Shown: piece after piece, positions 1-64,000 of the stretch
How positions within the stretch are numbered: the first letter of the stretch is position 1
How the letters are laid out: each line of letters starts with the position of its first letter
Origin: an uncultured Alphaproteobacteria bacterium
GTDB lineage: Bacteria; Pseudomonadota; Alphaproteobacteria; HIMB59; GCA-002718135
Assembly: GCA_902628835.1 (NCBI GenBank)
Contig: CACOPD010000002.1
Coordinates: 204,218-268,217 of the forward strand
Direction of reading: 5' to 3'
Length of the DNA stretch: 64,000 bases
Position numbers and translations under genes: made by a program
Notes under the pieces: generated by a model
The model's input: only the letters and a program-made list of their open reading frames with translations
The model's database searches: none
Told to the model about the DNA's origin: nothing

Positions 1-2
1 GC

Positions 3-893
3 GAAGAGAAGGCAAATGAAGTATTACAATCATCATTTGAAAATGGAGTAAATTTTTTTGATACAGCTGATGTTTATGGCGATGGAAGAAGTGAAAAATT
101 TGTTGGAAATTTTATAAATTCTATTTCTGAGAGAATTTATGTAGCAACTAAAGCTGGTAGACGTATTAATCCACACGTTGCAAATGGTTATTATGATAGA
201 GATTTAATGGAGTCTTTTGTAGACCGATCATTATCAAATCTAAATATTGAAACTATCGATCTTTTACAAATGCATTGTCCGCCAACAGAGGTTTATTCAT
301 CTGATCAGACATTCGAAATGTTAAATTATTTAGTAAGTAAAGGCAAAATACAAAATTATGGTTTTAGCGTTGAAACAGTTGATCAAGCTTTAGAATGCAT
401 TAAAAACCCTAATACAAAATCAATTCAAGTTATCTTTAATATTTTTAGACAAAAACCTGCAGAAGAATTATTTAAAATAGCAAATGAAAAAAAAGTAGCA
501 ATCATAGTTAGAGTCCCTCTTGCTAGCGGTTTGTTATCTGGAAAATTTGATAAAAATTCTTCCTTTGCCTCTGATGATCATCGAAATTATAATATTAACG
601 GTGATGCATTTGATGTTGGTGAAACATTCTCCGGGGTCAATTATTCAAAAGCTCTGGAAGCAGTCGAAGAACTTAAAAATCTTATTCCAGATGAAGTAAC
701 TCTTTCTCAATTATCTCTTAAATGGATTTTAATGCATGAAGCTGTAAGTGTTATAATTCCAGGTGCAAAAAATAAAGACCAGGTAAATCTAAATGTTGCT
801 TCTAGTGAAGTTAATGAGATCTCCTCTTTAATGAATGAGATAAATCATATCTATACAAAATATTTCTATGATGATGTACATCATCGTTGGTAG
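3..893 (+). CDS. Aldo/keto reductase, 5'-truncated by window edge
   Basis: Frame stays open upstream of the listed ORF to position 3 (EEKANEVLQSSFENGVNFFDTADVYGDGRSEKFVG...), with the AKR motif FDTADVYGDGRSE; C-terminal part matches ORF 207..893. Confidence 0.9.
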   Translation, partial: EEKANEVLQSSFENGVNFFDTADVYGDGRSEKFVGNFINSISERIYVATKAGRRINPHVANGYYDRDLMESFVDRSLSNLNIETIDLLQMHCPPTEVYSSDQTFEMLNYLVSKGKIQNYGFSVETVDQALECIKNPNTKSIQVIFNIFRQKPAEELFKIANEKKVAIIVRVPLASGLLSGKFDKNSSFASDDHRNYNINGDAFDVGETFSGVNYSKALEAVEELKNLIPDEVTLSQLSLKWILMHEAVSVIIPGAKNKDQVNLNVASSEVNEISSLMNEINHIYTKYFYDDVHHRW

Positions 894-2047
894 TAAATTT
901 TGTGTTAGAAGAAACTAAGATATTTAGAAGAGCAACTCTTGCATCAATAATAACATCAACTTATCCTATGATTGTTGTTGGATGTTACTTTGGCATTACA
1001 CCATGGAATATGAAGAGGTTAACAATTGATGAAACTGATTTAAGTTTTTCAATATTAATTTTTGGAATTTTTTTTGTATTATCAAATCAAATAGCTGGAA
1101 GAATATTAGTCCCAAAATATGGAACAAGACTAGTAATGTCTTTGGCTTTTCCACTAATTACCTTTTCTTCATTGTTATCGATAATATCTTCATCATATTT
1201 ATATTTTTTATTAACTTTCATTCCAGCTGGGATCGGATGGGGCGCTTCTGGACCAATTGGAGGAATACATTCTCAACTAATTGAAAAACATTTTAAGAAA
1301 ATTATTACTCCTTACTACGCTATGGGTTTCAATATTGGCATTCTTGCTGGTGGAAGTTTAGCTGGTATAATTATGCGGTATAACTTTGAGCCTTATATTT
1401 TCTTTGTTGTTTTGTCTTTTTCTTCAATTTTAGTTGCATTATTAGTTCTTCATCTAGGATTACCTAGTAATTTAGATTTTAAAGGCAAAGGTGAAAAATT
1501 TAAAATTCCCGAGTCAAATGTTCTTGTATTTGGTTTTTTATTATTTTTTGTTTTTGGTTCTGGTGGTATAGTTATGGATTGGTCGACATTATGGCTATCA
1601 AAAGATTTAAACACCCCTCTTTATCTCGCAAGTATGGGATTAATATTTTTTAGTATTGGAGCTATTTTAGCTAATTTATTCTCTAACACTTTAATTAACT
1701 TATTTACTGAAAAAGTTGTAGGATGTCATTTTGTGATGATTGGAGCGTCAATAATGTTTTTGTCTTTATTAACAAACAATTTCTATATTATACTAGTAGT
1801 TTTATCTATTTATGGATTTGCTATAGCAAACTTAGTTCCCATAGTTATTCGACAAGCTGTTAAGCAATCCAACGAGAGTATTCCTATGACTGTAACAAAT
1901 CTTATAACTATTGGATTATCTTCTACAATGATTATGCCAGCAGCAGTTGGTTTTCTTGCGGAAACATTTTCACTTACTTTAAATATGTATTTACTATGTA
2001 TTATAGTATTTACTTCTGGGTTTGTTTTTTTACTTAAGTTTAAATAA
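887..2047 (+). CDS. MFS transporter
   Basis: 386 aa, about 12 hydrophobic segments, MFS-like; overlaps upstream stop. Confidence 0.75.
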   Translation: MVVNFVLEETKIFRRATLASIITSTYPMIVVGCYFGITPWNMKRLTIDETDLSFSILIFGIFFVLSNQIAGRILVPKYGTRLVMSLAFPLITFSSLLSIISSSYLYFLLTFIPAGIGWGASGPIGGIHSQLIEKHFKKIITPYYAMGFNIGILAGGSLAGIIMRYNFEPYIFFVVLSFSSILVALLVLHLGLPSNLDFKGKGEKFKIPESNVLVFGFLLFFVFGSGGIVMDWSTLWLSKDLNTPLYLASMGLIFFSIGAILANLFSNTLINLFTEKVVGCHFVMIGASIMFLSLLTNNFYIILVVLSIYGFAIANLVPIVIRQAVKQSNESIPMTVTNLITIGLSSTMIMPAAVGFLAETFSLTLNMYLLCIIVFTSGFVFLLKFK

Positions 2048-2051
2048 AATT

Positions 2052-2858
2052 ATGAATAAATTAAAAATATCGCAAGTTCAATTTACTGCCAGTCATTTAC
2101 CTAATGTAAACGCACACATTCTTGAGAGGTTATTTAAAAAAACATCAATATTTAACCCTCATCTTATTTGTACACCAGAATGTTCAAATATAATTACTAA
2201 AGACAAAAAATATTTACAATTACATGCACCATTTCAAAACCAATGTCCTGTTCTAAAAATGGCAAAAATTTTTGCAAAAAAAAATAAAGTGAATATAAAT
2301 TTAGGTTCCTTACTTTTAAAAATCAAAAATAAAAGAAAACTTGTTAATAGATCTTTCTTAATTGGCGATAATGGAGTTATTATAAAAACGTATGATAAGA
2401 TCCATATGTTTGATGTAAAAATTAATAATAGTGAAGTACATAAAGAATCTGCATCATTTACAGCTGGAAATAAAATAGTTTATGCAAAAATTAACAAAAT
2501 CAAAATAGGAATGACTATTTGTTATGATTTAAGGTTTCCTTATTTATATAGAAAGCTTGCTAAAACAGGATCCGATATAATTTTAGTGCCTGCAGCTTTT
2601 ACAAGACCTACAGGAAAGGATCATTGGCATGTTCTTAATAGATCAAGAGCAATAGAAAATAATGTTTTTATTATTGCAACAGGAATGTGTGGAGTTCATC
2701 ATTTAAATAGAAAAACATATGGACATTCTCTCTTAGTTAATCCCTGGGGTCAAATAATAAATTCTGCTAAAAAAGATCCAAAAGTTTTGAATACAATAAT
2801 TGATATTAAAGAAGTAAAAAATACTAGAAAAAAAATACCTTCATTAAGTTATGACTAA
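2052..2858 (+). CDS. Carbon-nitrogen hydrolase (nitrilase superfamily, Nit-like)
   Basis: Motifs TPECSN (Glu), KTYDKIHMFD (Lys), MTICYDLRFPYLYR (Cys); start moved to internal Met of ORF 2022..2858 (MNKLKISQVQF). Confidence 0.85.
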   Translation: MNKLKISQVQFTASHLPNVNAHILERLFKKTSIFNPHLICTPECSNIITKDKKYLQLHAPFQNQCPVLKMAKIFAKKNKVNINLGSLLLKIKNKRKLVNRSFLIGDNGVIIKTYDKIHMFDVKINNSEVHKESASFTAGNKIVYAKINKIKIGMTICYDLRFPYLYRKLAKTGSDIILVPAAFTRPTGKDHWHVLNRSRAIENNVFIIATGMCGVHHLNRKTYGHSLLVNPWGQIINSAKKDPKVLNTIIDIKEVKNTRKKIPSLSYD

Positions 2859-3474
2859 TTTTAAATCTTTAGTATCTGGTGTTGGCAGTCTAAATAAAAC
2901 TAAAAAGTATTATAACGATTGGTCGAAAAATTATGATAAGACTCTAAAAATATGGAATTACCAGGCTCCAAAAAAAAGTAGCCAATTTTTAAAAAAATTA
3001 AATAAAGTAAGGGCAAATAATATTTTAGATCTTGCATGTGGTACTGGTTTGTTTGGTCTGGAATTAAAAAAACTATATCCAAAAAGTATAATTTATGGGT
3101 CTGATATTTCAAAAGAAAGCTTGAAAATTGCACATACCAAAAATATTTATTATGATCTTAAAGTAAATAATTTTGAACAATTTAATTATCAAAAAATTAA
3201 ATTTGATCTTATTTCTCTTATAGGTTCTATGACTTACTGTAAGAATGTTGATAAACTCTTCATAAATATTAATAAAAATATTAAAGAAAAAGGTTTTTTT
3301 ATTTTTACACATAGAGTGGATTTATGGGAAAAACAGGACTTTAGTAATATTTTAAAAAAATTTAATAATTCTTTAAAAATAATTAAAATTTCTAGACCTA
3401 TAAACTATTTACCTTTGAATAAAGATTTTAATAATAAGATAAAAATTAGAATGGTCTTGTTACAAAAATATTAA
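2851..3474 (+). CDS. SAM-dependent class I methyltransferase
   Basis: ILDLACGTGLFGLELKK motif I; overlaps upstream gene. Confidence 0.85.
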   Translation: MTNFKSLVSGVGSLNKTKKYYNDWSKNYDKTLKIWNYQAPKKSSQFLKKLNKVRANNILDLACGTGLFGLELKKLYPKSIIYGSDISKESLKIAHTKNIYYDLKVNNFEQFNYQKIKFDLISLIGSMTYCKNVDKLFININKNIKEKGFFIFTHRVDLWEKQDFSNILKKFNNSLKIIKISRPINYLPLNKDFNNKIKIRMVLLQKY

Positions 3475-3562
3475 AAATAATAAATTTTTAATAAAAAATT
3501 GAGACAAAACTGAGAATCGGGTATTTATATATTAGGTTTATTTTCTATCCATAAACCAGAGA

Positions 3563-3599
3563 AAAAAAGAAGGGATCCTCGCCGTTTCCCTTCTTTTTT
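3563..3599. terminator. Bidirectional rho-independent terminator between convergent genes
   Basis: AAAAAGAAGGGA-loop-TTCCCTTCTTTTT stem with A-tract/T-tract on both sides. Confidence 0.75.
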
Positions 3600-3635
3600 A
3601 TTTTATACACTAATTAATTTTGATTTGACAACAGC

Positions 3636-4031
3636 TTAAATTTTATTTTTTGAATTAAAATAATCCATTTTTTTAAGGGTTTTATTACTTACATGATGTT
3701 CAATACCTTCAGCATCTTCAGCAGCTGTTTTCTTGTCTAGCCCGATACTTAGTAAAAAACTATAAACCGTATTGTGTCTCTTTTTAGAATAACTGGCTAT
3801 TTTTTGACCTTTGAATGTTAAAAAAATGGATCGATATGGCTCTCTCTTAATATACCCTTGGGATTGTAGTCTTTGAATAGTTTTGTTAGCTGTTGCTTGA
3901 GCAATTCCTAAATTCTCAGCAATGTCGACTATACGTGCTTCTCCTTTAGTATTTAATAATTCCGCAATGAGCTCTAAATAATCCTCGGTATTTTCAGTTT
4001 TATGAGCATTTCTAACTTTGCTAAAAGACAT
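3636..4031 (-). CDS. mntR: DtxR/MntR-family manganese-responsive regulator
   Basis: 131 aa; TEDYLELIAELLNTKGEARIVDIAENLGIAQATANKTIQRLQSQGYI HTH, then AEGIEHHVS metal-site region. Confidence 0.8.
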   Translation of the reverse strand: MSFSKVRNAHKTENTEDYLELIAELLNTKGEARIVDIAENLGIAQATANKTIQRLQSQGYIKREPYRSIFLTFKGQKIASYSKKRHNTVYSFLLSIGLDKKTAAEDAEGIEHHVSNKTLKKMDYFNSKNKI

Positions 4032-4071
4032 CGATATTGTTTAACATAAATAAATAAAAAATAATATAAAA

Positions 4072-4102
4072 ATATAGCCATAGCTATATTTATTAGCTAT
4101 AT
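4072..4102. promoter_or_regulatory. Candidate MntR operator
   Basis: Near-perfect 18-bp palindrome ATATAGCCATAGCTATAT (4072-4089) plus repeated half-site TAGCTATAT (4094-4102) between divergent mntR and transporter. Confidence 0.5.
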
Positions 4103-4110
4103 ATACATCT

Positions 4111-5262
4111 ATGAATGCATTAATTAATGCCTTAAATGAAAAAACTAAAATAATTCTTCAAAATGATGGAAGATTATTAAAAAAATCTTTTTTTGGTCTT
4201 TTGCTTTTAACACTTGTTTTTCAAGGTGGTGAATTCGGAGAAGTAATTAGAACATCAATGGTAGATGCATACATTCAAGTATCAGTTTTCGTTGGATTTA
4301 CATTATTTGTATTTATTGGCTTGGATAGTTTAACAAAATTTGATGTTAAACATTTTTTATCAAAGACTCAGAAATTTCATGTTGGTATATCTGCTTTTTT
4401 AGGAGCTATTCCTGGATGTGGAGGAGCAATCATTGTGGTAACTCAATACATACAAGGGAGAATTTCATTTGGTTCTTTAGTTGCTGTCCTAACAGCCACT
4501 ATGGGTGATGCAGCATTCTTAATTCTTGCTGTCGAACCATCAACTGGTTTATTAATTTTTGTTCTAGGAATAATTGTGGGTTCAATATCTGGTTATATTA
4601 TAGATTTTATCCATGGCATTAATTTTATGCAGAGTGAAACAAACTTAAAAGTTGAGTTTGAAAAAGTTAGTAAAACTTTTGTATCTAATTTTAATTATTT
4701 CTGGCTTTTCTTATTTATACCAGGTTTTGTAATGGGTATTTTAGTAGCTTTTCAAATTGAATTTAATTCTTCGGTTTATAATTCATTTTTACTTTTAATT
4801 GCATCAGCAGGCGCAATACTTTCAATCTTTATGTGGTCTTTAAACCCACTGAGTGATTTTCAATGTTCAACTGATAAGACTAGAGGATTTTTATCAAGAG
4901 TTGTAGATACAACAAATTTTGTAACTACTTGGGTAATTAGTGGGTTTTTAGTATTTGAAATTTTTATGTACTTTACAAGTTTAGATTTAAAGATTTTCTT
5001 TGATCTGTGGCTTCCATTTGTACCATTGGTTGCTATTTTATTTGGTTTCTTACCTGGATGCGGTCCACAAGTTGTTGTAGCTACGTTTTATCTAAATGGA
5101 TATATTCCTCTTTCAGCTGAACTAGGAAATGCAATTTCAAATGATGGAGATGCGTTATTCCCAGCTATAGCTCTTGCTCCAAAAGCTGCAATTTTAGCAA
5201 CACTTTATAGTGCTATACCCGCCTTGGTAGTTGCATACGGATATTTTTATCTATTTGAGTAA
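4111..5262 (+). CDS. Putative manganese/heavy-metal transporter (ArsP_2-like, ~10-11 TM)
   Basis: 383 aa polytopic protein with internally repeated GAIPGCGGA / GFLPGCGPQ motifs, divergent from an MntR-like gene. Confidence 0.65.
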
Positions 5263-5266
5263 AATC

Positions 5267-5410
5267 TTGAAGAAAAATTTACCTTCTAAAATTTGCATTG
5301 TTTGCAATAAACCATTCAGTTGGAGAAAAAAATGGGAAAGAGATTGGAAAAATGTTTTATATTGTTCTAAGAAATGCTCTAAAAATGCATCAAAAAAAAA
5401 TAATAGCTAA
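5267..5410 (+). CDS. DUF2256-family small zinc-ribbon-like protein
   Basis: Own translation from TTG 5267: (M)[46 protein letters not shown]; below ORF-track length cutoff. Confidence 0.75.
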
Positions 5411-5419
5411 ATCTTATTT

Positions 5420-5569
5420 GTGACAGATAAAATAAATAAAAAAAGAAATAATAATAATTCAAAAGATGATTCAAAAAAAAATATACGTTTAACAAGATTA
5501 AAAAGGTTAGAAAAAAAACTTAAATCAAATATTTTGAAAAGAAAAAAAGCTATAAATAAAAATGGATAA
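5420..5569 (+). CDS. Small basic hypothetical protein overlapping murA start
   Basis: GTG-start 49-aa ORF (MTDKINKKRNNNNSKDDSKKNIRLTRLKRLEKKLKSNILKRKKAINKNG*) overlapping murA by 8 bp. Confidence 0.35.
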   Translation: MTDKINKKRNNNNSKDDSKKNIRLTRLKRLEKKLKSNILKRKKAINKNG

Positions 5570-6818
5570 ATTAATAATAAAAGGTGGTTATCAAATTTCT
5601 GGTTCAGTTAACGTTCATGGCTCAAAAAATGCTGCATTACCTATAATCGTATCTTCACTTTTATCAGATAAATCTCTAAAACTTTTGAATGTACCCAACG
5701 TTGTAGATGTGTCAAATTTAATTACGTTACTTAAAAACTATGGTGTTAAAATTCTACGTAATAAAAATACAGTTAATATTAATCCAAAAAAAATTAAAAA
5801 TTTGTCAGCTGATTATGATGTTGTAAGAAAAATGAGAGCTTCTATCTTAATTTTAGGACCTTTGCTTTCTCGATTTGGTGAAGCTAAAATATCCTTACCT
5901 GGAGGATGTGCAATAGGGACCAGACCAATAGATATACATCTAAAAGGATTATCAAAACTGGGGGCTAATTTTGAAATTCAAAATGGTTTTGTTGTTGGTA
6001 ATGTCAAATCACGATTAATAGGTAACAAAATTAATTTACCTTTTCCAAGTGTAGGTGCAACTGAAAATATTCTTATGGCTTCTGTATTGGCAAAAGGTGA
6101 AACTAAGATTTCAAATGCAGCAAGAGAACCAGAAATAGAAGATTTATCAAAATGTCTTATCAAAATGGGAGCAAAAATCGAAGGGCATGGATCTAAAAAT
6201 ATTTATATACAAGGTGTCACTAATTTAAAAAAAACTCAGCATAGAATTATTTCTGATAGAATTGTAGCAGGAACGTATATAATTGCTGCATTGATACTAA
6301 ATTCAAACTTAGAAATAAAAAACTTTAATACTGAATATTTAAAATCTTTAATAAATGTTTTAAAAAAAATGGGTGCAAATTTGAAAATAAATAATAATTC
6401 GATTAGAGTTTTAAAGGGTCCAAAACTTAAATCCACTAATATATCTACCAGTCCATACCCTGGTTTCCCAACTGATTTACAGGCTCAATTAATGTCGCTA
6501 ATGTGCATTTCAAATGGAAAATCTAAAATTAAAGAAACAATTTTTGAAAATAGATTTATGCATGTGCCTGAATTGAATCGATTAGGTGCACATATTACAG
6601 TAGAAAAAGATACTGCAACCATTCTAGGTAATCAAATATTTAAGGGAGCGCAGGTGATGGCTAGTGATTTACGAGCTAGTATTAGCTTAGTACTAGCAGC
6701 TATGAATGCAAATGGTCAAACTACATTAAATCGTGTTTATCATCTTGATAGAGGATACGAAAATATAGAAAAAACATTAGGTAGCTTAGGTGTAAAGATA
6801 AAAAGAGAGAAAAATTAA
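5562..6818 (+). CDS. murA: UDP-N-acetylglucosamine 1-carboxyvinyltransferase
   Basis: 418 aa; GSKNAALPI, LPGGCAIGTRPIDIHLKGL, YPGFPTDLQAQ, DLRASISLVLAAM motifs. Confidence 0.97.
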   Translation: MDKLIIKGGYQISGSVNVHGSKNAALPIIVSSLLSDKSLKLLNVPNVVDVSNLITLLKNYGVKILRNKNTVNINPKKIKNLSADYDVVRKMRASILILGPLLSRFGEAKISLPGGCAIGTRPIDIHLKGLSKLGANFEIQNGFVVGNVKSRLIGNKINLPFPSVGATENILMASVLAKGETKISNAAREPEIEDLSKCLIKMGAKIEGHGSKNIYIQGVTNLKKTQHRIISDRIVAGTYIIAALILNSNLEIKNFNTEYLKSLINVLKKMGANLKINNNSIRVLKGPKLKSTNISTSPYPGFPTDLQAQLMSLMCISNGKSKIKETIFENRFMHVPELNRLGAHITVEKDTATILGNQIFKGAQVMASDLRASISLVLAAMNANGQTTLNRVYHLDRGYENIEKTLGSLGVKIKREKN

Positions 6819-6864
6819 CTTTTTCTAGTTTTTTCTTTGATCACAATATAAAAGCCTGCAATTT

Positions 6865-7512
6865 ATGAGCAAAATAGTTATTGCAGTACCTAGAGGTAGA
6901 ATTACTAAAGAATGTAAAAACTTGTTACTAAAAACAAGTTTTGCTCCTGATCCTTTATTATTCGATAAAGATACAAGAAAATTAACTTTTAAATCAATAA
7001 AAAGAAATATTGAGTACATCAAAGTTAGAGCTTTTGATGCTTGTACGTTTGTTGCATTCGGAGCTGCACAAATAGGTATAGCTGGTGAGGATGTAATTAA
7101 CGAATTTGATTATTCTGAAATATATGCTCCACTTGATTTAAATATTGGTCATTGCCGTATTTCTGTAGCTGCACTCAAATCTTTATTAAAAAAAGAAGAT
7201 CCAGAAACATGGAGTAATATAAGAATTGCTACGAAATACCCAAATATTACTAAAAAATTTTTTTATAATAAGGGGATACAAGTTGAAATAATAAAATTAA
7301 GTGGCTCAATGGAATTAGCACCTTCTCTAAATATGTGCAGGAGAATTGTAGATTTAGTTTCTACTGGCAAAACATTAAAAGAAAATGGTTTAACAGAAAT
7401 TGAAGAAATTATGAAAATTCAATCCAAATTAATTGTTAATAGATCTGCTTATAAGACAAATATGAATGAGGTTTCAAAAATTATTTCTGAAATAGGTACA
7501 TTCGTAAAATGA
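6865..7512 (+). CDS. hisG: ATP phosphoribosyltransferase, short form
   Basis: 215 aa; IAVPRGRI, GIAGEDVI, ATKYPNITKKFF, LSGSMELAPSL, IVDLVSTGKTL. Confidence 0.95.
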   Translation: MSKIVIAVPRGRITKECKNLLLKTSFAPDPLLFDKDTRKLTFKSIKRNIEYIKVRAFDACTFVAFGAAQIGIAGEDVINEFDYSEIYAPLDLNIGHCRISVAALKSLLKKEDPETWSNIRIATKYPNITKKFFYNKGIQVEIIKLSGSMELAPSLNMCRRIVDLVSTGKTLKENGLTEIEEIMKIQSKLIVNRSAYKTNMNEVSKIISEIGTFVK

Positions 7513-8789
7513 AAATAATAAAATTTAATAAAAATTTTTATAATCAACTTCAAATTAAGATAGAAAAAAGAAATTCATTTTCTAGGAAATCAATACAAGA
7601 AAATGTTAAAAAAATTATTAATGATGTAAAAAAAAATGGTGATAAAACACTAATTAAGTATGCAGCTAAATTTGATAAAGTTAAAATTAATAAAAAAGAT
7701 CTTACTTTAGATTTATCTAAAATAAAAACCCAATCAAAAATTGAACCACAAATTTTTAATAGTTTTAAAAAAGCAATAAAAAATATTTCATCTTTTCATA
7801 AAAAACAATTACCTAAAAATATTATCTACAAAAATAATGGCACATTATTAAGATCTGTGTGGAAACCTATTGATTCTGTTGGCTTATATGTTCCTGGAGG
7901 AAAGGCTTTTTATCCCTCTTCATTAATTATGAATGCAGTCCCAGCAATTATAGCTGGAGTAAAAAGAATTGTATGTGTAACACCTCCAACTAAATCAATT
8001 AATCCATATTTTATAAAATTAGTTAAGGAGTTAGGCATTAAGGAAACATATTTTGTAGGTGGGGCTCAAGCAATTAGTGCACTAACATATGGTACTGAAA
8101 CTATTAAACCAGTAAATAAAATATTTGGTCCTGGCAATGCTTATGTAGCAGAAGCAAAACAACAATTATATGGAAAAGTAGGGATAGATTTACTTGCAGG
8201 ACCATCAGAAATAATTGTTGTTGCAAACAATAATAATAATCCAAATTGGGTTGCATCTGATTTAATTGCTCAAGCAGAACATGATGAAAATGCACAGTCA
8301 ATTTTAATTACTGATAATAAAAACTTTGCTTCAAAAGTTATAAATTCAATTACAAATATTAAAAAAGATCTTCCAAAAAAGAAAATAATTGAGAAAAGTT
8401 TAAATAATAATGGTGTAATTGTTTTGGTTGACAATATAGTACATGCTGCAGAAATAATTAACTTTATTGCACCAGAACATTTACACTTACATATATCTAA
8501 TTATAAAAAATTATTATCAAAGATAAATAATGCAGGCGGTATTTTTTTAGGCGAGTATTCAGTCGAGGCTTTTGGTGATTATATTGTAGGAACTAATCAT
8601 GTATTGCCTACATCAGGAGCGGCTAAGTTTTCATCAGGATTGGGTGTTTTAGATTTTATGAAAAGAAACTCCGTTGTTGAGATGAATCAAAAATCTTTTA
8701 ATACTCTTTCAGAGGATACTCAAAAAATGTCTGGACTAGAAGGACTAGATGGTCACAAATTGTCAGTTAAAATTAGACAAAAGAAATAA
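7509..8789 (+). CDS. hisD: Histidinol dehydrogenase
   Basis: 426 aa; [75 protein letters not shown]. Confidence 0.97.
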
Positions 8790-8812
8790 TTTTTACTATA
8801 AGCGTTAAAAAT

Positions 8813-9031
8813 ATGCCAAAAGAAGGATCGATTGAATTTCAAGGAGTTGTGTTAGAACTTCTCCCAAATGCAATGTTTAAAGTAAAATTAGAAAATGATC
8901 ATGAAATACTTGCTCACTCATCAGGTAAAATGAGAAAAAATAGAATAAGAGTATTAGCTGGCGATAAAGTTACAGTAGAAATGACGCCATATGATTTAAC
9001 TAAAGGCAGAATTACTTTTAGATGGAAGTAA
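8813..9031 (+). CDS. infA: Translation initiation factor IF-1
   Basis: 72 aa; [66 protein letters not shown]. Confidence 0.97.
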
Positions 9032-9201
9032 AAAAAACAAAAAAAAATAATATCATTTCTTTAAAAAAAAAATCTAAATGCCCAACTTGTAAAAAGATTT
9101 CTAAAGAACCTTTTATACCTTTTTGTTCAAAAAAATGTGCTAATCTTGATTTAATGAAATGGCTCACAGATGAACATGGCTTAGAAATAAAATCTGACTA
9201 A
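9022..9201 (+). CDS. yacG: YacG-like DNA gyrase inhibitor / zinc-binding protein
   Basis: Own translation, 59 aa: [63 protein letters not shown]...[11 protein letters not shown]...W signature; overlaps infA by 10 bp. Confidence 0.85.
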
Positions 9202-9253
9202 TTATTCTATTTTTAATTGAATTTAATTATAAATACTTTATCTGATGTTTTGT

Positions 9254-9329
9254 GCCCAGGTAGCTCAGTTGGTAGAGCAAGGGACTGAAAATCCCTGTGT
9301 CGGTGGTTCGATTCCGCCCCTGGGCACCA
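9254..9329 (+). tRNA. tRNA-Phe(GAA)
   Basis: 76-nt cloverleaf: GCCCAGG/CCTGGGC acceptor, GAA anticodon loop, GGTTCGATTCC T arm, encoded CCA. Confidence 0.97.
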
Positions 9330-9425
9330 CTCATTTCAATTACTTACTATCAGATACAATTTTAAAAAAATCTTTAAAAATTTTTAAATGGAAGATATAA
9401 ATTTCATATTATTAGATGGGAAATT

Positions 9426-10448
9426 ATGAATTTTATTAAAAAATTATTTCTAGTCTTATCAGTATTATCTTTATTCAGCCTACACTCTTTTTATGCAAAT
9501 GCTTGTTCAGTTAAGATTGGATCATTTGACTGGAACAGTGCAAACATACACTCGGCTATAGCATCATACATATTAGAAAATGGATATGGTTGTGATATTG
9601 AGGTCACCAAAGGTAGAACAAATCCTATCTTGAAAGCATTAATTGATAATGAAATTGATATAATATTTGAGCACTGGACTGATAATAATGTTGCCTTAAT
9701 TGATCCTGAATTATCTTCTGGTAATTTAGTTGATTTAGGCGTTAATACACCAGCTTCTGAACAAGCTTTCTTTATTGATAGGAAAACTTCTGAAACTTAT
9801 GGCATCACAAGAGTTGATGATCTTAAAAAATCTAAAATTTGGGAATTGTTTAAAGACCCTGAAGATTCTTCTAAAGGAAGAATTATCAGCTGCATCTATG
9901 GTTGGACTTGTTACACCATTAACTATGTTAAAATTATGGAGTATGGTCTTGGTGATCTTTACAACATGTATGATCCAGGTACTGCTTCAGGATTAGATAA
10001 AATAATTATAGATGCTTTTGCAAATGGCAAACCCATAATTACATATTATTATACTCCAACAAGCTTAATGGGAAAACCTGAAATTGATTTGGTTCGTTTA
10101 TCTGAACCGTCCTACGATAAAGCATGCTGGGATAGTTTGATGAGTGTTGTAGACAACATAAAGATTTATGGCACTAATGCTTATGAGCCATCTTGTGCAA
10201 ATGAATATAAAGATATGGCTCTGACAAAGTTAGCTACAGGTAATTTTTATAATAGCAATCCTGATATTATATCTTTTGTAAATGCTTATACAATCACAAC
10301 TTCTGTTGTTAACAATCTTTTAGCATATTACGTTGATATTTCGGATGGCAATTTAGAACAAACTGCAAAGTATTATTTAAAAAATTATTCTGAATGGGAA
10401 ACTTGGGTTACAAGCGATATAGTATCTAAAATAAAAAACACTCTGTAA
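9426..10448 (+). CDS. Glycine betaine/choline-type ABC transporter substrate-binding protein (OpuAC/ProX-like)
   Basis: Signal peptide; SVKIGSFDWNSANIHSAIASYILENGYGCDIEVTKGRTNPILKALIDNEIDIIFEHWTDN. Confidence 0.8.
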   Translation: MNFIKKLFLVLSVLSLFSLHSFYANACSVKIGSFDWNSANIHSAIASYILENGYGCDIEVTKGRTNPILKALIDNEIDIIFEHWTDNNVALIDPELSSGNLVDLGVNTPASEQAFFIDRKTSETYGITRVDDLKKSKIWELFKDPEDSSKGRIISCIYGWTCYTINYVKIMEYGLGDLYNMYDPGTASGLDKIIIDAFANGKPIITYYYTPTSLMGKPEIDLVRLSEPSYDKACWDSLMSVVDNIKIYGTNAYEPSCANEYKDMALTKLATGNFYNSNPDIISFVNAYTITTSVVNNLLAYYVDISDGNLEQTAKYYLKNYSEWETWVTSDIVSKIKNTL

Positions 10449-10457
10449 ATATAAAAA

Positions 10458-12356
10458 TTAAAGAGATAAATCTTCTTTTGATAAATCCCAAGTAAGTGTA
10501 AAGACATCATCAACACTCACAACATCGTTACTAGCAGTTAAACGAATATCAAGGGAACCAAATGACTCAATAGGTATGCCAACAAAACTATTTGTAGATG
10601 GAAGAAGTGCTAACCAAGATGGTAAAGGATTTCCATCAGCAAGTTTTGCATGATAACGTGTTCTCCCTTTGCCTTCTAGATAAAATGTTTCATTACTGTA
10701 TTTAAATATAAAACCACCACCACTAAGAGAAGAATAGGCCACTAAATTATCGTTTGATTTTAATTGCTTGAGTGTTGGGTTTTGTTCATTTAGTGGCTCC
10801 ACGACTAAAGCTGTATATTTTTTAGTCCATCGATTAAGGTTATTTTCAATATTTTTTGCTAACTCCTGTTCATCCATTTCAAGTGCATTATTTGGTACAA
10901 AATTCATTCCTACAGATGAATATAATGATCCTAAACTGTACTGCAATTCTGCAAAAGCTATATCATTTCTTAATTTTGCAACAAGCAAACTTGCTTCTTC
11001 ACGAATTATTTCAAGTTCTCCAAAGCGTGAAATTTTTTGTGCATTTGAGATAAGGTCATTAATTCGTTGTGAAACCTCTAAATACTGTCTCGCATTGCTA
11101 TACTCTCTTAAAGTTTGTGCATAATTAATATTAGCAATATGGACTTGAGATAAAATTGTCATTGATAAAGCTAAGCGTTGTTCTTTTATAATTTTTTCAT
11201 TTAGTTCATTTATCTCACTATTATTACCTAGCTGAAAAACATTTAAAAGGTTTACACCTAGTAAAGCGCCATATTCAAAATTATTTTTATTATATAAATA
11301 TTTATTGGAGTCATAAGTCCAATTTGCATCAAATCTTAAAGAAGGAAAAAGAGATAACATACGAGCTCTTGCCTCTTTTGCATTAACACGTTCTTGATAT
11401 GCAATTTCTAATAATTCTGGTCGAGAAAACAGTGCTGTCTCTTCTTGTCTCTTAAGATCCATTCGAAGTTCTGTAAGTGGTTGAGCTGTATGAACAAGAA
11501 CATATTTTTCATCTGGAAGTAATCCCATTAAACCAGCTAACTCAACTCTTGCATCCATTAAAGCACGTTGTTGAGTGTCAAGTATCTGCGCTACATCAAG
11601 TAATTCTTTTTGATAGAGCAGAGCATCCATTGGAGAAGATAATAGAAGAGTTTCAATATACTCCATATCTTCTAATGCAGAATTAACTTTCTCCATTAAA
11701 GGATTGATTTGATCTAAAAGGTAATCTGCAGAAATTGTTTTCCAATATGCATAAATGATTTCTCTTGTTAAATTTTGAACAGCTTTTCTTTCTAACTCTT
11801 TAGAGATTAAATAACGATCTGCTTGTTGACCTGCACGAACATAGGACAAACCAAAATCAAGTGCATTCCAAGTAAAGCCGTATTCACCTGTTCGCTGTCT
11901 TCTTTCAGATGAAACAGTGTAAGAAGGATCATCTCCTAACTCACCTGGTCCCGTTTCTCTATCACTAATTGCTAAACTTGTTGAACCAGGAAATTGACTT
12001 AAATGTTTATATCCTGCATTAACTGCAAATTGAGGAAGCATATCAAACTTAACAACATCAATCTGACCTTGGCTAAGTGCAGACTCCATCATTTGAATAC
12101 GAAGATTGCGATTATGTTTAATTCCAATTGCAATAGCTTGGTATAAATCTATTTCTTTAACAATATTTTCTGTTCCAGCTTTTAATTCATCATAATCTTT
12201 TTTTGATTGTGATTTTATAGTTTCTTGATCTAAGCCAGTAGGAGCTCTGCTTCCACAACTTGTAAGGAGTAGCAATAAAGGGATGGAAATAAGTAACTTT
12301 AAAAAGAAATTTAAATTAAAGTCATATTGCTTAGATTTATCTATAAAAACCGTCAT
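10458..12356 (-). CDS. TolC-family outer membrane efflux lipoprotein with C-terminal CADG/Ig-like domain
   Basis: ORF 10458..12440; start revised to internal Met (MTVFIDKSKQ...LLLLLTSC lipobox). OEP-type repeats; last ~95 aa form a separate beta-rich module (LADGNPLPSWLALLPSTNSFVGIPIESFGSLDIRLTASN). Confidence 0.8.
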   Translation of the reverse strand: MTVFIDKSKQYDFNLNFFLKLLISIPLLLLLTSCGSRAPTGLDQETIKSQSKKDYDELKAGTENIVKEIDLYQAIAIGIKHNRNLRIQMMESALSQGQIDVVKFDMLPQFAVNAGYKHLSQFPGSTSLAISDRETGPGELGDDPSYTVSSERRQRTGEYGFTWNALDFGLSYVRAGQQADRYLISKELERKAVQNLTREIIYAYWKTISADYLLDQINPLMEKVNSALEDMEYIETLLLSSPMDALLYQKELLDVAQILDTQQRALMDARVELAGLMGLLPDEKYVLVHTAQPLTELRMDLKRQEETALFSRPELLEIAYQERVNAKEARARMLSLFPSLRFDANWTYDSNKYLYNKNNFEYGALLGVNLLNVFQLGNNSEINELNEKIIKEQRLALSMTILSQVHIANINYAQTLREYSNARQYLEVSQRINDLISNAQKISRFGELEIIREEASLLVAKLRNDIAFAELQYSLGSLYSSVGMNFVPNNALEMDEQELAKNIENNLNRWTKKYTALVVEPLNEQNPTLKQLKSNDNLVAYSSLSGGGFIFKYSNETFYLEGKGRTRYHAKLADGNPLPSWLALLPSTNSFVGIPIESFGSLDIRLTASNDVVSVDDVFTLTWDLSKEDLSL

Positions 12357-12410
12357 AATTTTATCGAGAAAATGCATTATCACAAAATGAATCATTGAAT
12401 AGAACTTTAA

Positions 12411-12425
12411 GACCCAAAATGGGTC
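12411..12425. promoter_or_regulatory. Palindromic candidate operator GACCCAAAATGGGTC
   Basis: Perfect 5-bp arms, AAAAT centre; 13-mer core ACCCAAAATGGGT recurs at 28567-28579 upstream of a wHTH regulator. Confidence 0.6.
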
Positions 12426-12470
12426 ATTACTCTGTTTCATTTATGTTAATTTTGTTTTATTGCTTCGAAA

Positions 12471-15400
12471 ATGCACCAAAAAACACCAAAACAATTGGTA
12501 AACTCAGGTTTAAAGTTTCAAGCACTTGAGCCTAGAATTATGTTTGATGGAGCAGCAGTTTTTACTGGTGTAGAAGCTCTCGATCAAATTGAAAATCAAA
12601 ATACATCACAAATTCAAAATGATATTAATCAAAATGATAGTGTTGAAGTATTATTAAAAAATAAAGATACAAAAAAAGAAATAGTTTTTATTGATAAAGG
12701 TGTTGATGACTATCAAAGTATAGTGAATTCTATTGATAGTTCAAAATCAATTTATCTAATAGATACTCAAGAAAATGGTTTTGAAAAAATTCAAGACGTA
12801 TTAAGTAATCAGACTGATGTGGATGCAATTCATATTGTTGGTCACGCAAACGTAGGACAAGTCGTATTAGGAAACTCAGTATTAAATGCTGAAACAATTA
12901 ATTCTTTTAAAAGCAATCTTGAATCAATTGGTGAAAGTTTAACAAAAGACGGCGATATACTTTTTTATGGTTGTAACTTAGCAAAAGGTGAACAAGGAAA
13001 ACTTTTTGTTCAACAAATTGGAAATATAACGCAAGCTGACATTGCAGCATCTGATGATATTACAGGTGAGGGTGGTGATTGGGATTTAGAAAAAAAATAT
13101 GGCATTGTTGAAACTAAAGGTATTCAAGTTGTTGATTATAAACATTCTCTTCTTCAAAATGGAATCTCATCCTTAACTGGTTTTGTAGAAAACACTGGAA
13201 CAAATTTACGAGCTGGTACTAGTGATGGTGGACACGCAGCAGCTGCCTCTAACCACACTGATGGTAACAAACCTTTTGTTATCACTCTAGAGAGAGAAAA
13301 TATAAATTCAGGTACTTTTAATTTCTATAAAGTTAATAGTTTATCTACTGGATTTGAGGAAAACAATAGTGGTGTTCAAACTGCAGGTCCTGATATAACT
13401 TCAAATACTACAACTGTTGATGCTTCATCAACACCTATGAACTCATACTATGTTTATGCAACAGAAAACTCAGGAAGAAATGATGTTAGAGAAGTAACTT
13501 TTGAAAACGAAATCTTGGGTGTGTGGTTCAATATGAGTAATGTTATTGAATATTCAGGAGTAGATAAAAGTAGCGGAAGCTATCATACTATAAGCGAACA
13601 TGGAAGTGGCAGCCAAAATGCTTGGAGTACTGAAAAATTAAAATGGGAATGGGGTACAAGTGTAACCGATAGTAGTAAGCCTTCAGGTCACAAAAGTGAT
13701 TGGTTTGGTGTCGATACCGATTCAAATACACTTTATGTTGGATTTAATAATGGAAGTCAGCATGGTGATATTATTAGAGTATTTACTGCAGCAGCATCCA
13801 ATCAAGCACCTGTAGCTGTTAACGATACAGATAGTGTTAATGAAGATGCAACTGTAACTAAAACAGGCTCTCAAAATGATGTTTTAAATGATGATAGTGA
13901 CCCTGATGGCGATACAATCACAGTTACTCAAATAAAACATAGTACAACTTCAAACTCTGCTGTTAGCGGAAGTACTACTTATAGTAATGGTACATCAGTA
14001 ACTGGAACTTATGGTACATTAACTATTGGTGCTGATGGTTCTTACACCTATGTTGCTGATCAATCAGCTGCTGATGATTTGGATGCGGGTGATACAGCCA
14101 CTGATGTTTTTACATATACAATATCTGATACTGTAGACACTGCTACAGCTACTTTAACTATAACTGTAACAGGTATCAATGATGCACCAGTTGCAGTTGA
14201 TGATACAGACTCAGTTGCTGAAGATGCAACAGTTACAAAAACTGAATCGCAAAATGATGTTTTAAATGATGATACAGATGCGGATGATTCAGCATCTCTA
14301 ACTGTAACGCAAATTAAGAAAGATGGTGGATCAAATTCTGCTGTAAGTTCAGGAAGTACTTATAATTCTAGCGGTACATCAGTAACTGGAACTTATGGTA
14401 CATTAACAATTGGTGCTGATGGTTCTTACACCTATGTTGCTGATCAATCAGCTGCTGATGATTTGGATGCGGGTGATACTGAAACAGATACATTTGTTTA
14501 TACACTTTCCGATGGAACAGATACTGATACTGCAAATTTAGTTATTACTGTTACAGGAGTCAATGATACGCCAAGTGCACAAAATGATGTTGGTGTAATT
14601 AATGAAGGAGAAACTCTAACGGTTACAAATGGTTCTAACCCTGTACTTTCAGGTTCTTACGATGCAACAGGTGAAAACTCAGGTGATTTGATGGATACAA
14701 ATTCTAGTTCACATAAAGATAGTGACCCTGATGATTCTCCAACACTGAGAATTTCCGCAATACAACCTAGCGGTGGCTCATCATCTTCTGTTGCTAGTGG
14801 TAGTTCTTATAATAGTAGTGCTACTTCAGTAACTGGTTCTTATGGTACTCTTACAATTGGAGCAGATGGATCATACGCATATGCCGCTAATGATAGTATA
14901 TCTGGTTTTGATGCTAATGAGACTTTAACAGATACTTTTACCTATACTTTATCTGATGAACATGATGCTACAGATACCGCAACTTTAACGATCACACTTT
15001 TAGGTCAAGATAATGAGGGTCCCACTGGTGTAAATAATACCAATGCTGTTAATGAAGATGCAACAGTTACAGTTACAAATGGAACAAGTGGTGTAACAGG
15101 TGATGTTTTAATTAATGATACTGATCCAGAAGGCGATGGACTTACAGTTACAAAAATTAAAAAGAGTGGAGGATCTGATTCTAATGTCTCTTCAGGTAGC
15201 TCATACAATAGTAGTGGAACATCAGTAACAGGAACTTATGGTACATTAACAATTGGTGCTGATGGATCATATACTTATGTTGCTGATCAAGCAGCAGCTG
15301 ATGCATTAGACGCTGGTGATACTGAAGATGATGTTTTTGTTTATACATTATCAGATGGTAATGGTGGAACTGATACAGCTAATATCACAATTACAGTTAC

Positions 15401-18400
15401 GGGTATTAATGATGATCCTGTTGCAGTAAATGATACTGACTCAGTTAATGAAGATGCAACTGTTACAAAAACAGGTGCTCAAGATGATGTGTTAAATGAT
15501 GATACCGATGCTGATGCTTCTGCATCATTAACTGTAACTAAGATTAGACCAAATGGTGGATCAGACTCTACTGTAAGTTCTGGCAGTACGTATAATTCAA
15601 GTGGCAGGTCAGTTACCGGTACTTATGGAACATTAACTATAGGTGCAGATGGTTCATATACCTATGTTGCTGATCAAGATGCTGCAGATGAATTAGATGC
15701 TAGTGATGCTGTTACAGATGTTTTTGTTTATACAGTATCAGATGGAACGACTCCTGTTACTGCAACATTGACAATTACAGTTACTGGTGTGAATGATGCG
15801 CCTGTTGCGGTAAATGATACTGATGCTGTGAATGAAGATGCAACCGTTACAAAAACTGGATCGCAAAATGATGTTCTAAATGATGATACAGATGCCGATG
15901 ATTCAGCATCACTTTCAGTTACAGCAATTCAACCAAGTGGTGGTTCAAGTTCAAATGTTTCTTCTGGTAGTTCCTATAATAGTAGTGGAACATCAGTAAC
16001 AGGAACTTATGGTACTCTTGTAATTGGTGCTGATGGTTCATATACATACACGGCAGATCAATCAGCTGCTGATGCACTAGATGCAGGTGATACAGCTACT
16101 GATGTTTTTACTTATACTCTATCTGACGGCACAGCAACAGACACGGCAACTTTAACAATTACTGTTACTGGAATTAATGATGCGCCTGATGCCATAGATG
16201 ATACTGATAGTGTTAACGAAGATGCAACTGTTACAAAAACTGGATCGCAAAATGATGTTTTAAATGACGATACTGATGCCGATGACTCAGCTTCTTTAAC
16301 TGTTACACAAATAAAGAAAGATGGAGGATCTAACTCAGCTGTATCTTCAAGTAGTACATATAATAGTAACTTCACATCTGTAACAGGAACTTATGGTACT
16401 CTTAAAATTGGCGCTGATGGTTCGTATACTTATGTTGCGGATCAAGCTGCAGCCGATGCATTAGATGCAAGTGATACTGTTACAGATGTGTTTGTCTACA
16501 CAATAAGTGACGGGACTGATACAGACTCAGCAAACTTAACAATTACTGTTACAGGTGTAAATGATGATCCAGTGGCAGTAGATGATACCGATGCTGTGGA
16601 TGAAAATGAAACTGTTACTAAAACAAATTCTCAAGATGATGTTTTAAATGATGATACTGATGCCGATGACTCAGCATCTTTAACTGTTACACAAATCAAA
16701 AAAAATGGCGGATCTAATTCTGCAGTTTCTTCAGGAAGTTCTTATAATAGTAGTGGTACTTCAGTAACAGGAACATATGGAACATTAACTATTGGGGCTG
16801 ATGGTTCATATACCTATGTTGCTGATCAAGCAGCCGCAGATGCATTAGATGCTGGTGATACAGAAACTGATGTGTTTGTGTATACAGTTAGTGACGGGAC
16901 TTCTACAGACACTGCCAACTTAACTATTACTGTAACTGGAGTAAATAATACACCTATTGCACAAAATGATGTTGGTGTAATAACTGAAGACAGTACTCTG
17001 ACCGTTGCTAATGGAGCTAATGCAAATGAGACTAATGATGCTGGCAGTACATTTAATGCGTCAGGTGAGCATTCTGGTGATGTTTTAGATACATCTTCTA
17101 GTTCTCATCAGGATAGTGATGCAGATGAGTCAGCAGTTTTAGTTGTTTCACAAATAAAAAAAACTGAAGGAGATAATTCAACCGTTTCCTCAGGCAGTTC
17201 CTATAATAGTAATGGAACATCAGTAACTGGAACTTATGGTACTCTTACAATCGGTGCTGATGGTTCTTATACGTATGTTGCTGATCAAGCTGCTGCAGAT
17301 AGTATTGCATTAAATGAGTCTCAAGATGATGTTTTTGTATACACTATGACAGATGGCACTGAAACTGTAAGCGCAAATCTTACAATTACAGTTTTGGGTA
17401 CAAATGATAATCCTACTGCACAAGATGATGTCGGTGTTATTAATGAAGGAGGAACTTTAACTGTTCAAAATGGAGATAATGCAAATGTTTCTGGAAGCTA
17501 TGATGCTAATGGTGAAAATTCAGGAGATGTAATCGATACAACATCTAGTTCTCACAAAGATACTGATCTTGATACAAGTGATACTCTTTCTATTACAAAA
17601 ATTAAAAAAAGTGGAGGATCTGATTCAAATGTTTCTTCTGGAAGTTCGTATAATAGTAGTGGAACTGCAGTAACTGGAACATATGGTACTCTTACAATCG
17701 GTGCTGATGGATCATATAAATACGTTGCTCAGTCAGATATCGCAGGACTTAATGATGGAGCCACAGTTACGGATACGTTCACTTACACATTATCTGACGG
17801 AACAGCAACGACGACAGCTGATATTACAATAACGGTTATTGGTGGTGCTGCATCAAATAATTCTCCAAGTGCTGTAAATGATACTGATGCTGTCAATGAA
17901 GATGCTACAATTACAAAAACAGGTGCGCAAGATGATGTTCTAAATGATGATAGTGACTCCGATGGGGATACAATTACAGTTAATCAGATTCAACCAAGTG
18001 GTGGATCTGCTTCATCCGTAAGTGCTGGCAGTACTTATGATTCTAGTGGTACATCAGTAACTGGTACTTATGGTACTCTTACAATCGGTGCTGATGGTTC
18101 ATATACCTATGTTGCTGATCAAAGTGCTGCTGATGATTTAGACGCTAGTGATACTGCAACTGATACTTTTACATATAGAATTACTGATGGGACCGCTACA
18201 GATACTGCAACATTAACTATTACTGTTACTGGAGTAAATGACACTCCTTCTGCAGTCGATGATACCGATGCAGTTAATGAAGATGCAACTATTACTAAAA
18301 CAGGATCTCAAGATGATGTTTTAAATGATGATACCGATGCAGATGATGATGACACATTTTCTGTAACTGCAATACAACCAAGTGGCGGCTCTTCCTCTTC

Positions 18401-21400
18401 AGTAAGCTCTGGTAGTTCTTATAATTCAAGTGGTACATCAGTAACCGGAACTTATGGTACTCTTACAATCGGTGCTGACGGTTCATATACCTACGTTGCT
18501 GATCAAAGTGCTGCCGATGCATTAGATGCAAGTGATACAGCTACAGATGTCTTTACTTATACAATTTCAGATGGTGATGCCACTGATACTGCAACACTAA
18601 CTATAACAGTAACTGGAATAAATGATGATCCAGTTGCAGTAGATGATACTGATAGTGTGAATGAAGACGCAACTGTTACCAAAACTGGATCGCAAAATGA
18701 TGTTTTAAATGATGATACAGATGCGGATGATTCATCATCTGTAACTGTCACACAAATCAAAAAGGATGGCGGATCAAATTCTGCTGTGAATTCTGGTAGT
18801 ACTTATGATTCTAGTGGCACTTCAGTAACTGGTACTTATGGTACATTAACAATTGGTGCTGATGGATCTTATACCTATGTAGCTGATCAATCTGCTGCAG
18901 ACGATTTGGATGCAGGTGATACAGCCACTGATGTTTTTGTGTATACAGTTAGTGACGGGACTTCTACAGACACTGCCAACTTAACTATTACTGTTACAGG
19001 TATAAATGATGATCCTGCGGCAGTAAATGATACTGATAGTGTGAACGAAGATGCAACAGTTACAAAAACTGGATCGCAAGATGATGTATTAAATGATGAT
19101 ACGGATGCTGATGACTCAGCTTCTTTAGTTGTTACAAATATTCAACCAAGTGGAGGATCAAGTTCAACAGTTTCTTCTAGTACTACTTATAGTAATGGTA
19201 CATCAGTAACCGGAACTTATGGTACGTTAACAATTGGCGCAGATGGTTCTTATACCTACGTTGCTGATCAAGATGCTGCTGATGCATTAGATGCAAGTGA
19301 TACAGCCACTGATGTCTTTACGTATACTTTGTCGGATGGAACAGCGACAGATACAGCAACGCTAACAATAACGGTAACTGGTATCAATGACGATCCTGTA
19401 GCAGTAAATGATACTGATGCTGTCAATGAAGATGCTACAATTACAAAAACAGGATCAGAAGATGATGTTTTAAATGATGATACAGATGCGGATGATTCAT
19501 CATCTGTAACTGTAACGCAAATTAAGAAAGATGGCGGATCAAATTCTGCTGTAAGTTCAGGAAGTACTTATAATTCTAGTGGTACTTCAGTAACTGGTAC
19601 CTATGGTACGCTTACAATCGGTGCTGATGGTTCTTATACTTATGTTGCAGATCAATCAGCTGCAGATGATTTAGATGCAGGTGATACTGAAACAGATGTG
19701 TTTGTTTATACTGTCAGTGATGGAACTACAACTCAAACAGCAAATTTAACTATAACCGTAACTGGTGTGAATGATACACCTACCGCAGTCGATGATACCG
19801 ATGCCGTTAATGAAGATGCTACAATTACTAAAACTGGATCTCAAGATGATGTTTTAAATGATGATACCGATGCTGACGACTCAGCTTCTCTTAATGTGTC
19901 AGCAATTCAACCAAGTGGAGGATCGAGTTCAACAGTTTCTTCTGGTACAACTTATAGCAATGGTACCTCTGTCACAGGTACTTATGGTACATTAACAATT
20001 GGTGCTGATGGTTCTTATACGTATGTTGCTGATCAAGCAGCCGCAGATGCACTAGATGCAAGTGATACAGCAACTGATGTCTTTACGTATACTTTGTCGG
20101 ATGGCACAGCAACAGACACAGCAACTCTAACTATTACAGTTACTGGTGTAAATGATACACCTGTTGCAGTCGATGATACTGATAGTGTTAATGAAGATGC
20201 AACTGTTACAAAAACAAGTTCTGAAGATGATGTTTTAAATGATGATACAGATGCGGACGATTCATCTTCTGTCACTGTAACACAAATTAAAAAAGATGGC
20301 GGATCTAATTCTGCAGTTTCTTCAGGTAGCTCTTATAATAGTAGTGGGACATCTGTAACTGGAACTTATGGTACATTAACTATTGGTGCCGATGGTTCGT
20401 ACACCTATGTTGCTGATCAATCAGCTGCTGATGATTTGGATGCTGGAGATCAAGTAACAGATGTGTTCACTTACACGGTTTCTGATGGTTCAGTTACAGA
20501 TACTGCAAATATAACAATCACTGTAACTGGGGTAAATGACACACCTTCTGCAACTAATGATACTGATAGCGTTAATGAAGATGAAACTGTTACTAAAACA
20601 GGTGCGCAAGATGATTTATTAAATGATGATTCAGATGCAGATGATAGTGCTAGTTTATCTATAACAAATATATCTCACTCCAATGGAAATACAGGTACTG
20701 TTGCATCAAGTTCAACTTATGCAAGTAATGGCACACAAATTGTTGGAACATACGGAACATTAACAGTAGGAGCTGATGGTTCTTATACGTACACTGCTGA
20801 CCAAGATGCTGCAGATAGTATTGCCGATGGCTCAAGTGAAACAGATGTTTTCACTTATACACTTTCAGATGGTTCAGCGACAGATACAGCTACAATAACA
20901 ATTACTGTTAGTGGAGCTGACAATGAAGTTTCCGGCGTCAATGACACTGGAGCTGTCGATGATGATAGCACTTTAAGTGTTGGAAATCAAAGCGCTGGTG
21001 TTCTATCCAATGATACCGATAATGGTAGTGCTGCATTATCTGTAGGAGAAGCTTCCGTCAGTGCAATTCGAACAGGTAGAGAAAGTGCCAGTGGCACTGA
21101 TGGAACTATTGGATCAGCACTTGTTGGAACTTATGGATCACTTACACTTAATTCAGATGGTACATATGATTATACCGCTAATACTGATGCTGCTGAAGCA
21201 CTTGCTCCAACGCAAACAGCAGTCGATTACTTTACTTATACTATTTCAGATGGAACGAGTACCGATACAGCTGAATTACAAATAACTGTTACAGGTATTA
21301 ATGATGCGCCAACATCTACTACACCTGCAACTATATTCGCAACAGAAAATCAATCAGTAATTATTCAGACAAAAACCTTCTTTAGCGATCCAGACCCAAG

Positions 21401-22673
21401 TTCTAATTCTTTTGGTCAATTAACTTACTCAGTGAGTGGTTTACCAGCTGGATTAACTATAAATTCTAATGGTAAGGTTACCGGTATTGTTACTCAAGGT
21501 ACTTATACATTTACTGTTACAGCTACTGATGGTGGTAATCTATCTACTCAACAAACATTTACTCTAGAAGTGGCTAAAAGTAATGACGTTGATGCAGTTC
21601 CTGAAAAACTAAAAATTAATAAGAAAAATATTGAGAAAAAAGTAAAAAATAAAACTGTTGTATTTAAAGAAAGATCAGTTGTAGAAGTTGCTAATCTTGA
21701 AGTTGCCAAAGATTATTCATTTAATGGAGGAATGCGTGTAGTTGATGTAGCAGTTGAAGATTTAAGTAATAATAATACTGATGATCCTACACCAATGAGT
21801 AAAAGTTTTCTTAACGAAGGGACTATTTTAGGTTTTGCTATTGGTGATGATTACAAAATTAATGTTAAGCAATATACAGCAACAATGGAAAATGGTTCAG
21901 CTGTTCCTGATTGGGTAAAAGTAGATCCAAAAACTGGTCAAACTCTAGTTCAGTTTCCTGACAATATATATTCAATTGATATAAAAATTATTGCAATTGA
22001 TAAAGATAATACAACAAGAGAAATAGATCTTACTCTTGATCAATCATCAATAAAGCCAGATAAAAGTTTGAAAAGAAGTTTAGAAAACTTTATTGATAGA
22101 AGTTCCACACTAAAATCAGAAGTATTTATTGATAATAATGGAAAGATGCAATTAAATGCTCTTAATAAAAATCAAATTGATCTAAACAGAACAGCTAATC
22201 TTAATAATAGTGAAATTGTAGATATCGAGAACAATTCTAATAACAATTCTTCTCTATCGACTTTAAAATTAGCATCAATTGATAAAAATTTAGATAAAAT
22301 TACAGTTAAGATAGCTGATGATAAAAGAAATCAAGTTGTAAAGTATTCATTAAGTATACCTGAACAAGGTTTGACTATAGGTAATCAAATACCAAACTGG
22401 CTTAAGATTAATGCTGAAACTGGTGAAATAGAAGCTACACCTCCACAAGGTTTAGATAATATTAAGTTACAAATTATTGCTGAAGATGAAGATGGTACTT
22501 TACGAACATTAGAAGTAGATCTAGATTTATCGTCTAATGATCAATCAAAATTACCTAATAAAACTATAATAGATAACGAATTAGAAAAGTTTGCTTCTCT
22601 ACAGGACCAAATTCATGTTAAATACAATGATTATGAAAATTATGGAGATAAAATTGTTAAAGTTGCTAGCTAG
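12471..22673 (+). CDS. Giant LEPR-motif/DUF4347/VCBS-cadherin-like repeat surface or secreted protein
   Basis: 3400 aa; N-term FQALEPRIMFDGAA; DUF4347-like domain (IVFIDKG...IHIVGHANVG...ILFYGCNLAKGEQG); about 19 VCBS repeats; C-terminal He_PIG/CADG-like modules; no GGxGxD RTX nonapeptides seen. Confidence 0.9.
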   Translation: MHQKTPKQLVNSGLKFQALEPRIMFDGAAVFTGVEALDQIENQNTSQIQNDINQNDSVEVLLKNKDTKKEIVFIDKGVDDYQSIVNSIDSSKSIYLIDTQENGFEKIQDVLSNQTDVDAIHIVGHANVGQVVLGNSVLNAETINSFKSNLESIGESLTKDGDILFYGCNLAKGEQGKLFVQQIGNITQADIAASDDITGEGGDWDLEKKYGIVETKGIQVVDYKHSLLQNGISSLTGFVENTGTNLRAGTSDGGHAAAASNHTDGNKPFVITLERENINSGTFNFYKVNSLSTGFEENNSGVQTAGPDITSNTTTVDASSTPMNSYYVYATENSGRNDVREVTFENEILGVWFNMSNVIEYSGVDKSSGSYHTISEHGSGSQNAWSTEKLKWEWGTSVTDSSKPSGHKSDWFGVDTDSNTLYVGFNNGSQHGDIIRVFTAAASNQAPVAVNDTDSVNEDATVTKTGSQNDVLNDDSDPDGDTITVTQIKHSTTSNSAVSGSTTYSNGTSVTGTYGTLTIGADGSYTYVADQSAADDLDAGDTATDVFTYTISDTVDTATATLTITVTGINDAPVAVDDTDSVAEDATVTKTESQNDVLNDDTDADDSASLTVTQIKKDGGSNSAVSSGSTYNSSGTSVTGTYGTLTIGADGSYTYVADQSAADDLDAGDTETDTFVYTLSDGTDTDTANLVITVTGVNDTPSAQNDVGVINEGETLTVTNGSNPVLSGSYDATGENSGDLMDTNSSSHKDSDPDDSPTLRISAIQPSGGSSSSVASGSSYNSSATSVTGSYGTLTIGADGSYAYAANDSISGFDANETLTDTFTYTLSDEHDATDTATLTITLLGQDNEGPTGVNNTNAVNEDATVTVTNGTSGVTGDVLINDTDPEGDGLTVTKIKKSGGSDSNVSSGSSYNSSGTSVTGTYGTLTIGADGSYTYVADQAAADALDAGDTEDDVFVYTLSDGNGGTDTANITITVTGINDDPVAVNDTDSVNEDATVTKTGAQDDVLNDDTDADASASLTVTKIRPNGGSDSTVSSGSTYNSSGRSVTGTYGTLTIGADGSYTYVADQDAADELDASDAVTDVFVYTVSDGTTPVTATLTITVTGVNDAPVAVNDTDAVNEDATVTKTGSQNDVLNDDTDADDSASLSVTAIQPSGGSSSNVSSGSSYNSSGTSVTGTYGTLVIGADGSYTYTADQSAADALDAGDTATDVFTYTLSDGTATDTATLTITVTGINDAPDAIDDTDSVNEDATVTKTGSQNDVLNDDTDADDSASLTVTQIKKDGGSNSAVSSSSTYNSNFTSVTGTYGTLKIGADGSYTYVADQAAADALDASDTVTDVFVYTISDGTDTDSANLTITVTGVNDDPVAVDDTDAVDENETVTKTNSQDDVLNDDTDADDSASLTVTQIKKNGGSNSAVSSGSSYNSSGTSVTGTYGTLTIGADGSYTYVADQAAADALDAGDTETDVFVYTVSDGTSTDTANLTITVTGVNNTPIAQNDVGVITEDSTLTVANGANANETNDAGSTFNASGEHSGDVLDTSSSSHQDSDADESAVLVVSQIKKTEGDNSTVSSGSSYNSNGTSVTGTYGTLTIGADGSYTYVADQAAADSIALNESQDDVFVYTMTDGTETVSANLTITVLGTNDNPTAQDDVGVINEGGTLTVQNGDNANVSGSYDANGENSGDVIDTTSSSHKDTDLDTSDTLSITKIKKSGGSDSNVSSGSSYNSSGTAVTGTYGTLTIGADGSYKYVAQSDIAGLNDGATVTDTFTYTLSDGTATTTADITITVIGGAASNNSPSAVNDTDAVNEDATITKTGAQDDVLNDDSDSDGDTITVNQIQPSGGSASSVSAGSTYDSSGTSVTGTYGTLTIGADGSYTYVADQSAADDLDASDTATDTFTYRITDGTATDTATLTITVTGVNDTPSAVDDTDAVNEDATITKTGSQDDVLNDDTDADDDDTFSVTAIQPSGGSSSSVSSGSSYNSSGTSVTGTYGTLTIGADGSYTYVADQSAADALDASDTATDVFTYTISDGDATDTATLTITVTGINDDPVAVDDTDSVNEDATVTKTGSQNDVLNDDTDADDSSSVTVTQIKKDGGSNSAVNSGSTYDSSGTSVTGTYGTLTIGADGSYTYVADQSAADDLDAGDTATDVFVYTVSDGTSTDTANLTITVTGINDDPAAVNDTDSVNEDATVTKTGSQDDVLNDDTDADDSASLVVTNIQPSGGSSSTVSSSTTYSNGTSVTGTYGTLTIGADGSYTYVADQDAADALDASDTATDVFTYTLSDGTATDTATLTITVTGINDDPVAVNDTDAVNEDATITKTGSEDDVLNDDTDADDSSSVTVTQIKKDGGSNSAVSSGSTYNSSGTSVTGTYGTLTIGADGSYTYVADQSAADDLDAGDTETDVFVYTVSDGTTTQTANLTITVTGVNDTPTAVDDTDAVNEDATITKTGSQDDVLNDDTDADDSASLNVSAIQPSGGSSSTVSSGTTYSNGTSVTGTYGTLTIGADGSYTYVADQAAADALDASDTATDVFTYTLSDGTATDTATLTITVTGVNDTPVAVDDTDSVNEDATVTKTSSEDDVLNDDTDADDSSSVTVTQIKKDGGSNSAVSSGSSYNSSGTSVTGTYGTLTIGADGSYTYVADQSAADDLDAGDQVTDVFTYTVSDGSVTDTANITITVTGVNDTPSATNDTDSVNEDETVTKTGAQDDLLNDDSDADDSASLSITNISHSNGNTGTVASSSTYASNGTQIVGTYGTLTVGADGSYTYTADQDAADSIADGSSETDVFTYTLSDGSATDTATITITVSGADNEVSGVNDTGAVDDDSTLSVGNQSAGVLSNDTDNGSAALSVGEASVSAIRTGRESASGTDGTIGSALVGTYGSLTLNSDGTYDYTANTDAAEALAPTQTAVDYFTYTISDGTSTDTAELQITVTGINDAPTSTTPATIFATENQSVIIQTKTFFSDPDPSSNSFGQLTYSVSGLPAGLTINSNGKVTGIVTQGTYTFTVTATDGGNLSTQQTFTLEVAKSNDVDAVPEKLKINKKNIEKKVKNKTVVFKERSVVEVANLEVAKDYSFNGGMRVVDVAVEDLSNNNTDDPTPMSKSFLNEGTILGFAIGDDYKINVKQYTATMENGSAVPDWVKVDPKTGQTLVQFPDNIYSIDIKIIAIDKDNTTREIDLTLDQSSIKPDKSLKRSLENFIDRSSTLKSEVFIDNNGKMQLNALNKNQIDLNRTANLNNSEIVDIENNSNNNSSLSTLKLASIDKNLDKITVKIADDKRNQVVKYSLSIPEQGLTIGNQIPNWLKINAETGEIEATPPQGLDNIKLQIIAEDEDGTLRTLEVDLDLSSNDQSKLPNKTIIDNELEKFASLQDQIHVKYNDYENYGDKIVKVAS
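13806..21308 (+). repeat. Tandem VCBS-repeat array (about 19 units, typical unit about 126 aa / 378 nt)
   Basis: Counted recurring starts of the type PVAVNDTDSVNEDATVTKTGSQNDVLNDDTDADDSASLTVTQI...GTYGTLTIGADGSYTYVADQ...TDVFTYTLSDGTATDTATLTITVTGVND. Confidence 0.9.
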
Positions 22674-23370
22674 TTTTATTTTAATATTTTCTTTATTTAC
22701 CAGCTATGCTTTTGCTGAAGAGAGAGAATCACGAGCATTAGTTGTAGCCTCACAACAAGCAGTTCTATCAAGCGAATTAGCGGCAAAAATTGATAATATT
22801 CCTGTTAAAGAAATGCAGCGTTTTAAAAAGGGTGATCTCTTAATTCAATTTGATTGTAGTTTATACGAAGCACAAAAAGATGTTGTAAGTGCAAACGCGA
22901 ATAGTGCTTTAATTAAAGTGGAAAGTGATGAGCAAATGTTTCAAATGCGTACAATAGGTAAATATGACCTTGAGCTTTCCAAATCAGAATATGAAAAAGC
23001 AAAAGCAGAATTACTGATCGCCGAACTAAATTTAAAAAGATGTAAGATTTCTGCACCATTTGATGGAGCGGTAGAAGAAATTCTTGTCAATACATTTGAA
23101 ACAATTCAGCCTCAAGTTGAGTTAATGAAAATAATTCAAACAGATGTTTTAGAATTAGAAATGGTTGTATCAAGTGAATGGATTTCATGGCTCACTATTG
23201 GACACCCAATAGTTGTATATATTGATGAAATTCAAAAAGAATTTAATGCTACCGTAAGCGGTATAGGTGCAAACGTAGATCCGGTAAGTCAAACAATACA
23301 GTTAAAAGGTACAATTACCGATGCTAGTCCTGCTCTTCTTGCTGGAATGAGTGGTCGAGTTTTATTTTGA
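22642..23370 (+). CDS. HlyD/RND-type periplasmic adaptor with signal peptide
   Basis: Start revised to MEIKLLKLLASFILIFSLFTSYAFA; lipoyl-like VVASQQAVLSSELAAKIDNIPVKEMQRFKKGDLLIQFDCSLYEAQ; LNLKRCKISAPFDGAVEE; overlaps end of giant gene. Confidence 0.8.
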   Translation: MEIKLLKLLASFILIFSLFTSYAFAEERESRALVVASQQAVLSSELAAKIDNIPVKEMQRFKKGDLLIQFDCSLYEAQKDVVSANANSALIKVESDEQMFQMRTIGKYDLELSKSEYEKAKAELLIAELNLKRCKISAPFDGAVEEILVNTFETIQPQVELMKIIQTDVLELEMVVSSEWISWLTIGHPIVVYIDEIQKEFNATVSGIGANVDPVSQTIQLKGTITDASPALLAGMSGRVLF

Positions 23371-24698
23371 GCGAAGACAAGTTAACTCGTCTTTCTCGTA
23401 TTTTTTCATTCGAAAAAAAATTACGTGAAGCCAAAAATATGTTTGAGCTTCGATACATCATAACAAATGAATTAAGAACAATTAGCCCATATGTATTTGC
23501 TTTTTTTGGAGAATGGAAAAGCAAAAATAAATTCAAAATAGAGACTGTATCTGATGTCACCGTTGTTGAAAGAACTTCGCCAACAGTTGCTTTAATCCAG
23601 AAATTAATGAGAAAAAAAATAAGTGACACTTCTTATGAAGTGCACAATTTTACATCTGACCCAAAAACTCTATCACCAGCAAAGGGAGAAAAACCGATGC
23701 CTTCAAATTTTTTATGGGTCCCATGTTTCTCGGCTCAAAAAGGACCTGAAGCTGCAATGTTGCTGTGTCGTGAAGATGAATGGAATGAAGAAGAAATAGA
23801 ATTTATAAAACATTTAAGTTCGACAATAGGGCATGCTTTTGGCTCTCTATCAAAAAACAATAGTTTTATTAGCTTTAAATTTTTGCGTAGTTCATTTTTA
23901 CAAACTGTTATATTTTTTGCTCTAATTGCAAGTATGTTTATACCTGTTGAAATATCAACAATTGGAAAAATGGAAATAATCCCTAAAGAACCAAATTATA
24001 TTAACTCACCTTTAAACGCTGTAGCCCAAAAAGTTTTGATTGAAAACAACGAAGCTATTGAAATCAATCAACCAATTATACAACTTGAAAAAACAGAGTT
24101 GCAAAATGATTATGAATTATCAATTCAAGAATTAAGAATAATTGAGACTGAATTGTTACAGGCTCAACAGTCTTCTTTTAATAGTTCGGAAGATAAAGCG
24201 TTGCTCGCAAGACTACAGGGGCAAATAAAATTAGCAAAAGAAAAAACTCTTTATCAAAAAATTTTACTTGATAAAACTTTGGTTACTTCACCTGCTAATG
24301 GTATAGCTATTCTAAAAGATAAATCTCTCATTATTGGTAAGCCTTTTCAAATTGGAGAGACAATAATGATGATAGCAGATCCAAATAAAATTTTAGTAGA
24401 GATTATGGTTCCTGTAAAAGACTCTATTACCATTAAAAGAGATGCAAGAGTGAATATCTATTTAGATTCAGATCCACTTAATGTTTTAGAGGCAAGAGTA
24501 ATTAAATTTTCTTACGAACCAGAAATGACATCCCAGAATATATTAGCTTACCGTGTTACAGCTAAGCTTATTGCAGATAATATAAATCCAAGAATTGGAT
24601 TAAGAGGTTCAGCAAAAATTTATGGTGATCAAGTTAGACTCTATTTTTATCTTTTTCGAAAACCAATTATTTTCCTTCGACAAACATTTGGTCTATAA
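23367..24698 (+). CDS. GAF-like domain + TM + HlyD-type adaptor fusion
   Basis: 443 aa: soluble N-terminal ~170 aa GAF-like (WVPCFSAQKGPEAAMLLCREDEWNEEEIEFIKHLSSTIGHAFG), one TM, then HlyD-like barrel/coiled coil; TTG start overlapping previous stop. Confidence 0.7.
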   Translation: MSEDKLTRLSRIFSFEKKLREAKNMFELRYIITNELRTISPYVFAFFGEWKSKNKFKIETVSDVTVVERTSPTVALIQKLMRKKISDTSYEVHNFTSDPKTLSPAKGEKPMPSNFLWVPCFSAQKGPEAAMLLCREDEWNEEEIEFIKHLSSTIGHAFGSLSKNNSFISFKFLRSSFLQTVIFFALIASMFIPVEISTIGKMEIIPKEPNYINSPLNAVAQKVLIENNEAIEINQPIIQLEKTELQNDYELSIQELRIIETELLQAQQSSFNSSEDKALLARLQGQIKLAKEKTLYQKILLDKTLVTSPANGIAILKDKSLIIGKPFQIGETIMMIADPNKILVEIMVPVKDSITIKRDARVNIYLDSDPLNVLEARVIKFSYEPEMTSQNILAYRVTAKLIADNINPRIGLRGSAKIYGDQVRLYFYLFRKPIIFLRQTFGL

Positions 24699-26801
24699 AT
24701 GTTAACACCATCTATTAGAGAAGATTTACAATTATTTGAGGGTACACCATTGGAAGATGGCTCTCCAACTTGGTTACTATTTGATACTTTAACAAATAAA
24801 TATTTTACAATAGGATTAAATGCATTCCGATTACTCAATTATTGGAATGCCGATGTAGATACTAAAACTTTTATAAAAAATGTTGAACAAAAAGGAGTTA
24901 ATTTAAAAGAAGAAGAATTGAGTGATTTTATTTCTTTTTTAAAAGTAAATGATCTTATATCTCATCATAATTCTGAAGATACAAAATTCTTAATTGAAAA
25001 ATATAAAAATCAGAAAAAACATTTCATTTTATCAATAATTCATAATTACTTATTCTTTAAAATCCCTCTATTAAAACCAGATACTTTTTTAGATAGCACT
25101 TTAATGTTAGCGAAAATAATTGGTTCAAAATTAGTTCGTTATATTGTCTATGTTTTAGGTTTAATTGGTATTTATTTTGTAATTCAAAATTGGGATCAAT
25201 TTATAAATACTTTTCTTTATTTTTTTAATTGGAATGGATTTATATTTTATGCTTTTTCACTTGTATTAGTAAAAGCAATTCATGAATTTGGTCATGCATA
25301 TGTTGCTAAGAACTATGGATGCAATGTAAACTCTATGGGCATTGCATTCCTTGTCTTTTTTCCTTTTTTATATACGGATAACACTAATGCCTGGAGGTTG
25401 AGAGATTATAGTAACAGATTACGTATTAATTTTGCAGGGATTTCAACAGAATTACACCTTGCTTTATTGGCAACTTTTTTTTGGTCTATTTTAGAGCCAG
25501 GCACATTAAAAAGTATAGCATTTTTTATTGCTACTACAAGCTGGGTTTCTTCTTTATTGATAAACATAAGCCCTTTTATGAGGTTTGATGGATATTACGT
25601 TTTGGCAGATTTTTTAAGAGTAGAAAATTTACAACCACGTGCTTTCTCGCTTGCTAAATGGAAATTAAGACAAATTATTTTTGGTCTTAATCACGAACAA
25701 CCAGAGAAAATGAATGCTAATAAAATAAATTTTTTAATTTTTTATGCTTGGTCAACATGGATATACCGTTTCTTTTTATTTATTGGGATCGCAATATTAG
25801 TTTACCATTACACATTTAAAGTATTAGGAATTATTTTATTTGTTGTAGAAATAATATGGTTTATTTGTCTTCCTATTTACAGAGAAATGGCTTTATGGTG
25901 GAAAATGCGCAGCGATATTGGCCTCTCTTTTAATTTTATTAGAACTATATTATTTATTTTAGTCTTATTTTTCCTATTCTTTTATCCTTGGAAAAATTAT
26001 CAAAAAATTCCAGCTATTCTCCAATCAGAAAATTTTATATCAATATATGCTCCTGAAGAAGCACAAATAAAAAGAGTGCATATTAAAGAGGGTGACAAGG
26101 TCCAAAAAGATCAACTTCTTATTGAGTTAATTTCACCATTACTAAATTACAAAATTAATCAAACAATTGGAAATCTTGAATTAGCTGACTTACAAATTAA
26201 TAATGCATTAAAAAGTAAAACAAATAGAGAGCAATTATTATCACTTAGAAGTAAAAAAAATAAATTAGAAACTGAAATTTTGAATCATAATAAAATAAAA
26301 TCATCTTTAAACATTAGAGCGCCTTTCAATGCTGAAATTACCTTTTTAGAAAAGTTTAAGAAAGACCAATGGGTTAATCAAGAAGATCCTTTGCTATCTC
26401 TAGTTGATAAAGATACACAAACAATTTTTGCTTTTATTTCTGAAAAAAATATTGCAAAAATAGATCAAACAAAAGATTTATTTTTTATTAGTTCACACAT
26501 AGATAGTCCTAAAATTCCATTATCAATTAAATCTATAAGTAAATCACCAGTAAATAATTTTAATCTCTATCCAATTGTAACATCATTGTATAGCGGCCCT
26601 ATTGCTGCAAGAGAAAATTCTAGTTCAGACATAATATCTGAACAAGCCTATTATCTAATAAGTATGAACTTAGTAGGGGATATAACTAAAGTGGATCAGA
26701 AAATGCTAGGTTCAGTGAATATAGCAATTTATCCAACTAGTTTTGCAGAACGAATTTATAAGTATGTTTATGCTGTCTTAATTAGAGAATTAAGTTTTTG
26801 A
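24699..26801 (+). CDS. PqqD-like domain + M50/site-2-protease-like membrane protein + HlyD-type adaptor fusion
   Basis: 700 aa: N-term PTWLLFDTLTNKYFTIGLNAFRLLNYW (PqqD-like); HEFGH at 25281-25295 (HExxH); FMRFDGYYVLADFL motif; multiple TMs; C-term lipoyl/HlyD region (SIYAPEEAQIKRVHIKEGDKVQKDQLLIEL). Confidence 0.8.
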   Translation: MLTPSIREDLQLFEGTPLEDGSPTWLLFDTLTNKYFTIGLNAFRLLNYWNADVDTKTFIKNVEQKGVNLKEEELSDFISFLKVNDLISHHNSEDTKFLIEKYKNQKKHFILSIIHNYLFFKIPLLKPDTFLDSTLMLAKIIGSKLVRYIVYVLGLIGIYFVIQNWDQFINTFLYFFNWNGFIFYAFSLVLVKAIHEFGHAYVAKNYGCNVNSMGIAFLVFFPFLYTDNTNAWRLRDYSNRLRINFAGISTELHLALLATFFWSILEPGTLKSIAFFIATTSWVSSLLINISPFMRFDGYYVLADFLRVENLQPRAFSLAKWKLRQIIFGLNHEQPEKMNANKINFLIFYAWSTWIYRFFLFIGIAILVYHYTFKVLGIILFVVEIIWFICLPIYREMALWWKMRSDIGLSFNFIRTILFILVLFFLFFYPWKNYQKIPAILQSENFISIYAPEEAQIKRVHIKEGDKVQKDQLLIELISPLLNYKINQTIGNLELADLQINNALKSKTNREQLLSLRSKKNKLETEILNHNKIKSSLNIRAPFNAEITFLEKFKKDQWVNQEDPLLSLVDKDTQTIFAFISEKNIAKIDQTKDLFFISSHIDSPKIPLSIKSISKSPVNNFNLYPIVTSLYSGPIAARENSSSDIISEQAYYLISMNLVGDITKVDQKMLGSVNIAIYPTSFAERIYKYVYAVLIRELSF

Positions 26802-28025
26802 TTTTAAATTATTATAACTAACCCCAATCATTAGAAATAATCCTAAACTTAATAACAGTATTGAAAAACCAAAACCAACTCGCTGAGATATTAAAAATGT
26901 TAAAGCAGAAGCCAAAATTGGACCTAAAAAAGCTGTAATTTTACCAGATAGAGTAAATATTCCAAAACTAAAACTTTGTCTGTTATTATCAGTTAAATTA
27001 GCCATAACAACTCTGCTTGAGCTTTGAAGTGGACCCGTAAAAAAAGTAGCTATTATCACATATAATATAAACATTGATTGATTTGTATTTATGGAAATTA
27101 ATAAGATTAAAAAAATTACAATAGTCAAAGTTAAAATTATCGTTAATTTATCATTTTTAATTAAATATCCAAATAAGTAACAACCTATTGCACCACTGAT
27201 GTTAGCTTGTAGTCCAAGAACTAATATTTGTTGTAAAGATAAGCCCATTACAGAAGTTCCAAAAATACCTATCGTAGTAGTAATAATAACTAAACCATCA
27301 ATATAAAAAAGCCTCGCTAATAAAAAACGCCCAGTGTTAGTTAATTTATCTTTCCAAATTAAAGATTTAATTTCAACAAAGGTATGGTGTGTGTATTTTT
27401 CAGCAATATTATTAATTTTAGACAAAAACAATAATGGCAAAGCAAAAAGTAAAAACCAGAAAGCTAATACTATATGCACAAAACGAATATGATCAAAATT
27501 TTCTTTATTCAAATTAAAAATATTTTTTTCAGGTAAAATAAAAAATTGTAAAAGTAAGAAAAAAATTATGACTCCACCAATAAATCCAGAGCCAAAACCA
27601 ACTCCTGAACCTAAAGTAAGATTAGTAGGATAGCAGTCTTTTAGAGTAGCATTATAAAAACTATTAGAAATCTCGTAAGTAATTCCACTAATAAATAAAA
27701 CTAATAAGGCATAGTAAGTGTAACTTGATGAAGGTTTTATTAGAAAAAAGCTACCAATTGCAATAACACAAAATATTGAAAATAATCTTAAAAAAAATAC
27801 TTTTCCATTTTCTCTACTATCTGCAATTTTTCCAAGGTATGGCATTACTATACCAACTATTATACCGGTAATACCAATTGTGAATTGCCATAGAGCTGTA
27901 CCATATTGAGGATCATCAACTACGTTGTTTACAAAATAACTTGATGTTAGGGCTGCGATGACAATCATTGGAAATACGGAGTTTCCAACATCATATAATG
28001 AAAATGATAATAATTTGTTCATCAA
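26790..28025 (-). CDS. MFS transporter, UMF1-like
   Basis: 411 aa, about 12 TM, SLYDVGNSVFPMIVIAALTSSYF N-terminus typical of UMF1-type MFS; convergent overlap with M50 gene. Confidence 0.7.
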   Translation of the reverse strand: MMNKLLSFSLYDVGNSVFPMIVIAALTSSYFVNNVVDDPQYGTALWQFTIGITGIIVGIVMPYLGKIADSRENGKVFFLRLFSIFCVIAIGSFFLIKPSSSYTYYALLVLFISGITYEISNSFYNATLKDCYPTNLTLGSGVGFGSGFIGGVIIFFLLLQFFILPEKNIFNLNKENFDHIRFVHIVLAFWFLLFALPLLFLSKINNIAEKYTHHTFVEIKSLIWKDKLTNTGRFLLARLFYIDGLVIITTTIGIFGTSVMGLSLQQILVLGLQANISGAIGCYLFGYLIKNDKLTIILTLTIVIFLILLISINTNQSMFILYVIIATFFTGPLQSSSRVVMANLTDNNRQSFSFGIFTLSGKITAFLGPILASALTFLISQRVGFGFSILLLSLGLFLMIGVSYNNLKSKT

Positions 28026-28031
28026 AATATT

Positions 28032-28547
28032 TTAATTTTTATTTTCTATACTTGAGATAGCTGAACTTTTTTTGTTCATATCTTTCATAAGCTCTTGTAA
28101 GAAACCTATGCTCTCCATATCTTGAATTAAGAAAGATAACTGTTTAAGTGTATGCACTGAAAAACTCTTAAGTATTTCTGAATATTTTTCAGTAAGCATA
28201 ATTCCTCCAGTATTATCTTTAACAAGTAGATTTAATGAAATTAATCTATTCACTCTACGTCTCACACTTTCTTTTGGTTGTTCTAATATATTAGCAATAC
28301 TTAAAATTGATAATTTGGATCGTTTAAAAATTTTTGTAATTTTTTCATCTTTTAGATTTGATAAATCTTTAATTGAAAGTGACTCAGAAAATTTTAAGTT
28401 ATAGCCTAATTGCGCAGCTACAGTATTTAGAACCATCATTTCATCAAAAGTTAGTTTTAATTTACCCACTCTTTTGTAATAATCAGTTAAAAACATTAAA
28501 AACGCATAACCTACGTTTGAAAATTCTTGGTTTGAGTCAATTCTCAT
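28032..28547 (-). CDS. Winged-helix transcriptional regulator
   Basis: 171 aa; SKLSILSIANILEQPKESVRRRVNRLISLNLLVKDNTGGIMLTEKY wHTH-like segment. Confidence 0.65.
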   Translation of the reverse strand: MRIDSNQEFSNVGYAFLMFLTDYYKRVGKLKLTFDEMMVLNTVAAQLGYNLKFSESLSIKDLSNLKDEKITKIFKRSKLSILSIANILEQPKESVRRRVNRLISLNLLVKDNTGGIMLTEKYSEILKSFSVHTLKQLSFLIQDMESIGFLQELMKDMNKKSSAISSIENKN

Positions 28548-28564
28548 AATATAATTCTAACAAT

Positions 28565-28581
28565 AAACCCAAAATGGGTTT
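28565..28581. promoter_or_regulatory. Palindromic candidate operator AAACCCAAAATGGGTTT
   Basis: Perfect 6-bp arms, AAAAT centre, in the 81-bp gap between divergent regulator and ABM-like gene; shares a 13-mer with 12412-12424. Confidence 0.65.
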
Positions 28582-28628
28582 GTATAAAGCACAACTAATA
28601 AAACGTTATAAATTATGGAAAATTTTGT

Positions 28629-28973
28629 ATGTCTAAATTCATAAGTGTAGTTAAGTTTAAAGTTAAAACAGAAGAAGAAAATAATTTTATTGAAGCGATG
28701 CAAAAATATAATTTACCAGATGGTTTAATTTATAGGAAATTAATTAAAACAGGTGAGCATTCTTATTGCAGCATTATTGAATGGGCAAACGAGGCTGCTT
28801 TGGAAGATGCAAGGCCTCATATGATAGCTTTTCTTGATACAATTAGAAATATGTTAATAGAGTTTAGTCAAGAATTAGGTGTTACTGATCCAGCATCTGG
28901 TCCTGTTGTAATTGATCAAAGTGGCCCAGTAGCAGAATCTGGAAAAACTATTACTGGGAAATTAAAGCTATAA
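28629..28973 (+). CDS. Antibiotic-biosynthesis-monooxygenase (ABM)-like small protein
   Basis: 114 aa; VVKFKVKTEEENNFIEAMQKY...SYCSIIEWANEAALEDARPHMIAFLDTIRNML fold-like pattern. Confidence 0.5.
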   Translation: MSKFISVVKFKVKTEEENNFIEAMQKYNLPDGLIYRKLIKTGEHSYCSIIEWANEAALEDARPHMIAFLDTIRNMLIEFSQELGVTDPASGPVVIDQSGPVAESGKTITGKLKL

Positions 28974-29034
28974 ATCTTAAAAGATTTGTTCATAAAACTT
29001 TTCTCTAAATGATAAATTCTAAAATAATACAAAT

Positions 29035-30030
29035 ATGGATAAAAAAATTCTAGTCTTTTCAAATGGTGAAAAAATTGGGGATGGAATAATAAAATTACAA
29101 CTCCTTCACGAAATTAAATCAAGACTTCCAGATTATAAATTATATTGGCTAACTAATAAGGGTAAAACTGTCTATTCAAGCGCTCTTAAATTCATAGCAT
29201 GCAATTATATTGATGAGATACTTGACCAAGCAGACCTTAGTCCATTATTTTGGAATAAAATATCTAAAAGATATAAATTAGAAAATGAATTTTTTGATTA
29301 TATCTTAGATACACAAAAATCGGTAATTAGAACTGTAGCATTAAAAAGAATAAAACATAAAAATTTTATTTCTGGATCTGCTAATGGTTTTCTTTCTACT
29401 AAAAAATTTAAAAATAATAAGAAAAGAAAGTATTATTTAGAATATATTTTAGATTTATTAGATTTAATAGTTAATAAAAAAAATAGAAGTGATTTTAAAA
29501 TTCCAATAAGTGAAAAACTCGAAGAATTAATAAGTAAGATTTTACCAAAACAAAAAAGCTATGTAGGTATTGCACCTGGTGCAGGTGAAAAAAATAAAAT
29601 TTGGTCTTTAGATAACTATATCGAGCTATGTAATTATCTTGAAAGAAATAATAAAACTATAGTTTTTTTTATTGGACCTGATGAATTATATTTAAAAGAA
29701 AAATTAAAAAATCTTTATCCTCATTCAATATTTATTGAGGATCATATTAAAAGATATCAAAATATAGAAATTATTATGGCTTCTACCAAATATTTACAAT
29801 TAGCCATTTCAAATGATAGCGGTGTTAGTCATATGTTATCAACTGGATATTGCCCATTAATTAAGCTTTTTGGTCCCAAAGATTCTAAAAAATTTACTCC
29901 TGAAAATCCAAATCTATTTTCTATATCCTCAACTGATTTTAATTCAAAAAATATCAACAAAATACCTGTCTCTAGGGTGATCAAAGAAATAGAAAAAGTT
30001 CTGATTAAAATTTCATATATTAGAAGGTAG
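29035..30030 (+). CDS. Glycosyltransferase family 9 (heptosyltransferase-like)
   Basis: VGIAPGAGEKNKIWSLDNYIELCNYLE and SNDSGVSHMLSTGYCPLIKLFGPKDSKKFTP motifs. Confidence 0.8.
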   Translation: MDKKILVFSNGEKIGDGIIKLQLLHEIKSRLPDYKLYWLTNKGKTVYSSALKFIACNYIDEILDQADLSPLFWNKISKRYKLENEFFDYILDTQKSVIRTVALKRIKHKNFISGSANGFLSTKKFKNNKKRKYYLEYILDLLDLIVNKKNRSDFKIPISEKLEELISKILPKQKSYVGIAPGAGEKNKIWSLDNYIELCNYLERNNKTIVFFIGPDELYLKEKLKNLYPHSIFIEDHIKRYQNIEIIMASTKYLQLAISNDSGVSHMLSTGYCPLIKLFGPKDSKKFTPENPNLFSISSTDFNSKNINKIPVSRVIKEIEKVLIKISYIRR

Positions 30031-30065
30031 ACAAGTATATTTTTCATCATTACTTGTTTTATTTT
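30031..30065 (+). terminator. Possible rho-independent terminator/attenuator
   Basis: ACAAGTA (30031-37) ... TACTTGT (30051-57) followed by TTTATTTTA, just before the permease gene. Confidence 0.4.
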
Positions 30066-30067
30066 AT

Positions 30068-30775
30068 ATGTTCAAATTTGATAAACTTGTATTTGGAGAC
30101 GCAGGGTGGGGTGATGAATTTCTTATAGCGACACTCATGACTCTACTTGTAAGTATTTTATCAATGGGTTTAGGGCTTTTTTTAGCAATTATTACAGTTT
30201 GGGCAAAGATAATACAAAATGGAATAACAAGATTTATTGCAAATTTTTATACAACAGTAATTAGGGGTGTTCCTGAATTATTAGTCATTTATTTAATTTT
30301 CTTTGGCGGTAATGCTGTTGTTATGAGTATTGCTAAAGTATTTGGTTATAATAAGTATATAGAACTAAATGCACTTACAATTGCAACAATTGCCATTGCA
30401 GTAATATCAGCAACATATTCTAGTGAAGTTCTAAGAGCTGCCTATTTATCTATATCTAAAGGTCAAATAGAAGCTGCAAAAGCATTAGGTATGAACAAAT
30501 TCAGTATTTTTTTCAAAGTTATTACACCACAAGTAATTAGACATGCTTTACCAGGAATTGGGAATGTATGGCAAATAACGCTTAAAGACACATCTCTAAT
30601 TTCTGTAACTGGCCTTGTTGAAATTATGCGTCAATCTAGAATATCTTCTAATGTCGAGCATTCACCTTTAACTTTTTTAATAACAGCTGCAATATTGTAT
30701 TTATGCCTAACGACAATCTCTGGAAGGGTTTTTAAAACTTTAGAAGTAAATTATTCAAAAGGATTTTCAGCATGA
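30068..30775 (+). CDS. Amino-acid ABC transporter permease (HisQ-like)
   Basis: 235 aa; VIRGVPELLVIYLIFFGG; EAAKALGMNKFSIFFKVITPQVIRHALPGIGN (EAA loop). Confidence 0.9.
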   Translation: MFKFDKLVFGDAGWGDEFLIATLMTLLVSILSMGLGLFLAIITVWAKIIQNGITRFIANFYTTVIRGVPELLVIYLIFFGGNAVVMSIAKVFGYNKYIELNALTIATIAIAVISATYSSEVLRAAYLSISKGQIEAAKALGMNKFSIFFKVITPQVIRHALPGIGNVWQITLKDTSLISVTGLVEIMRQSRISSNVEHSPLTFLITAAILYLCLTTISGRVFKTLEVNYSKGFSA

Positions 30776-31482
30776 ATGAATTTTTAAGTATTATTCAAAA
30801 TTCACTAATTTTTAAAAATTTCTTTTTGGTCCTATCTGGCTTAGATAATACGATTTTATTATTATCAATTTCATTACCACTTGGTTTTGTTCTAGCATTA
30901 TTATTTGCTCTAGGAAGAGTTTCAAAAATTGTATTATTATCAAGAACAATTGCTAGCTATATTTTTATAATTAGAGGGACACCTTTACTTGTACAAATAT
31001 ATTTAATTTATTTTGGTCTAGGTTCTGTAAAGTTTATTAGAGAAAGTTTTTTATGGTATGCATTAAAAGAACCTTTCTGGTGTGGGGTAATAGCACTTAC
31101 TATTAATACTGTTGCATATGGTGCAGAAATTTTCCGTGGCGGTATTCAATCAATTGAGAAAAGTCAGGTTGAATCAGGTTTATCATTAGGTTTTGGAAAA
31201 TTTTTAATTTTACGAAAGATTATATTACCGATTGCTATAAGAAAAGTTCTACCATCTTATGGTAATGAATTAATCTTGATGGTTAAAGCAACTTCATTAG
31301 TTAGTCTTACAACATATATGGAAATGACAGGTATTGCGAGAAAGATAATGGCAAAAACATTTGCACCAGTAGAAGCATTTATTGCCGCAGGCATCCTTTA
31401 TCTTTTTTTAAATTTTCTAATGGTTCAGTTTGTTAAATATTTAGAATGGAAATATAATCCACACCTAAGATTAAATAATTAA
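30772..31482 (+). CDS. Amino-acid ABC transporter permease (HisM-like)
   Basis: 236 aa; IIRGTPLLVQIYLIYFGLG; ESGLSLGFGKFLILRKIILPIAIRKVLPSYGNE. Confidence 0.9.
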   Translation: MNEFLSIIQNSLIFKNFFLVLSGLDNTILLLSISLPLGFVLALLFALGRVSKIVLLSRTIASYIFIIRGTPLLVQIYLIYFGLGSVKFIRESFLWYALKEPFWCGVIALTINTVAYGAEIFRGGIQSIEKSQVESGLSLGFGKFLILRKIILPIAIRKVLPSYGNELILMVKATSLVSLTTYMEMTGIARKIMAKTFAPVEAFIAAGILYLFLNFLMVQFVKYLEWKYNPHLRLNN

Positions 31483-31928
31483 TTTCTAAATTTTTTATGA
31501 CATGATCCACAATTTGCTGCCATTACTTTAAAAGCATCATTTAACATCTCGTTATCTTCAAGCTCAACACTAAGTGAAATCATTTCAATATCACTAATGA
31601 ATTTGTCATTGAATTCATTAAAAGTTTCTCTATCATTCCATATTTCTTCACTAGCTCCTTTGTGCTGACTTCCTTCGGGATAGTGATCTTTAAATTCTGT
31701 TGCTGCATGTAACAAAGTTTCATTTAATTCAAGAATTGCTTCATAGTCGTTGGTTTTTAATAATCTAAATATTTGAGAAGATGTACTTTTAACCTTTTGC
31801 ATTAAAGCCATTCTGTTATTAACTATTTCTTCAAGAGATTTATCTTCCAAAGAAACTTTATGAGCCATCAAAATTGTAGGTGTAATTAAGAATAGTAATA
31901 TTAGTATAATTTTAGAGTGCATAGCCAT
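31479..31928 (-). CDS. Cytochrome c'-like protein
   Basis: 149 aa, signal peptide, four-helix pattern, C-terminal CGSCHKKFRN heme c site. Confidence 0.8.
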   Translation of the reverse strand: MAMHSKIILILLFLITPTILMAHKVSLEDKSLEEIVNNRMALMQKVKSTSSQIFRLLKTNDYEAILELNETLLHAATEFKDHYPEGSQHKGASEEIWNDRETFNEFNDKFISDIEMISLSVELEDNEMLNDAFKVMAANCGSCHKKFRN

Positions 31929-32805
31929 TTTCTTTTAATATATTTGAAAGATATTTATATCCAATTTTTGCGTATTCAAGAGGATTAGCTTTTTTTGGAT
32001 CCTGTTCAGCTTCAATAATTAGCCATTCTTGATACTTTTCTTCAAATAATATTTTAATCAATGGTCCGTAATCGATGCATCCATCTCCTGGAACAGTGAA
32101 AACACCATCTAAAAAAGACTCTCTAAAACTTAGGTCATCTTTAATTGATTTTAAAAAAACATCTTTTCTAATATCTTTACAATGAACATGGTTAATTCGA
32201 GAAATATAATTTTTTAATACTCTTTCGTAATTTGCTTCGGCAAACATCAAGTGTCCAGTATCATAAAGCAAAAATGTATTTTGACTTGTCTTATCCATAA
32301 ATCGATCTACATCTTCCTCAGATTGTATAATGGTTCCCATATGCTCATGATACGACATTGGCATTCCTTCATTCATTAGCATATCTGATAATTCACTAAT
32401 TTTTTTGCAATAGCTATCCCATTCATCTTTTTCAAGTTTTGGTCTTTCACTAAGAGCTTTTGATTGATCTCCTTGAATTGATCCAGATATATCAGCAAAA
32501 ACAAAAACATCTGCTTCTATTAATTTTAATAAATTTAAATGATCTTGAAGTGCTATCCATTCTTCTTTTACACTTCTTTTTCTAAGTATTGCCCCATACC
32601 AACCACCTGGCATTTTTAAATTAAATTTTTCCAAAAGATATTTTGTAATACCTGGATTTCTTGGAAATTTTCCACCTAATTCTATACCTGTAAATCCAGA
32701 TGAGCTTGCATCCTCTAAACATTTCTCAATAGGAGTGTCACCTCCAAGTTCTGGCATATCATCATTGCTCCATGCAATAGGCGCAATGCCAAGTTTAATT
32801 TTCAT
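31912..32805 (-). CDS. iolE: Myo-inosose-2 dehydratase-like TIM-barrel (IolE family)
   Basis: 297 aa; LGIAPIAWSNDDMPELGGDTPIEKCLEDASSSGFTGIELGGKFP; SYHEHMGT; LLYDTGHL; HVHCKDIR; VPGDGCIDY. Confidence 0.8.
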   Translation of the reverse strand: MKIKLGIAPIAWSNDDMPELGGDTPIEKCLEDASSSGFTGIELGGKFPRNPGITKYLLEKFNLKMPGGWYGAILRKRSVKEEWIALQDHLNLLKLIEADVFVFADISGSIQGDQSKALSERPKLEKDEWDSYCKKISELSDMLMNEGMPMSYHEHMGTIIQSEEDVDRFMDKTSQNTFLLYDTGHLMFAEANYERVLKNYISRINHVHCKDIRKDVFLKSIKDDLSFRESFLDGVFTVPGDGCIDYGPLIKILFEEKYQEWLIIEAEQDPKKANPLEYAKIGYKYLSNILKENGYAL

Positions 32806-32848
32806 GAAGTTTTACATATTTCATGATAAATAAAAAATAAAGATAAAT

Positions 32849-33670
32849 ATGAACATATTATTAGTTGATGGAAACGAAAAAGAAGCCTCAGATCGATATA
32901 CAAAATTGGGTATGGATACTCAATTTCAAATATATGAAAAAATTTTAAAAAAAAAATCTAATTTACATATCAATACCACAACAATTCATCCTGCAGTTCA
33001 TGATAAATATCTTCCTCTAGGTATAAGTCTTGATGACTTCAATGCGGTTGCTTGGACTGGAAGTTTGTTAAATATATATAATGAGACAAAGTCCATAACT
33101 AATCAAATAGAGCTAGCTAAAGAATTATTTAAAAGAAAAAATAAAATATTTGGAAGTTGTTGGGGGCTTCAGGTTTTAGTTACTGCTGCAGGAGGTAAAG
33201 TAAGAAAAAATCCAAATGGTCTTGAAGCAGTTTTAGCCAAAAATATTACATTAAATCAAAATGGTAAAGTTCACCCTATGTATAAGAATAAAAAAAAATC
33301 ATTTAATGCACTTTGTTGGCATTATGATGAAGCAGAAAATCTTCCAAAGGAAACCAAAGTCCTAGCTTCAAATAAGATCAGTAAATTTCAATCTATAAGC
33401 TTTGAAGTAAACCAATCAAGTGTTTGGGCAGTGCAATATCATCCAGAATTTAATCCAAGATGGATGGCTGGGCTTATGGAAATGAGAAGAGATATTTTGT
33501 TAGAACAAAAAGTATATGAAAATTTATCAGAATTTGAAAACGAAAAGAAGATTTTGCAAAACTCTAATAATCTTGAGAAAAAAGAATTACAAATATATGA
33601 TGATATTGTTAATGAGGAGGCTCATTCTTTAGAGATTTCAAATTGGTTAAATCTTAATAAAAATTATTGA
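32849..33670 (+). CDS. Class I glutamine amidotransferase-like protein
   Basis: 273 aa; FGSCWGLQVL (Cys nucleophile), WAVQYHPEF (His-x-Glu). Confidence 0.85.
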   Translation: MNILLVDGNEKEASDRYTKLGMDTQFQIYEKILKKKSNLHINTTTIHPAVHDKYLPLGISLDDFNAVAWTGSLLNIYNETKSITNQIELAKELFKRKNKIFGSCWGLQVLVTAAGGKVRKNPNGLEAVLAKNITLNQNGKVHPMYKNKKKSFNALCWHYDEAENLPKETKVLASNKISKFQSISFEVNQSSVWAVQYHPEFNPRWMAGLMEMRRDILLEQKVYENLSEFENEKKILQNSNNLEKKELQIYDDIVNEEAHSLEISNWLNLNKNY

Positions 33671-35135
33671 CAGTATTAATAATTAATTTCCATTTAATAA
33701 TATTAGAAGTTGAAATAGATTTGCTAATCTTTGCTTTAATTGTTTTATCTTTTTTCCAAAGTTTATTTATTTGGTTTGTGTTTTTTAAATATCCAGATTG
33801 AATTGCTGTAAGATATGCTGCACCAAGTGAAGTAGTCTCAATATTACTTGGTCTAATAATTTTAATTTGAGAAACATTTGCTAAACTTTGAAGAAAGCTA
33901 TTATTTTTAACCATACCTCCATCAACTCTAATTTCGCTAATCTTTGTTTTAGAATCTTTTTCCATACACTCAATTAATTCATAAGTTTGAAAGGATAGGC
34001 TATCCAAAGTTGCTTTGATGATATCTTCTTTAGATGTGTTTCTCGTGATACCAAAAAATGTTCCTCTCGCATTCGGGTTCCAGTATGGTGCACCAAGTCC
34101 TGTTAAGGCTGGAACAAAAAATAAATTTTCATCTTTATTAGCTTTTTTATACAGTTTATCAGTTTCACTAGAATCTTTTATAAATTTTAAATTATCTCGA
34201 AGCCATTGTATTGCAGAACCTGCCACAAAAATACTTCCTTCATAGCAAAACATTTTTTTACCATTTATTTTAAAAGCAACAGTTGTTAGTAATCTATTCT
34301 TAGATAATTTAAATTTTTCTCCAATATTCATAAGAAGAAAACAGCCTGTACCATAGGTACTTTTTGATTGTCCTTTTTTAAAACACGCTTGACCAATTGT
34401 TGCTGACTGTTGGTCTCCAGCCATGCCACCAATTGTTATTGCATCACCAAATAATTTAGTAGAGCCAAAATCATATGCATTTTCAACTACAGTTGGTAAT
34501 ATATTTTTTGGAATATTAAATATTTTTAAAATTTTGTCAGACCATTTCTCTTTTTGAGAATCAAAAATCATTGTTCTTGATGCATTTGATATATCTGTCA
34601 GATGAGATTTTCCATTGGTTAAATTCCATAAAAGCCAGGTGTCTATTGTTCCAAAAAGTAAATTTTTATTCTTTAAATTTTTATTTACTTCCTTAACATT
34701 ATCAATAATCCATTTAATTTTAGTTGCAGAAAAATAAGGATCAAGTTCTAAACCAGTTATTTTTTGAATTTTTTTATCAGTCCCTTTTCTTTTTAACTTT
34801 TCACAAAGATTAGCTGTTCTTCTATCTTGCCAGACAATTGCTCTATAAATTGGTTTCCCAGTTTTTTTATTCCATAAAACTGTTGTTTCTCGCTGATTGG
34901 TAATTCCAATTGAAATTATATTTTTTGAATTTAACTTATTTTTTTTTAAAATTTTTGAAATTAAATTTCTAACATCCTCCCAAATTTCTGTTGCATTATG
35001 CTCTACCCATCCTTCATTTGGAAAATATTGTTTAAATTCTTTTTGGACAATATCAAATATTTTAAATTTTTTATCATACAGTACAATTCTTGAACTTGTT
35101 GTTCCTTGATCAATCACTAAAAAATATTTTCTCAT
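33654..35135 (-). CDS. glpK: Glycerol kinase
   Basis: 493 aa; IDQGTTSSRIVLYD; ITNQRETTVLWNKKTGKPIYRAIVWQDRRT; GMAGDQQSATIGQACF; VDGGMVKNNSFLQ. Confidence 0.97.
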   Translation of the reverse strand: MRKYFLVIDQGTTSSRIVLYDKKFKIFDIVQKEFKQYFPNEGWVEHNATEIWEDVRNLISKILKKNKLNSKNIISIGITNQRETTVLWNKKTGKPIYRAIVWQDRRTANLCEKLKRKGTDKKIQKITGLELDPYFSATKIKWIIDNVKEVNKNLKNKNLLFGTIDTWLLWNLTNGKSHLTDISNASRTMIFDSQKEKWSDKILKIFNIPKNILPTVVENAYDFGSTKLFGDAITIGGMAGDQQSATIGQACFKKGQSKSTYGTGCFLLMNIGEKFKLSKNRLLTTVAFKINGKKMFCYEGSIFVAGSAIQWLRDNLKFIKDSSETDKLYKKANKDENLFFVPALTGLGAPYWNPNARGTFFGITRNTSKEDIIKATLDSLSFQTYELIECMEKDSKTKISEIRVDGGMVKNNSFLQSLANVSQIKIIRPSNIETTSLGAAYLTAIQSGYLKNTNQINKLWKKDKTIKAKISKSISTSNIIKWKLIINTVNNFY

Positions 35136-35138
35136 ATA

Positions 35139-37088
35139 TTAAACGTCTAAATTTTTAATGAAGTTTGCATTATTTTGAATAAATTTAAAACGTAACTCTG
35201 CTTGTTTTCCCATTAAAGTTTCAAATAAAATTTCCGTAGTTTTTAAATCTTTTTTAGCTTTTTCTGAATTTATTAATATAAGATTTCTTTTCTTTTGATC
35301 CATTGTTGTCTCTTTGAGTTGATCAGCAGGCATTTCACCCAATCCTTTAAATCTTGTAATATTATAATTGTCAGATTTAAATTCTTTTTCAATTAATTTA
35401 TTTTTCTCTTTTTCATCATAGGCATAAAAAGATTTGCTATTATTATAAATTTTAAAAAGAGGAGGCATTGCTAGATAGAGTTTATTTTCATCAATTAACC
35501 TTTTCATATATTTATAAAAAAAAGTAATAAGTAGAGTCGCTATATGTGAGCCATCCACATCTGCGTCAGTCATTAATATTATTTTTTCATAACGAAGTTT
35601 TGAAATTTCAAAGTTTTTTCCTATCCCACAACCTAAGGATTGAATAAGATTTTGTATTTCATTGTTATCTGCAATTTTAGATAATCCAACATTATAAACA
35701 TTTAAAATTTTTCCTCTTAAGGGAAGTATTGCCTGAAATTCTCTATTCCTTGCTTGTTTAGCCGAACCTCCAGCACTATCACCTTCAACAATAAATATCT
35801 CTGAGTCTTTTATTGATTTGCTTGAGCAATCTACTAATTTACCTGGAAGACGATTTCTTTCTTTAATACTTTTTCTATCTAACTCTTTAATTTTTGATAA
35901 ATCAGTTCTCTGAAGAGCTCTTTCAATTAAATTATCTAAAAGTATTTTTGAATTTTTCTTATTAGCATTTAACCATAATAAAAATTCTTGTTGTGTTTTT
36001 GTTTCAATCTCTTTTTGTAAATTTGGCATTATTATTCTTTTTTTAGTTTGTCCTTCAAAACTTGGATCATTTATAAAAATAGAAACAATAACGTTAGAGT
36101 AATCAAAAATATCACTGTGATTGATATTACTTATTTTAGAAAATTGATTTTTCTGACCATAAAGTTTAACTGCTTTTAAAATTCCATTCCGAATACCATT
36201 TTCATGTGATCCTCCATCTGGCGTTTCAATGGTATTACAATATGACATTAAACTTGATGATTCATTTGTATTAAATGATATTAATGTTTCAAAATTTTCA
36301 TTATCTTTAATTTTTGATTTTAATAAAAAGTTTTTTTCAAACAATTTTGAATTATTTGCGTATTCCAATTGAAAATAATCTTCAATCCCTTTCTTGTAAA
36401 AAAAACTTTTATTGCCTGGTGTATTATCTTTAATTAATTCTTTATCAATCTCAAAGTTTATAGTTGTTCCTCCAACTAATACTGATTTCATATTTATAAA
36501 ATTATATAATTTTTTTGGAACAAATTGCGTTTCTTCAAAAATTGTTTCATCTGGGACAAAAGAGATTTCTGTACCTTTTAATTTCTTGCTACATTTTTCA
36601 ATTTTAATTTTTGTTTTAACTTTACCCTTTGAGTAATCCTGTCGATATACTTTTCCATCTTTGAATACTTGAACTTGAAGTAAAGAGCTTAATGCATTTA
36701 CAACAGAAATCCCAACTCCATGCAGTCCACCAGAAGTTTTGTATGCATTACTATTAAATTTACCACCTGCATGAAGTGTTGTTAAAACTACCTCAAGAGC
36801 TCTTTTATTTTTATATTTTGGATGAAAATCTATAGGAATACCTCTTCCATTATCTTTTATTTTGATCGAACCATCTTTTTTATAATGAAAACTTATATCG
36901 GTAGCGTGACCTGCCAAAACTTCATCTATACTATTATCCAATACCTCATTAACTAAATGATGAAGCCCATCTTGGTTTGTGCTTCCTATATACATCCCTG
37001 GTCTTTTACGAACAGGTTCAAGACCCTCAAGAACTTCAATATCTTTAGCGTTATAAGTAGATTTTTTTACCACAATTATTTTTATCAA
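35139..37088 (-). CDS. parE: DNA topoisomerase IV subunit B
   Basis: 649 aa; VRKRPGMYIGST; TSGGLHGVGISVVNALS; FIVEGDSAGGSAKQARNREFQAILPLRGKILNV; length/composition favour ParE over GyrB. Confidence 0.88.
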   Translation of the reverse strand: MIKIIVVKKSTYNAKDIEVLEGLEPVRKRPGMYIGSTNQDGLHHLVNEVLDNSIDEVLAGHATDISFHYKKDGSIKIKDNGRGIPIDFHPKYKNKRALEVVLTTLHAGGKFNSNAYKTSGGLHGVGISVVNALSSLLQVQVFKDGKVYRQDYSKGKVKTKIKIEKCSKKLKGTEISFVPDETIFEETQFVPKKLYNFINMKSVLVGGTTINFEIDKELIKDNTPGNKSFFYKKGIEDYFQLEYANNSKLFEKNFLLKSKIKDNENFETLISFNTNESSSLMSYCNTIETPDGGSHENGIRNGILKAVKLYGQKNQFSKISNINHSDIFDYSNVIVSIFINDPSFEGQTKKRIIMPNLQKEIETKTQQEFLLWLNANKKNSKILLDNLIERALQRTDLSKIKELDRKSIKERNRLPGKLVDCSSKSIKDSEIFIVEGDSAGGSAKQARNREFQAILPLRGKILNVYNVGLSKIADNNEIQNLIQSLGCGIGKNFEISKLRYEKIILMTDADVDGSHIATLLITFFYKYMKRLIDENKLYLAMPPLFKIYNNSKSFYAYDEKEKNKLIEKEFKSDNYNITRFKGLGEMPADQLKETTMDQKKRNLILINSEKAKKDLKTTEILFETLMGKQAELRFKFIQNNANFIKNLDV

Positions 37089-37109
37089 AAGTGTTAATAT
37101 AAAAAAATA

Positions 37110-37135
37110 AAAAAACCGCCCGTAGGCGGTTTTAA
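37110..37135 (-). terminator. Rho-independent terminator downstream of glnA
   Basis: AAAACCGCC-CGTA-GGCGGTTTT stem; T-rich on minus strand. Confidence 0.85.
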
Positions 37136-37167
37136 TATTAAATATTTATAAAAATTTATAAATTTTT

Positions 37168-38601
37168 TTATACGTCGTAGTAAAGATTGAACTCATGTGG
37201 ATGTGGTCTTAGATCCATTGGGCTTACTTCATTATCTCTTTTATATGAAATATAAGTTTCAATATTATCTTTTGTAAACACATTACCTTGTAGTAAATAT
37301 TTGTGATCTTTTTCAAGTGCATTAAGTGATTCAGCTAATGATCCTGGAGTTGAAGGTATTTTAGCTAATACACTAGCTGGTGCTTCATAAATATTAATAT
37401 CGGTTGGTTTACCTGGGTTAATTTTATTTTTAACACCATCAAGGCCAGCCATTAATATAGCAGAAAATGCTAGATACGGATTAGCAGAAGGGTCTGGACA
37501 TCTAAATTCAACTCTTTTTGCTTTTGGACTCGCCGTATAATTATTTGGAATTCTAACAGAAGCTGTTCTATTTGCTTGAGAATAAGCAATATTAACTGGC
37601 GCTTCAAAACCAGGAACAAGTCTCTTATATGAGTTTGTTGTTGGTGCGCAGAAAGCTAATAAGGAAGGAGCATGCTTTAAAATTCCTCCGATGTAATGTA
37701 ATGCAAAATCACTTAGATCTGCATAATTACCTTTTTTGTACATAAGAGTTTTATTTTTTTTCCAAATACTAGAGTGTACATGCATACCAGATCCATTATC
37801 CTCAAAAAGTGGCTTTGGCATAAAAGTTGCGGTTAATCCATGTTGTCTAGCAACATTTTTTACTACGTATTTATAACGTAGTAGATCATCAGCCATTGAA
37901 AGTAACGGAGAAAACTGTAAATCAATTTCGCATTGACCACCAGTTGCAACTTCGTGATGGGATGCTTCAACATCAATTCCTATTTCTTCCATTGTGAGTA
38001 CCATTTCAGTTCTAACGTCTTGTAAGCTATCTGAGGGAGGTAAAGGAAAGTATCCACCTTTATGTCTAGGTTTATGTCCTAAATTAGGATTTTCATCTCT
38101 ACCAGTATTCCATGCACCCTCAGAAGAATCAACTTCATGAAAAGCAAAATTAGAACCAGAATCATATTTAACATCATTAAATACAAAAAATTCCGCTTCT
38201 GGTCCGAAGTAAGCAGTATCTCCAAGACCTGAAGATTTTAAATATTTCTCTGCTTTTTTTGCAACGTATCTTGGATCTCTTTCATAGCTTTTGTATGTTA
38301 CAGGATCTACGACATCACAATAAAAAGCTATAGTTTTTTCAGAATAAAAGGGGTCTATATATCCAGTTGATACATCTGGTACCATTGCCATATCACTGTT
38401 CTCTATTGATTGAAAACCTCTAACTGAGGATCCATCAAATCCTACACCATCTGAGAATAAATCTTCAGTTAAATATTTAATAGGTATTGATATATGGTGA
38501 GTAGATCCTGGCATATCAGTAAACCTTAGATCTACCATTTTAATATTTTGATTTTTAACTTTTTTTAAAAGTTCTTTTGGTGTCTTGCAGTCGAATTTCA
38601 T
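37168..38601 (-). CDS. glnA: Glutamine synthetase type I
   Basis: ORF 37168..38616, start revised to [62 protein letters not shown]. Confidence 0.97.
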
Positions 38602-38688
38602 AATTACCTCACACATTAAAAAAATATACCCATAAAATGAGGATATTTATTTATTATTCATGCTCTAGTTATGAAATCTGCTTTGTCT

Positions 38689-38743
38689 GCGCGTTCCTTC
38701 AGCAAGAAGCTTACTTCCGATCTACATAGTAGATTGAACGATT
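38689..38743 (-). ncRNA. glnA RNA motif / glutamine riboswitch-like aptamer, glnA-proximal copy
   Basis: Minus strand AAAUCGUUCA-AUCUAC-UAU-GUAGAU-CGGAAGUAAGC-UUCUU-GCUGAAGGAACGCGC; CGUUC/GAACG P1, P2 hairpin, CGGAAGUA and GAAGGAACGC core. Confidence 0.82.
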
Positions 38744-38755
38744 TATAACTTTTGC

Positions 38756-38809
38756 ATGCGTTCCTTCAGCACAATGCCTACTTCCGACTCATATTGAGTT
38801 GAACGATTA
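38756..38809 (-). ncRNA. glnA RNA motif / glutamine riboswitch-like aptamer, glnB-proximal copy
   Basis: Minus strand AAUCGUUCA-ACUC-AAUAU-GAGU-CGGAAGUAGGC-AUUG-UGCUGAAGGAACGC; same conserved core with different but complementary P2. Confidence 0.85.
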
Positions 38810-38848
38810 AGGTGTAATTACTAACTTTTAAATAAAAGTAAAGAAGAT

Positions 38849-39190
38849 TTAGACAGCATCACTGTCTTTTTCTCCAGTTCTTATTCTAATCACTTGCTCT
38901 ATATTTGAGACGAAAATCTTACCATCTCCAATTTTTCCAGAATATGCAGTGGATTTTATTGATTCTATAACGTCATTGACTTGATTATCTTCTACTATCA
39001 CCTCAAGTTTCATTTTAGCTAAAAATTCATCATCATACGTATCATCAGCATCCATGCCTCCAGTTGAACCTCTTTGTCTTCCAAAACCTTTTACATCAAT
39101 TAAAGTCATTCCGGATATTCCAATTTCATGAAGTGCTTCTTTGACCTGAGAAAGTTTAAAAGGTTTAATAATTGCTTCTATTTTTTTCAT
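38849..39190 (-). CDS. glnB: Nitrogen regulatory protein P-II
   Basis: 113 aa; MKKIEAIIKPFKLSQVKEALHEIGISGMTLIDVKGFGRQRG...IGDGKIFVSNIEQVIRIRTGE. Confidence 0.96.
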   Translation of the reverse strand: MKKIEAIIKPFKLSQVKEALHEIGISGMTLIDVKGFGRQRGSTGGMDADDTYDDEFLAKMKLEVIVEDNQVNDVIESIKSTAYSGKIGDGKIFVSNIEQVIRIRTGEKDSDAV

Positions 39191-40344
39191 ATTGTAGATA
39201 ATCTTTTGATAGCCTCTTTAATATTTTCTAGAGAATTAGCAAAACTTATTCTAATAAATTCATTTGCATTATCACCAAAACTTGAACCCGGAACTAAAGC
39301 AACACCTTTTTCCTCAAGAGCTACTTCAGAAAATTTATTTCCACTTAATCCAGTTTTTGAAATATTTGGAAATGCATAAAAAGCACCACCTGGTTCAAAA
39401 CATGAAATTTTATCAAGTTTATTCAATTCATTGAAAACGTATTCTTTCCTTTTTTCAAATTCATGGACAATTTTTAATAATTCTTTTTGCGAACCTTTTA
39501 TTGCTTCCAAACCAGCATACTGAGAAATAGATGTAGCGCATGAATTATAATTTACACAAATTTTATTTGCATGTTCAATTAGATTATCTGGCCATATACT
39601 CCAACCTAGTCTCCATCCAGTCATACAATATGTTTTGCTCCAACCTTCTAGAACAACTAATCTATTCTTTAAGCTTTCATATTCTAAAAATGAGGGCATT
39701 TGCTCATTATTAAAAATTATATTACTATAAATTTCATCACTTAAAATGCAGACATTAGGATACTCATGTAGTAGATTAACAAGATCAGATATTTTTTTTT
39801 TATTCATATATGATCCTGTTGGATTATTGGGATTATTTATTATAATTAAACTCGTTTTATCTGAAATTAATTCCTTAAGTTGATCCACATTAATTTCAAA
39901 ATTATCTTTTTCTGAAAGTTTTAAAGGAACTGCTTTTGCACCACTGTATTTAATCATTGATCTGTAAATTGGAAAACCTGGGTCTGGATAAATTATTTCT
40001 TTATCTTCACTACCTAATAATAAAGCAGAAATAAAAATTACAGGTTTACCTCCTGGAGTTATTAAGACATTTTCTGGTTTGATATTTGCTTTATATTTAT
40101 TGAATACTAGTTCTGAAATTGATTCTCGTAATTCTGGTATGCCATTCGATGGAGTATACCCATGATGACCGTCTTTGATTGCTTTAATTGCAGCTTCTTG
40201 AATATTGATAGGTGTAGGAAAATCAGGTTGTCCAATTCCTAAATTAATAATATCTTTACCTTTTGTTGCAAGATTATTAGCCTTAGCAAGAATAGAAAAT
40301 GCTGTTTCTGTTTCTAAGCTAAATATTCTTTTTGAAACTTCCAT
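39187..40344 (-). CDS. PLP-dependent aminotransferase class I/II (aspartate aminotransferase-like)
   Basis: 385 aa; LGIGQPDFPTP; NNPNNPTGSYM; GWSKTYCMTGWRLGW (PLP Lys). Confidence 0.93.
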   Translation of the reverse strand: MEVSKRIFSLETETAFSILAKANNLATKGKDIINLGIGQPDFPTPINIQEAAIKAIKDGHHGYTPSNGIPELRESISELVFNKYKANIKPENVLITPGGKPVIFISALLLGSEDKEIIYPDPGFPIYRSMIKYSGAKAVPLKLSEKDNFEINVDQLKELISDKTSLIIINNPNNPTGSYMNKKKISDLVNLLHEYPNVCILSDEIYSNIIFNNEQMPSFLEYESLKNRLVVLEGWSKTYCMTGWRLGWSIWPDNLIEHANKICVNYNSCATSISQYAGLEAIKGSQKELLKIVHEFEKRKEYVFNELNKLDKISCFEPGGAFYAFPNISKTGLSGNKFSEVALEEKGVALVPGSSFGDNANEFIRISFANSLENIKEAIKRLSTI

Positions 40345-40396
40345 ATTTTTGATATAGCGAATTTAAATTAAAATAAAACTTTTAATTAAACTATAT

Positions 40397-40474
40397 GGCG
40401 AGCGTAGCTCAGTTGGTTAGAGCGCAGGCTTGTGGTGCCTGATGCCGTGGGTTCGAATCCCATCGTTCGCCCCA
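40397..40474 (+). tRNA. tRNA-His(GTG) with encoded G-1 and C73
   Basis: G-1 + GCGAGCG ... CGTTCGC + C73 + CCA; anticodon GTG; TA at 8-9 fixes register. Confidence 0.95.
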
Positions 40475-40540
40475 TTTTTTATTTAGTTAATTTTCTCTAT
40501 TGTTTTTTAATTTATTGTACATAAAAGGCTAATAATAATA

Positions 40541-40625
40541 GGGCCGGTGGTGGAATTGGTAGACACGCTAGATTTAGGTTCTAGTGCCGCGAGGTGTGAA
40601 GGTTCAAGTCCTTTCCGGCCTACCA
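40541..40625 (+). tRNA. tRNA-Leu(TAG)
   Basis: 85-nt class II cloverleaf; anticodon loop TTTAGGT; variable arm; encoded CCA. Confidence 0.95.
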
Positions 40626-40640
40626 TTGGGTTTAAAAATT

Positions 40641-41993
40641 ATGAATGCAAAAGAATTAAAATCTAAAAAACTTTATAAAGAATACTCATTAGAGATTCCC
40701 TATGAAGAAGTTGACATTGAAGTAGATAATAAAATAAATCAAATACTCCCTACTGTAAATATTCCTGGTTTCAGAAAAGGAAAAGCGCCACTTAATATTG
40801 TAAAAAAAAAATATGAAGATAATGTATTAAATGAAGTAATTCAAAAATTAATAGATACAAATACAAAAAAATTAATTGATGAAAAAAAATTTTCTCTTTT
40901 TAGAGCTCCTAAAGTTGAGCTTAGTAACTATGAAAAAAATAAGCCAATAACTATAAATCTAAAATTTGATTTAAAACCTGAAATTAAACTCAAAGATTTT
41001 AAAGATTTTAAAATAAATAAATATAAAATTGAGTTAAGTAAAAAAGCAGAGGAAAATCAGCTTAAAAGTTTTATTGCTTCACAAAAAAATTATAAAAAAA
41101 TTGAAAGTTCTCGACAAGTTAAAAATACTGATAAGGTTATTGTTAATTTTGGATCCTCTCAAGAAGGCCTTCCAGAATATTTAAAATCTCAAAAAAATTT
41201 TCCTATTGATTTAGAGTTTGATGAAGGAATACTTCCAAATTTAAATAAGGAATTAATCTCAAAAAAAGTAAAAGTCGGAGATAAGTTTGAGCTAGAAATT
41301 AATTTATCAAAAATTTTGAAAGACGATAAATTTAAAAAAACGACTTTTAATTTTGAAATAATGTCTATTGAAGAAAAAATTAAATTTGAACTTACTAAAG
41401 AATTCTTAGATAAAAATGGATTTGAAAAAGAAAAAGATTTTAAAAATTTCTTAGTAAACAATATCAAAAATCAATATGAGCAAGGAATAAAACAAATAGA
41501 AAAAAAAGAATTAATGGATCTTTTAGATAATAGTTACAAATTTGATTTACCTGAAGGAGTTTTAGAAGATGATTTTAATCAAATATGGCATCGTTTAGAG
41601 CACGCAAAGAAAGAAGGTAACTTAGATGAGGATGATAAGCTATTAAAAGATGAAGATCTTAAAAAAAGATATAAAAAAATATCAGAAAGAAGAGTTAAAC
41701 TCGGTCTATTAATGCAACATATTGCCTCAGAAGAAAAAATAATTATTTCTGAGGAGGAAATTAAAAAAGGAATTTTAGATTATAGCAGTCAATATCCAGG
41801 TCAAGAAAAGCAAATTATGGAATATTTTGAAAAAAATCCTTCATCACTAGATACTATTAGAGCCCCACTTATTGAACAAAAAGTTATTGATTCAATTATA
41901 TCCAAATCGAAAACAAATGTTATAAAATTAGATGAACATGAATATAAAAAACTTGAAGTTAAAACATTTGATATTAAAGATACAAAAAAATGA
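40641..41993 (+). CDS. tig: Trigger factor
   Basis: ORF 40584..41993 overlaps tRNA-Leu; start moved to [31 protein letters not shown] motif; upstream of clpP-clpX. Confidence 0.93.
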
Positions 41994-42601
41994 AAGACCC
42001 GATAGAAAAGATTACAAATAACCTTATTCCAATGGTTGTTGAACAATCATCAAGAGGTGAAAGGTCTTATGACATTTATTCAAGATTATTAAAAGAAAGA
42101 ATAATTTTTCTAACAGGTCCTATTGATGATAATGTTGCAAGTCTTATATGTGCTCAAATATTATTTCTAGAATCTGAAAATCCAAAAAAAGAAATTTCTT
42201 TTTATATTAATTCACCAGGTGGTATCGTTTGGTCTGGATTGGCCATTTACGATACTATGCAATACGTTTCTTCAAAAATTATGACTATTTGCATTGGTCA
42301 GGCAGCTTCTGCTGGATCATTACTTTTGACTGCTGGAGAAAAAGGAATGAGATTTTCTTTGCCTAACTCAAGAATCATGGTTCATCAACCTAGCGGAGGT
42401 TATCAAGGTCAAGTAACAGATATTGAAATTCAAACAAATGAAATAAAAAAAACAAAGTTAAAATTAAATGAAATTTATTCAAAACATACTGGAAAAAAAA
42501 TATCAGAAATATCAACCATAATGGAACGAGATAAGTATTTTTCTGCTGATGAAGCAATTAAATTTGGTCTTATTGATAAAGTTGTAAAAGGTAGAAAATA
42601 A
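41990..42601 (+). CDS. clpP: ATP-dependent Clp protease proteolytic subunit
   Basis: 203 aa; [20 protein letters not shown] (Ser), [18 protein letters not shown] (His). Confidence 0.97.
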
Positions 42602-43866
42602 TGAATAAAAAAAATGATAAAGATTCACTATTTTGCTCTTTTTGTGGAAAAAATCAGAAAGAAGTAAAAAAACTAATAGCAGGCCCAACTGTTTTTGTAT
42701 GTGATGAATGTGTTGAACTATGTATGGATATTATTAAAGAAGATAATAAAAATAATAAATTCAAAATTAAAAAAGATATACCTAAACCTTCAGAAATAAA
42801 TAAATTTTTAAACGAATACGTAATTGGCCAGAAAGATTCAAAAAAAATACTCTCAGTAGCCGTTTATAATCACTATAAAAGATTATCATCCAATTTAGAA
42901 AACGATAATATAGAAATTTCTAAATCAAATATTCTTTTAGTCGGACCCACTGGCACTGGAAAAACATTATTAGCACAGACTCTAGCAAAAATACTAGATG
43001 TTCCTTTTACAGTTGCTGATGCCACAAGTCTTACTGAAGCAGGATATGTCGGAGAAGATGTAGAAAATATAATTCTTAAATTATTGCAAGCATCAGATTA
43101 TAATGTTGAACGAGCACAAAAGGGAATAGTTTATATTGACGAAATTGATAAAATCGGAAGAAAAAGTGATAATCCATCTATAACAAGAGATGTGTCCGGA
43201 GAAGGTGTGCAACAAGCATTACTAAAAATTATGGAAGGTACAATAGCTAGCGTCCCACCGCAGGGAGGAAGAAAACATCCACAACAAGAATTTTTACAAG
43301 TTGATACTTCAAATATACTTTTTATATGTGGCGGAGCATTTTCAGGATTAGAAGAAATCATAAATTATCGTTTAAAAGGAACTGCGATAGGTTTTAATTC
43401 TAAATTAGATATAGAAACAAAAAAATCTATTGGCTCATCACTTAAAAAATTAGAAAATCAAGATTTATTAAAATTTGGAATGATACCAGAATTTATTGGA
43501 AGGCTTCCAGTAATCACTACTTTGAGTGAATTAGATGAGGATATGCTAATTCGAATAATGACTCAGCCTAAAAATGCAATAGTAAAGCAATTTGAATCTC
43601 TTATGAAAATGGATGGTGTTAAATTAGAAATTAAAGAAGATGCTTTAAAAGAAATTGCAAAGTTAGCAGTTTCTCAAAATACTGGTGCAAGAGGTCTTAG
43701 GTCTATAATAGAGGATTCTTTAATGGATTTAATGTATAGAGTACCTGATCAAAAAGATTTATATAAAGTAGTAATAAATAAAGATGTGATTTCTAAAAAA
43801 TCTGATCCGATTTTAATTTATTCTAACAAAGAAAGTGGTCAAAAATTAATGTCTAATAACTCTTGA
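42601..43866 (+). CDS. clpX: ATP-dependent Clp protease ATP-binding subunit ClpX
   Basis: 421 aa; zinc-binding [11 protein letters not shown]...[26 protein letters not shown] Walker A. Confidence 0.98.
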
Positions 43867-43896
43867 TTTTAATCAATATATAGACATTTATATATT

Positions 43897-46263
43897 ATGG
43901 CAAAAAATCTAATACCTGTTCTTCCTCTGAGAGATATAGTAGTATTTCCTAACATGGTTGCACCACTATTTGTTGGTAGAGAACAATCAGTAAATGCTCT
44001 TAACCATGTAATGACAGGTGACAAAAAAATTTTCTTACTTTCACAAAAGAACTCAAAAATTGATAATCCTGACATAGAAAACCTCTATTCTTTTGGAACT
44101 GTTGCCAAAATTATACAACTATTGAAACTACCTGATGGTACTCTTAAAGTTTTAGTTGAGGGGATTCAAAGGGCAAAAGTAAAAAAGATAAATTTCAATA
44201 AAGAATTTATTACTGCATCAATTACTGAAATCAATCAAAAAAATAAAAAAAATTCAAATATAAGAGCTTTGCAAAAACTTATAATTGAACAGTTTGTTGA
44301 GTTCCAAAAAATTAATAAAAAAGTCTCACTAGATGTAATCAATAATATCAAAACGTTAAATGATCCCGATAAAATAGTTGATACAATAGTATCAAATATT
44401 TCAATTTCATTATTCCAGAAACAAGAAATATTAGAGATAATAAATACAGAAGAAAGACTTAACAAAATCTATGGTTATTTAGTATCTGAAATTGACTCTT
44501 TTCAAGTTGAGAAAAAAATAAAGGGTCGTGTAAAAAGACAAATGGAGAAAACACAAAAGGAATATTACTTGAACGAACAAATGAAAGCTATTCAGAAGGA
44601 ATTAGGAGAAAATGAAGACTTGGATGAAATTGCTGAATTAGAGAAAAAGTTAAACCAGTACAATTTATCTAAAGAAGCTAAAGACAAATGTGGTTCAGAG
44701 ATTAAAAAATTAAAAAACATGAGTCCTATGTCTGCTGAGGCAACTGTAATTAGAAATTATCTAGATTGGGTAATGTCTATACCATGGAATAACCCTGATC
44801 AAATCTCTCAAAATATTAATAAAGCTTCAACTATCTTAGAGAATGATCACTATGGTTTACAGAGAGTTAAAGAAAGAATCCTTGAATACCTAGCAGTTCA
44901 AAAAAGAACTAATAAGCTTAAGGGCCCTATATTATGCTTGGTTGGACCGCCTGGTGTAGGAAAGACATCTCTTGGCAAATCAATAGCAAATTCTACAGGA
45001 AGAAGTTTTGTTAGGATGTCTCTGGGAGGTGTTAGAGATGAAGCTGAAATAAGAGGACATAGAAAAACATATATTGGGTCAATGCCTGGTAGATTCATAC
45101 AAGCAATGAAAAAATCAAAATCATCGAACCCTCTTATCCTGTTAGATGAAATCGATAAACTAGGTTCTGATTGGAGAGGCGATCCATCCTCTGCACTTCT
45201 AGAAGTTCTAGATCCTGAACAAAATAGTAAATTTAACGATCATTACTTAGAATTGGATTATGATCTTTCAGATGTGATGTTCGTATGTACAGCAAATACA
45301 CTTAACATTCCTCCGGCTCTTCTTGATCGAATGGAGGTAATTAGAATACCTGGCTATACAGAAAAAGAAAAAAATCAAATTGCAAAAAGATATCTAGTTC
45401 CAAAACAAATCAAAAATCATGGAATAAAAAAAACTGAAATTTCATTTAACTCTAAAGTTTTAAATTCAATAATTAGAAATTATACTAAAGAAGCAGGAGT
45501 GAGAAATCTTGAGAAAGAAATTTCTAAAGTTTGTAGAAAAACAGTAAAAAAATTAGAAACTTCAAGACTTAAAAAAATTAAACTAAATGAAAAATCACTT
45601 CAAGATCTTCTTGGAATTGCAAAATTTAGGTCAAATGAAATTGAAAAAAAGAATTTAGTAGGTGTAACAAATGGTTTGGCCTGGACTGAAGTAGGAGGAG
45701 AGATTCTGTCAGTGGAGGTAATTTTATCCTTTGGAAAGGGAAAACTTACTATTACTGGAAAGTTAGGTGAAGTTATGAGAGAATCAATTCAAGCTGCTAC
45801 TTCATACGTAAAGTCAAAATCAATAAGTTTAGGAATTAACCCAAAAGATTTTGAAAATTACGATATTCATATACATGTTCCCGAAGGTGCTACACCAAAG
45901 GACGGCCCAAGTGCTGGTATTGCTATTTTTAATTCTCTAGTTTCTTCTTTGACAAATAATAAGATTAGAAGAGATGTAGCAATGACTGGAGAAATTACAC
46001 TCAGAGGGCGAGTACTCCCAATTGGAGGTTTGAAAGAAAAAATATATGCAGCTAGCAGAGCAGGTATAAAAAAGGTTCTTATACCTCAAGAAAATTTCAG
46101 AGAAGTTTCTGAATTTGATAAAGAAGTTATTAAAGGAATAAAAATTATTCCAGTTTCTGATGCTTTTTCAATACTTGAACATACGTTAACAAAATCAATA
46201 ATTCCATTAAATTTAACCGAATCTCAGCTAAAAAATAATCAAAACACTACTAGTACCCACTAA
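43897..46263 (+). CDS. lon: Lon protease
   Basis: 788 aa; LVGPPGVGKTSLGKSIA; PEGATPKDGPSAGIAIFNSL catalytic Ser. Confidence 0.98.
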   Translation: MAKNLIPVLPLRDIVVFPNMVAPLFVGREQSVNALNHVMTGDKKIFLLSQKNSKIDNPDIENLYSFGTVAKIIQLLKLPDGTLKVLVEGIQRAKVKKINFNKEFITASITEINQKNKKNSNIRALQKLIIEQFVEFQKINKKVSLDVINNIKTLNDPDKIVDTIVSNISISLFQKQEILEIINTEERLNKIYGYLVSEIDSFQVEKKIKGRVKRQMEKTQKEYYLNEQMKAIQKELGENEDLDEIAELEKKLNQYNLSKEAKDKCGSEIKKLKNMSPMSAEATVIRNYLDWVMSIPWNNPDQISQNINKASTILENDHYGLQRVKERILEYLAVQKRTNKLKGPILCLVGPPGVGKTSLGKSIANSTGRSFVRMSLGGVRDEAEIRGHRKTYIGSMPGRFIQAMKKSKSSNPLILLDEIDKLGSDWRGDPSSALLEVLDPEQNSKFNDHYLELDYDLSDVMFVCTANTLNIPPALLDRMEVIRIPGYTEKEKNQIAKRYLVPKQIKNHGIKKTEISFNSKVLNSIIRNYTKEAGVRNLEKEISKVCRKTVKKLETSRLKKIKLNEKSLQDLLGIAKFRSNEIEKKNLVGVTNGLAWTEVGGEILSVEVILSFGKGKLTITGKLGEVMRESIQAATSYVKSKSISLGINPKDFENYDIHIHVPEGATPKDGPSAGIAIFNSLVSSLTNNKIRRDVAMTGEITLRGRVLPIGGLKEKIYAASRAGIKKVLIPQENFREVSEFDKEVIKGIKIIPVSDAFSILEHTLTKSIIPLNLTESQLKNNQNTTSTH

Positions 46264-46399
46264 TATTTAATATTAAATAATTCAGTAAATTAGCCATTTA
46301 TTTGTTAAATTCCCTTATTTCTGGGAAAATTTTTATAATAATGTTGACTTGTTTAGAAAACAGACAATTATTAGAAAAATTTAATAAAGGAGATTAAAA

Positions 46400-46675
46400 G
46401 TGAATAAAAATGATCTTATCGCATCTGTAGCATCTTCCGCTGGACTATCAAAATCTGACGCAACTAGAGCAATTGAAAGCTTTCTTGATGCAATAACCAA
46501 CTCTTTAAAAAGAGATGAAAAGGTTAGTATAGTTGGTTTTGGTAATTTTAGTGTTAGTCATAGAAAAGCTACTACTGGGAGAAATCCTAGAACAGGGGAA
46601 TCAATTCAAATACCAGCGTCTAAAAGACCTAAATTTACTGTAGGAAAAGCGTTAAAAGACTCAGTAAACAATTAA
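46400..46675 (+). CDS. hup: HU family DNA-binding protein
   Basis: 91 aa; MNKNDLIASVASSAGLSKSDA...VSIVGFGNFSVSHRKATTGRNPRTGESIQIPASKRPKFTVGKALKD. Confidence 0.96.
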   Translation: MNKNDLIASVASSAGLSKSDATRAIESFLDAITNSLKRDEKVSIVGFGNFSVSHRKATTGRNPRTGESIQIPASKRPKFTVGKALKDSVNN

Positions 46676-46692
46676 TTATCTTTTTTTCTTGC

Positions 46693-46728
46693 ACCGGCTG
46701 TTAAATAAATTTAACAGCCGATTTTATT
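46693..46728 (+). terminator. Rho-independent terminator after hup
   Basis: CGGCTGTTAAA-TAAA-TTTAACAGCCG then ATTTTATTT. Confidence 0.8.
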
Positions 46729-46729
46729 T

Positions 46730-46805
46730 GGGTGTTTAGCTCAGTTGGTAGAGCATCTCGTTTACACCGAGAGGGTCGGGAGTTCAAGTCTCTCAACACC
46801 CACCA
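46730..46805 (+). tRNA. tRNA-Val(TAC)
   Basis: 76-nt cloverleaf GGGTGTT/AACACCC, anticodon TAC, encoded CCA. Confidence 0.97.
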
Positions 46806-46808
46806 TGC

Positions 46809-46885
46809 GCGGGAGTAGTTCAGCTGGTTAGAACGCTGCCCTGTCACGGCAGAGGCCGCGGGTTCGAATCCCGTCTCTCGCGCCA
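46809..46885 (+). tRNA. tRNA-Asp(GTC)
   Basis: 77-nt cloverleaf GCGGGAG/CTCTCGC, anticodon GTC, G73, encoded CCA. Confidence 0.97.
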
Positions 46886-46984
46886 CTTTTAAAAGCTTTT
46901 TTTGTGTATTAAAGTCGCAACTACATACGTTGTTATTATTGAATATTTCGTTAAATACATTAGTAATTTAACTGTGAGATTATA

Positions 46985-47350
46985 GTGGCTAATTTTCTTT
47001 TTGAGTACCTACCAATTTTGATTTTCATCTTCATTGCTTTAGGTTTAGCAATAGGGATGACTGTACTTTCATTCGTTATAGGTGATTCAAACCCTGACCC
47101 AGAAAAATTGTCAGCATACGAGTGTGGTTTTGAAGCCTTTGATGATGCAAGAGGTAGGTTTGATGTAAGATTTTATCTTGTTGCAATATTATTTATTATA
47201 TTTGATCTAGAAGTAGCTTTTCTTTTTCCCTGGGCAATAACACTTGGAAAAATTGGTTTATTTGGATTTTGGTCAATGATGATTTTTCTTTCTGTACTGA
47301 CTATAGGTTTTATTTATGAATGGAAAAAAGGTGCATTAGAATGGGAGTAG
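46985..47350 (+). CDS. nuoA: NADH-quinone oxidoreductase subunit A
   Basis: 121 aa; [36 protein letters not shown]. Confidence 0.97.
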
Positions 47351-47853
47351 ATCAAGCAAAAAAAATAGTTGATGAAACACTTAATTCAGAATTATCTTCA
47401 AAAGGTTTCCTTGTTGCAAGTTATGATAAAATTCTAACTTGGGCAAGAACTGGATCATTGTGGCCTATGACTTTTGGATTAGCATGCTGTGGTGTTGAGA
47501 TGATACATTCTTATATGGCAAGATATGATCTAGATAGGTATGGTGTAATACCTAGAGGGAGCCCAAGACAATCAGATGTTATGATTGTTGCTGGAACATT
47601 AACAAATAAAATGGCACCTGCTTTGAGAAAAGTTTATGATCAAATGCCTGAACCCAGATGGGTTATATCAATGGGCTCATGCGCAAATGGAGGAGGATAT
47701 TATCACTATTCATACTCAGTGGTAAGAGGTTGTGATAGAGTAGTTCCCGTTGATGTTTATGTACCAGGATGTCCTCCAACTGCAGAAGCATTAGTTTACG
47801 GTATTCTTCAATTACAAAAAAAAATCAGAAGAGAAAATAAATTTAAAAGATAA
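47341..47853 (+). CDS. nuoB: NADH-quinone oxidoreductase subunit B
   Basis: Start revised to [44 protein letters not shown]. Confidence 0.97.
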
Positions 47854-47859
47854 TTCAAA

Positions 47860-48444
47860 ATGCTAGAAAAGCTTAAGAAAAATAAAGATATTACAAATAT
47901 TAAAGAACATGAAAAACTTATAGAAATAGAATGTGATAAAAATAATATTTTATCTCTTTTAAAAAAACTAAAAGAAAACAATGATTTTATTTTTAACCAA
48001 TTATTAGACATAACTGCTGTTGACAATCCATCAAGAGAACGCAGATTTGATTTAATATACATTATTCAAAGCTTGAAAAAAAATAAAAAACTAATTTTAA
48101 AAACATCTCTAAAAGAAAATGACTCAATAGAAACAATAACTTCAGTTTACAAGGCTGCTGATTGGTATGAAAGAGAGTGTTACGATCTGTTTGGTATTGA
48201 GTTTACTAATCATCCTGACTTAAGAAGAATTATGACAGATTATAATTTTGAAGGACATCCTTTAAGAAAAGATTTTCCTCTAACTGGTCATACAGAAGTT
48301 AGATACGATGATCTTGAAAAAAAAGTCATTTATGAGCCAGTAAAGCTCTCTCAAGAGTTTAGAGACTTTGATAGTGAGTCACCTTGGGAGGGTATGAAAA
48401 ATAACCTAATCGGTGACGAGAAATCAGAAATTCAAAAAGACTAA
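47860..48444 (+). CDS. nuoC: NADH-quinone oxidoreductase subunit C
   Basis: [44 protein letters not shown]. Confidence 0.97.
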
Positions 48445-48445
48445 T

Positions 48446-49624
48446 ATGAAAGAAGTTGAATTAAATACAACGACCATAAATTTTGGACCACAACATCCAG
48501 CAGCTCACGGTGTTTTAAGATTAGTTGTAGAATTAGAGGGAGAGGTTGTCAAAAGAGCAGAACCCCATATTGGTTTACTTCATAGGGGTACTGAAAAATT
48601 AATAGAGTATAAAACATATCTTCAGGCCGTACCTTATTTTGATAGATTAGATTATGTCTCTCCAATGTGTCAGGAGCATGCCTTTGCTCTTGCAACAGAG
48701 AATCTTCTGAATATTGAAGTGCCACAGAGAGCTAAATTTATAAGAGTAATTTTTGCAGAAGTTACAAGAATCTTAAATCATCTTCTTAATATACCTGCAT
48801 ATGCTGCTGATATTGGTGCAGTGACTCCATTTCTTTGGTGTTTTGAGGAAAGAGAAAAACTTCTAGAGTTTCATGAAGCTGTTTCTGGTGCTAGGTTTCA
48901 TGCAGCCTATTTTAGACCCGGTGGAGTACATCAGGATATGCCAGAAGGTATGGAAGAAAAATTATTTGAGCACTTTAAGACACTTCCAAAATTTATAGAT
49001 GACTTAGAAGATTTACTTACGAATAATAGAATTTTACGACAAAGATCAGTTGATATAGGCATCATTTCTAAAAAAGAGGCTATTGAATGGGGATGCTCAG
49101 GACCTGTTCTAAGAAGTTCTGGTGTTGCTTGGGACTTAAGAAGATCACAACCTTATGATGCTTATGATCAAGTTGAATTTGATATCCCTGTTGGCAAAAA
49201 AGGAGATTGTTTTGATAGATATTTAGTTAGAATTGAGGAAATGAGACAAAGCATTTCAATAATTAATCAATGCCTTAATAAAATTAAACCTGGAGCAATT
49301 TCTGTAGAAGATAATAAAATTACACCCCCAAAAAGAAACCAAATGAAAAAATCGATGGAGGCATTAATTCACCATTTTAAATTGTTTACTGAGGGATATA
49401 GGGTTCCAGAAGGACAAACCTATGCAGCTGTTGAAGCACCAAAAGGTGAGTTTGGTGTTTTTCTTGTTTCTGATGGATCAAGTAAACCTTATAGATGCAA
49501 AATAAGAGCTCCTGGATTTGCTCACCTTCAAATATTAGATAATTTATCAAAAGGTCATTTAATGGCTGACATTGCAGCTATATTAGGCAGTCTTGATATT
49601 GTTTTTGGAGAGATTGATAGATAA
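48446..49624 (+). CDS. nuoD: NADH-quinone oxidoreductase subunit D
   Basis: Start revised to [34 protein letters not shown]-term [13 protein letters not shown]. Confidence 0.97.
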
Positions 49625-50217
49625 TGCATCATCCTGGAACAAATAACAAGGTTTATAAAAAAATTAATGATAATTTTGAATGGTCAAAAGTTAATTTTGA
49701 AAAAATATCAAATATATTAAAAAAATATCCATCAAATAAAATTCAAAGCGCGGTAATACCACTCTTGGATTTGGCTCAGAGACAAAACAAAGGTTGGTTA
49801 AGTAAAAATTCAATGGAGAAAGTAGCTGAGACTTTAAGTATGTCTTATATAAGAGTTTTGGAGGTAGCTACATTTTATTCAATGTTTAATCTTGAGCCAA
49901 TTGGAAAGAATTTTGTCCAGATTTGTAGAACTACACCATGCTGGTTAAGAGGAAGTGATAAGCTTTCAAAAGTTGCTCAAGAAGTTTGTAATACTCAAAT
50001 TGGAGGTACAAGTGATGATAAAAAATTCACAGTTGTTGAAGTAGAATGTTTAGGAGCTTGTTGCAATGCACCTATGATACAAATTAATGATGAATATTAT
50101 GAAGATTTAGATGAAGAAAACTTTAGACAACTTCTAAATGATTTAAAAAGTAATAAACCAATTAAAATTGGTTCTCAAATTGGAAGAAAATCATCTCAAC
50201 CAGAAAGAGAATTTTGA
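49624..50217 (+). CDS. nuoE: NADH-quinone oxidoreductase subunit E
   Basis: [14 protein letters not shown]...[17 protein letters not shown] 2Fe-2S. Confidence 0.96.
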
Positions 50218-51491
50218 TGCTGAAACAAGAAGACAAAATATTTAAAAATCTGTATGGATTTGATGATTGGAAACTTAAAGGAGCTTTAAAAAGAGGAATA
50301 TGGTCGAATACTAAAGATTTGATAAAATTAGGAAGTGATAAAATAGTTGATGAAATAAAAAAAAGTCAGCTTAGAGGACGCGGAGGCGCAGGATTTCCGG
50401 CAGGTCTTAAATGGTCATTTATGCCTAAGAACTCAGGTAAAGAACATTATTTAGTTGTTAATGCAGATGAATCTGAGCCTGGTACATGCAAAGATCGGGA
50501 AATTTTAAGAAATGATCCCCATTTACTATTGGAAGGTTGTTTAGTTGCTGGATTTGCAATGCATGCACATACTTGCTACATATATATTAGAGGTGAATAT
50601 TATTCAGAGTCATCAAATTTACAAAAAGCAATTGATGAGGCTTATGAAAACAAATTAATTGGAAAAAATGCTTGTGGTTCAGGATGGGACTTTGATATTT
50701 TTTTACATAGGGGAGCTGGAGCTTATATTTGTGGAGAAGAAACAGCTCTACTTGAAAGTTTAGAGGGAAAGAAAGGACAGCCTCGACTAAAACCACCTTT
50801 TCCTGCTGGAGCAGGTTTATATGGTTGTCCCACAACAGTAACAAATGTTGAAACTATAGCTGTATCACCTACAATTTTAAGGAGAGGTGGTGATTGGTTT
50901 GCAGGTCTAGGTAGTGCTAATAATACTGGAACAAAAATATTTAGTATTTCTGGGCATGTAAACAATCCTTGTAATGTTGAAGAAGAAATGGGCATTCCAT
51001 TGAAAGAGCTTATAGAAAAGCATGCTGGTGGAGTTATAGGAGGCTGGGACAATCTTTTAGCGATTATTCCTGGTGGAGCCAGTGTGCCACTTCTTCCTAA
51101 ATCCATTTGTGATACAGTAAAAATGGATTTTGATAGCCTTAAAGAAGTTAAAAGTGGTCTTGGTACTGCAGCAGTAATTGTCATGAATAAATCAACAGAT
51201 ATTGTTGAAGCAATAGCAAGGTTATCTCATTTCTATAAACATGAAAGTTGTGGTCAATGTACACCTTGTAGAGAAGGTACTGGATGGATGTACAGAATGA
51301 TGGAAAAGATGATCCATGGAGATGTTTTAAATCAAGACATAGACAAATTACTCGATGTAACAAAACAAATTGAAGGGCACACTATATGCGCATTAGGTGA
51401 TGCAGCTGCTTGGCCTATTCAAGGTTTATTTAGACATTTTAGACCTGAAATTGAAAAAAGAATTGAAGAAAGAAATAGAAGAGTAGCTTAA
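50214..51491 (+). CDS. nuoF: NADH-quinone oxidoreductase subunit F
   Basis: [64 protein letters not shown]. Confidence 0.98.
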
Positions 51492-53530
51492 TGCCAAAAA
51501 TAACAATTGATAATAAAGAACATGAATTTGAAAACGGTATGACCGTAATGCAAGCTTGTGAACAAGTAGGCACTGAAATTCCAAGATTTTGTTACCATGA
51601 AAAATTATCAATAGCAGGAAACTGTAGGATGTGCTTAGTAGAAATGGAAAAAGCTCCAAAACCTATTGCATCATGTGCCATGCCAGCTGCAGATGGAATG
51701 GTTATAAAAACTAATACTGAAACAGTTAAAAAAGCTCGTAAAGGTGTGATGGAGTTTCTTCTTATTAATCATCCATTGGATTGTCCTATTTGTGATCAAG
51801 GAGGAGAATGCGATCTTCAGGATCAAGCAATGTATTATGGTTTTGATAAAACTAGATATGAAGAAAATAAAAGAGCAGTTCACAATAAAAATATGGGACC
51901 ACTTGTCAAAACAATTATGACAAGATGTATACATTGTACAAGATGCGTAAGGTTCTCTACAGAAGTTGCTGGTGTTGATGATATAGGATTACTAGGAAGA
52001 GGTGAAAATGCTGAGATCACGACATACTTAGAAAAAACTATTGAATCAGAATTATCAGGTAATGTAATTGATTTATGTCCTGTAGGTGCTTTAACAAGTA
52101 AACCATATGCATTTAAATCTAGACCATGGGAACTAACTAAAACAGAAACATTTGATGTATTCGATGGTATAGGTTCAAGTATAAGAATTGATACAAGAGG
52201 AAAAAAAGTTTTAAGAGCTCTTCCTAGAATAAATGAAGAAACCAACGAAGAATGGATAAGTGATAAATCTAGATTTGCTGTTGATGGACTTTCAAGTCAA
52301 AGATTAGACACTGTTTATTCTAAATCAAATAAAAAACTCCAAAAATCATCATGGGACGATGCATTTGAATTAATACAAAAAGAAATTAAAAAAAGAGGTA
52401 AAGAAAATACAGTATTTTTATCTGGTAAGTTCACAGATATTGAAACTTTATATTCTGCACAAAAATTTAGCCATTCACTTAAATCAAAAAACTATGATTG
52501 CAGATTTGATAATGCACAAATTATCGATAATTCATCTTCAAGTTATAAATTTAATTCGACAATTCAAGAAATTGAAAAGGCTGATGCTATTCTTTTAATC
52601 GGATCTAATCCTAGATGGGAAGCTGCAGTACTAAACGCAAGAATTCGAAAGGCATATATTGAAAATAACTGCAAAATTGGTCTAGTAGGTCCTAAACTAG
52701 ATCTTACTTATAATTATCATCATTTATCAGATACTTTAGATTATCTTAATAAATTATCTAATAATAAATCTGACTTTAATAAAGTTTTAAAATCTGCAAA
52801 AAACCCACTTATAATATTAGGCACCTCAGCAATAAATAATGATCATGGAAAAAAAATATTAGAAACTGCAGGATTAATTGCAAAAAATATTCAAAAAAAT
52901 AAAAATATAAATCCATTAAATATTCTTCACCAAGATATTTCCAGAGTAGGTGCATTAGATTTGAAATTTTATAATAAAAAATTTGATGTTGATTATAACA
53001 AACAATTAAAAAAACATATTGATAAAACTAAACCTGTAGTTTTCTTAATGGGATTAGATGAGATAAATTTTTCAACACTTGAAAATGCTTTTGTTGTTTA
53101 TCTCGGTCATCATGGAGATATTTCAGCATCTATAGCTGATATAATTTTACCAACCCCTGCATATACTGAGAAAAGTTCTACTTTTATGAATATAGAAGGT
53201 AGAGTTATTCAAACAACCAAGTGTCATAACCCACTAGGTGAAGCTAGAGAGGAGTGGAAAATTTTTAGAGTTTTAAGTGACTTATTTGAAAAAGATTTAA
53301 ATTTTAACAATCTTGGAGAGCTTCGAAATGATCTTACATGTAACTATGGTCAATTTGCTCTCTTAAATGAAGTCAATTCTATTGGTGAAATTACTTTTGC
53401 TAAAAAAAATAAAATTGAGGATATTAAAATTAATTATAATATTGTGAATTTTTATATGAATGACTCTATTTCTAGATCTTCTGAAACAATGGCTAGATGC
53501 ACTAAAGATATTTTAAATAAGGCAGCATAA
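51491..53530 (+). CDS. nuoG: NADH-quinone oxidoreductase subunit G
   Basis: PRFCYHEKLSIAGNCRMCLVE; CPICDQGGECDLQDQAM; CIHCTRCVRF. Confidence 0.97.
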   Translation: MPKITIDNKEHEFENGMTVMQACEQVGTEIPRFCYHEKLSIAGNCRMCLVEMEKAPKPIASCAMPAADGMVIKTNTETVKKARKGVMEFLLINHPLDCPICDQGGECDLQDQAMYYGFDKTRYEENKRAVHNKNMGPLVKTIMTRCIHCTRCVRFSTEVAGVDDIGLLGRGENAEITTYLEKTIESELSGNVIDLCPVGALTSKPYAFKSRPWELTKTETFDVFDGIGSSIRIDTRGKKVLRALPRINEETNEEWISDKSRFAVDGLSSQRLDTVYSKSNKKLQKSSWDDAFELIQKEIKKRGKENTVFLSGKFTDIETLYSAQKFSHSLKSKNYDCRFDNAQIIDNSSSSYKFNSTIQEIEKADAILLIGSNPRWEAAVLNARIRKAYIENNCKIGLVGPKLDLTYNYHHLSDTLDYLNKLSNNKSDFNKVLKSAKNPLIILGTSAINNDHGKKILETAGLIAKNIQKNKNINPLNILHQDISRVGALDLKFYNKKFDVDYNKQLKKHIDKTKPVVFLMGLDEINFSTLENAFVVYLGHHGDISASIADIILPTPAYTEKSSTFMNIEGRVIQTTKCHNPLGEAREEWKIFRVLSDLFEKDLNFNNLGELRNDLTCNYGQFALLNEVNSIGEITFAKKNKIEDIKINYNIVNFYMNDSISRSSETMARCTKDILNKAA

Positions 53531-53537
53531 TAATTAA

Positions 53538-54539
53538 ATGACCTATGATATAATAATTACTGGTTTAATAATTGTTGCCCAAATATTTGCTGTTGTTGTA
53601 CCAGTTTTAATATCTGTAGCTTTTTTGGTTTACGCTGAAAGAAAAGTTTTAGCCCTAATTCAATTAAGAAGAGGTCCAAATATAGTAGGCCCTTTTGGTA
53701 TATTACAAAGCTTTGCAGATGCACTAAAACTTATTACCAAAGAAAATATTATACCTAGTGGATCAAATAAAATTGTGTTTATCTTAGCACCTATAATAAC
53801 AATGGTACTTAGCTTAGCGGGTTGGGCAGTAATACCCTTTGCACCAGGATGGGTAGTCTCTGATATTAACGTTGGTATCATGTATCTGTTTGCAGTGTCA
53901 TCTCTTGGAGTATACGGAGTAATAATGGCTGGTTGGGCTAGTAACTCTCAATATCCTTTTTTAGGAGCATTAAGATCAGCTGCTCAAATGGTTTCATATG
54001 AAGTATCTATTGGATTTGTAATAATTACAGTATTATTATGTGTAGGTTCTTTAAATTTATCAAAGATAGTTTTAGCTCAGCAGACTGTATGGTTTGCAAT
54101 TCCATTATTGCCTATGTTCATTATCTTTTTTATTTCTGCTTTAGCTGAAACAAATAGATTACCTTTTGATCTTCCTGAAGATGAATCAACACTTGTTGCA
54201 GGATTTTTTACTGAATATTCATCTGCTTCATTTGTATTATTTTTTTTAGGTGAATACGCAAGTATGATTTTAATGTCTTCTATGACTGTCATTCTTTTTC
54301 TAGGCGGATGGCTTCCTCCATTTGATGTATACCCATTTAATGTTGTTCCTGGAGTAATCTGGTTTACTGTGAAAGTAATATTTATATTGTTTTTATTTAT
54401 CTGGGTTAGAGGAACTTTCCCAAGATATAGATATGATCAATTAATGAGACTTGGATGGAAAGTTTTTCTTCCTTTTTCTTTATTTTGGGTTGTAGCAACT
54501 TCAGGTTTTTTAGTATATTTTGAAATGCTTCCAAATTAA
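53538..54539 (+). CDS. nuoH: NADH-quinone oxidoreductase subunit H
   Basis: [42 protein letters not shown]. Confidence 0.97.
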
Positions 54540-54540
54540 T

Positions 54541-55020
54541 ATGTATAAATTAATTAAATCTTTTACTTTATTTGAATTACTTCAAGGTTTATTTTTAACT
54601 TTCAAATATATATTTAAGTCTAAAGTTACAATAAATTATCCTCATGAAAAAGGACCATTAAGTCCACGTTTTAGGGGTGAGCATGCATTAAGAAGATATC
54701 CAAGTGGAGAAGAAAGATGTATAGCATGTAAGCTTTGTGAAGCAGTTTGTCCTGCTCAGGCAATTACAATTGAAGCTGAGCCAAGAGAGGATGGAAGCAG
54801 AAGAACAACAAGATATGATATAGATATGACCAAGTGTATTTACTGCGGTTTATGTCAAGAATCTTGTCCAGTTGATGCAATAGTCGAAGGACCAAATTTT
54901 GAATTTGCCACTGAAACCAGAGAAGAATTAATTTATAATAAAGGTAAACTTTTAGAAAATGGAGATAGATGGGAACAAGAAATTGCCCAAAATATTCATC
55001 TCGATAGAAAATATAGATAA
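54541..55020 (+). CDS. nuoI: NADH-quinone oxidoreductase subunit I
   Basis: Start revised to [23 protein letters not shown] and [16 protein letters not shown]. Confidence 0.97.
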
Positions 55021-55022
55021 GA

Positions 55023-55634
55023 ATGGTTCTTTATTCATTAACATTTTATCTGTTTTCATCTGTAGCAGTTCTTTCAGCTCTGATGGTTATAAGTGCAAAA
55101 AATCCTGTTCATTCAGTTTTGTTCTTAATTTTAAGCTTTGTTAATGCATCAGGACTCTTTGTTTTGTTAGGGGCTGAATTTTTGGCAATGATACTTGTCG
55201 TTGTATATGTTGGTGCTGTTGCAGTCCTTTTTCTTTTTGTTGTAATGATGCTTGATATAAATTTTGTAAAATTGAGAGAAGGTTTTTTGCAATATTTACC
55301 TTTTGGAGCATTATTAGGCATAGTTCTAGTTATAGAACTTGGGATACTTTTTCTAACAGATAGATCTTCTAATATTTATAACAATCAAACTCCATTACAA
55401 CCTATAATTAATGAAGTGGAGAATACAAAAATGATTGGACAAATACTCTACACTGAATATTTTTATTTATTTCAAATATGTGGGATAATTTTATTAGTCG
55501 CAATGATTGGATCCATTACACTTACATTAAGAGATAAAGGTGGAGTTAAAAGACAGAATATAAATTCTCAAAATACAGTTGATGCATCAATAGCTATAGA
55601 AAAGAAAAAAGTAAAATTAGGTGAAGGAATTTAA
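55023..55634 (+). CDS. nuoJ: NADH-quinone oxidoreductase subunit J
   Basis: KNPVHSVLFLILSFVNASGLFVLLGAEFLAMILVVVYVGAVAVLFLFVVMML. Confidence 0.96.
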   Translation: MVLYSLTFYLFSSVAVLSALMVISAKNPVHSVLFLILSFVNASGLFVLLGAEFLAMILVVVYVGAVAVLFLFVVMMLDINFVKLREGFLQYLPFGALLGIVLVIELGILFLTDRSSNIYNNQTPLQPIINEVENTKMIGQILYTEYFYLFQICGIILLVAMIGSITLTLRDKGGVKRQNINSQNTVDASIAIEKKKVKLGEGI

Positions 55635-55637
55635 TTT

Positions 55638-55943
55638 ATGATTACCCTCGAACACTATCTTTTTCTTGGCGCAATTATTTTTACCTTAGGTGTACTAGGA
55701 ATATTTTTAAATAAGAAAAATTTAATTATAATTTTAATGTCTATAGAACTCATCTTGCTATCAGTAAATATCAATTTTATTGCTTTCTCAGCATATATTA
55801 ATGATATTTCAGGACAAATTTTTGCAATGCTTACACTTACTGTTGCAGCAGCTGAAGCAGCAATTGGACTGGCCATACTTGTAGTATTTTTTAGAAATTT
55901 AGGATCAATAGAAGTAAATAAAATTAATCAACTTAAGGGATAG
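55638..55943 (+). CDS. nuoK: NADH-quinone oxidoreductase subunit K
   Basis: [41 protein letters not shown]. Confidence 0.97.
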
Positions 55944-55946
55944 TAG

Positions 55947-57854
55947 ATGGCAACATCAATTATATTTTTACCTCTACTTGGTTTTCTTTTTTGTTTTTTA
56001 CTAGGTAAACAGTTTAACTATAAATTTTATCAAATATCAACAACTTCAATTCTTTTTCTTTGTGCTTTTTTTTCTTGGATAATATTCATTCAGTTTATTA
56101 ATAATAAGGAAACTGAAATAATCTTTATTCTTAACTGGATTACTTCTGGAAACTTTATTGTTGATTGGTCAATAAGATTAGACACATTAACTGCTGTGAT
56201 GTTCATTGTGGTTACAACTGTTTCTGCTTGTGTGCATTTATATTCAATAGGTTATATGGAAGAAGATCCATCAAAAATTAGATTTATGGGCTATCTAAGC
56301 TTATTTACCTTTTTTATGCTTGTTCTTGTATCAAGTAATAACTTGTTGCAAATGTTTTTTGGTTGGGAAGGTGTTGGACTAGCTTCATATTTATTAATTG
56401 GTTTTTGGCACCATAAAGATTCAGCAAATAAAGCTGCTATAAAAGCATTTGTTGTAAACAGAGTTGGAGATTTTGGATATGCAATTGGAATTGCTGGAAT
56501 TTTTTACATTTTTGGTACCATAAGTTTCGACAGTATATTTTCACAAGTAGATCAATTTAGTGAGCATCAAATTCAATTCCTTTCATTTAGTTTTCCAACT
56601 TTAGATTTTTTATGCTTTCTTTTATTTATAGGAGCAATGGGTAAATCTGCTCAATTGGGTTTACACACGTGGCTACCAGATGCTATGGAAGGACCTACCC
56701 CTGTTTCTGCACTAATACATGCTGCAACAATGGTAACAGCTGGCGTATTTTTAGTTGCAAGAATGAGTCCTCTTTATGAGTTTGCTACATTTACTAATTT
56801 TTTCATCACTTTTGTAGGCGCGGCTACAGCTATTTTTGCCGCCTCTATAGCCTTAACACAAAATGATATTAAACGAGTCATTGCATATTCAACATGTAGT
56901 CAATTAGGATATATGTTTTTTGCAGCAGGTGTCGGTGCTTATAATGCATCAATATTTCACTTAACAACTCATGCTTTTTTTAAAGCTCTTCTATTTCTTT
57001 CTGCAGGTTCTGTAATTCATGCAATGCATCATGAACAGGATATGAGAAAAATGGGCGGACTTTTCAAAAAAATACCTTTTACTGCTACAATGATGTGGAT
57101 TGGATCTCTTGCAATTATTGGTTTTCCTTATCTCTCTGGCTACTATTCAAAAGAAAGTATTTTAGAAAATGCTTTCTACGCATCAAATGGAATAGCATAC
57201 TTTGCATATTTAGTAGGTATTTTAACTGCTCTACTTACGGCTTTTTATTCATGGAGATTATTATTCCTAACATTTCATGGTGAAAATAGATCAGAAAATA
57301 AAACATATGATCACGCCCATGAATCACCTTTAGTTATGATAGCTCCATTATTTATTCTTGCAATTGGTTCTATTTTTTCTGGAATATTCTTTGCTGATTA
57401 TTTTATTGGATATTACAAAAAAGAGTTTTGGGATAATGCAATATTATTAACAGAGAGTTCTATTAAATATCTTCCTCTTACACAATCCTTAATATCTAAA
57501 TCAGCTGTTGCAATTGGAATTCTTGTTTGTGTGTTGATATATTCAAATAATTTAAACAGAGCAAAAAATCTTTCCCATAATTTAGATCCTTTATATTCTC
57601 TTTCTAAAAATAAATGGTATGTGGATGAGCTATATCATAAAGTATTTGTTTTAACTTTTTTCAAACTAGCAAACTTTTTCTGGAAAAGAGGAGATGAAAA
57701 AACTATCGATGGTTTGGGGCCAAACGGTGTCTCCTGGATTATTTCAAAATCTTCATCTTATATAAGTTTATTTCAATCAGGCTATTTATTTCATTATGCT
57801 TTTGCTATGCTTGGTGGCTTAGTAATAATTTTAACATGGTTTTTATATTACTAA
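55947..57854 (+). CDS. nuoL: NADH-quinone oxidoreductase subunit L
   Basis: 635 aa; GWEGVGLASYLLIGFW; GAMGKSAQLGLHTWLPDAMEGPTPVSALIHAATMVTAGVFL. Confidence 0.98.
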   Translation: MATSIIFLPLLGFLFCFLLGKQFNYKFYQISTTSILFLCAFFSWIIFIQFINNKETEIIFILNWITSGNFIVDWSIRLDTLTAVMFIVVTTVSACVHLYSIGYMEEDPSKIRFMGYLSLFTFFMLVLVSSNNLLQMFFGWEGVGLASYLLIGFWHHKDSANKAAIKAFVVNRVGDFGYAIGIAGIFYIFGTISFDSIFSQVDQFSEHQIQFLSFSFPTLDFLCFLLFIGAMGKSAQLGLHTWLPDAMEGPTPVSALIHAATMVTAGVFLVARMSPLYEFATFTNFFITFVGAATAIFAASIALTQNDIKRVIAYSTCSQLGYMFFAAGVGAYNASIFHLTTHAFFKALLFLSAGSVIHAMHHEQDMRKMGGLFKKIPFTATMMWIGSLAIIGFPYLSGYYSKESILENAFYASNGIAYFAYLVGILTALLTAFYSWRLLFLTFHGENRSENKTYDHAHESPLVMIAPLFILAIGSIFSGIFFADYFIGYYKKEFWDNAILLTESSIKYLPLTQSLISKSAVAIGILVCVLIYSNNLNRAKNLSHNLDPLYSLSKNKWYVDELYHKVFVLTFFKLANFFWKRGDEKTIDGLGPNGVSWIISKSSSYISLFQSGYLFHYAFAMLGGLVIILTWFLYY

Positions 57855-59339
57855 ATGATTGACTGGCCACTAGTATCAGTAATAATTTTTTTACCTTTAA
57901 TTGGTGCTTTAATTATTCTTTTTATTAAAGAAGATGAATTAACATCAATTAATATTAAATGGGCTGCTTTACTAACAACGTTAGGAACATTTATTTTAAG
58001 TTTAATACTCTGGTTACAATTTGATTATTCCAATCCATCTTATCAATATGAAGAAAAATTTAGATGGTTTGATGATTTTAATTTCTTCTACCATGTTGGA
58101 GTTGACGGTATCTCACTTTTTATGATTTTATTAAGTACATTTTTGACTCCACTTTGTATTTTAGCTAGTTGGAATAATATTAAAAAAAGAGTCAAGGAAT
58201 ACATGCTTTCTTTTTTATTTTTAGAGACTGTAATGATTGGAATGTTTGCTTCTATAGACATACTTTTATTTTATATTTTTTTTGAAGCAGTATTAATACC
58301 AATGTATCTAATAATAGGTATATGGGGAGGTAATAGAAGAATCTATGCTTCTTTCAAATTCTTTCTCTACACTCTTTTGGGTTCAGTACTCATGTTGATT
58401 GCTATTATTGTGATGTATAGAAACACAAATTCAATGAGTATTGATTTCTTACAAGGTAATTATTTTTCCTATAATACTCAGTTGTTTTTATGGCTCGCCT
58501 TCTTTGCTTCCTTTGCAGTTAAAATTCCTATGTGGCCGTTTCATACATGGTTGCCCGATGCCCATGTTGAAGCTCCAACGGCTGGATCTGTTATTTTAGC
58601 CGGAGTACTTTTAAAAATGGGCGGGTATGGTTTTATTCGTTTTTCTCTAGGTATGCTTCCAGAAGCAACAGAGTTTTTTATTCCTTTAATTATGACATTA
58701 AGTATAGTTGCCATAGTATACACTTCCTTAGTAGCACTAGCACAAACTGATATTAAAAAACTAATTGCATATTCATCTGTTGCTCATATGGGAATTGTAA
58801 CAATTGGAATTTTCTTAGTTAATCAACAAGGTTTAGAAGGAGCAATGATGCAAATGATTAGTCATGGACTAGTTTCAGCAGCCTTATTTTTATGTGTTGG
58901 TGTTATTTATGATCGAATGCATACTAGAGAAATTGAATTTTACGGAGGATTAGTTCAAAGAATGCCACTTTATGCAACAGTATTTATGATTTTTATGCTG
59001 GGATCAGTTGGATTACCTGGGACTAGTGGCTTTATTGGAGAATTTTTAGTTATTGTTGGCGCATTTAAATTTTCAAGTTACGTTGTTATTGGCGCGGCTT
59101 TTGGAATAATATTATCCGCTGTTTACATGCTATACCTTTATAAAAGAATTATTTTTGGCACCATAACTAATAATAAACTTGCAGATATTTTAGATATAAA
59201 CACAAGAGAGAAAATCATATTAATTCCTTTAGCAATTTCAGTAATATTACTAGGTATATTTCCAAATCTATTTTTAGATCCTATGAGATTATCACTTGAA
59301 CTAATTATAACAAACTATGAAATAGCCAATGCTAAATAA
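57855..59339 (+). CDS. nuoM: NADH-quinone oxidoreductase subunit M
   Basis: 494 aa; FHVGVDGISLFMILL-type motif; KIPMWPFHTWLPDAHVEAPTAGSVILAGVLLKMGGYG. Confidence 0.97.
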   Translation: MIDWPLVSVIIFLPLIGALIILFIKEDELTSINIKWAALLTTLGTFILSLILWLQFDYSNPSYQYEEKFRWFDDFNFFYHVGVDGISLFMILLSTFLTPLCILASWNNIKKRVKEYMLSFLFLETVMIGMFASIDILLFYIFFEAVLIPMYLIIGIWGGNRRIYASFKFFLYTLLGSVLMLIAIIVMYRNTNSMSIDFLQGNYFSYNTQLFLWLAFFASFAVKIPMWPFHTWLPDAHVEAPTAGSVILAGVLLKMGGYGFIRFSLGMLPEATEFFIPLIMTLSIVAIVYTSLVALAQTDIKKLIAYSSVAHMGIVTIGIFLVNQQGLEGAMMQMISHGLVSAALFLCVGVIYDRMHTREIEFYGGLVQRMPLYATVFMIFMLGSVGLPGTSGFIGEFLVIVGAFKFSSYVVIGAAFGIILSAVYMLYLYKRIIFGTITNNKLADILDINTREKIILIPLAISVILLGIFPNLFLDPMRLSLELIITNYEIANAK

Positions 59340-60765
59340 TATTTACAATATTTTTTTTATACCTGAAATTTTTTTAGCATGCTCTTCTTTTGTTTGCTTA
59401 CTTTTTGGCCTTTTTTTAAAAAAGAATGCATTTAGACAAACTTCCAATCTAGCAGTTTTCATTTTATTATTAACGATTTTGCTTGTTTACTATGATAGTG
59501 AATCAAATTTTGCAAACTATAAAAGTTTATTTAGCCACTCTTCTTTTATAAATTTTTTTAAAATTTTAGCTCTATTAGGATCTATAGCTAGTATCATCAT
59601 TTCTAAAGATTATTTCTTAGGCATTAAGCTAAAAAATTTTGAAATTCCTATTTTATTTTTATTTTCAACACTTGGGATGATGTTAATGATTGCTTCAAAT
59701 AATCTTATGTCCATGTATCTAGCAATAGAACTTCAAAGTTTATCTCTTTATGTTGCTGCAGCAATAAAAAGAGATTCAATCTCATCAGCTGAGTCAGGAG
59801 TAAAATACTTTATTTTAGGAGCATTATCTTCTGGTATACTCTTGTATGGTTTCTCCTTAATTTATGGATTTACTGGTTCAATGAATTTTGAAGATATAAG
59901 CTTCTATTTATCAAAATATGATAATTTAAACTTAGGTCTAATATTTGGGCTTGTATTTGTGATGGTAGGCTTGGCTTTTAAGGTTTCAGCCGTACCTTTC
60001 CATATGTGGACTCCCGATGTTTATGAAGGAGCTCCAAACTCAATTACAGGTTTTTTTGCTATTGTCCCTAAGATTGCTGCAGTAGCTTTAATTTATCGTT
60101 TTTGCTTAGTTCCATTTGAAAATTTTTACTTAGAATGGAGTCAAATAATTTTATTTTTATCAATAGCCTCAATGTTTCTTGGAGCTATAGCGGCTATAGC
60201 ACAGTCAAATATTAAAAGATTATTAGCTTATAGTTCTATCGGACATATAGGCTATATCTTAATAGGCTTAGTTGCCGCAAATGATGATGGAATTAAAGCA
60301 GCATCAATTTATATGTTTTCATACATGATAATGAATGTTGCTATTTTCACTATTTTACTTTCGTTAAAAGTTAAAAATGAATATTTAATTAATATAAGTG
60401 ATTTAAAAGGGTTAAGTAAAAGTAATCCAATCGTAAGTCTTTCTATTTCAATAATAATGCTATCTATGGCTGGAATCCCTCCATTTATAGGATTTTTTGG
60501 AAAGTTTTATGTTTTCATTGCTGCAATTGAACAAGAATTATACGTACTTTCAGTTCTTGGTGTCCTAGCTAGTGTAATTTCTGCTTTTTATTATTTAAGA
60601 ATTATTAAGATAATGTATTTTGATGAAAGTAAAAGTGAAGGAATAATTAATTTTCAAATTTCTTTTCAATCAAAAATTATTTTATCCTTAAGTTTATTTT
60701 TAATTATTTGTTTTATATTTTACCCGTCTTTATTGATTAATATATCAGCAAGTTTGACCATTTGA
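59329..60765 (+). CDS. nuoN: NADH-quinone oxidoreductase subunit N
   Basis: 478 aa; VSAVPFHMWTPDVYEGAPNSITGFFAIVPKIAA. Confidence 0.97.
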   Translation: MLNNIYNIFFIPEIFLACSSFVCLLFGLFLKKNAFRQTSNLAVFILLLTILLVYYDSESNFANYKSLFSHSSFINFFKILALLGSIASIIISKDYFLGIKLKNFEIPILFLFSTLGMMLMIASNNLMSMYLAIELQSLSLYVAAAIKRDSISSAESGVKYFILGALSSGILLYGFSLIYGFTGSMNFEDISFYLSKYDNLNLGLIFGLVFVMVGLAFKVSAVPFHMWTPDVYEGAPNSITGFFAIVPKIAAVALIYRFCLVPFENFYLEWSQIILFLSIASMFLGAIAAIAQSNIKRLLAYSSIGHIGYILIGLVAANDDGIKAASIYMFSYMIMNVAIFTILLSLKVKNEYLINISDLKGLSKSNPIVSLSISIIMLSMAGIPPFIGFFGKFYVFIAAIEQELYVLSVLGVLASVISAFYYLRIIKIMYFDESKSEGIINFQISFQSKIILSLSLFLIICFIFYPSLLINISASLTI

Positions 60766-60768
60766 TTA

Positions 60769-61356
60769 ATGTCATTAGATAAAATTAAAAATCTATTAGA
60801 TAAAAACAATTTTGATTTTCATTTTATTGAATCTGTAGATTCTACAATGTCAGAGGTTAAAAAACTTATTTATAATAGAAATATATGTTTGATGGCAAAT
60901 GAACAAAAAAAAGGATTTGGAAGACGAGGAACAACTTGGGAAAGTCCAAAAAATAATGTCTATATTTCTATTTTATCTAAAAATATATTGCCAATAGAAA
61001 ATCATTTTTTAAATAATGCTTTTATTACTAATATGATCTGTTCTGTGATTGAAAATATTTGTAATGTTAAAACTCAAATTAAATGGCCAAATGACATTTT
61101 AATTAATAAAGAAAAAATTTCTGGAATAATTTCTGAAATATTTAGTATCAAAAGTGATAAATATATAAATACTGGTTTTGGAGTTAACATAGTATCTTCT
61201 CCAAAAATTAAAAATTATCCAACAACTAATATTAATAAATACAATAAAGAAATTAACAATTTTTATTTTGTATATGAAATTATGGAAGAGTATTTTAACA
61301 ATTTTAAACAACTTTTAAATAATCATGAAAAAATTATATTTAGGAAGCAATATTAA
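60769..61356 (+). CDS. birA: Biotin-protein ligase, catalytic domain (ORF ends early; see finding)
   Basis: NEQKKGFGRRGTTWESPKNNVYISIL; IKWPNDILINKEKISGIISE. Confidence 0.9.
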   Translation: MSLDKIKNLLDKNNFDFHFIESVDSTMSEVKKLIYNRNICLMANEQKKGFGRRGTTWESPKNNVYISILSKNILPIENHFLNNAFITNMICSVIENICNVKTQIKWPNDILINKEKISGIISEIFSIKSDKYINTGFGVNIVSSPKIKNYPTTNINKYNKEINNFYFVYEIMEEYFNNFKQLLNNHEKIIFRKQY

Positions 61357-61477
61357 ATTAAAAATTGATGAACAAAATGTAAAACAAGGAATATTTCATA
61401 ATCTTAATCCTGATGGTTCAATCACTTTAAAAAATAATATTAATTTTGAAAATATTTATAATGCTAGAATAATTTAA
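61325..61477 (+). CDS. BirA C-terminal domain fragment in shifted frame
   Basis: Own translation: MKKLYLGSNIKLKIDEQNVKQGIFHNLNPDGSITLKNNINFENIYNARII*; matches expected BirA C-terminal SH3-like continuation. Confidence 0.7.
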   Translation: MKKLYLGSNIKLKIDEQNVKQGIFHNLNPDGSITLKNNINFENIYNARII

Positions 61478-62238
61478 TGATTGTTATAGATGCAGGTAAT
61501 ACGAATATAGTTATAGGTTTTTATACAAAAAACAAATTAATTAAAATTATTAGATTAAAAACGGAAAAAAAAGTCAATATTACACAAAAAGAAATAAATA
61601 AATTTTTTAAATCTAACAAAAAATTGACTAATAATCTTAAAGATAGATATTGTATCTTGTCCTCTGTTGTACCTTCTTTAAATTTAATTTTTAAAAATAT
61701 TTTTCAAAAAAATAAATTCAAATTTTATGTAATTAATCCAAAAAAAATATCATTTAGAAAGAGTATCAATTATAATCTAAATCAAATTGGAAGTGATCGA
61801 ATAGCAAACTATGCCTATGTGTATAGTAAGAAAATCAAAAACTGTATAATTATTGACTTTGGTACAGCTACTACTTTTGATATCATTAAAAACAATCAAT
61901 ACTCTGGTGGATTAATTTTTCCAGGTATAAATCTTTCAATGGATACACTTTTAAAAAATGCTGAATTATTAAAAACTTCAAAAATCTCAAAATCAAATAG
62001 AATTGTTAATAATAATACATCAGCTTCTATTCAATCAGGTTTCTATTTTGGTTATTTGCATGCAGTTAATGGCATATTAAAGCAAATTATTAAGGAGAAT
62101 AACTTTAAGCCCAAAGTCTATATTACGGGTGGTCTAGGTAAAATATTTAGGGATAAAATTATTTATAAACCTATATATATGGAACATTTGACATTAGAAG
62201 GAATAAAAGAAATCGGTAACAAACATTTTTATGAGTAA
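61477..62238 (+). CDS. coaX: Type III pantothenate kinase
   Basis: MIVIDAGNTNIVIGFY; NQIGSDRIANYAYVYS; IIDFGTATTFDII; YSGGLIFPGINLSMDTL. Confidence 0.96.
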   Translation: MIVIDAGNTNIVIGFYTKNKLIKIIRLKTEKKVNITQKEINKFFKSNKKLTNNLKDRYCILSSVVPSLNLIFKNIFQKNKFKFYVINPKKISFRKSINYNLNQIGSDRIANYAYVYSKKIKNCIIIDFGTATTFDIIKNNQYSGGLIFPGINLSMDTLLKNAELLKTSKISKSNRIVNNNTSASIQSGFYFGYLHAVNGILKQIIKENNFKPKVYITGGLGKIFRDKIIYKPIYMEHLTLEGIKEIGNKHFYE

Positions 62239-63904
62239 TAATTTACAACTTAATGATTTTAGTGAAGGGCTACATTTTTTATCTCTTGGGGGTATTGGTG
62301 AAATAGGTGCAAATTGTTATCTCTATGGATGTGATGGAAAATGGATAATGATAGATTTAGGCCTTTCATTTGCAGATGAAAAGTTTCCAGGTGTAGATTT
62401 ATTGGTACCAAAAATAGATCATATTGAAAGTTTAGAAGATAATCTCGAGGCTATTATTATCAGCCATGGTCATGAAGATCATGCAGGAGCTGTTGCTTTC
62501 TTAGCAAATAAAATTAAATGTCCAGTATATGCTAGTAAATTTGCAAAATTTCTTATCGAAAATAGGCTAAAAGAATTCAATAAAGTAGAAGGATTTTCTT
62601 TGAAAGAGATAAATCTAGACAATAAATTAATACTCAATAATTTTGATATAAGTTTTATTCCAACTACACACTCAATTCCTGAACCAACTGCAATAGTAAT
62701 TAAAACAACATATGGATCATTACTTCACACTGCTGATTGGAAAATAGATTTTTCACCTACTTTAGGAGACTCATTTTCAAAAGAAAAATTTGAAAAATTA
62801 GGAAATGATGGATTACTTGCCTTAATAGGTGACTCTACTAACGCAAATGTGCCTGGTAAATCAGAATCTGAAAGTGATGTTAGAGATGAACTGACAAGTA
62901 TATTTTCAAGATTTTCTAATAGAATTGTTGTTACCTGTTTTTCTTCAAATATTGCACGAATGAAAAATATTATTCAAGCAGCAAAAAAAAATAAAAGAAA
63001 GGTCGCTCTTGTTGGTAGGAGTATGAAAAAAAATATCGAAGTAGCAAGAAAATGTGGTTATGTTGCAGATGATGAAATTTTTATTAGTGAAGATGAAGCT
63101 TCTTATATACCTAGAGAAAATTTAGTCATAATTTGTACTGGAAGTCAGGGTGAAAAAAGATCTGCACTTTTCAGAATAGCTTATAATTCTCATCAACATT
63201 TACATTTAGAGCCTGAAGATGTAGTAATTTTTAGCTCTAGAGATATTCCTGGTAATGAAAAATCAATAAATAATTTAAAGAACTTACTTATTAGACAAAG
63301 AGTTGAGATAGTAACTGCTGATGATGATTTAGTACATGTTTCAGGTCATGGTTATGCAGATGAAATAAAACAAATGTATAATTGGACAAAACCTTACTTA
63401 TCTATTCCTGTGCATGGTGAACCCATGCATCTAGAGGCTCATAAACAATTATCTTACTCATCTCAAGTACCATTTACTAAAATTTTAGAAAATGGAAAAT
63501 GTCTCAAAATTGCACCAGGTGAACCTAAAATTGTAGAAAAATTTGAAACTGGAAAGTTAATTGTTGAGGGTAAAAATCTTTACGACTCTGAATCTGCATT
63601 TATTAAAGAGAGAAGGAAATATTCATTTGAGGGGCTAGTTTTAATTTCTTTAATTATCAATGATGATGATTATTCAATTAATAAAAATATGTTACTTACC
63701 TTAAAAGGATTGCCAGGAATAGATGAAGAAAATATTAAAAATAGTTTTAAAATACTTTTTATAGAAAACTATACAAAACTTAACAAAGATCAAAAATCAT
63801 CAGATCTTATAGTATCTGATTTAGTTAAAAGTAGTTTTAGAAAGATTATAAAAAATTCAATTCAAAAAAAACCAGAAATTGAAGTTCATTTAATACGATC
63901 TTAA
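62231..63904 (+). CDS. rnj: Ribonuclease J family metallo-beta-lactamase
   Basis: 557 aa; ISHGHEDHAGAV; LLHTADWKID; SGHGYADEIKQM; SIPVHGEPMHLEAH. Confidence 0.95.
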   Translation: MSNNLQLNDFSEGLHFLSLGGIGEIGANCYLYGCDGKWIMIDLGLSFADEKFPGVDLLVPKIDHIESLEDNLEAIIISHGHEDHAGAVAFLANKIKCPVYASKFAKFLIENRLKEFNKVEGFSLKEINLDNKLILNNFDISFIPTTHSIPEPTAIVIKTTYGSLLHTADWKIDFSPTLGDSFSKEKFEKLGNDGLLALIGDSTNANVPGKSESESDVRDELTSIFSRFSNRIVVTCFSSNIARMKNIIQAAKKNKRKVALVGRSMKKNIEVARKCGYVADDEIFISEDEASYIPRENLVIICTGSQGEKRSALFRIAYNSHQHLHLEPEDVVIFSSRDIPGNEKSINNLKNLLIRQRVEIVTADDDLVHVSGHGYADEIKQMYNWTKPYLSIPVHGEPMHLEAHKQLSYSSQVPFTKILENGKCLKIAPGEPKIVEKFETGKLIVEGKNLYDSESAFIKERRKYSFEGLVLISLIINDDDYSINKNMLLTLKGLPGIDEENIKNSFKILFIENYTKLNKDQKSSDLIVSDLVKSSFRKIIKNSIQKKPEIEVHLIRS

Positions 63905-64000
63905 TGGCACTATTTACTCATGTTCTAATTTTTATCCTTGTTTGGTGGATTTTATTTTTCATACTCCTACCGATTAAGATAAAAGTACCCCAAAAAGTAG
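63904..64000 (+). CDS. DUF1467-family small membrane protein, truncated by window edge
   Basis: MALFTHVLIFILVWWILFFILLPIKIKVPQKV... continues past window. Confidence 0.65.
   Translation, partial: MALFTHVLIFILVWWILFFILLPIKIKVPQKV

Follow-up and report, generated by a model that had tools for sequence, protein, structure and literature searches.

The 64,000-nucleotide stretch of DNA analysed here (the window) contains a giant gene (12471–22673, plus strand) encoding a BapA/LapF-type adhesin of 3400 amino acids, with a DUF4347 domain and VCBS/cadherin repeats. Divergent from it lies the gene for a TolC-type outer-membrane channel with a lipoprotein-like signal (10458–12356, minus strand, with its start placed at the internal Met at 12356), and 3' of the giant gene are genes for an HlyD-type adaptor, a second HlyD-type adaptor and an M50-protease/HlyD fusion (22591–26801, plus strand). 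A winged-helix regulator of 171 amino acids, with a MarR-like predicted fold and no Pfam family, is encoded at 28032–28547 on the minus strand, and directly downstream is the gene for an Atg22-like MFS transporter of 411 amino acids (26790–28025, minus strand), with which it probably forms one operon. The gene divergent from the regulator (28629–28973, plus strand) encodes a small protein resembling the ABM domain (E of 0.008, below the Pfam cut-off). The TolC-type protein (10458–12356) carries a C-terminal extension, unusual for TolC, that weakly matches the Ig-like He_PIG family, narrowly missing the Pfam cut-off, and this extension may contact the adhesin. The M50-protease/HlyD fusion resembles the daptide HExxH proteases (NCBIfam E of 1e-38, below cut-off).

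Two palindromes lie between these divergent genes, and are treated here as candidate operators. Operator 1, GACCCAAAATGGGTC (12411–12425), is placed between tolC and the giant adhesin gene, with 55 bp separating it from tolC's internal Met and 46 bp from the giant-gene ATG (12471); operator 2, AAACCCAAAATGGGTTT (28565–28581), falls between the divergent ABM-domain gene, whose ATG (28629) is 49 bp away, and the regulator gene, whose ATG (28547) is at 19 bp. The original prediction, made from the window by eye, was of two palindromes with a common 13-bp core and no third copy, and both read as it had described. The core, ACCCAAAATGGGT, matches exactly at 12412–12424 and 28567–28579, and these two matches are the only ones in the window and in the whole genome (1,476,895 bases, 84% complete), where the reversed control has none and about 0.02 copies are expected by chance from composition. 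Over the same genome no match was found with one mismatch, and matches with two mismatches (22, vs 27 for the control) are not in excess; hence, the pair of copies stands out sharply. The genome-wide motif scan that had been proposed as a check therefore returns very few matches, and no third site at zero or one mismatch in window or genome. Further matches to the relaxed pattern RCCYANNNTRGGY in genome G000 were considered as extra sites and those read (L003, L014, L024) are coding sequence, as are two matches with two mismatches in the same genome (L011, L017).

Beyond this genome, 11 further exact copies of ACCCAAAATGGGT occur in 60 relatives, in two families, and each is found either in the tolC/giant-gene interval or in front of the orthologous regulator gene. 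The operators keep to these promoters in a second family of the order as well, even though identity there is down to about 44% for the regulator and 69% for TolC. Between families, the operator at the regulator promoter is identical at 13/13 positions vs 41% in ungapped flanks, and the operator at the tolC promoter at 10–11/13 vs 25% in its flanks. The operator keeps an almost constant spacing to the regulator start: 19 bp for the genus of the window, and 22 bp for most genomes of the other one. Phylogenetic footprinting, a second check that had been proposed, thus finds both sites conserved in the orthologous promoters of both genes in two families. The homologous operator of the sister family falls upstream of the tolC reading frame, which supports the predicted start of tolC at 12356. 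Across the order, the pattern ACCCANNNTGGGT also matches at tolC and regulator promoters; the other matches examined are all coding with the exception of L037, where ACCCACTATGGGT (L037:1485–1497) is intergenic between unrelated genes in a genome (G033) in which no regulator was found. Matches to ACCCAAGGTGGGT in f2 genomes were discarded as sites, being coding sequence inside a UmuC-like gene. The total count of relaxed patterns is not above the control, and only their location near the regulator is enriched. The shortness of the motif, with relaxed versions as common as the control, would suit a chance repeat without function, a reading to which we give next to no credence given how few copies are expected and their recurrence, in two families, at one and the same pair of orthologous promoters.

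The palindrome might instead work in RNA, as a leader hairpin or bidirectional terminator, and AAACCCAUUUUGGGUUU could indeed make a 7-bp stem. This reading is very improbable and was rejected: a terminator-like signal was searched for and none was found, both sites lie between divergent genes, and several of the second copies (ACCCATTTTAGGT) contain a C-A clash that would weaken the stem. At the regulator promoters of eight f2 genomes there are two copies of the site, 21 or 23 bp apart, or approximately two helix turns, a phasing that fits DNA binding.

The proposed binder of both operators has no Pfam match up to an E of 0.05, and matches NCBIfam profiles only far below their cut-offs. Its AlphaFold2 model (pLDDT 81, pTM 0.72) has a helix-wHTH-helix order, so that the N- and C-terminal helices flanking the wHTH of the MarR fold are present in the predicted structure. 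The named top matches of a Foldseek search against the PDB are MarR-type regulators, these being MarR, RovA, NadR, MepR and MexR, with a moderate structural similarity (best E of 4.8e-4, TMq 0.35–0.53). The D-x-R motif in the wing, a feature of classical MarR proteins, is absent, and the alignment reads KDNTGGIMLTEKY or KDESNGIILGENY at this position, without Arg. Since no MarR profile matches, we describe the regulator as MarR-like and do not file it as a member of that family. A sequence search of solved structures gave no convincing relative, and a viral origin was dismissed after no relatives were found in viral contigs. A palindromic site is consistent with binding by a dimer of this protein, as judged from sequence.

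We surveyed 162 genomes of the order, finding the regulator in 20 and the tolC gene in 37, and the operator is present, at both promoters, in genomes that have the regulator and a readable tolC promoter. Three species with more diverged regulators (G143, G057 and G138) have a G-variant (GCCCA) of the tolC operator, GCCCATTTTGGGC, and their regulator promoters also have GCCCA in at least one copy. Conversely, tolC is kept without the regulator and without the tolC operator in 14 f2 genomes whose tolC promoter was read (17 by pattern and gene search). These 14 genomes form one clade in the TolC tree (100/100), nested inside operator-carrying lineages, and the co-loss of regulator and operator in f2 is therefore a single event rather than many independent ones. 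In the regulator-less f2 loci that were read, the regulator and MFS genes are gone from between the M50-HlyD and ABM genes, which are now about 50 bp apart. The ABM-domain-like gene stays in place after this deletion. A separate deletion of regulator and MFS occurred in the window's own genus, in G109, where a stub from the start of the regulator remains and the operator on the regulator side is broken; the tolC promoter was not found in the G109 assembly. In three genomes (G008, G124 and G041) the operator is present and the regulator was not detected, but these are uninformative about co-loss because the ABM gene is missing too and the G041 contig ends inside the giant gene. One genome, G568, has regulator and MFS genes without a recognizable site. 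Taken across species, a conserved operator common to the regulator's own promoter and its putative targets is the pattern of an autoregulated local regulon, and the operator was lost when the regulator was lost, in the one clade and, on the regulator side, in G109.

A class-level search located homologues of the regulator in a further order with small genomes, probably SAR11 and referred to as such below, where they again adjoin this MFS gene, with the regulator-MFS pair kept. A weight matrix trained on sites of the window's order alone detects sites upstream of 11 of the 12 SAR11-order regulator orthologues (shuffle p at most 0.017), and in only 1 of 16 more distant paralogues. In one such genome, G695, 8 of the 11 genome matches of RCCYANNNTRGGY fall within 37 kb around the regulator. 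This region (L211–L212, G695:C1:177000–216999) is a type IV pilus cluster with the regulator-MFS pair inside it and several sites between operons. Its pilus genes encode a PilB-like ATPase with an MshEN domain, PilC, a secretin, PilO, PilY1, a PilT-like ATPase, prepilins and a prepilin peptidase, and the cluster also holds autotransporters and a STAS/HATPase/SpoIIE partner-switch set. The layout is the same in G564 and G790, with fewer sites. Over six such genomes, 21 matches remain once the regulator's own promoter is excluded, and 12 of them are no more than 25 kb from the regulator (binomial p about 1e-11, treating matches as independent). Paralogues of 320–380 amino acids also occur in the SAR11 order (in G563, G785, G638 and others), and one 345-amino acid frame of G638 has two matches to the regulator profile, suggesting a version with tandem domains.

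These distributions bear on whether the palindromes might be operators of another, unlinked transcription factor, with the winged-helix gene merely one target. An operator sequence does not by itself name its binder, but we consider such a factor improbable, as the site was lost together with the regulator in one clade, the variants of the operator are distributed by regulator clade, and in SAR11-order genomes, where the neighbouring genes differ, homologous sites still accompany the regulator gene. We assign a probability of about 0.85, from comparison of sequences, to the reading that the palindromes are operators of the MarR-like autoregulator (28032–28547), through which it would control itself and the tolC/adhesin locus. 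The original prediction had proposed this autoregulation, and control of the export locus 16 kb away, and it now draws support from the rarity of the motif, its conservation, its co-loss with the regulator, the base changes common to both promoters and the SAR11-order sites.

For the mechanism, we infer physical binding, a dimer, a ligand, and repression rather than activation. A regulator dimer would bind ACCCA-N3-TGGGT. At 28567 it would shut down its own promoter and the downstream MFS gene, and perhaps the divergent ABM-domain gene, which is possibly under operator 2 also. At 12412 it would control two divergent promoters, one for tolC and one for the giant adhesin and the exporter genes behind it, the HlyD-type adaptor genes and the M50-protease/HlyD fusion being likely co-regulated. 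The regulator would be released by a signal, which is probably a small molecule that the MFS protein handles, allowing adhesin and channel to be made together.

By analogy with MarR proteins the regulator probably acts as a repressor. No sigma-70-like promoter was recognized at operator 2, and the sign of regulation therefore rests on analogy and position. The same regulator and operators could also serve to activate the adhesin and tolC promoters while repressing the regulator's own; MarR-family proteins such as RovA and SlyA can be activators or anti-silencers, and operator 1 is far enough (46–55 bp) from both start codons to accommodate either sign. Most MarR proteins, however, repress by overlapping the core promoter, the operators here are near start codons (19–22 bp at the regulator), and the adhesin and a promoter that can be aligned persist in the clade without the regulator, which is easier to explain if the site was a brake. 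We consequently regard activation as rather unlikely, and repression as the more probable action of the regulator.

Few regulators are known from streamlined marine bacteria of this kind, in which surface attachment would not be expected to play a prominent part. A regulator and operator amenable to testing in vitro would help to show when a giant adhesin or pili are produced by such cells. We can further propose, at even odds, that the MarR-like regulator family and the Atg22-like MFS protein constitute a dedicated surface-attachment switch in streamlined ocean Alphaproteobacteria, a family not described before, in which one operator type has been kept and its target swapped (type IV pili in the SAR11 order, the giant adhesin and its exporter in the window's order), while the MFS protein would handle the sensed signal. 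If true, the use of one operator type for different surface structures in the two orders would be a clear example of a regulon whose logic was kept while its target changed.

In the papers searched we found no earlier description of the regulator-operator system, and no match for local MarR-like control of a BapA/LapF-type locus by a common palindrome. Several known systems are nonetheless similar in part. EmrR, MepR and MexR are MarR repressors of efflux pumps, with an adjacent transporter gene and a palindromic operator at their own promoter, and the small winged-helix regulator here likewise adjoins a transporter gene and has a palindrome at its own promoter; unlike those systems, a second operator lies 16 kb away, at the locus of a surface adhesin, and in SAR11 it is found at promoters of type IV pilus genes. 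In BapA/LapF-type loci that use type I-like export, a giant VCBS/cadherin-repeat adhesin is again placed beside tolC and HlyD-type genes, although the cluster here includes the M50-protease/HlyD fusion and has no ABC transporter among the cluster proteins scanned. A close functional parallel is a MarR-type repressor of an adhesin: in Neisseria, the MarR-family protein NadR represses the surface adhesin gene nadA through several operators, one of which overlaps the -10 element and start site, and in the gonococcus its homologue, FarR, is a repressor of the FarAB efflux pump (PMC2791445). NadR is among the top structure matches of the regulator described here, which differs in having no Pfam MarR match, in its operator and in its pairing with an Atg22-like MFS gene, and whose proposed target, a giant adhesin, comes with a tolC and HlyD-type exporter of its own.
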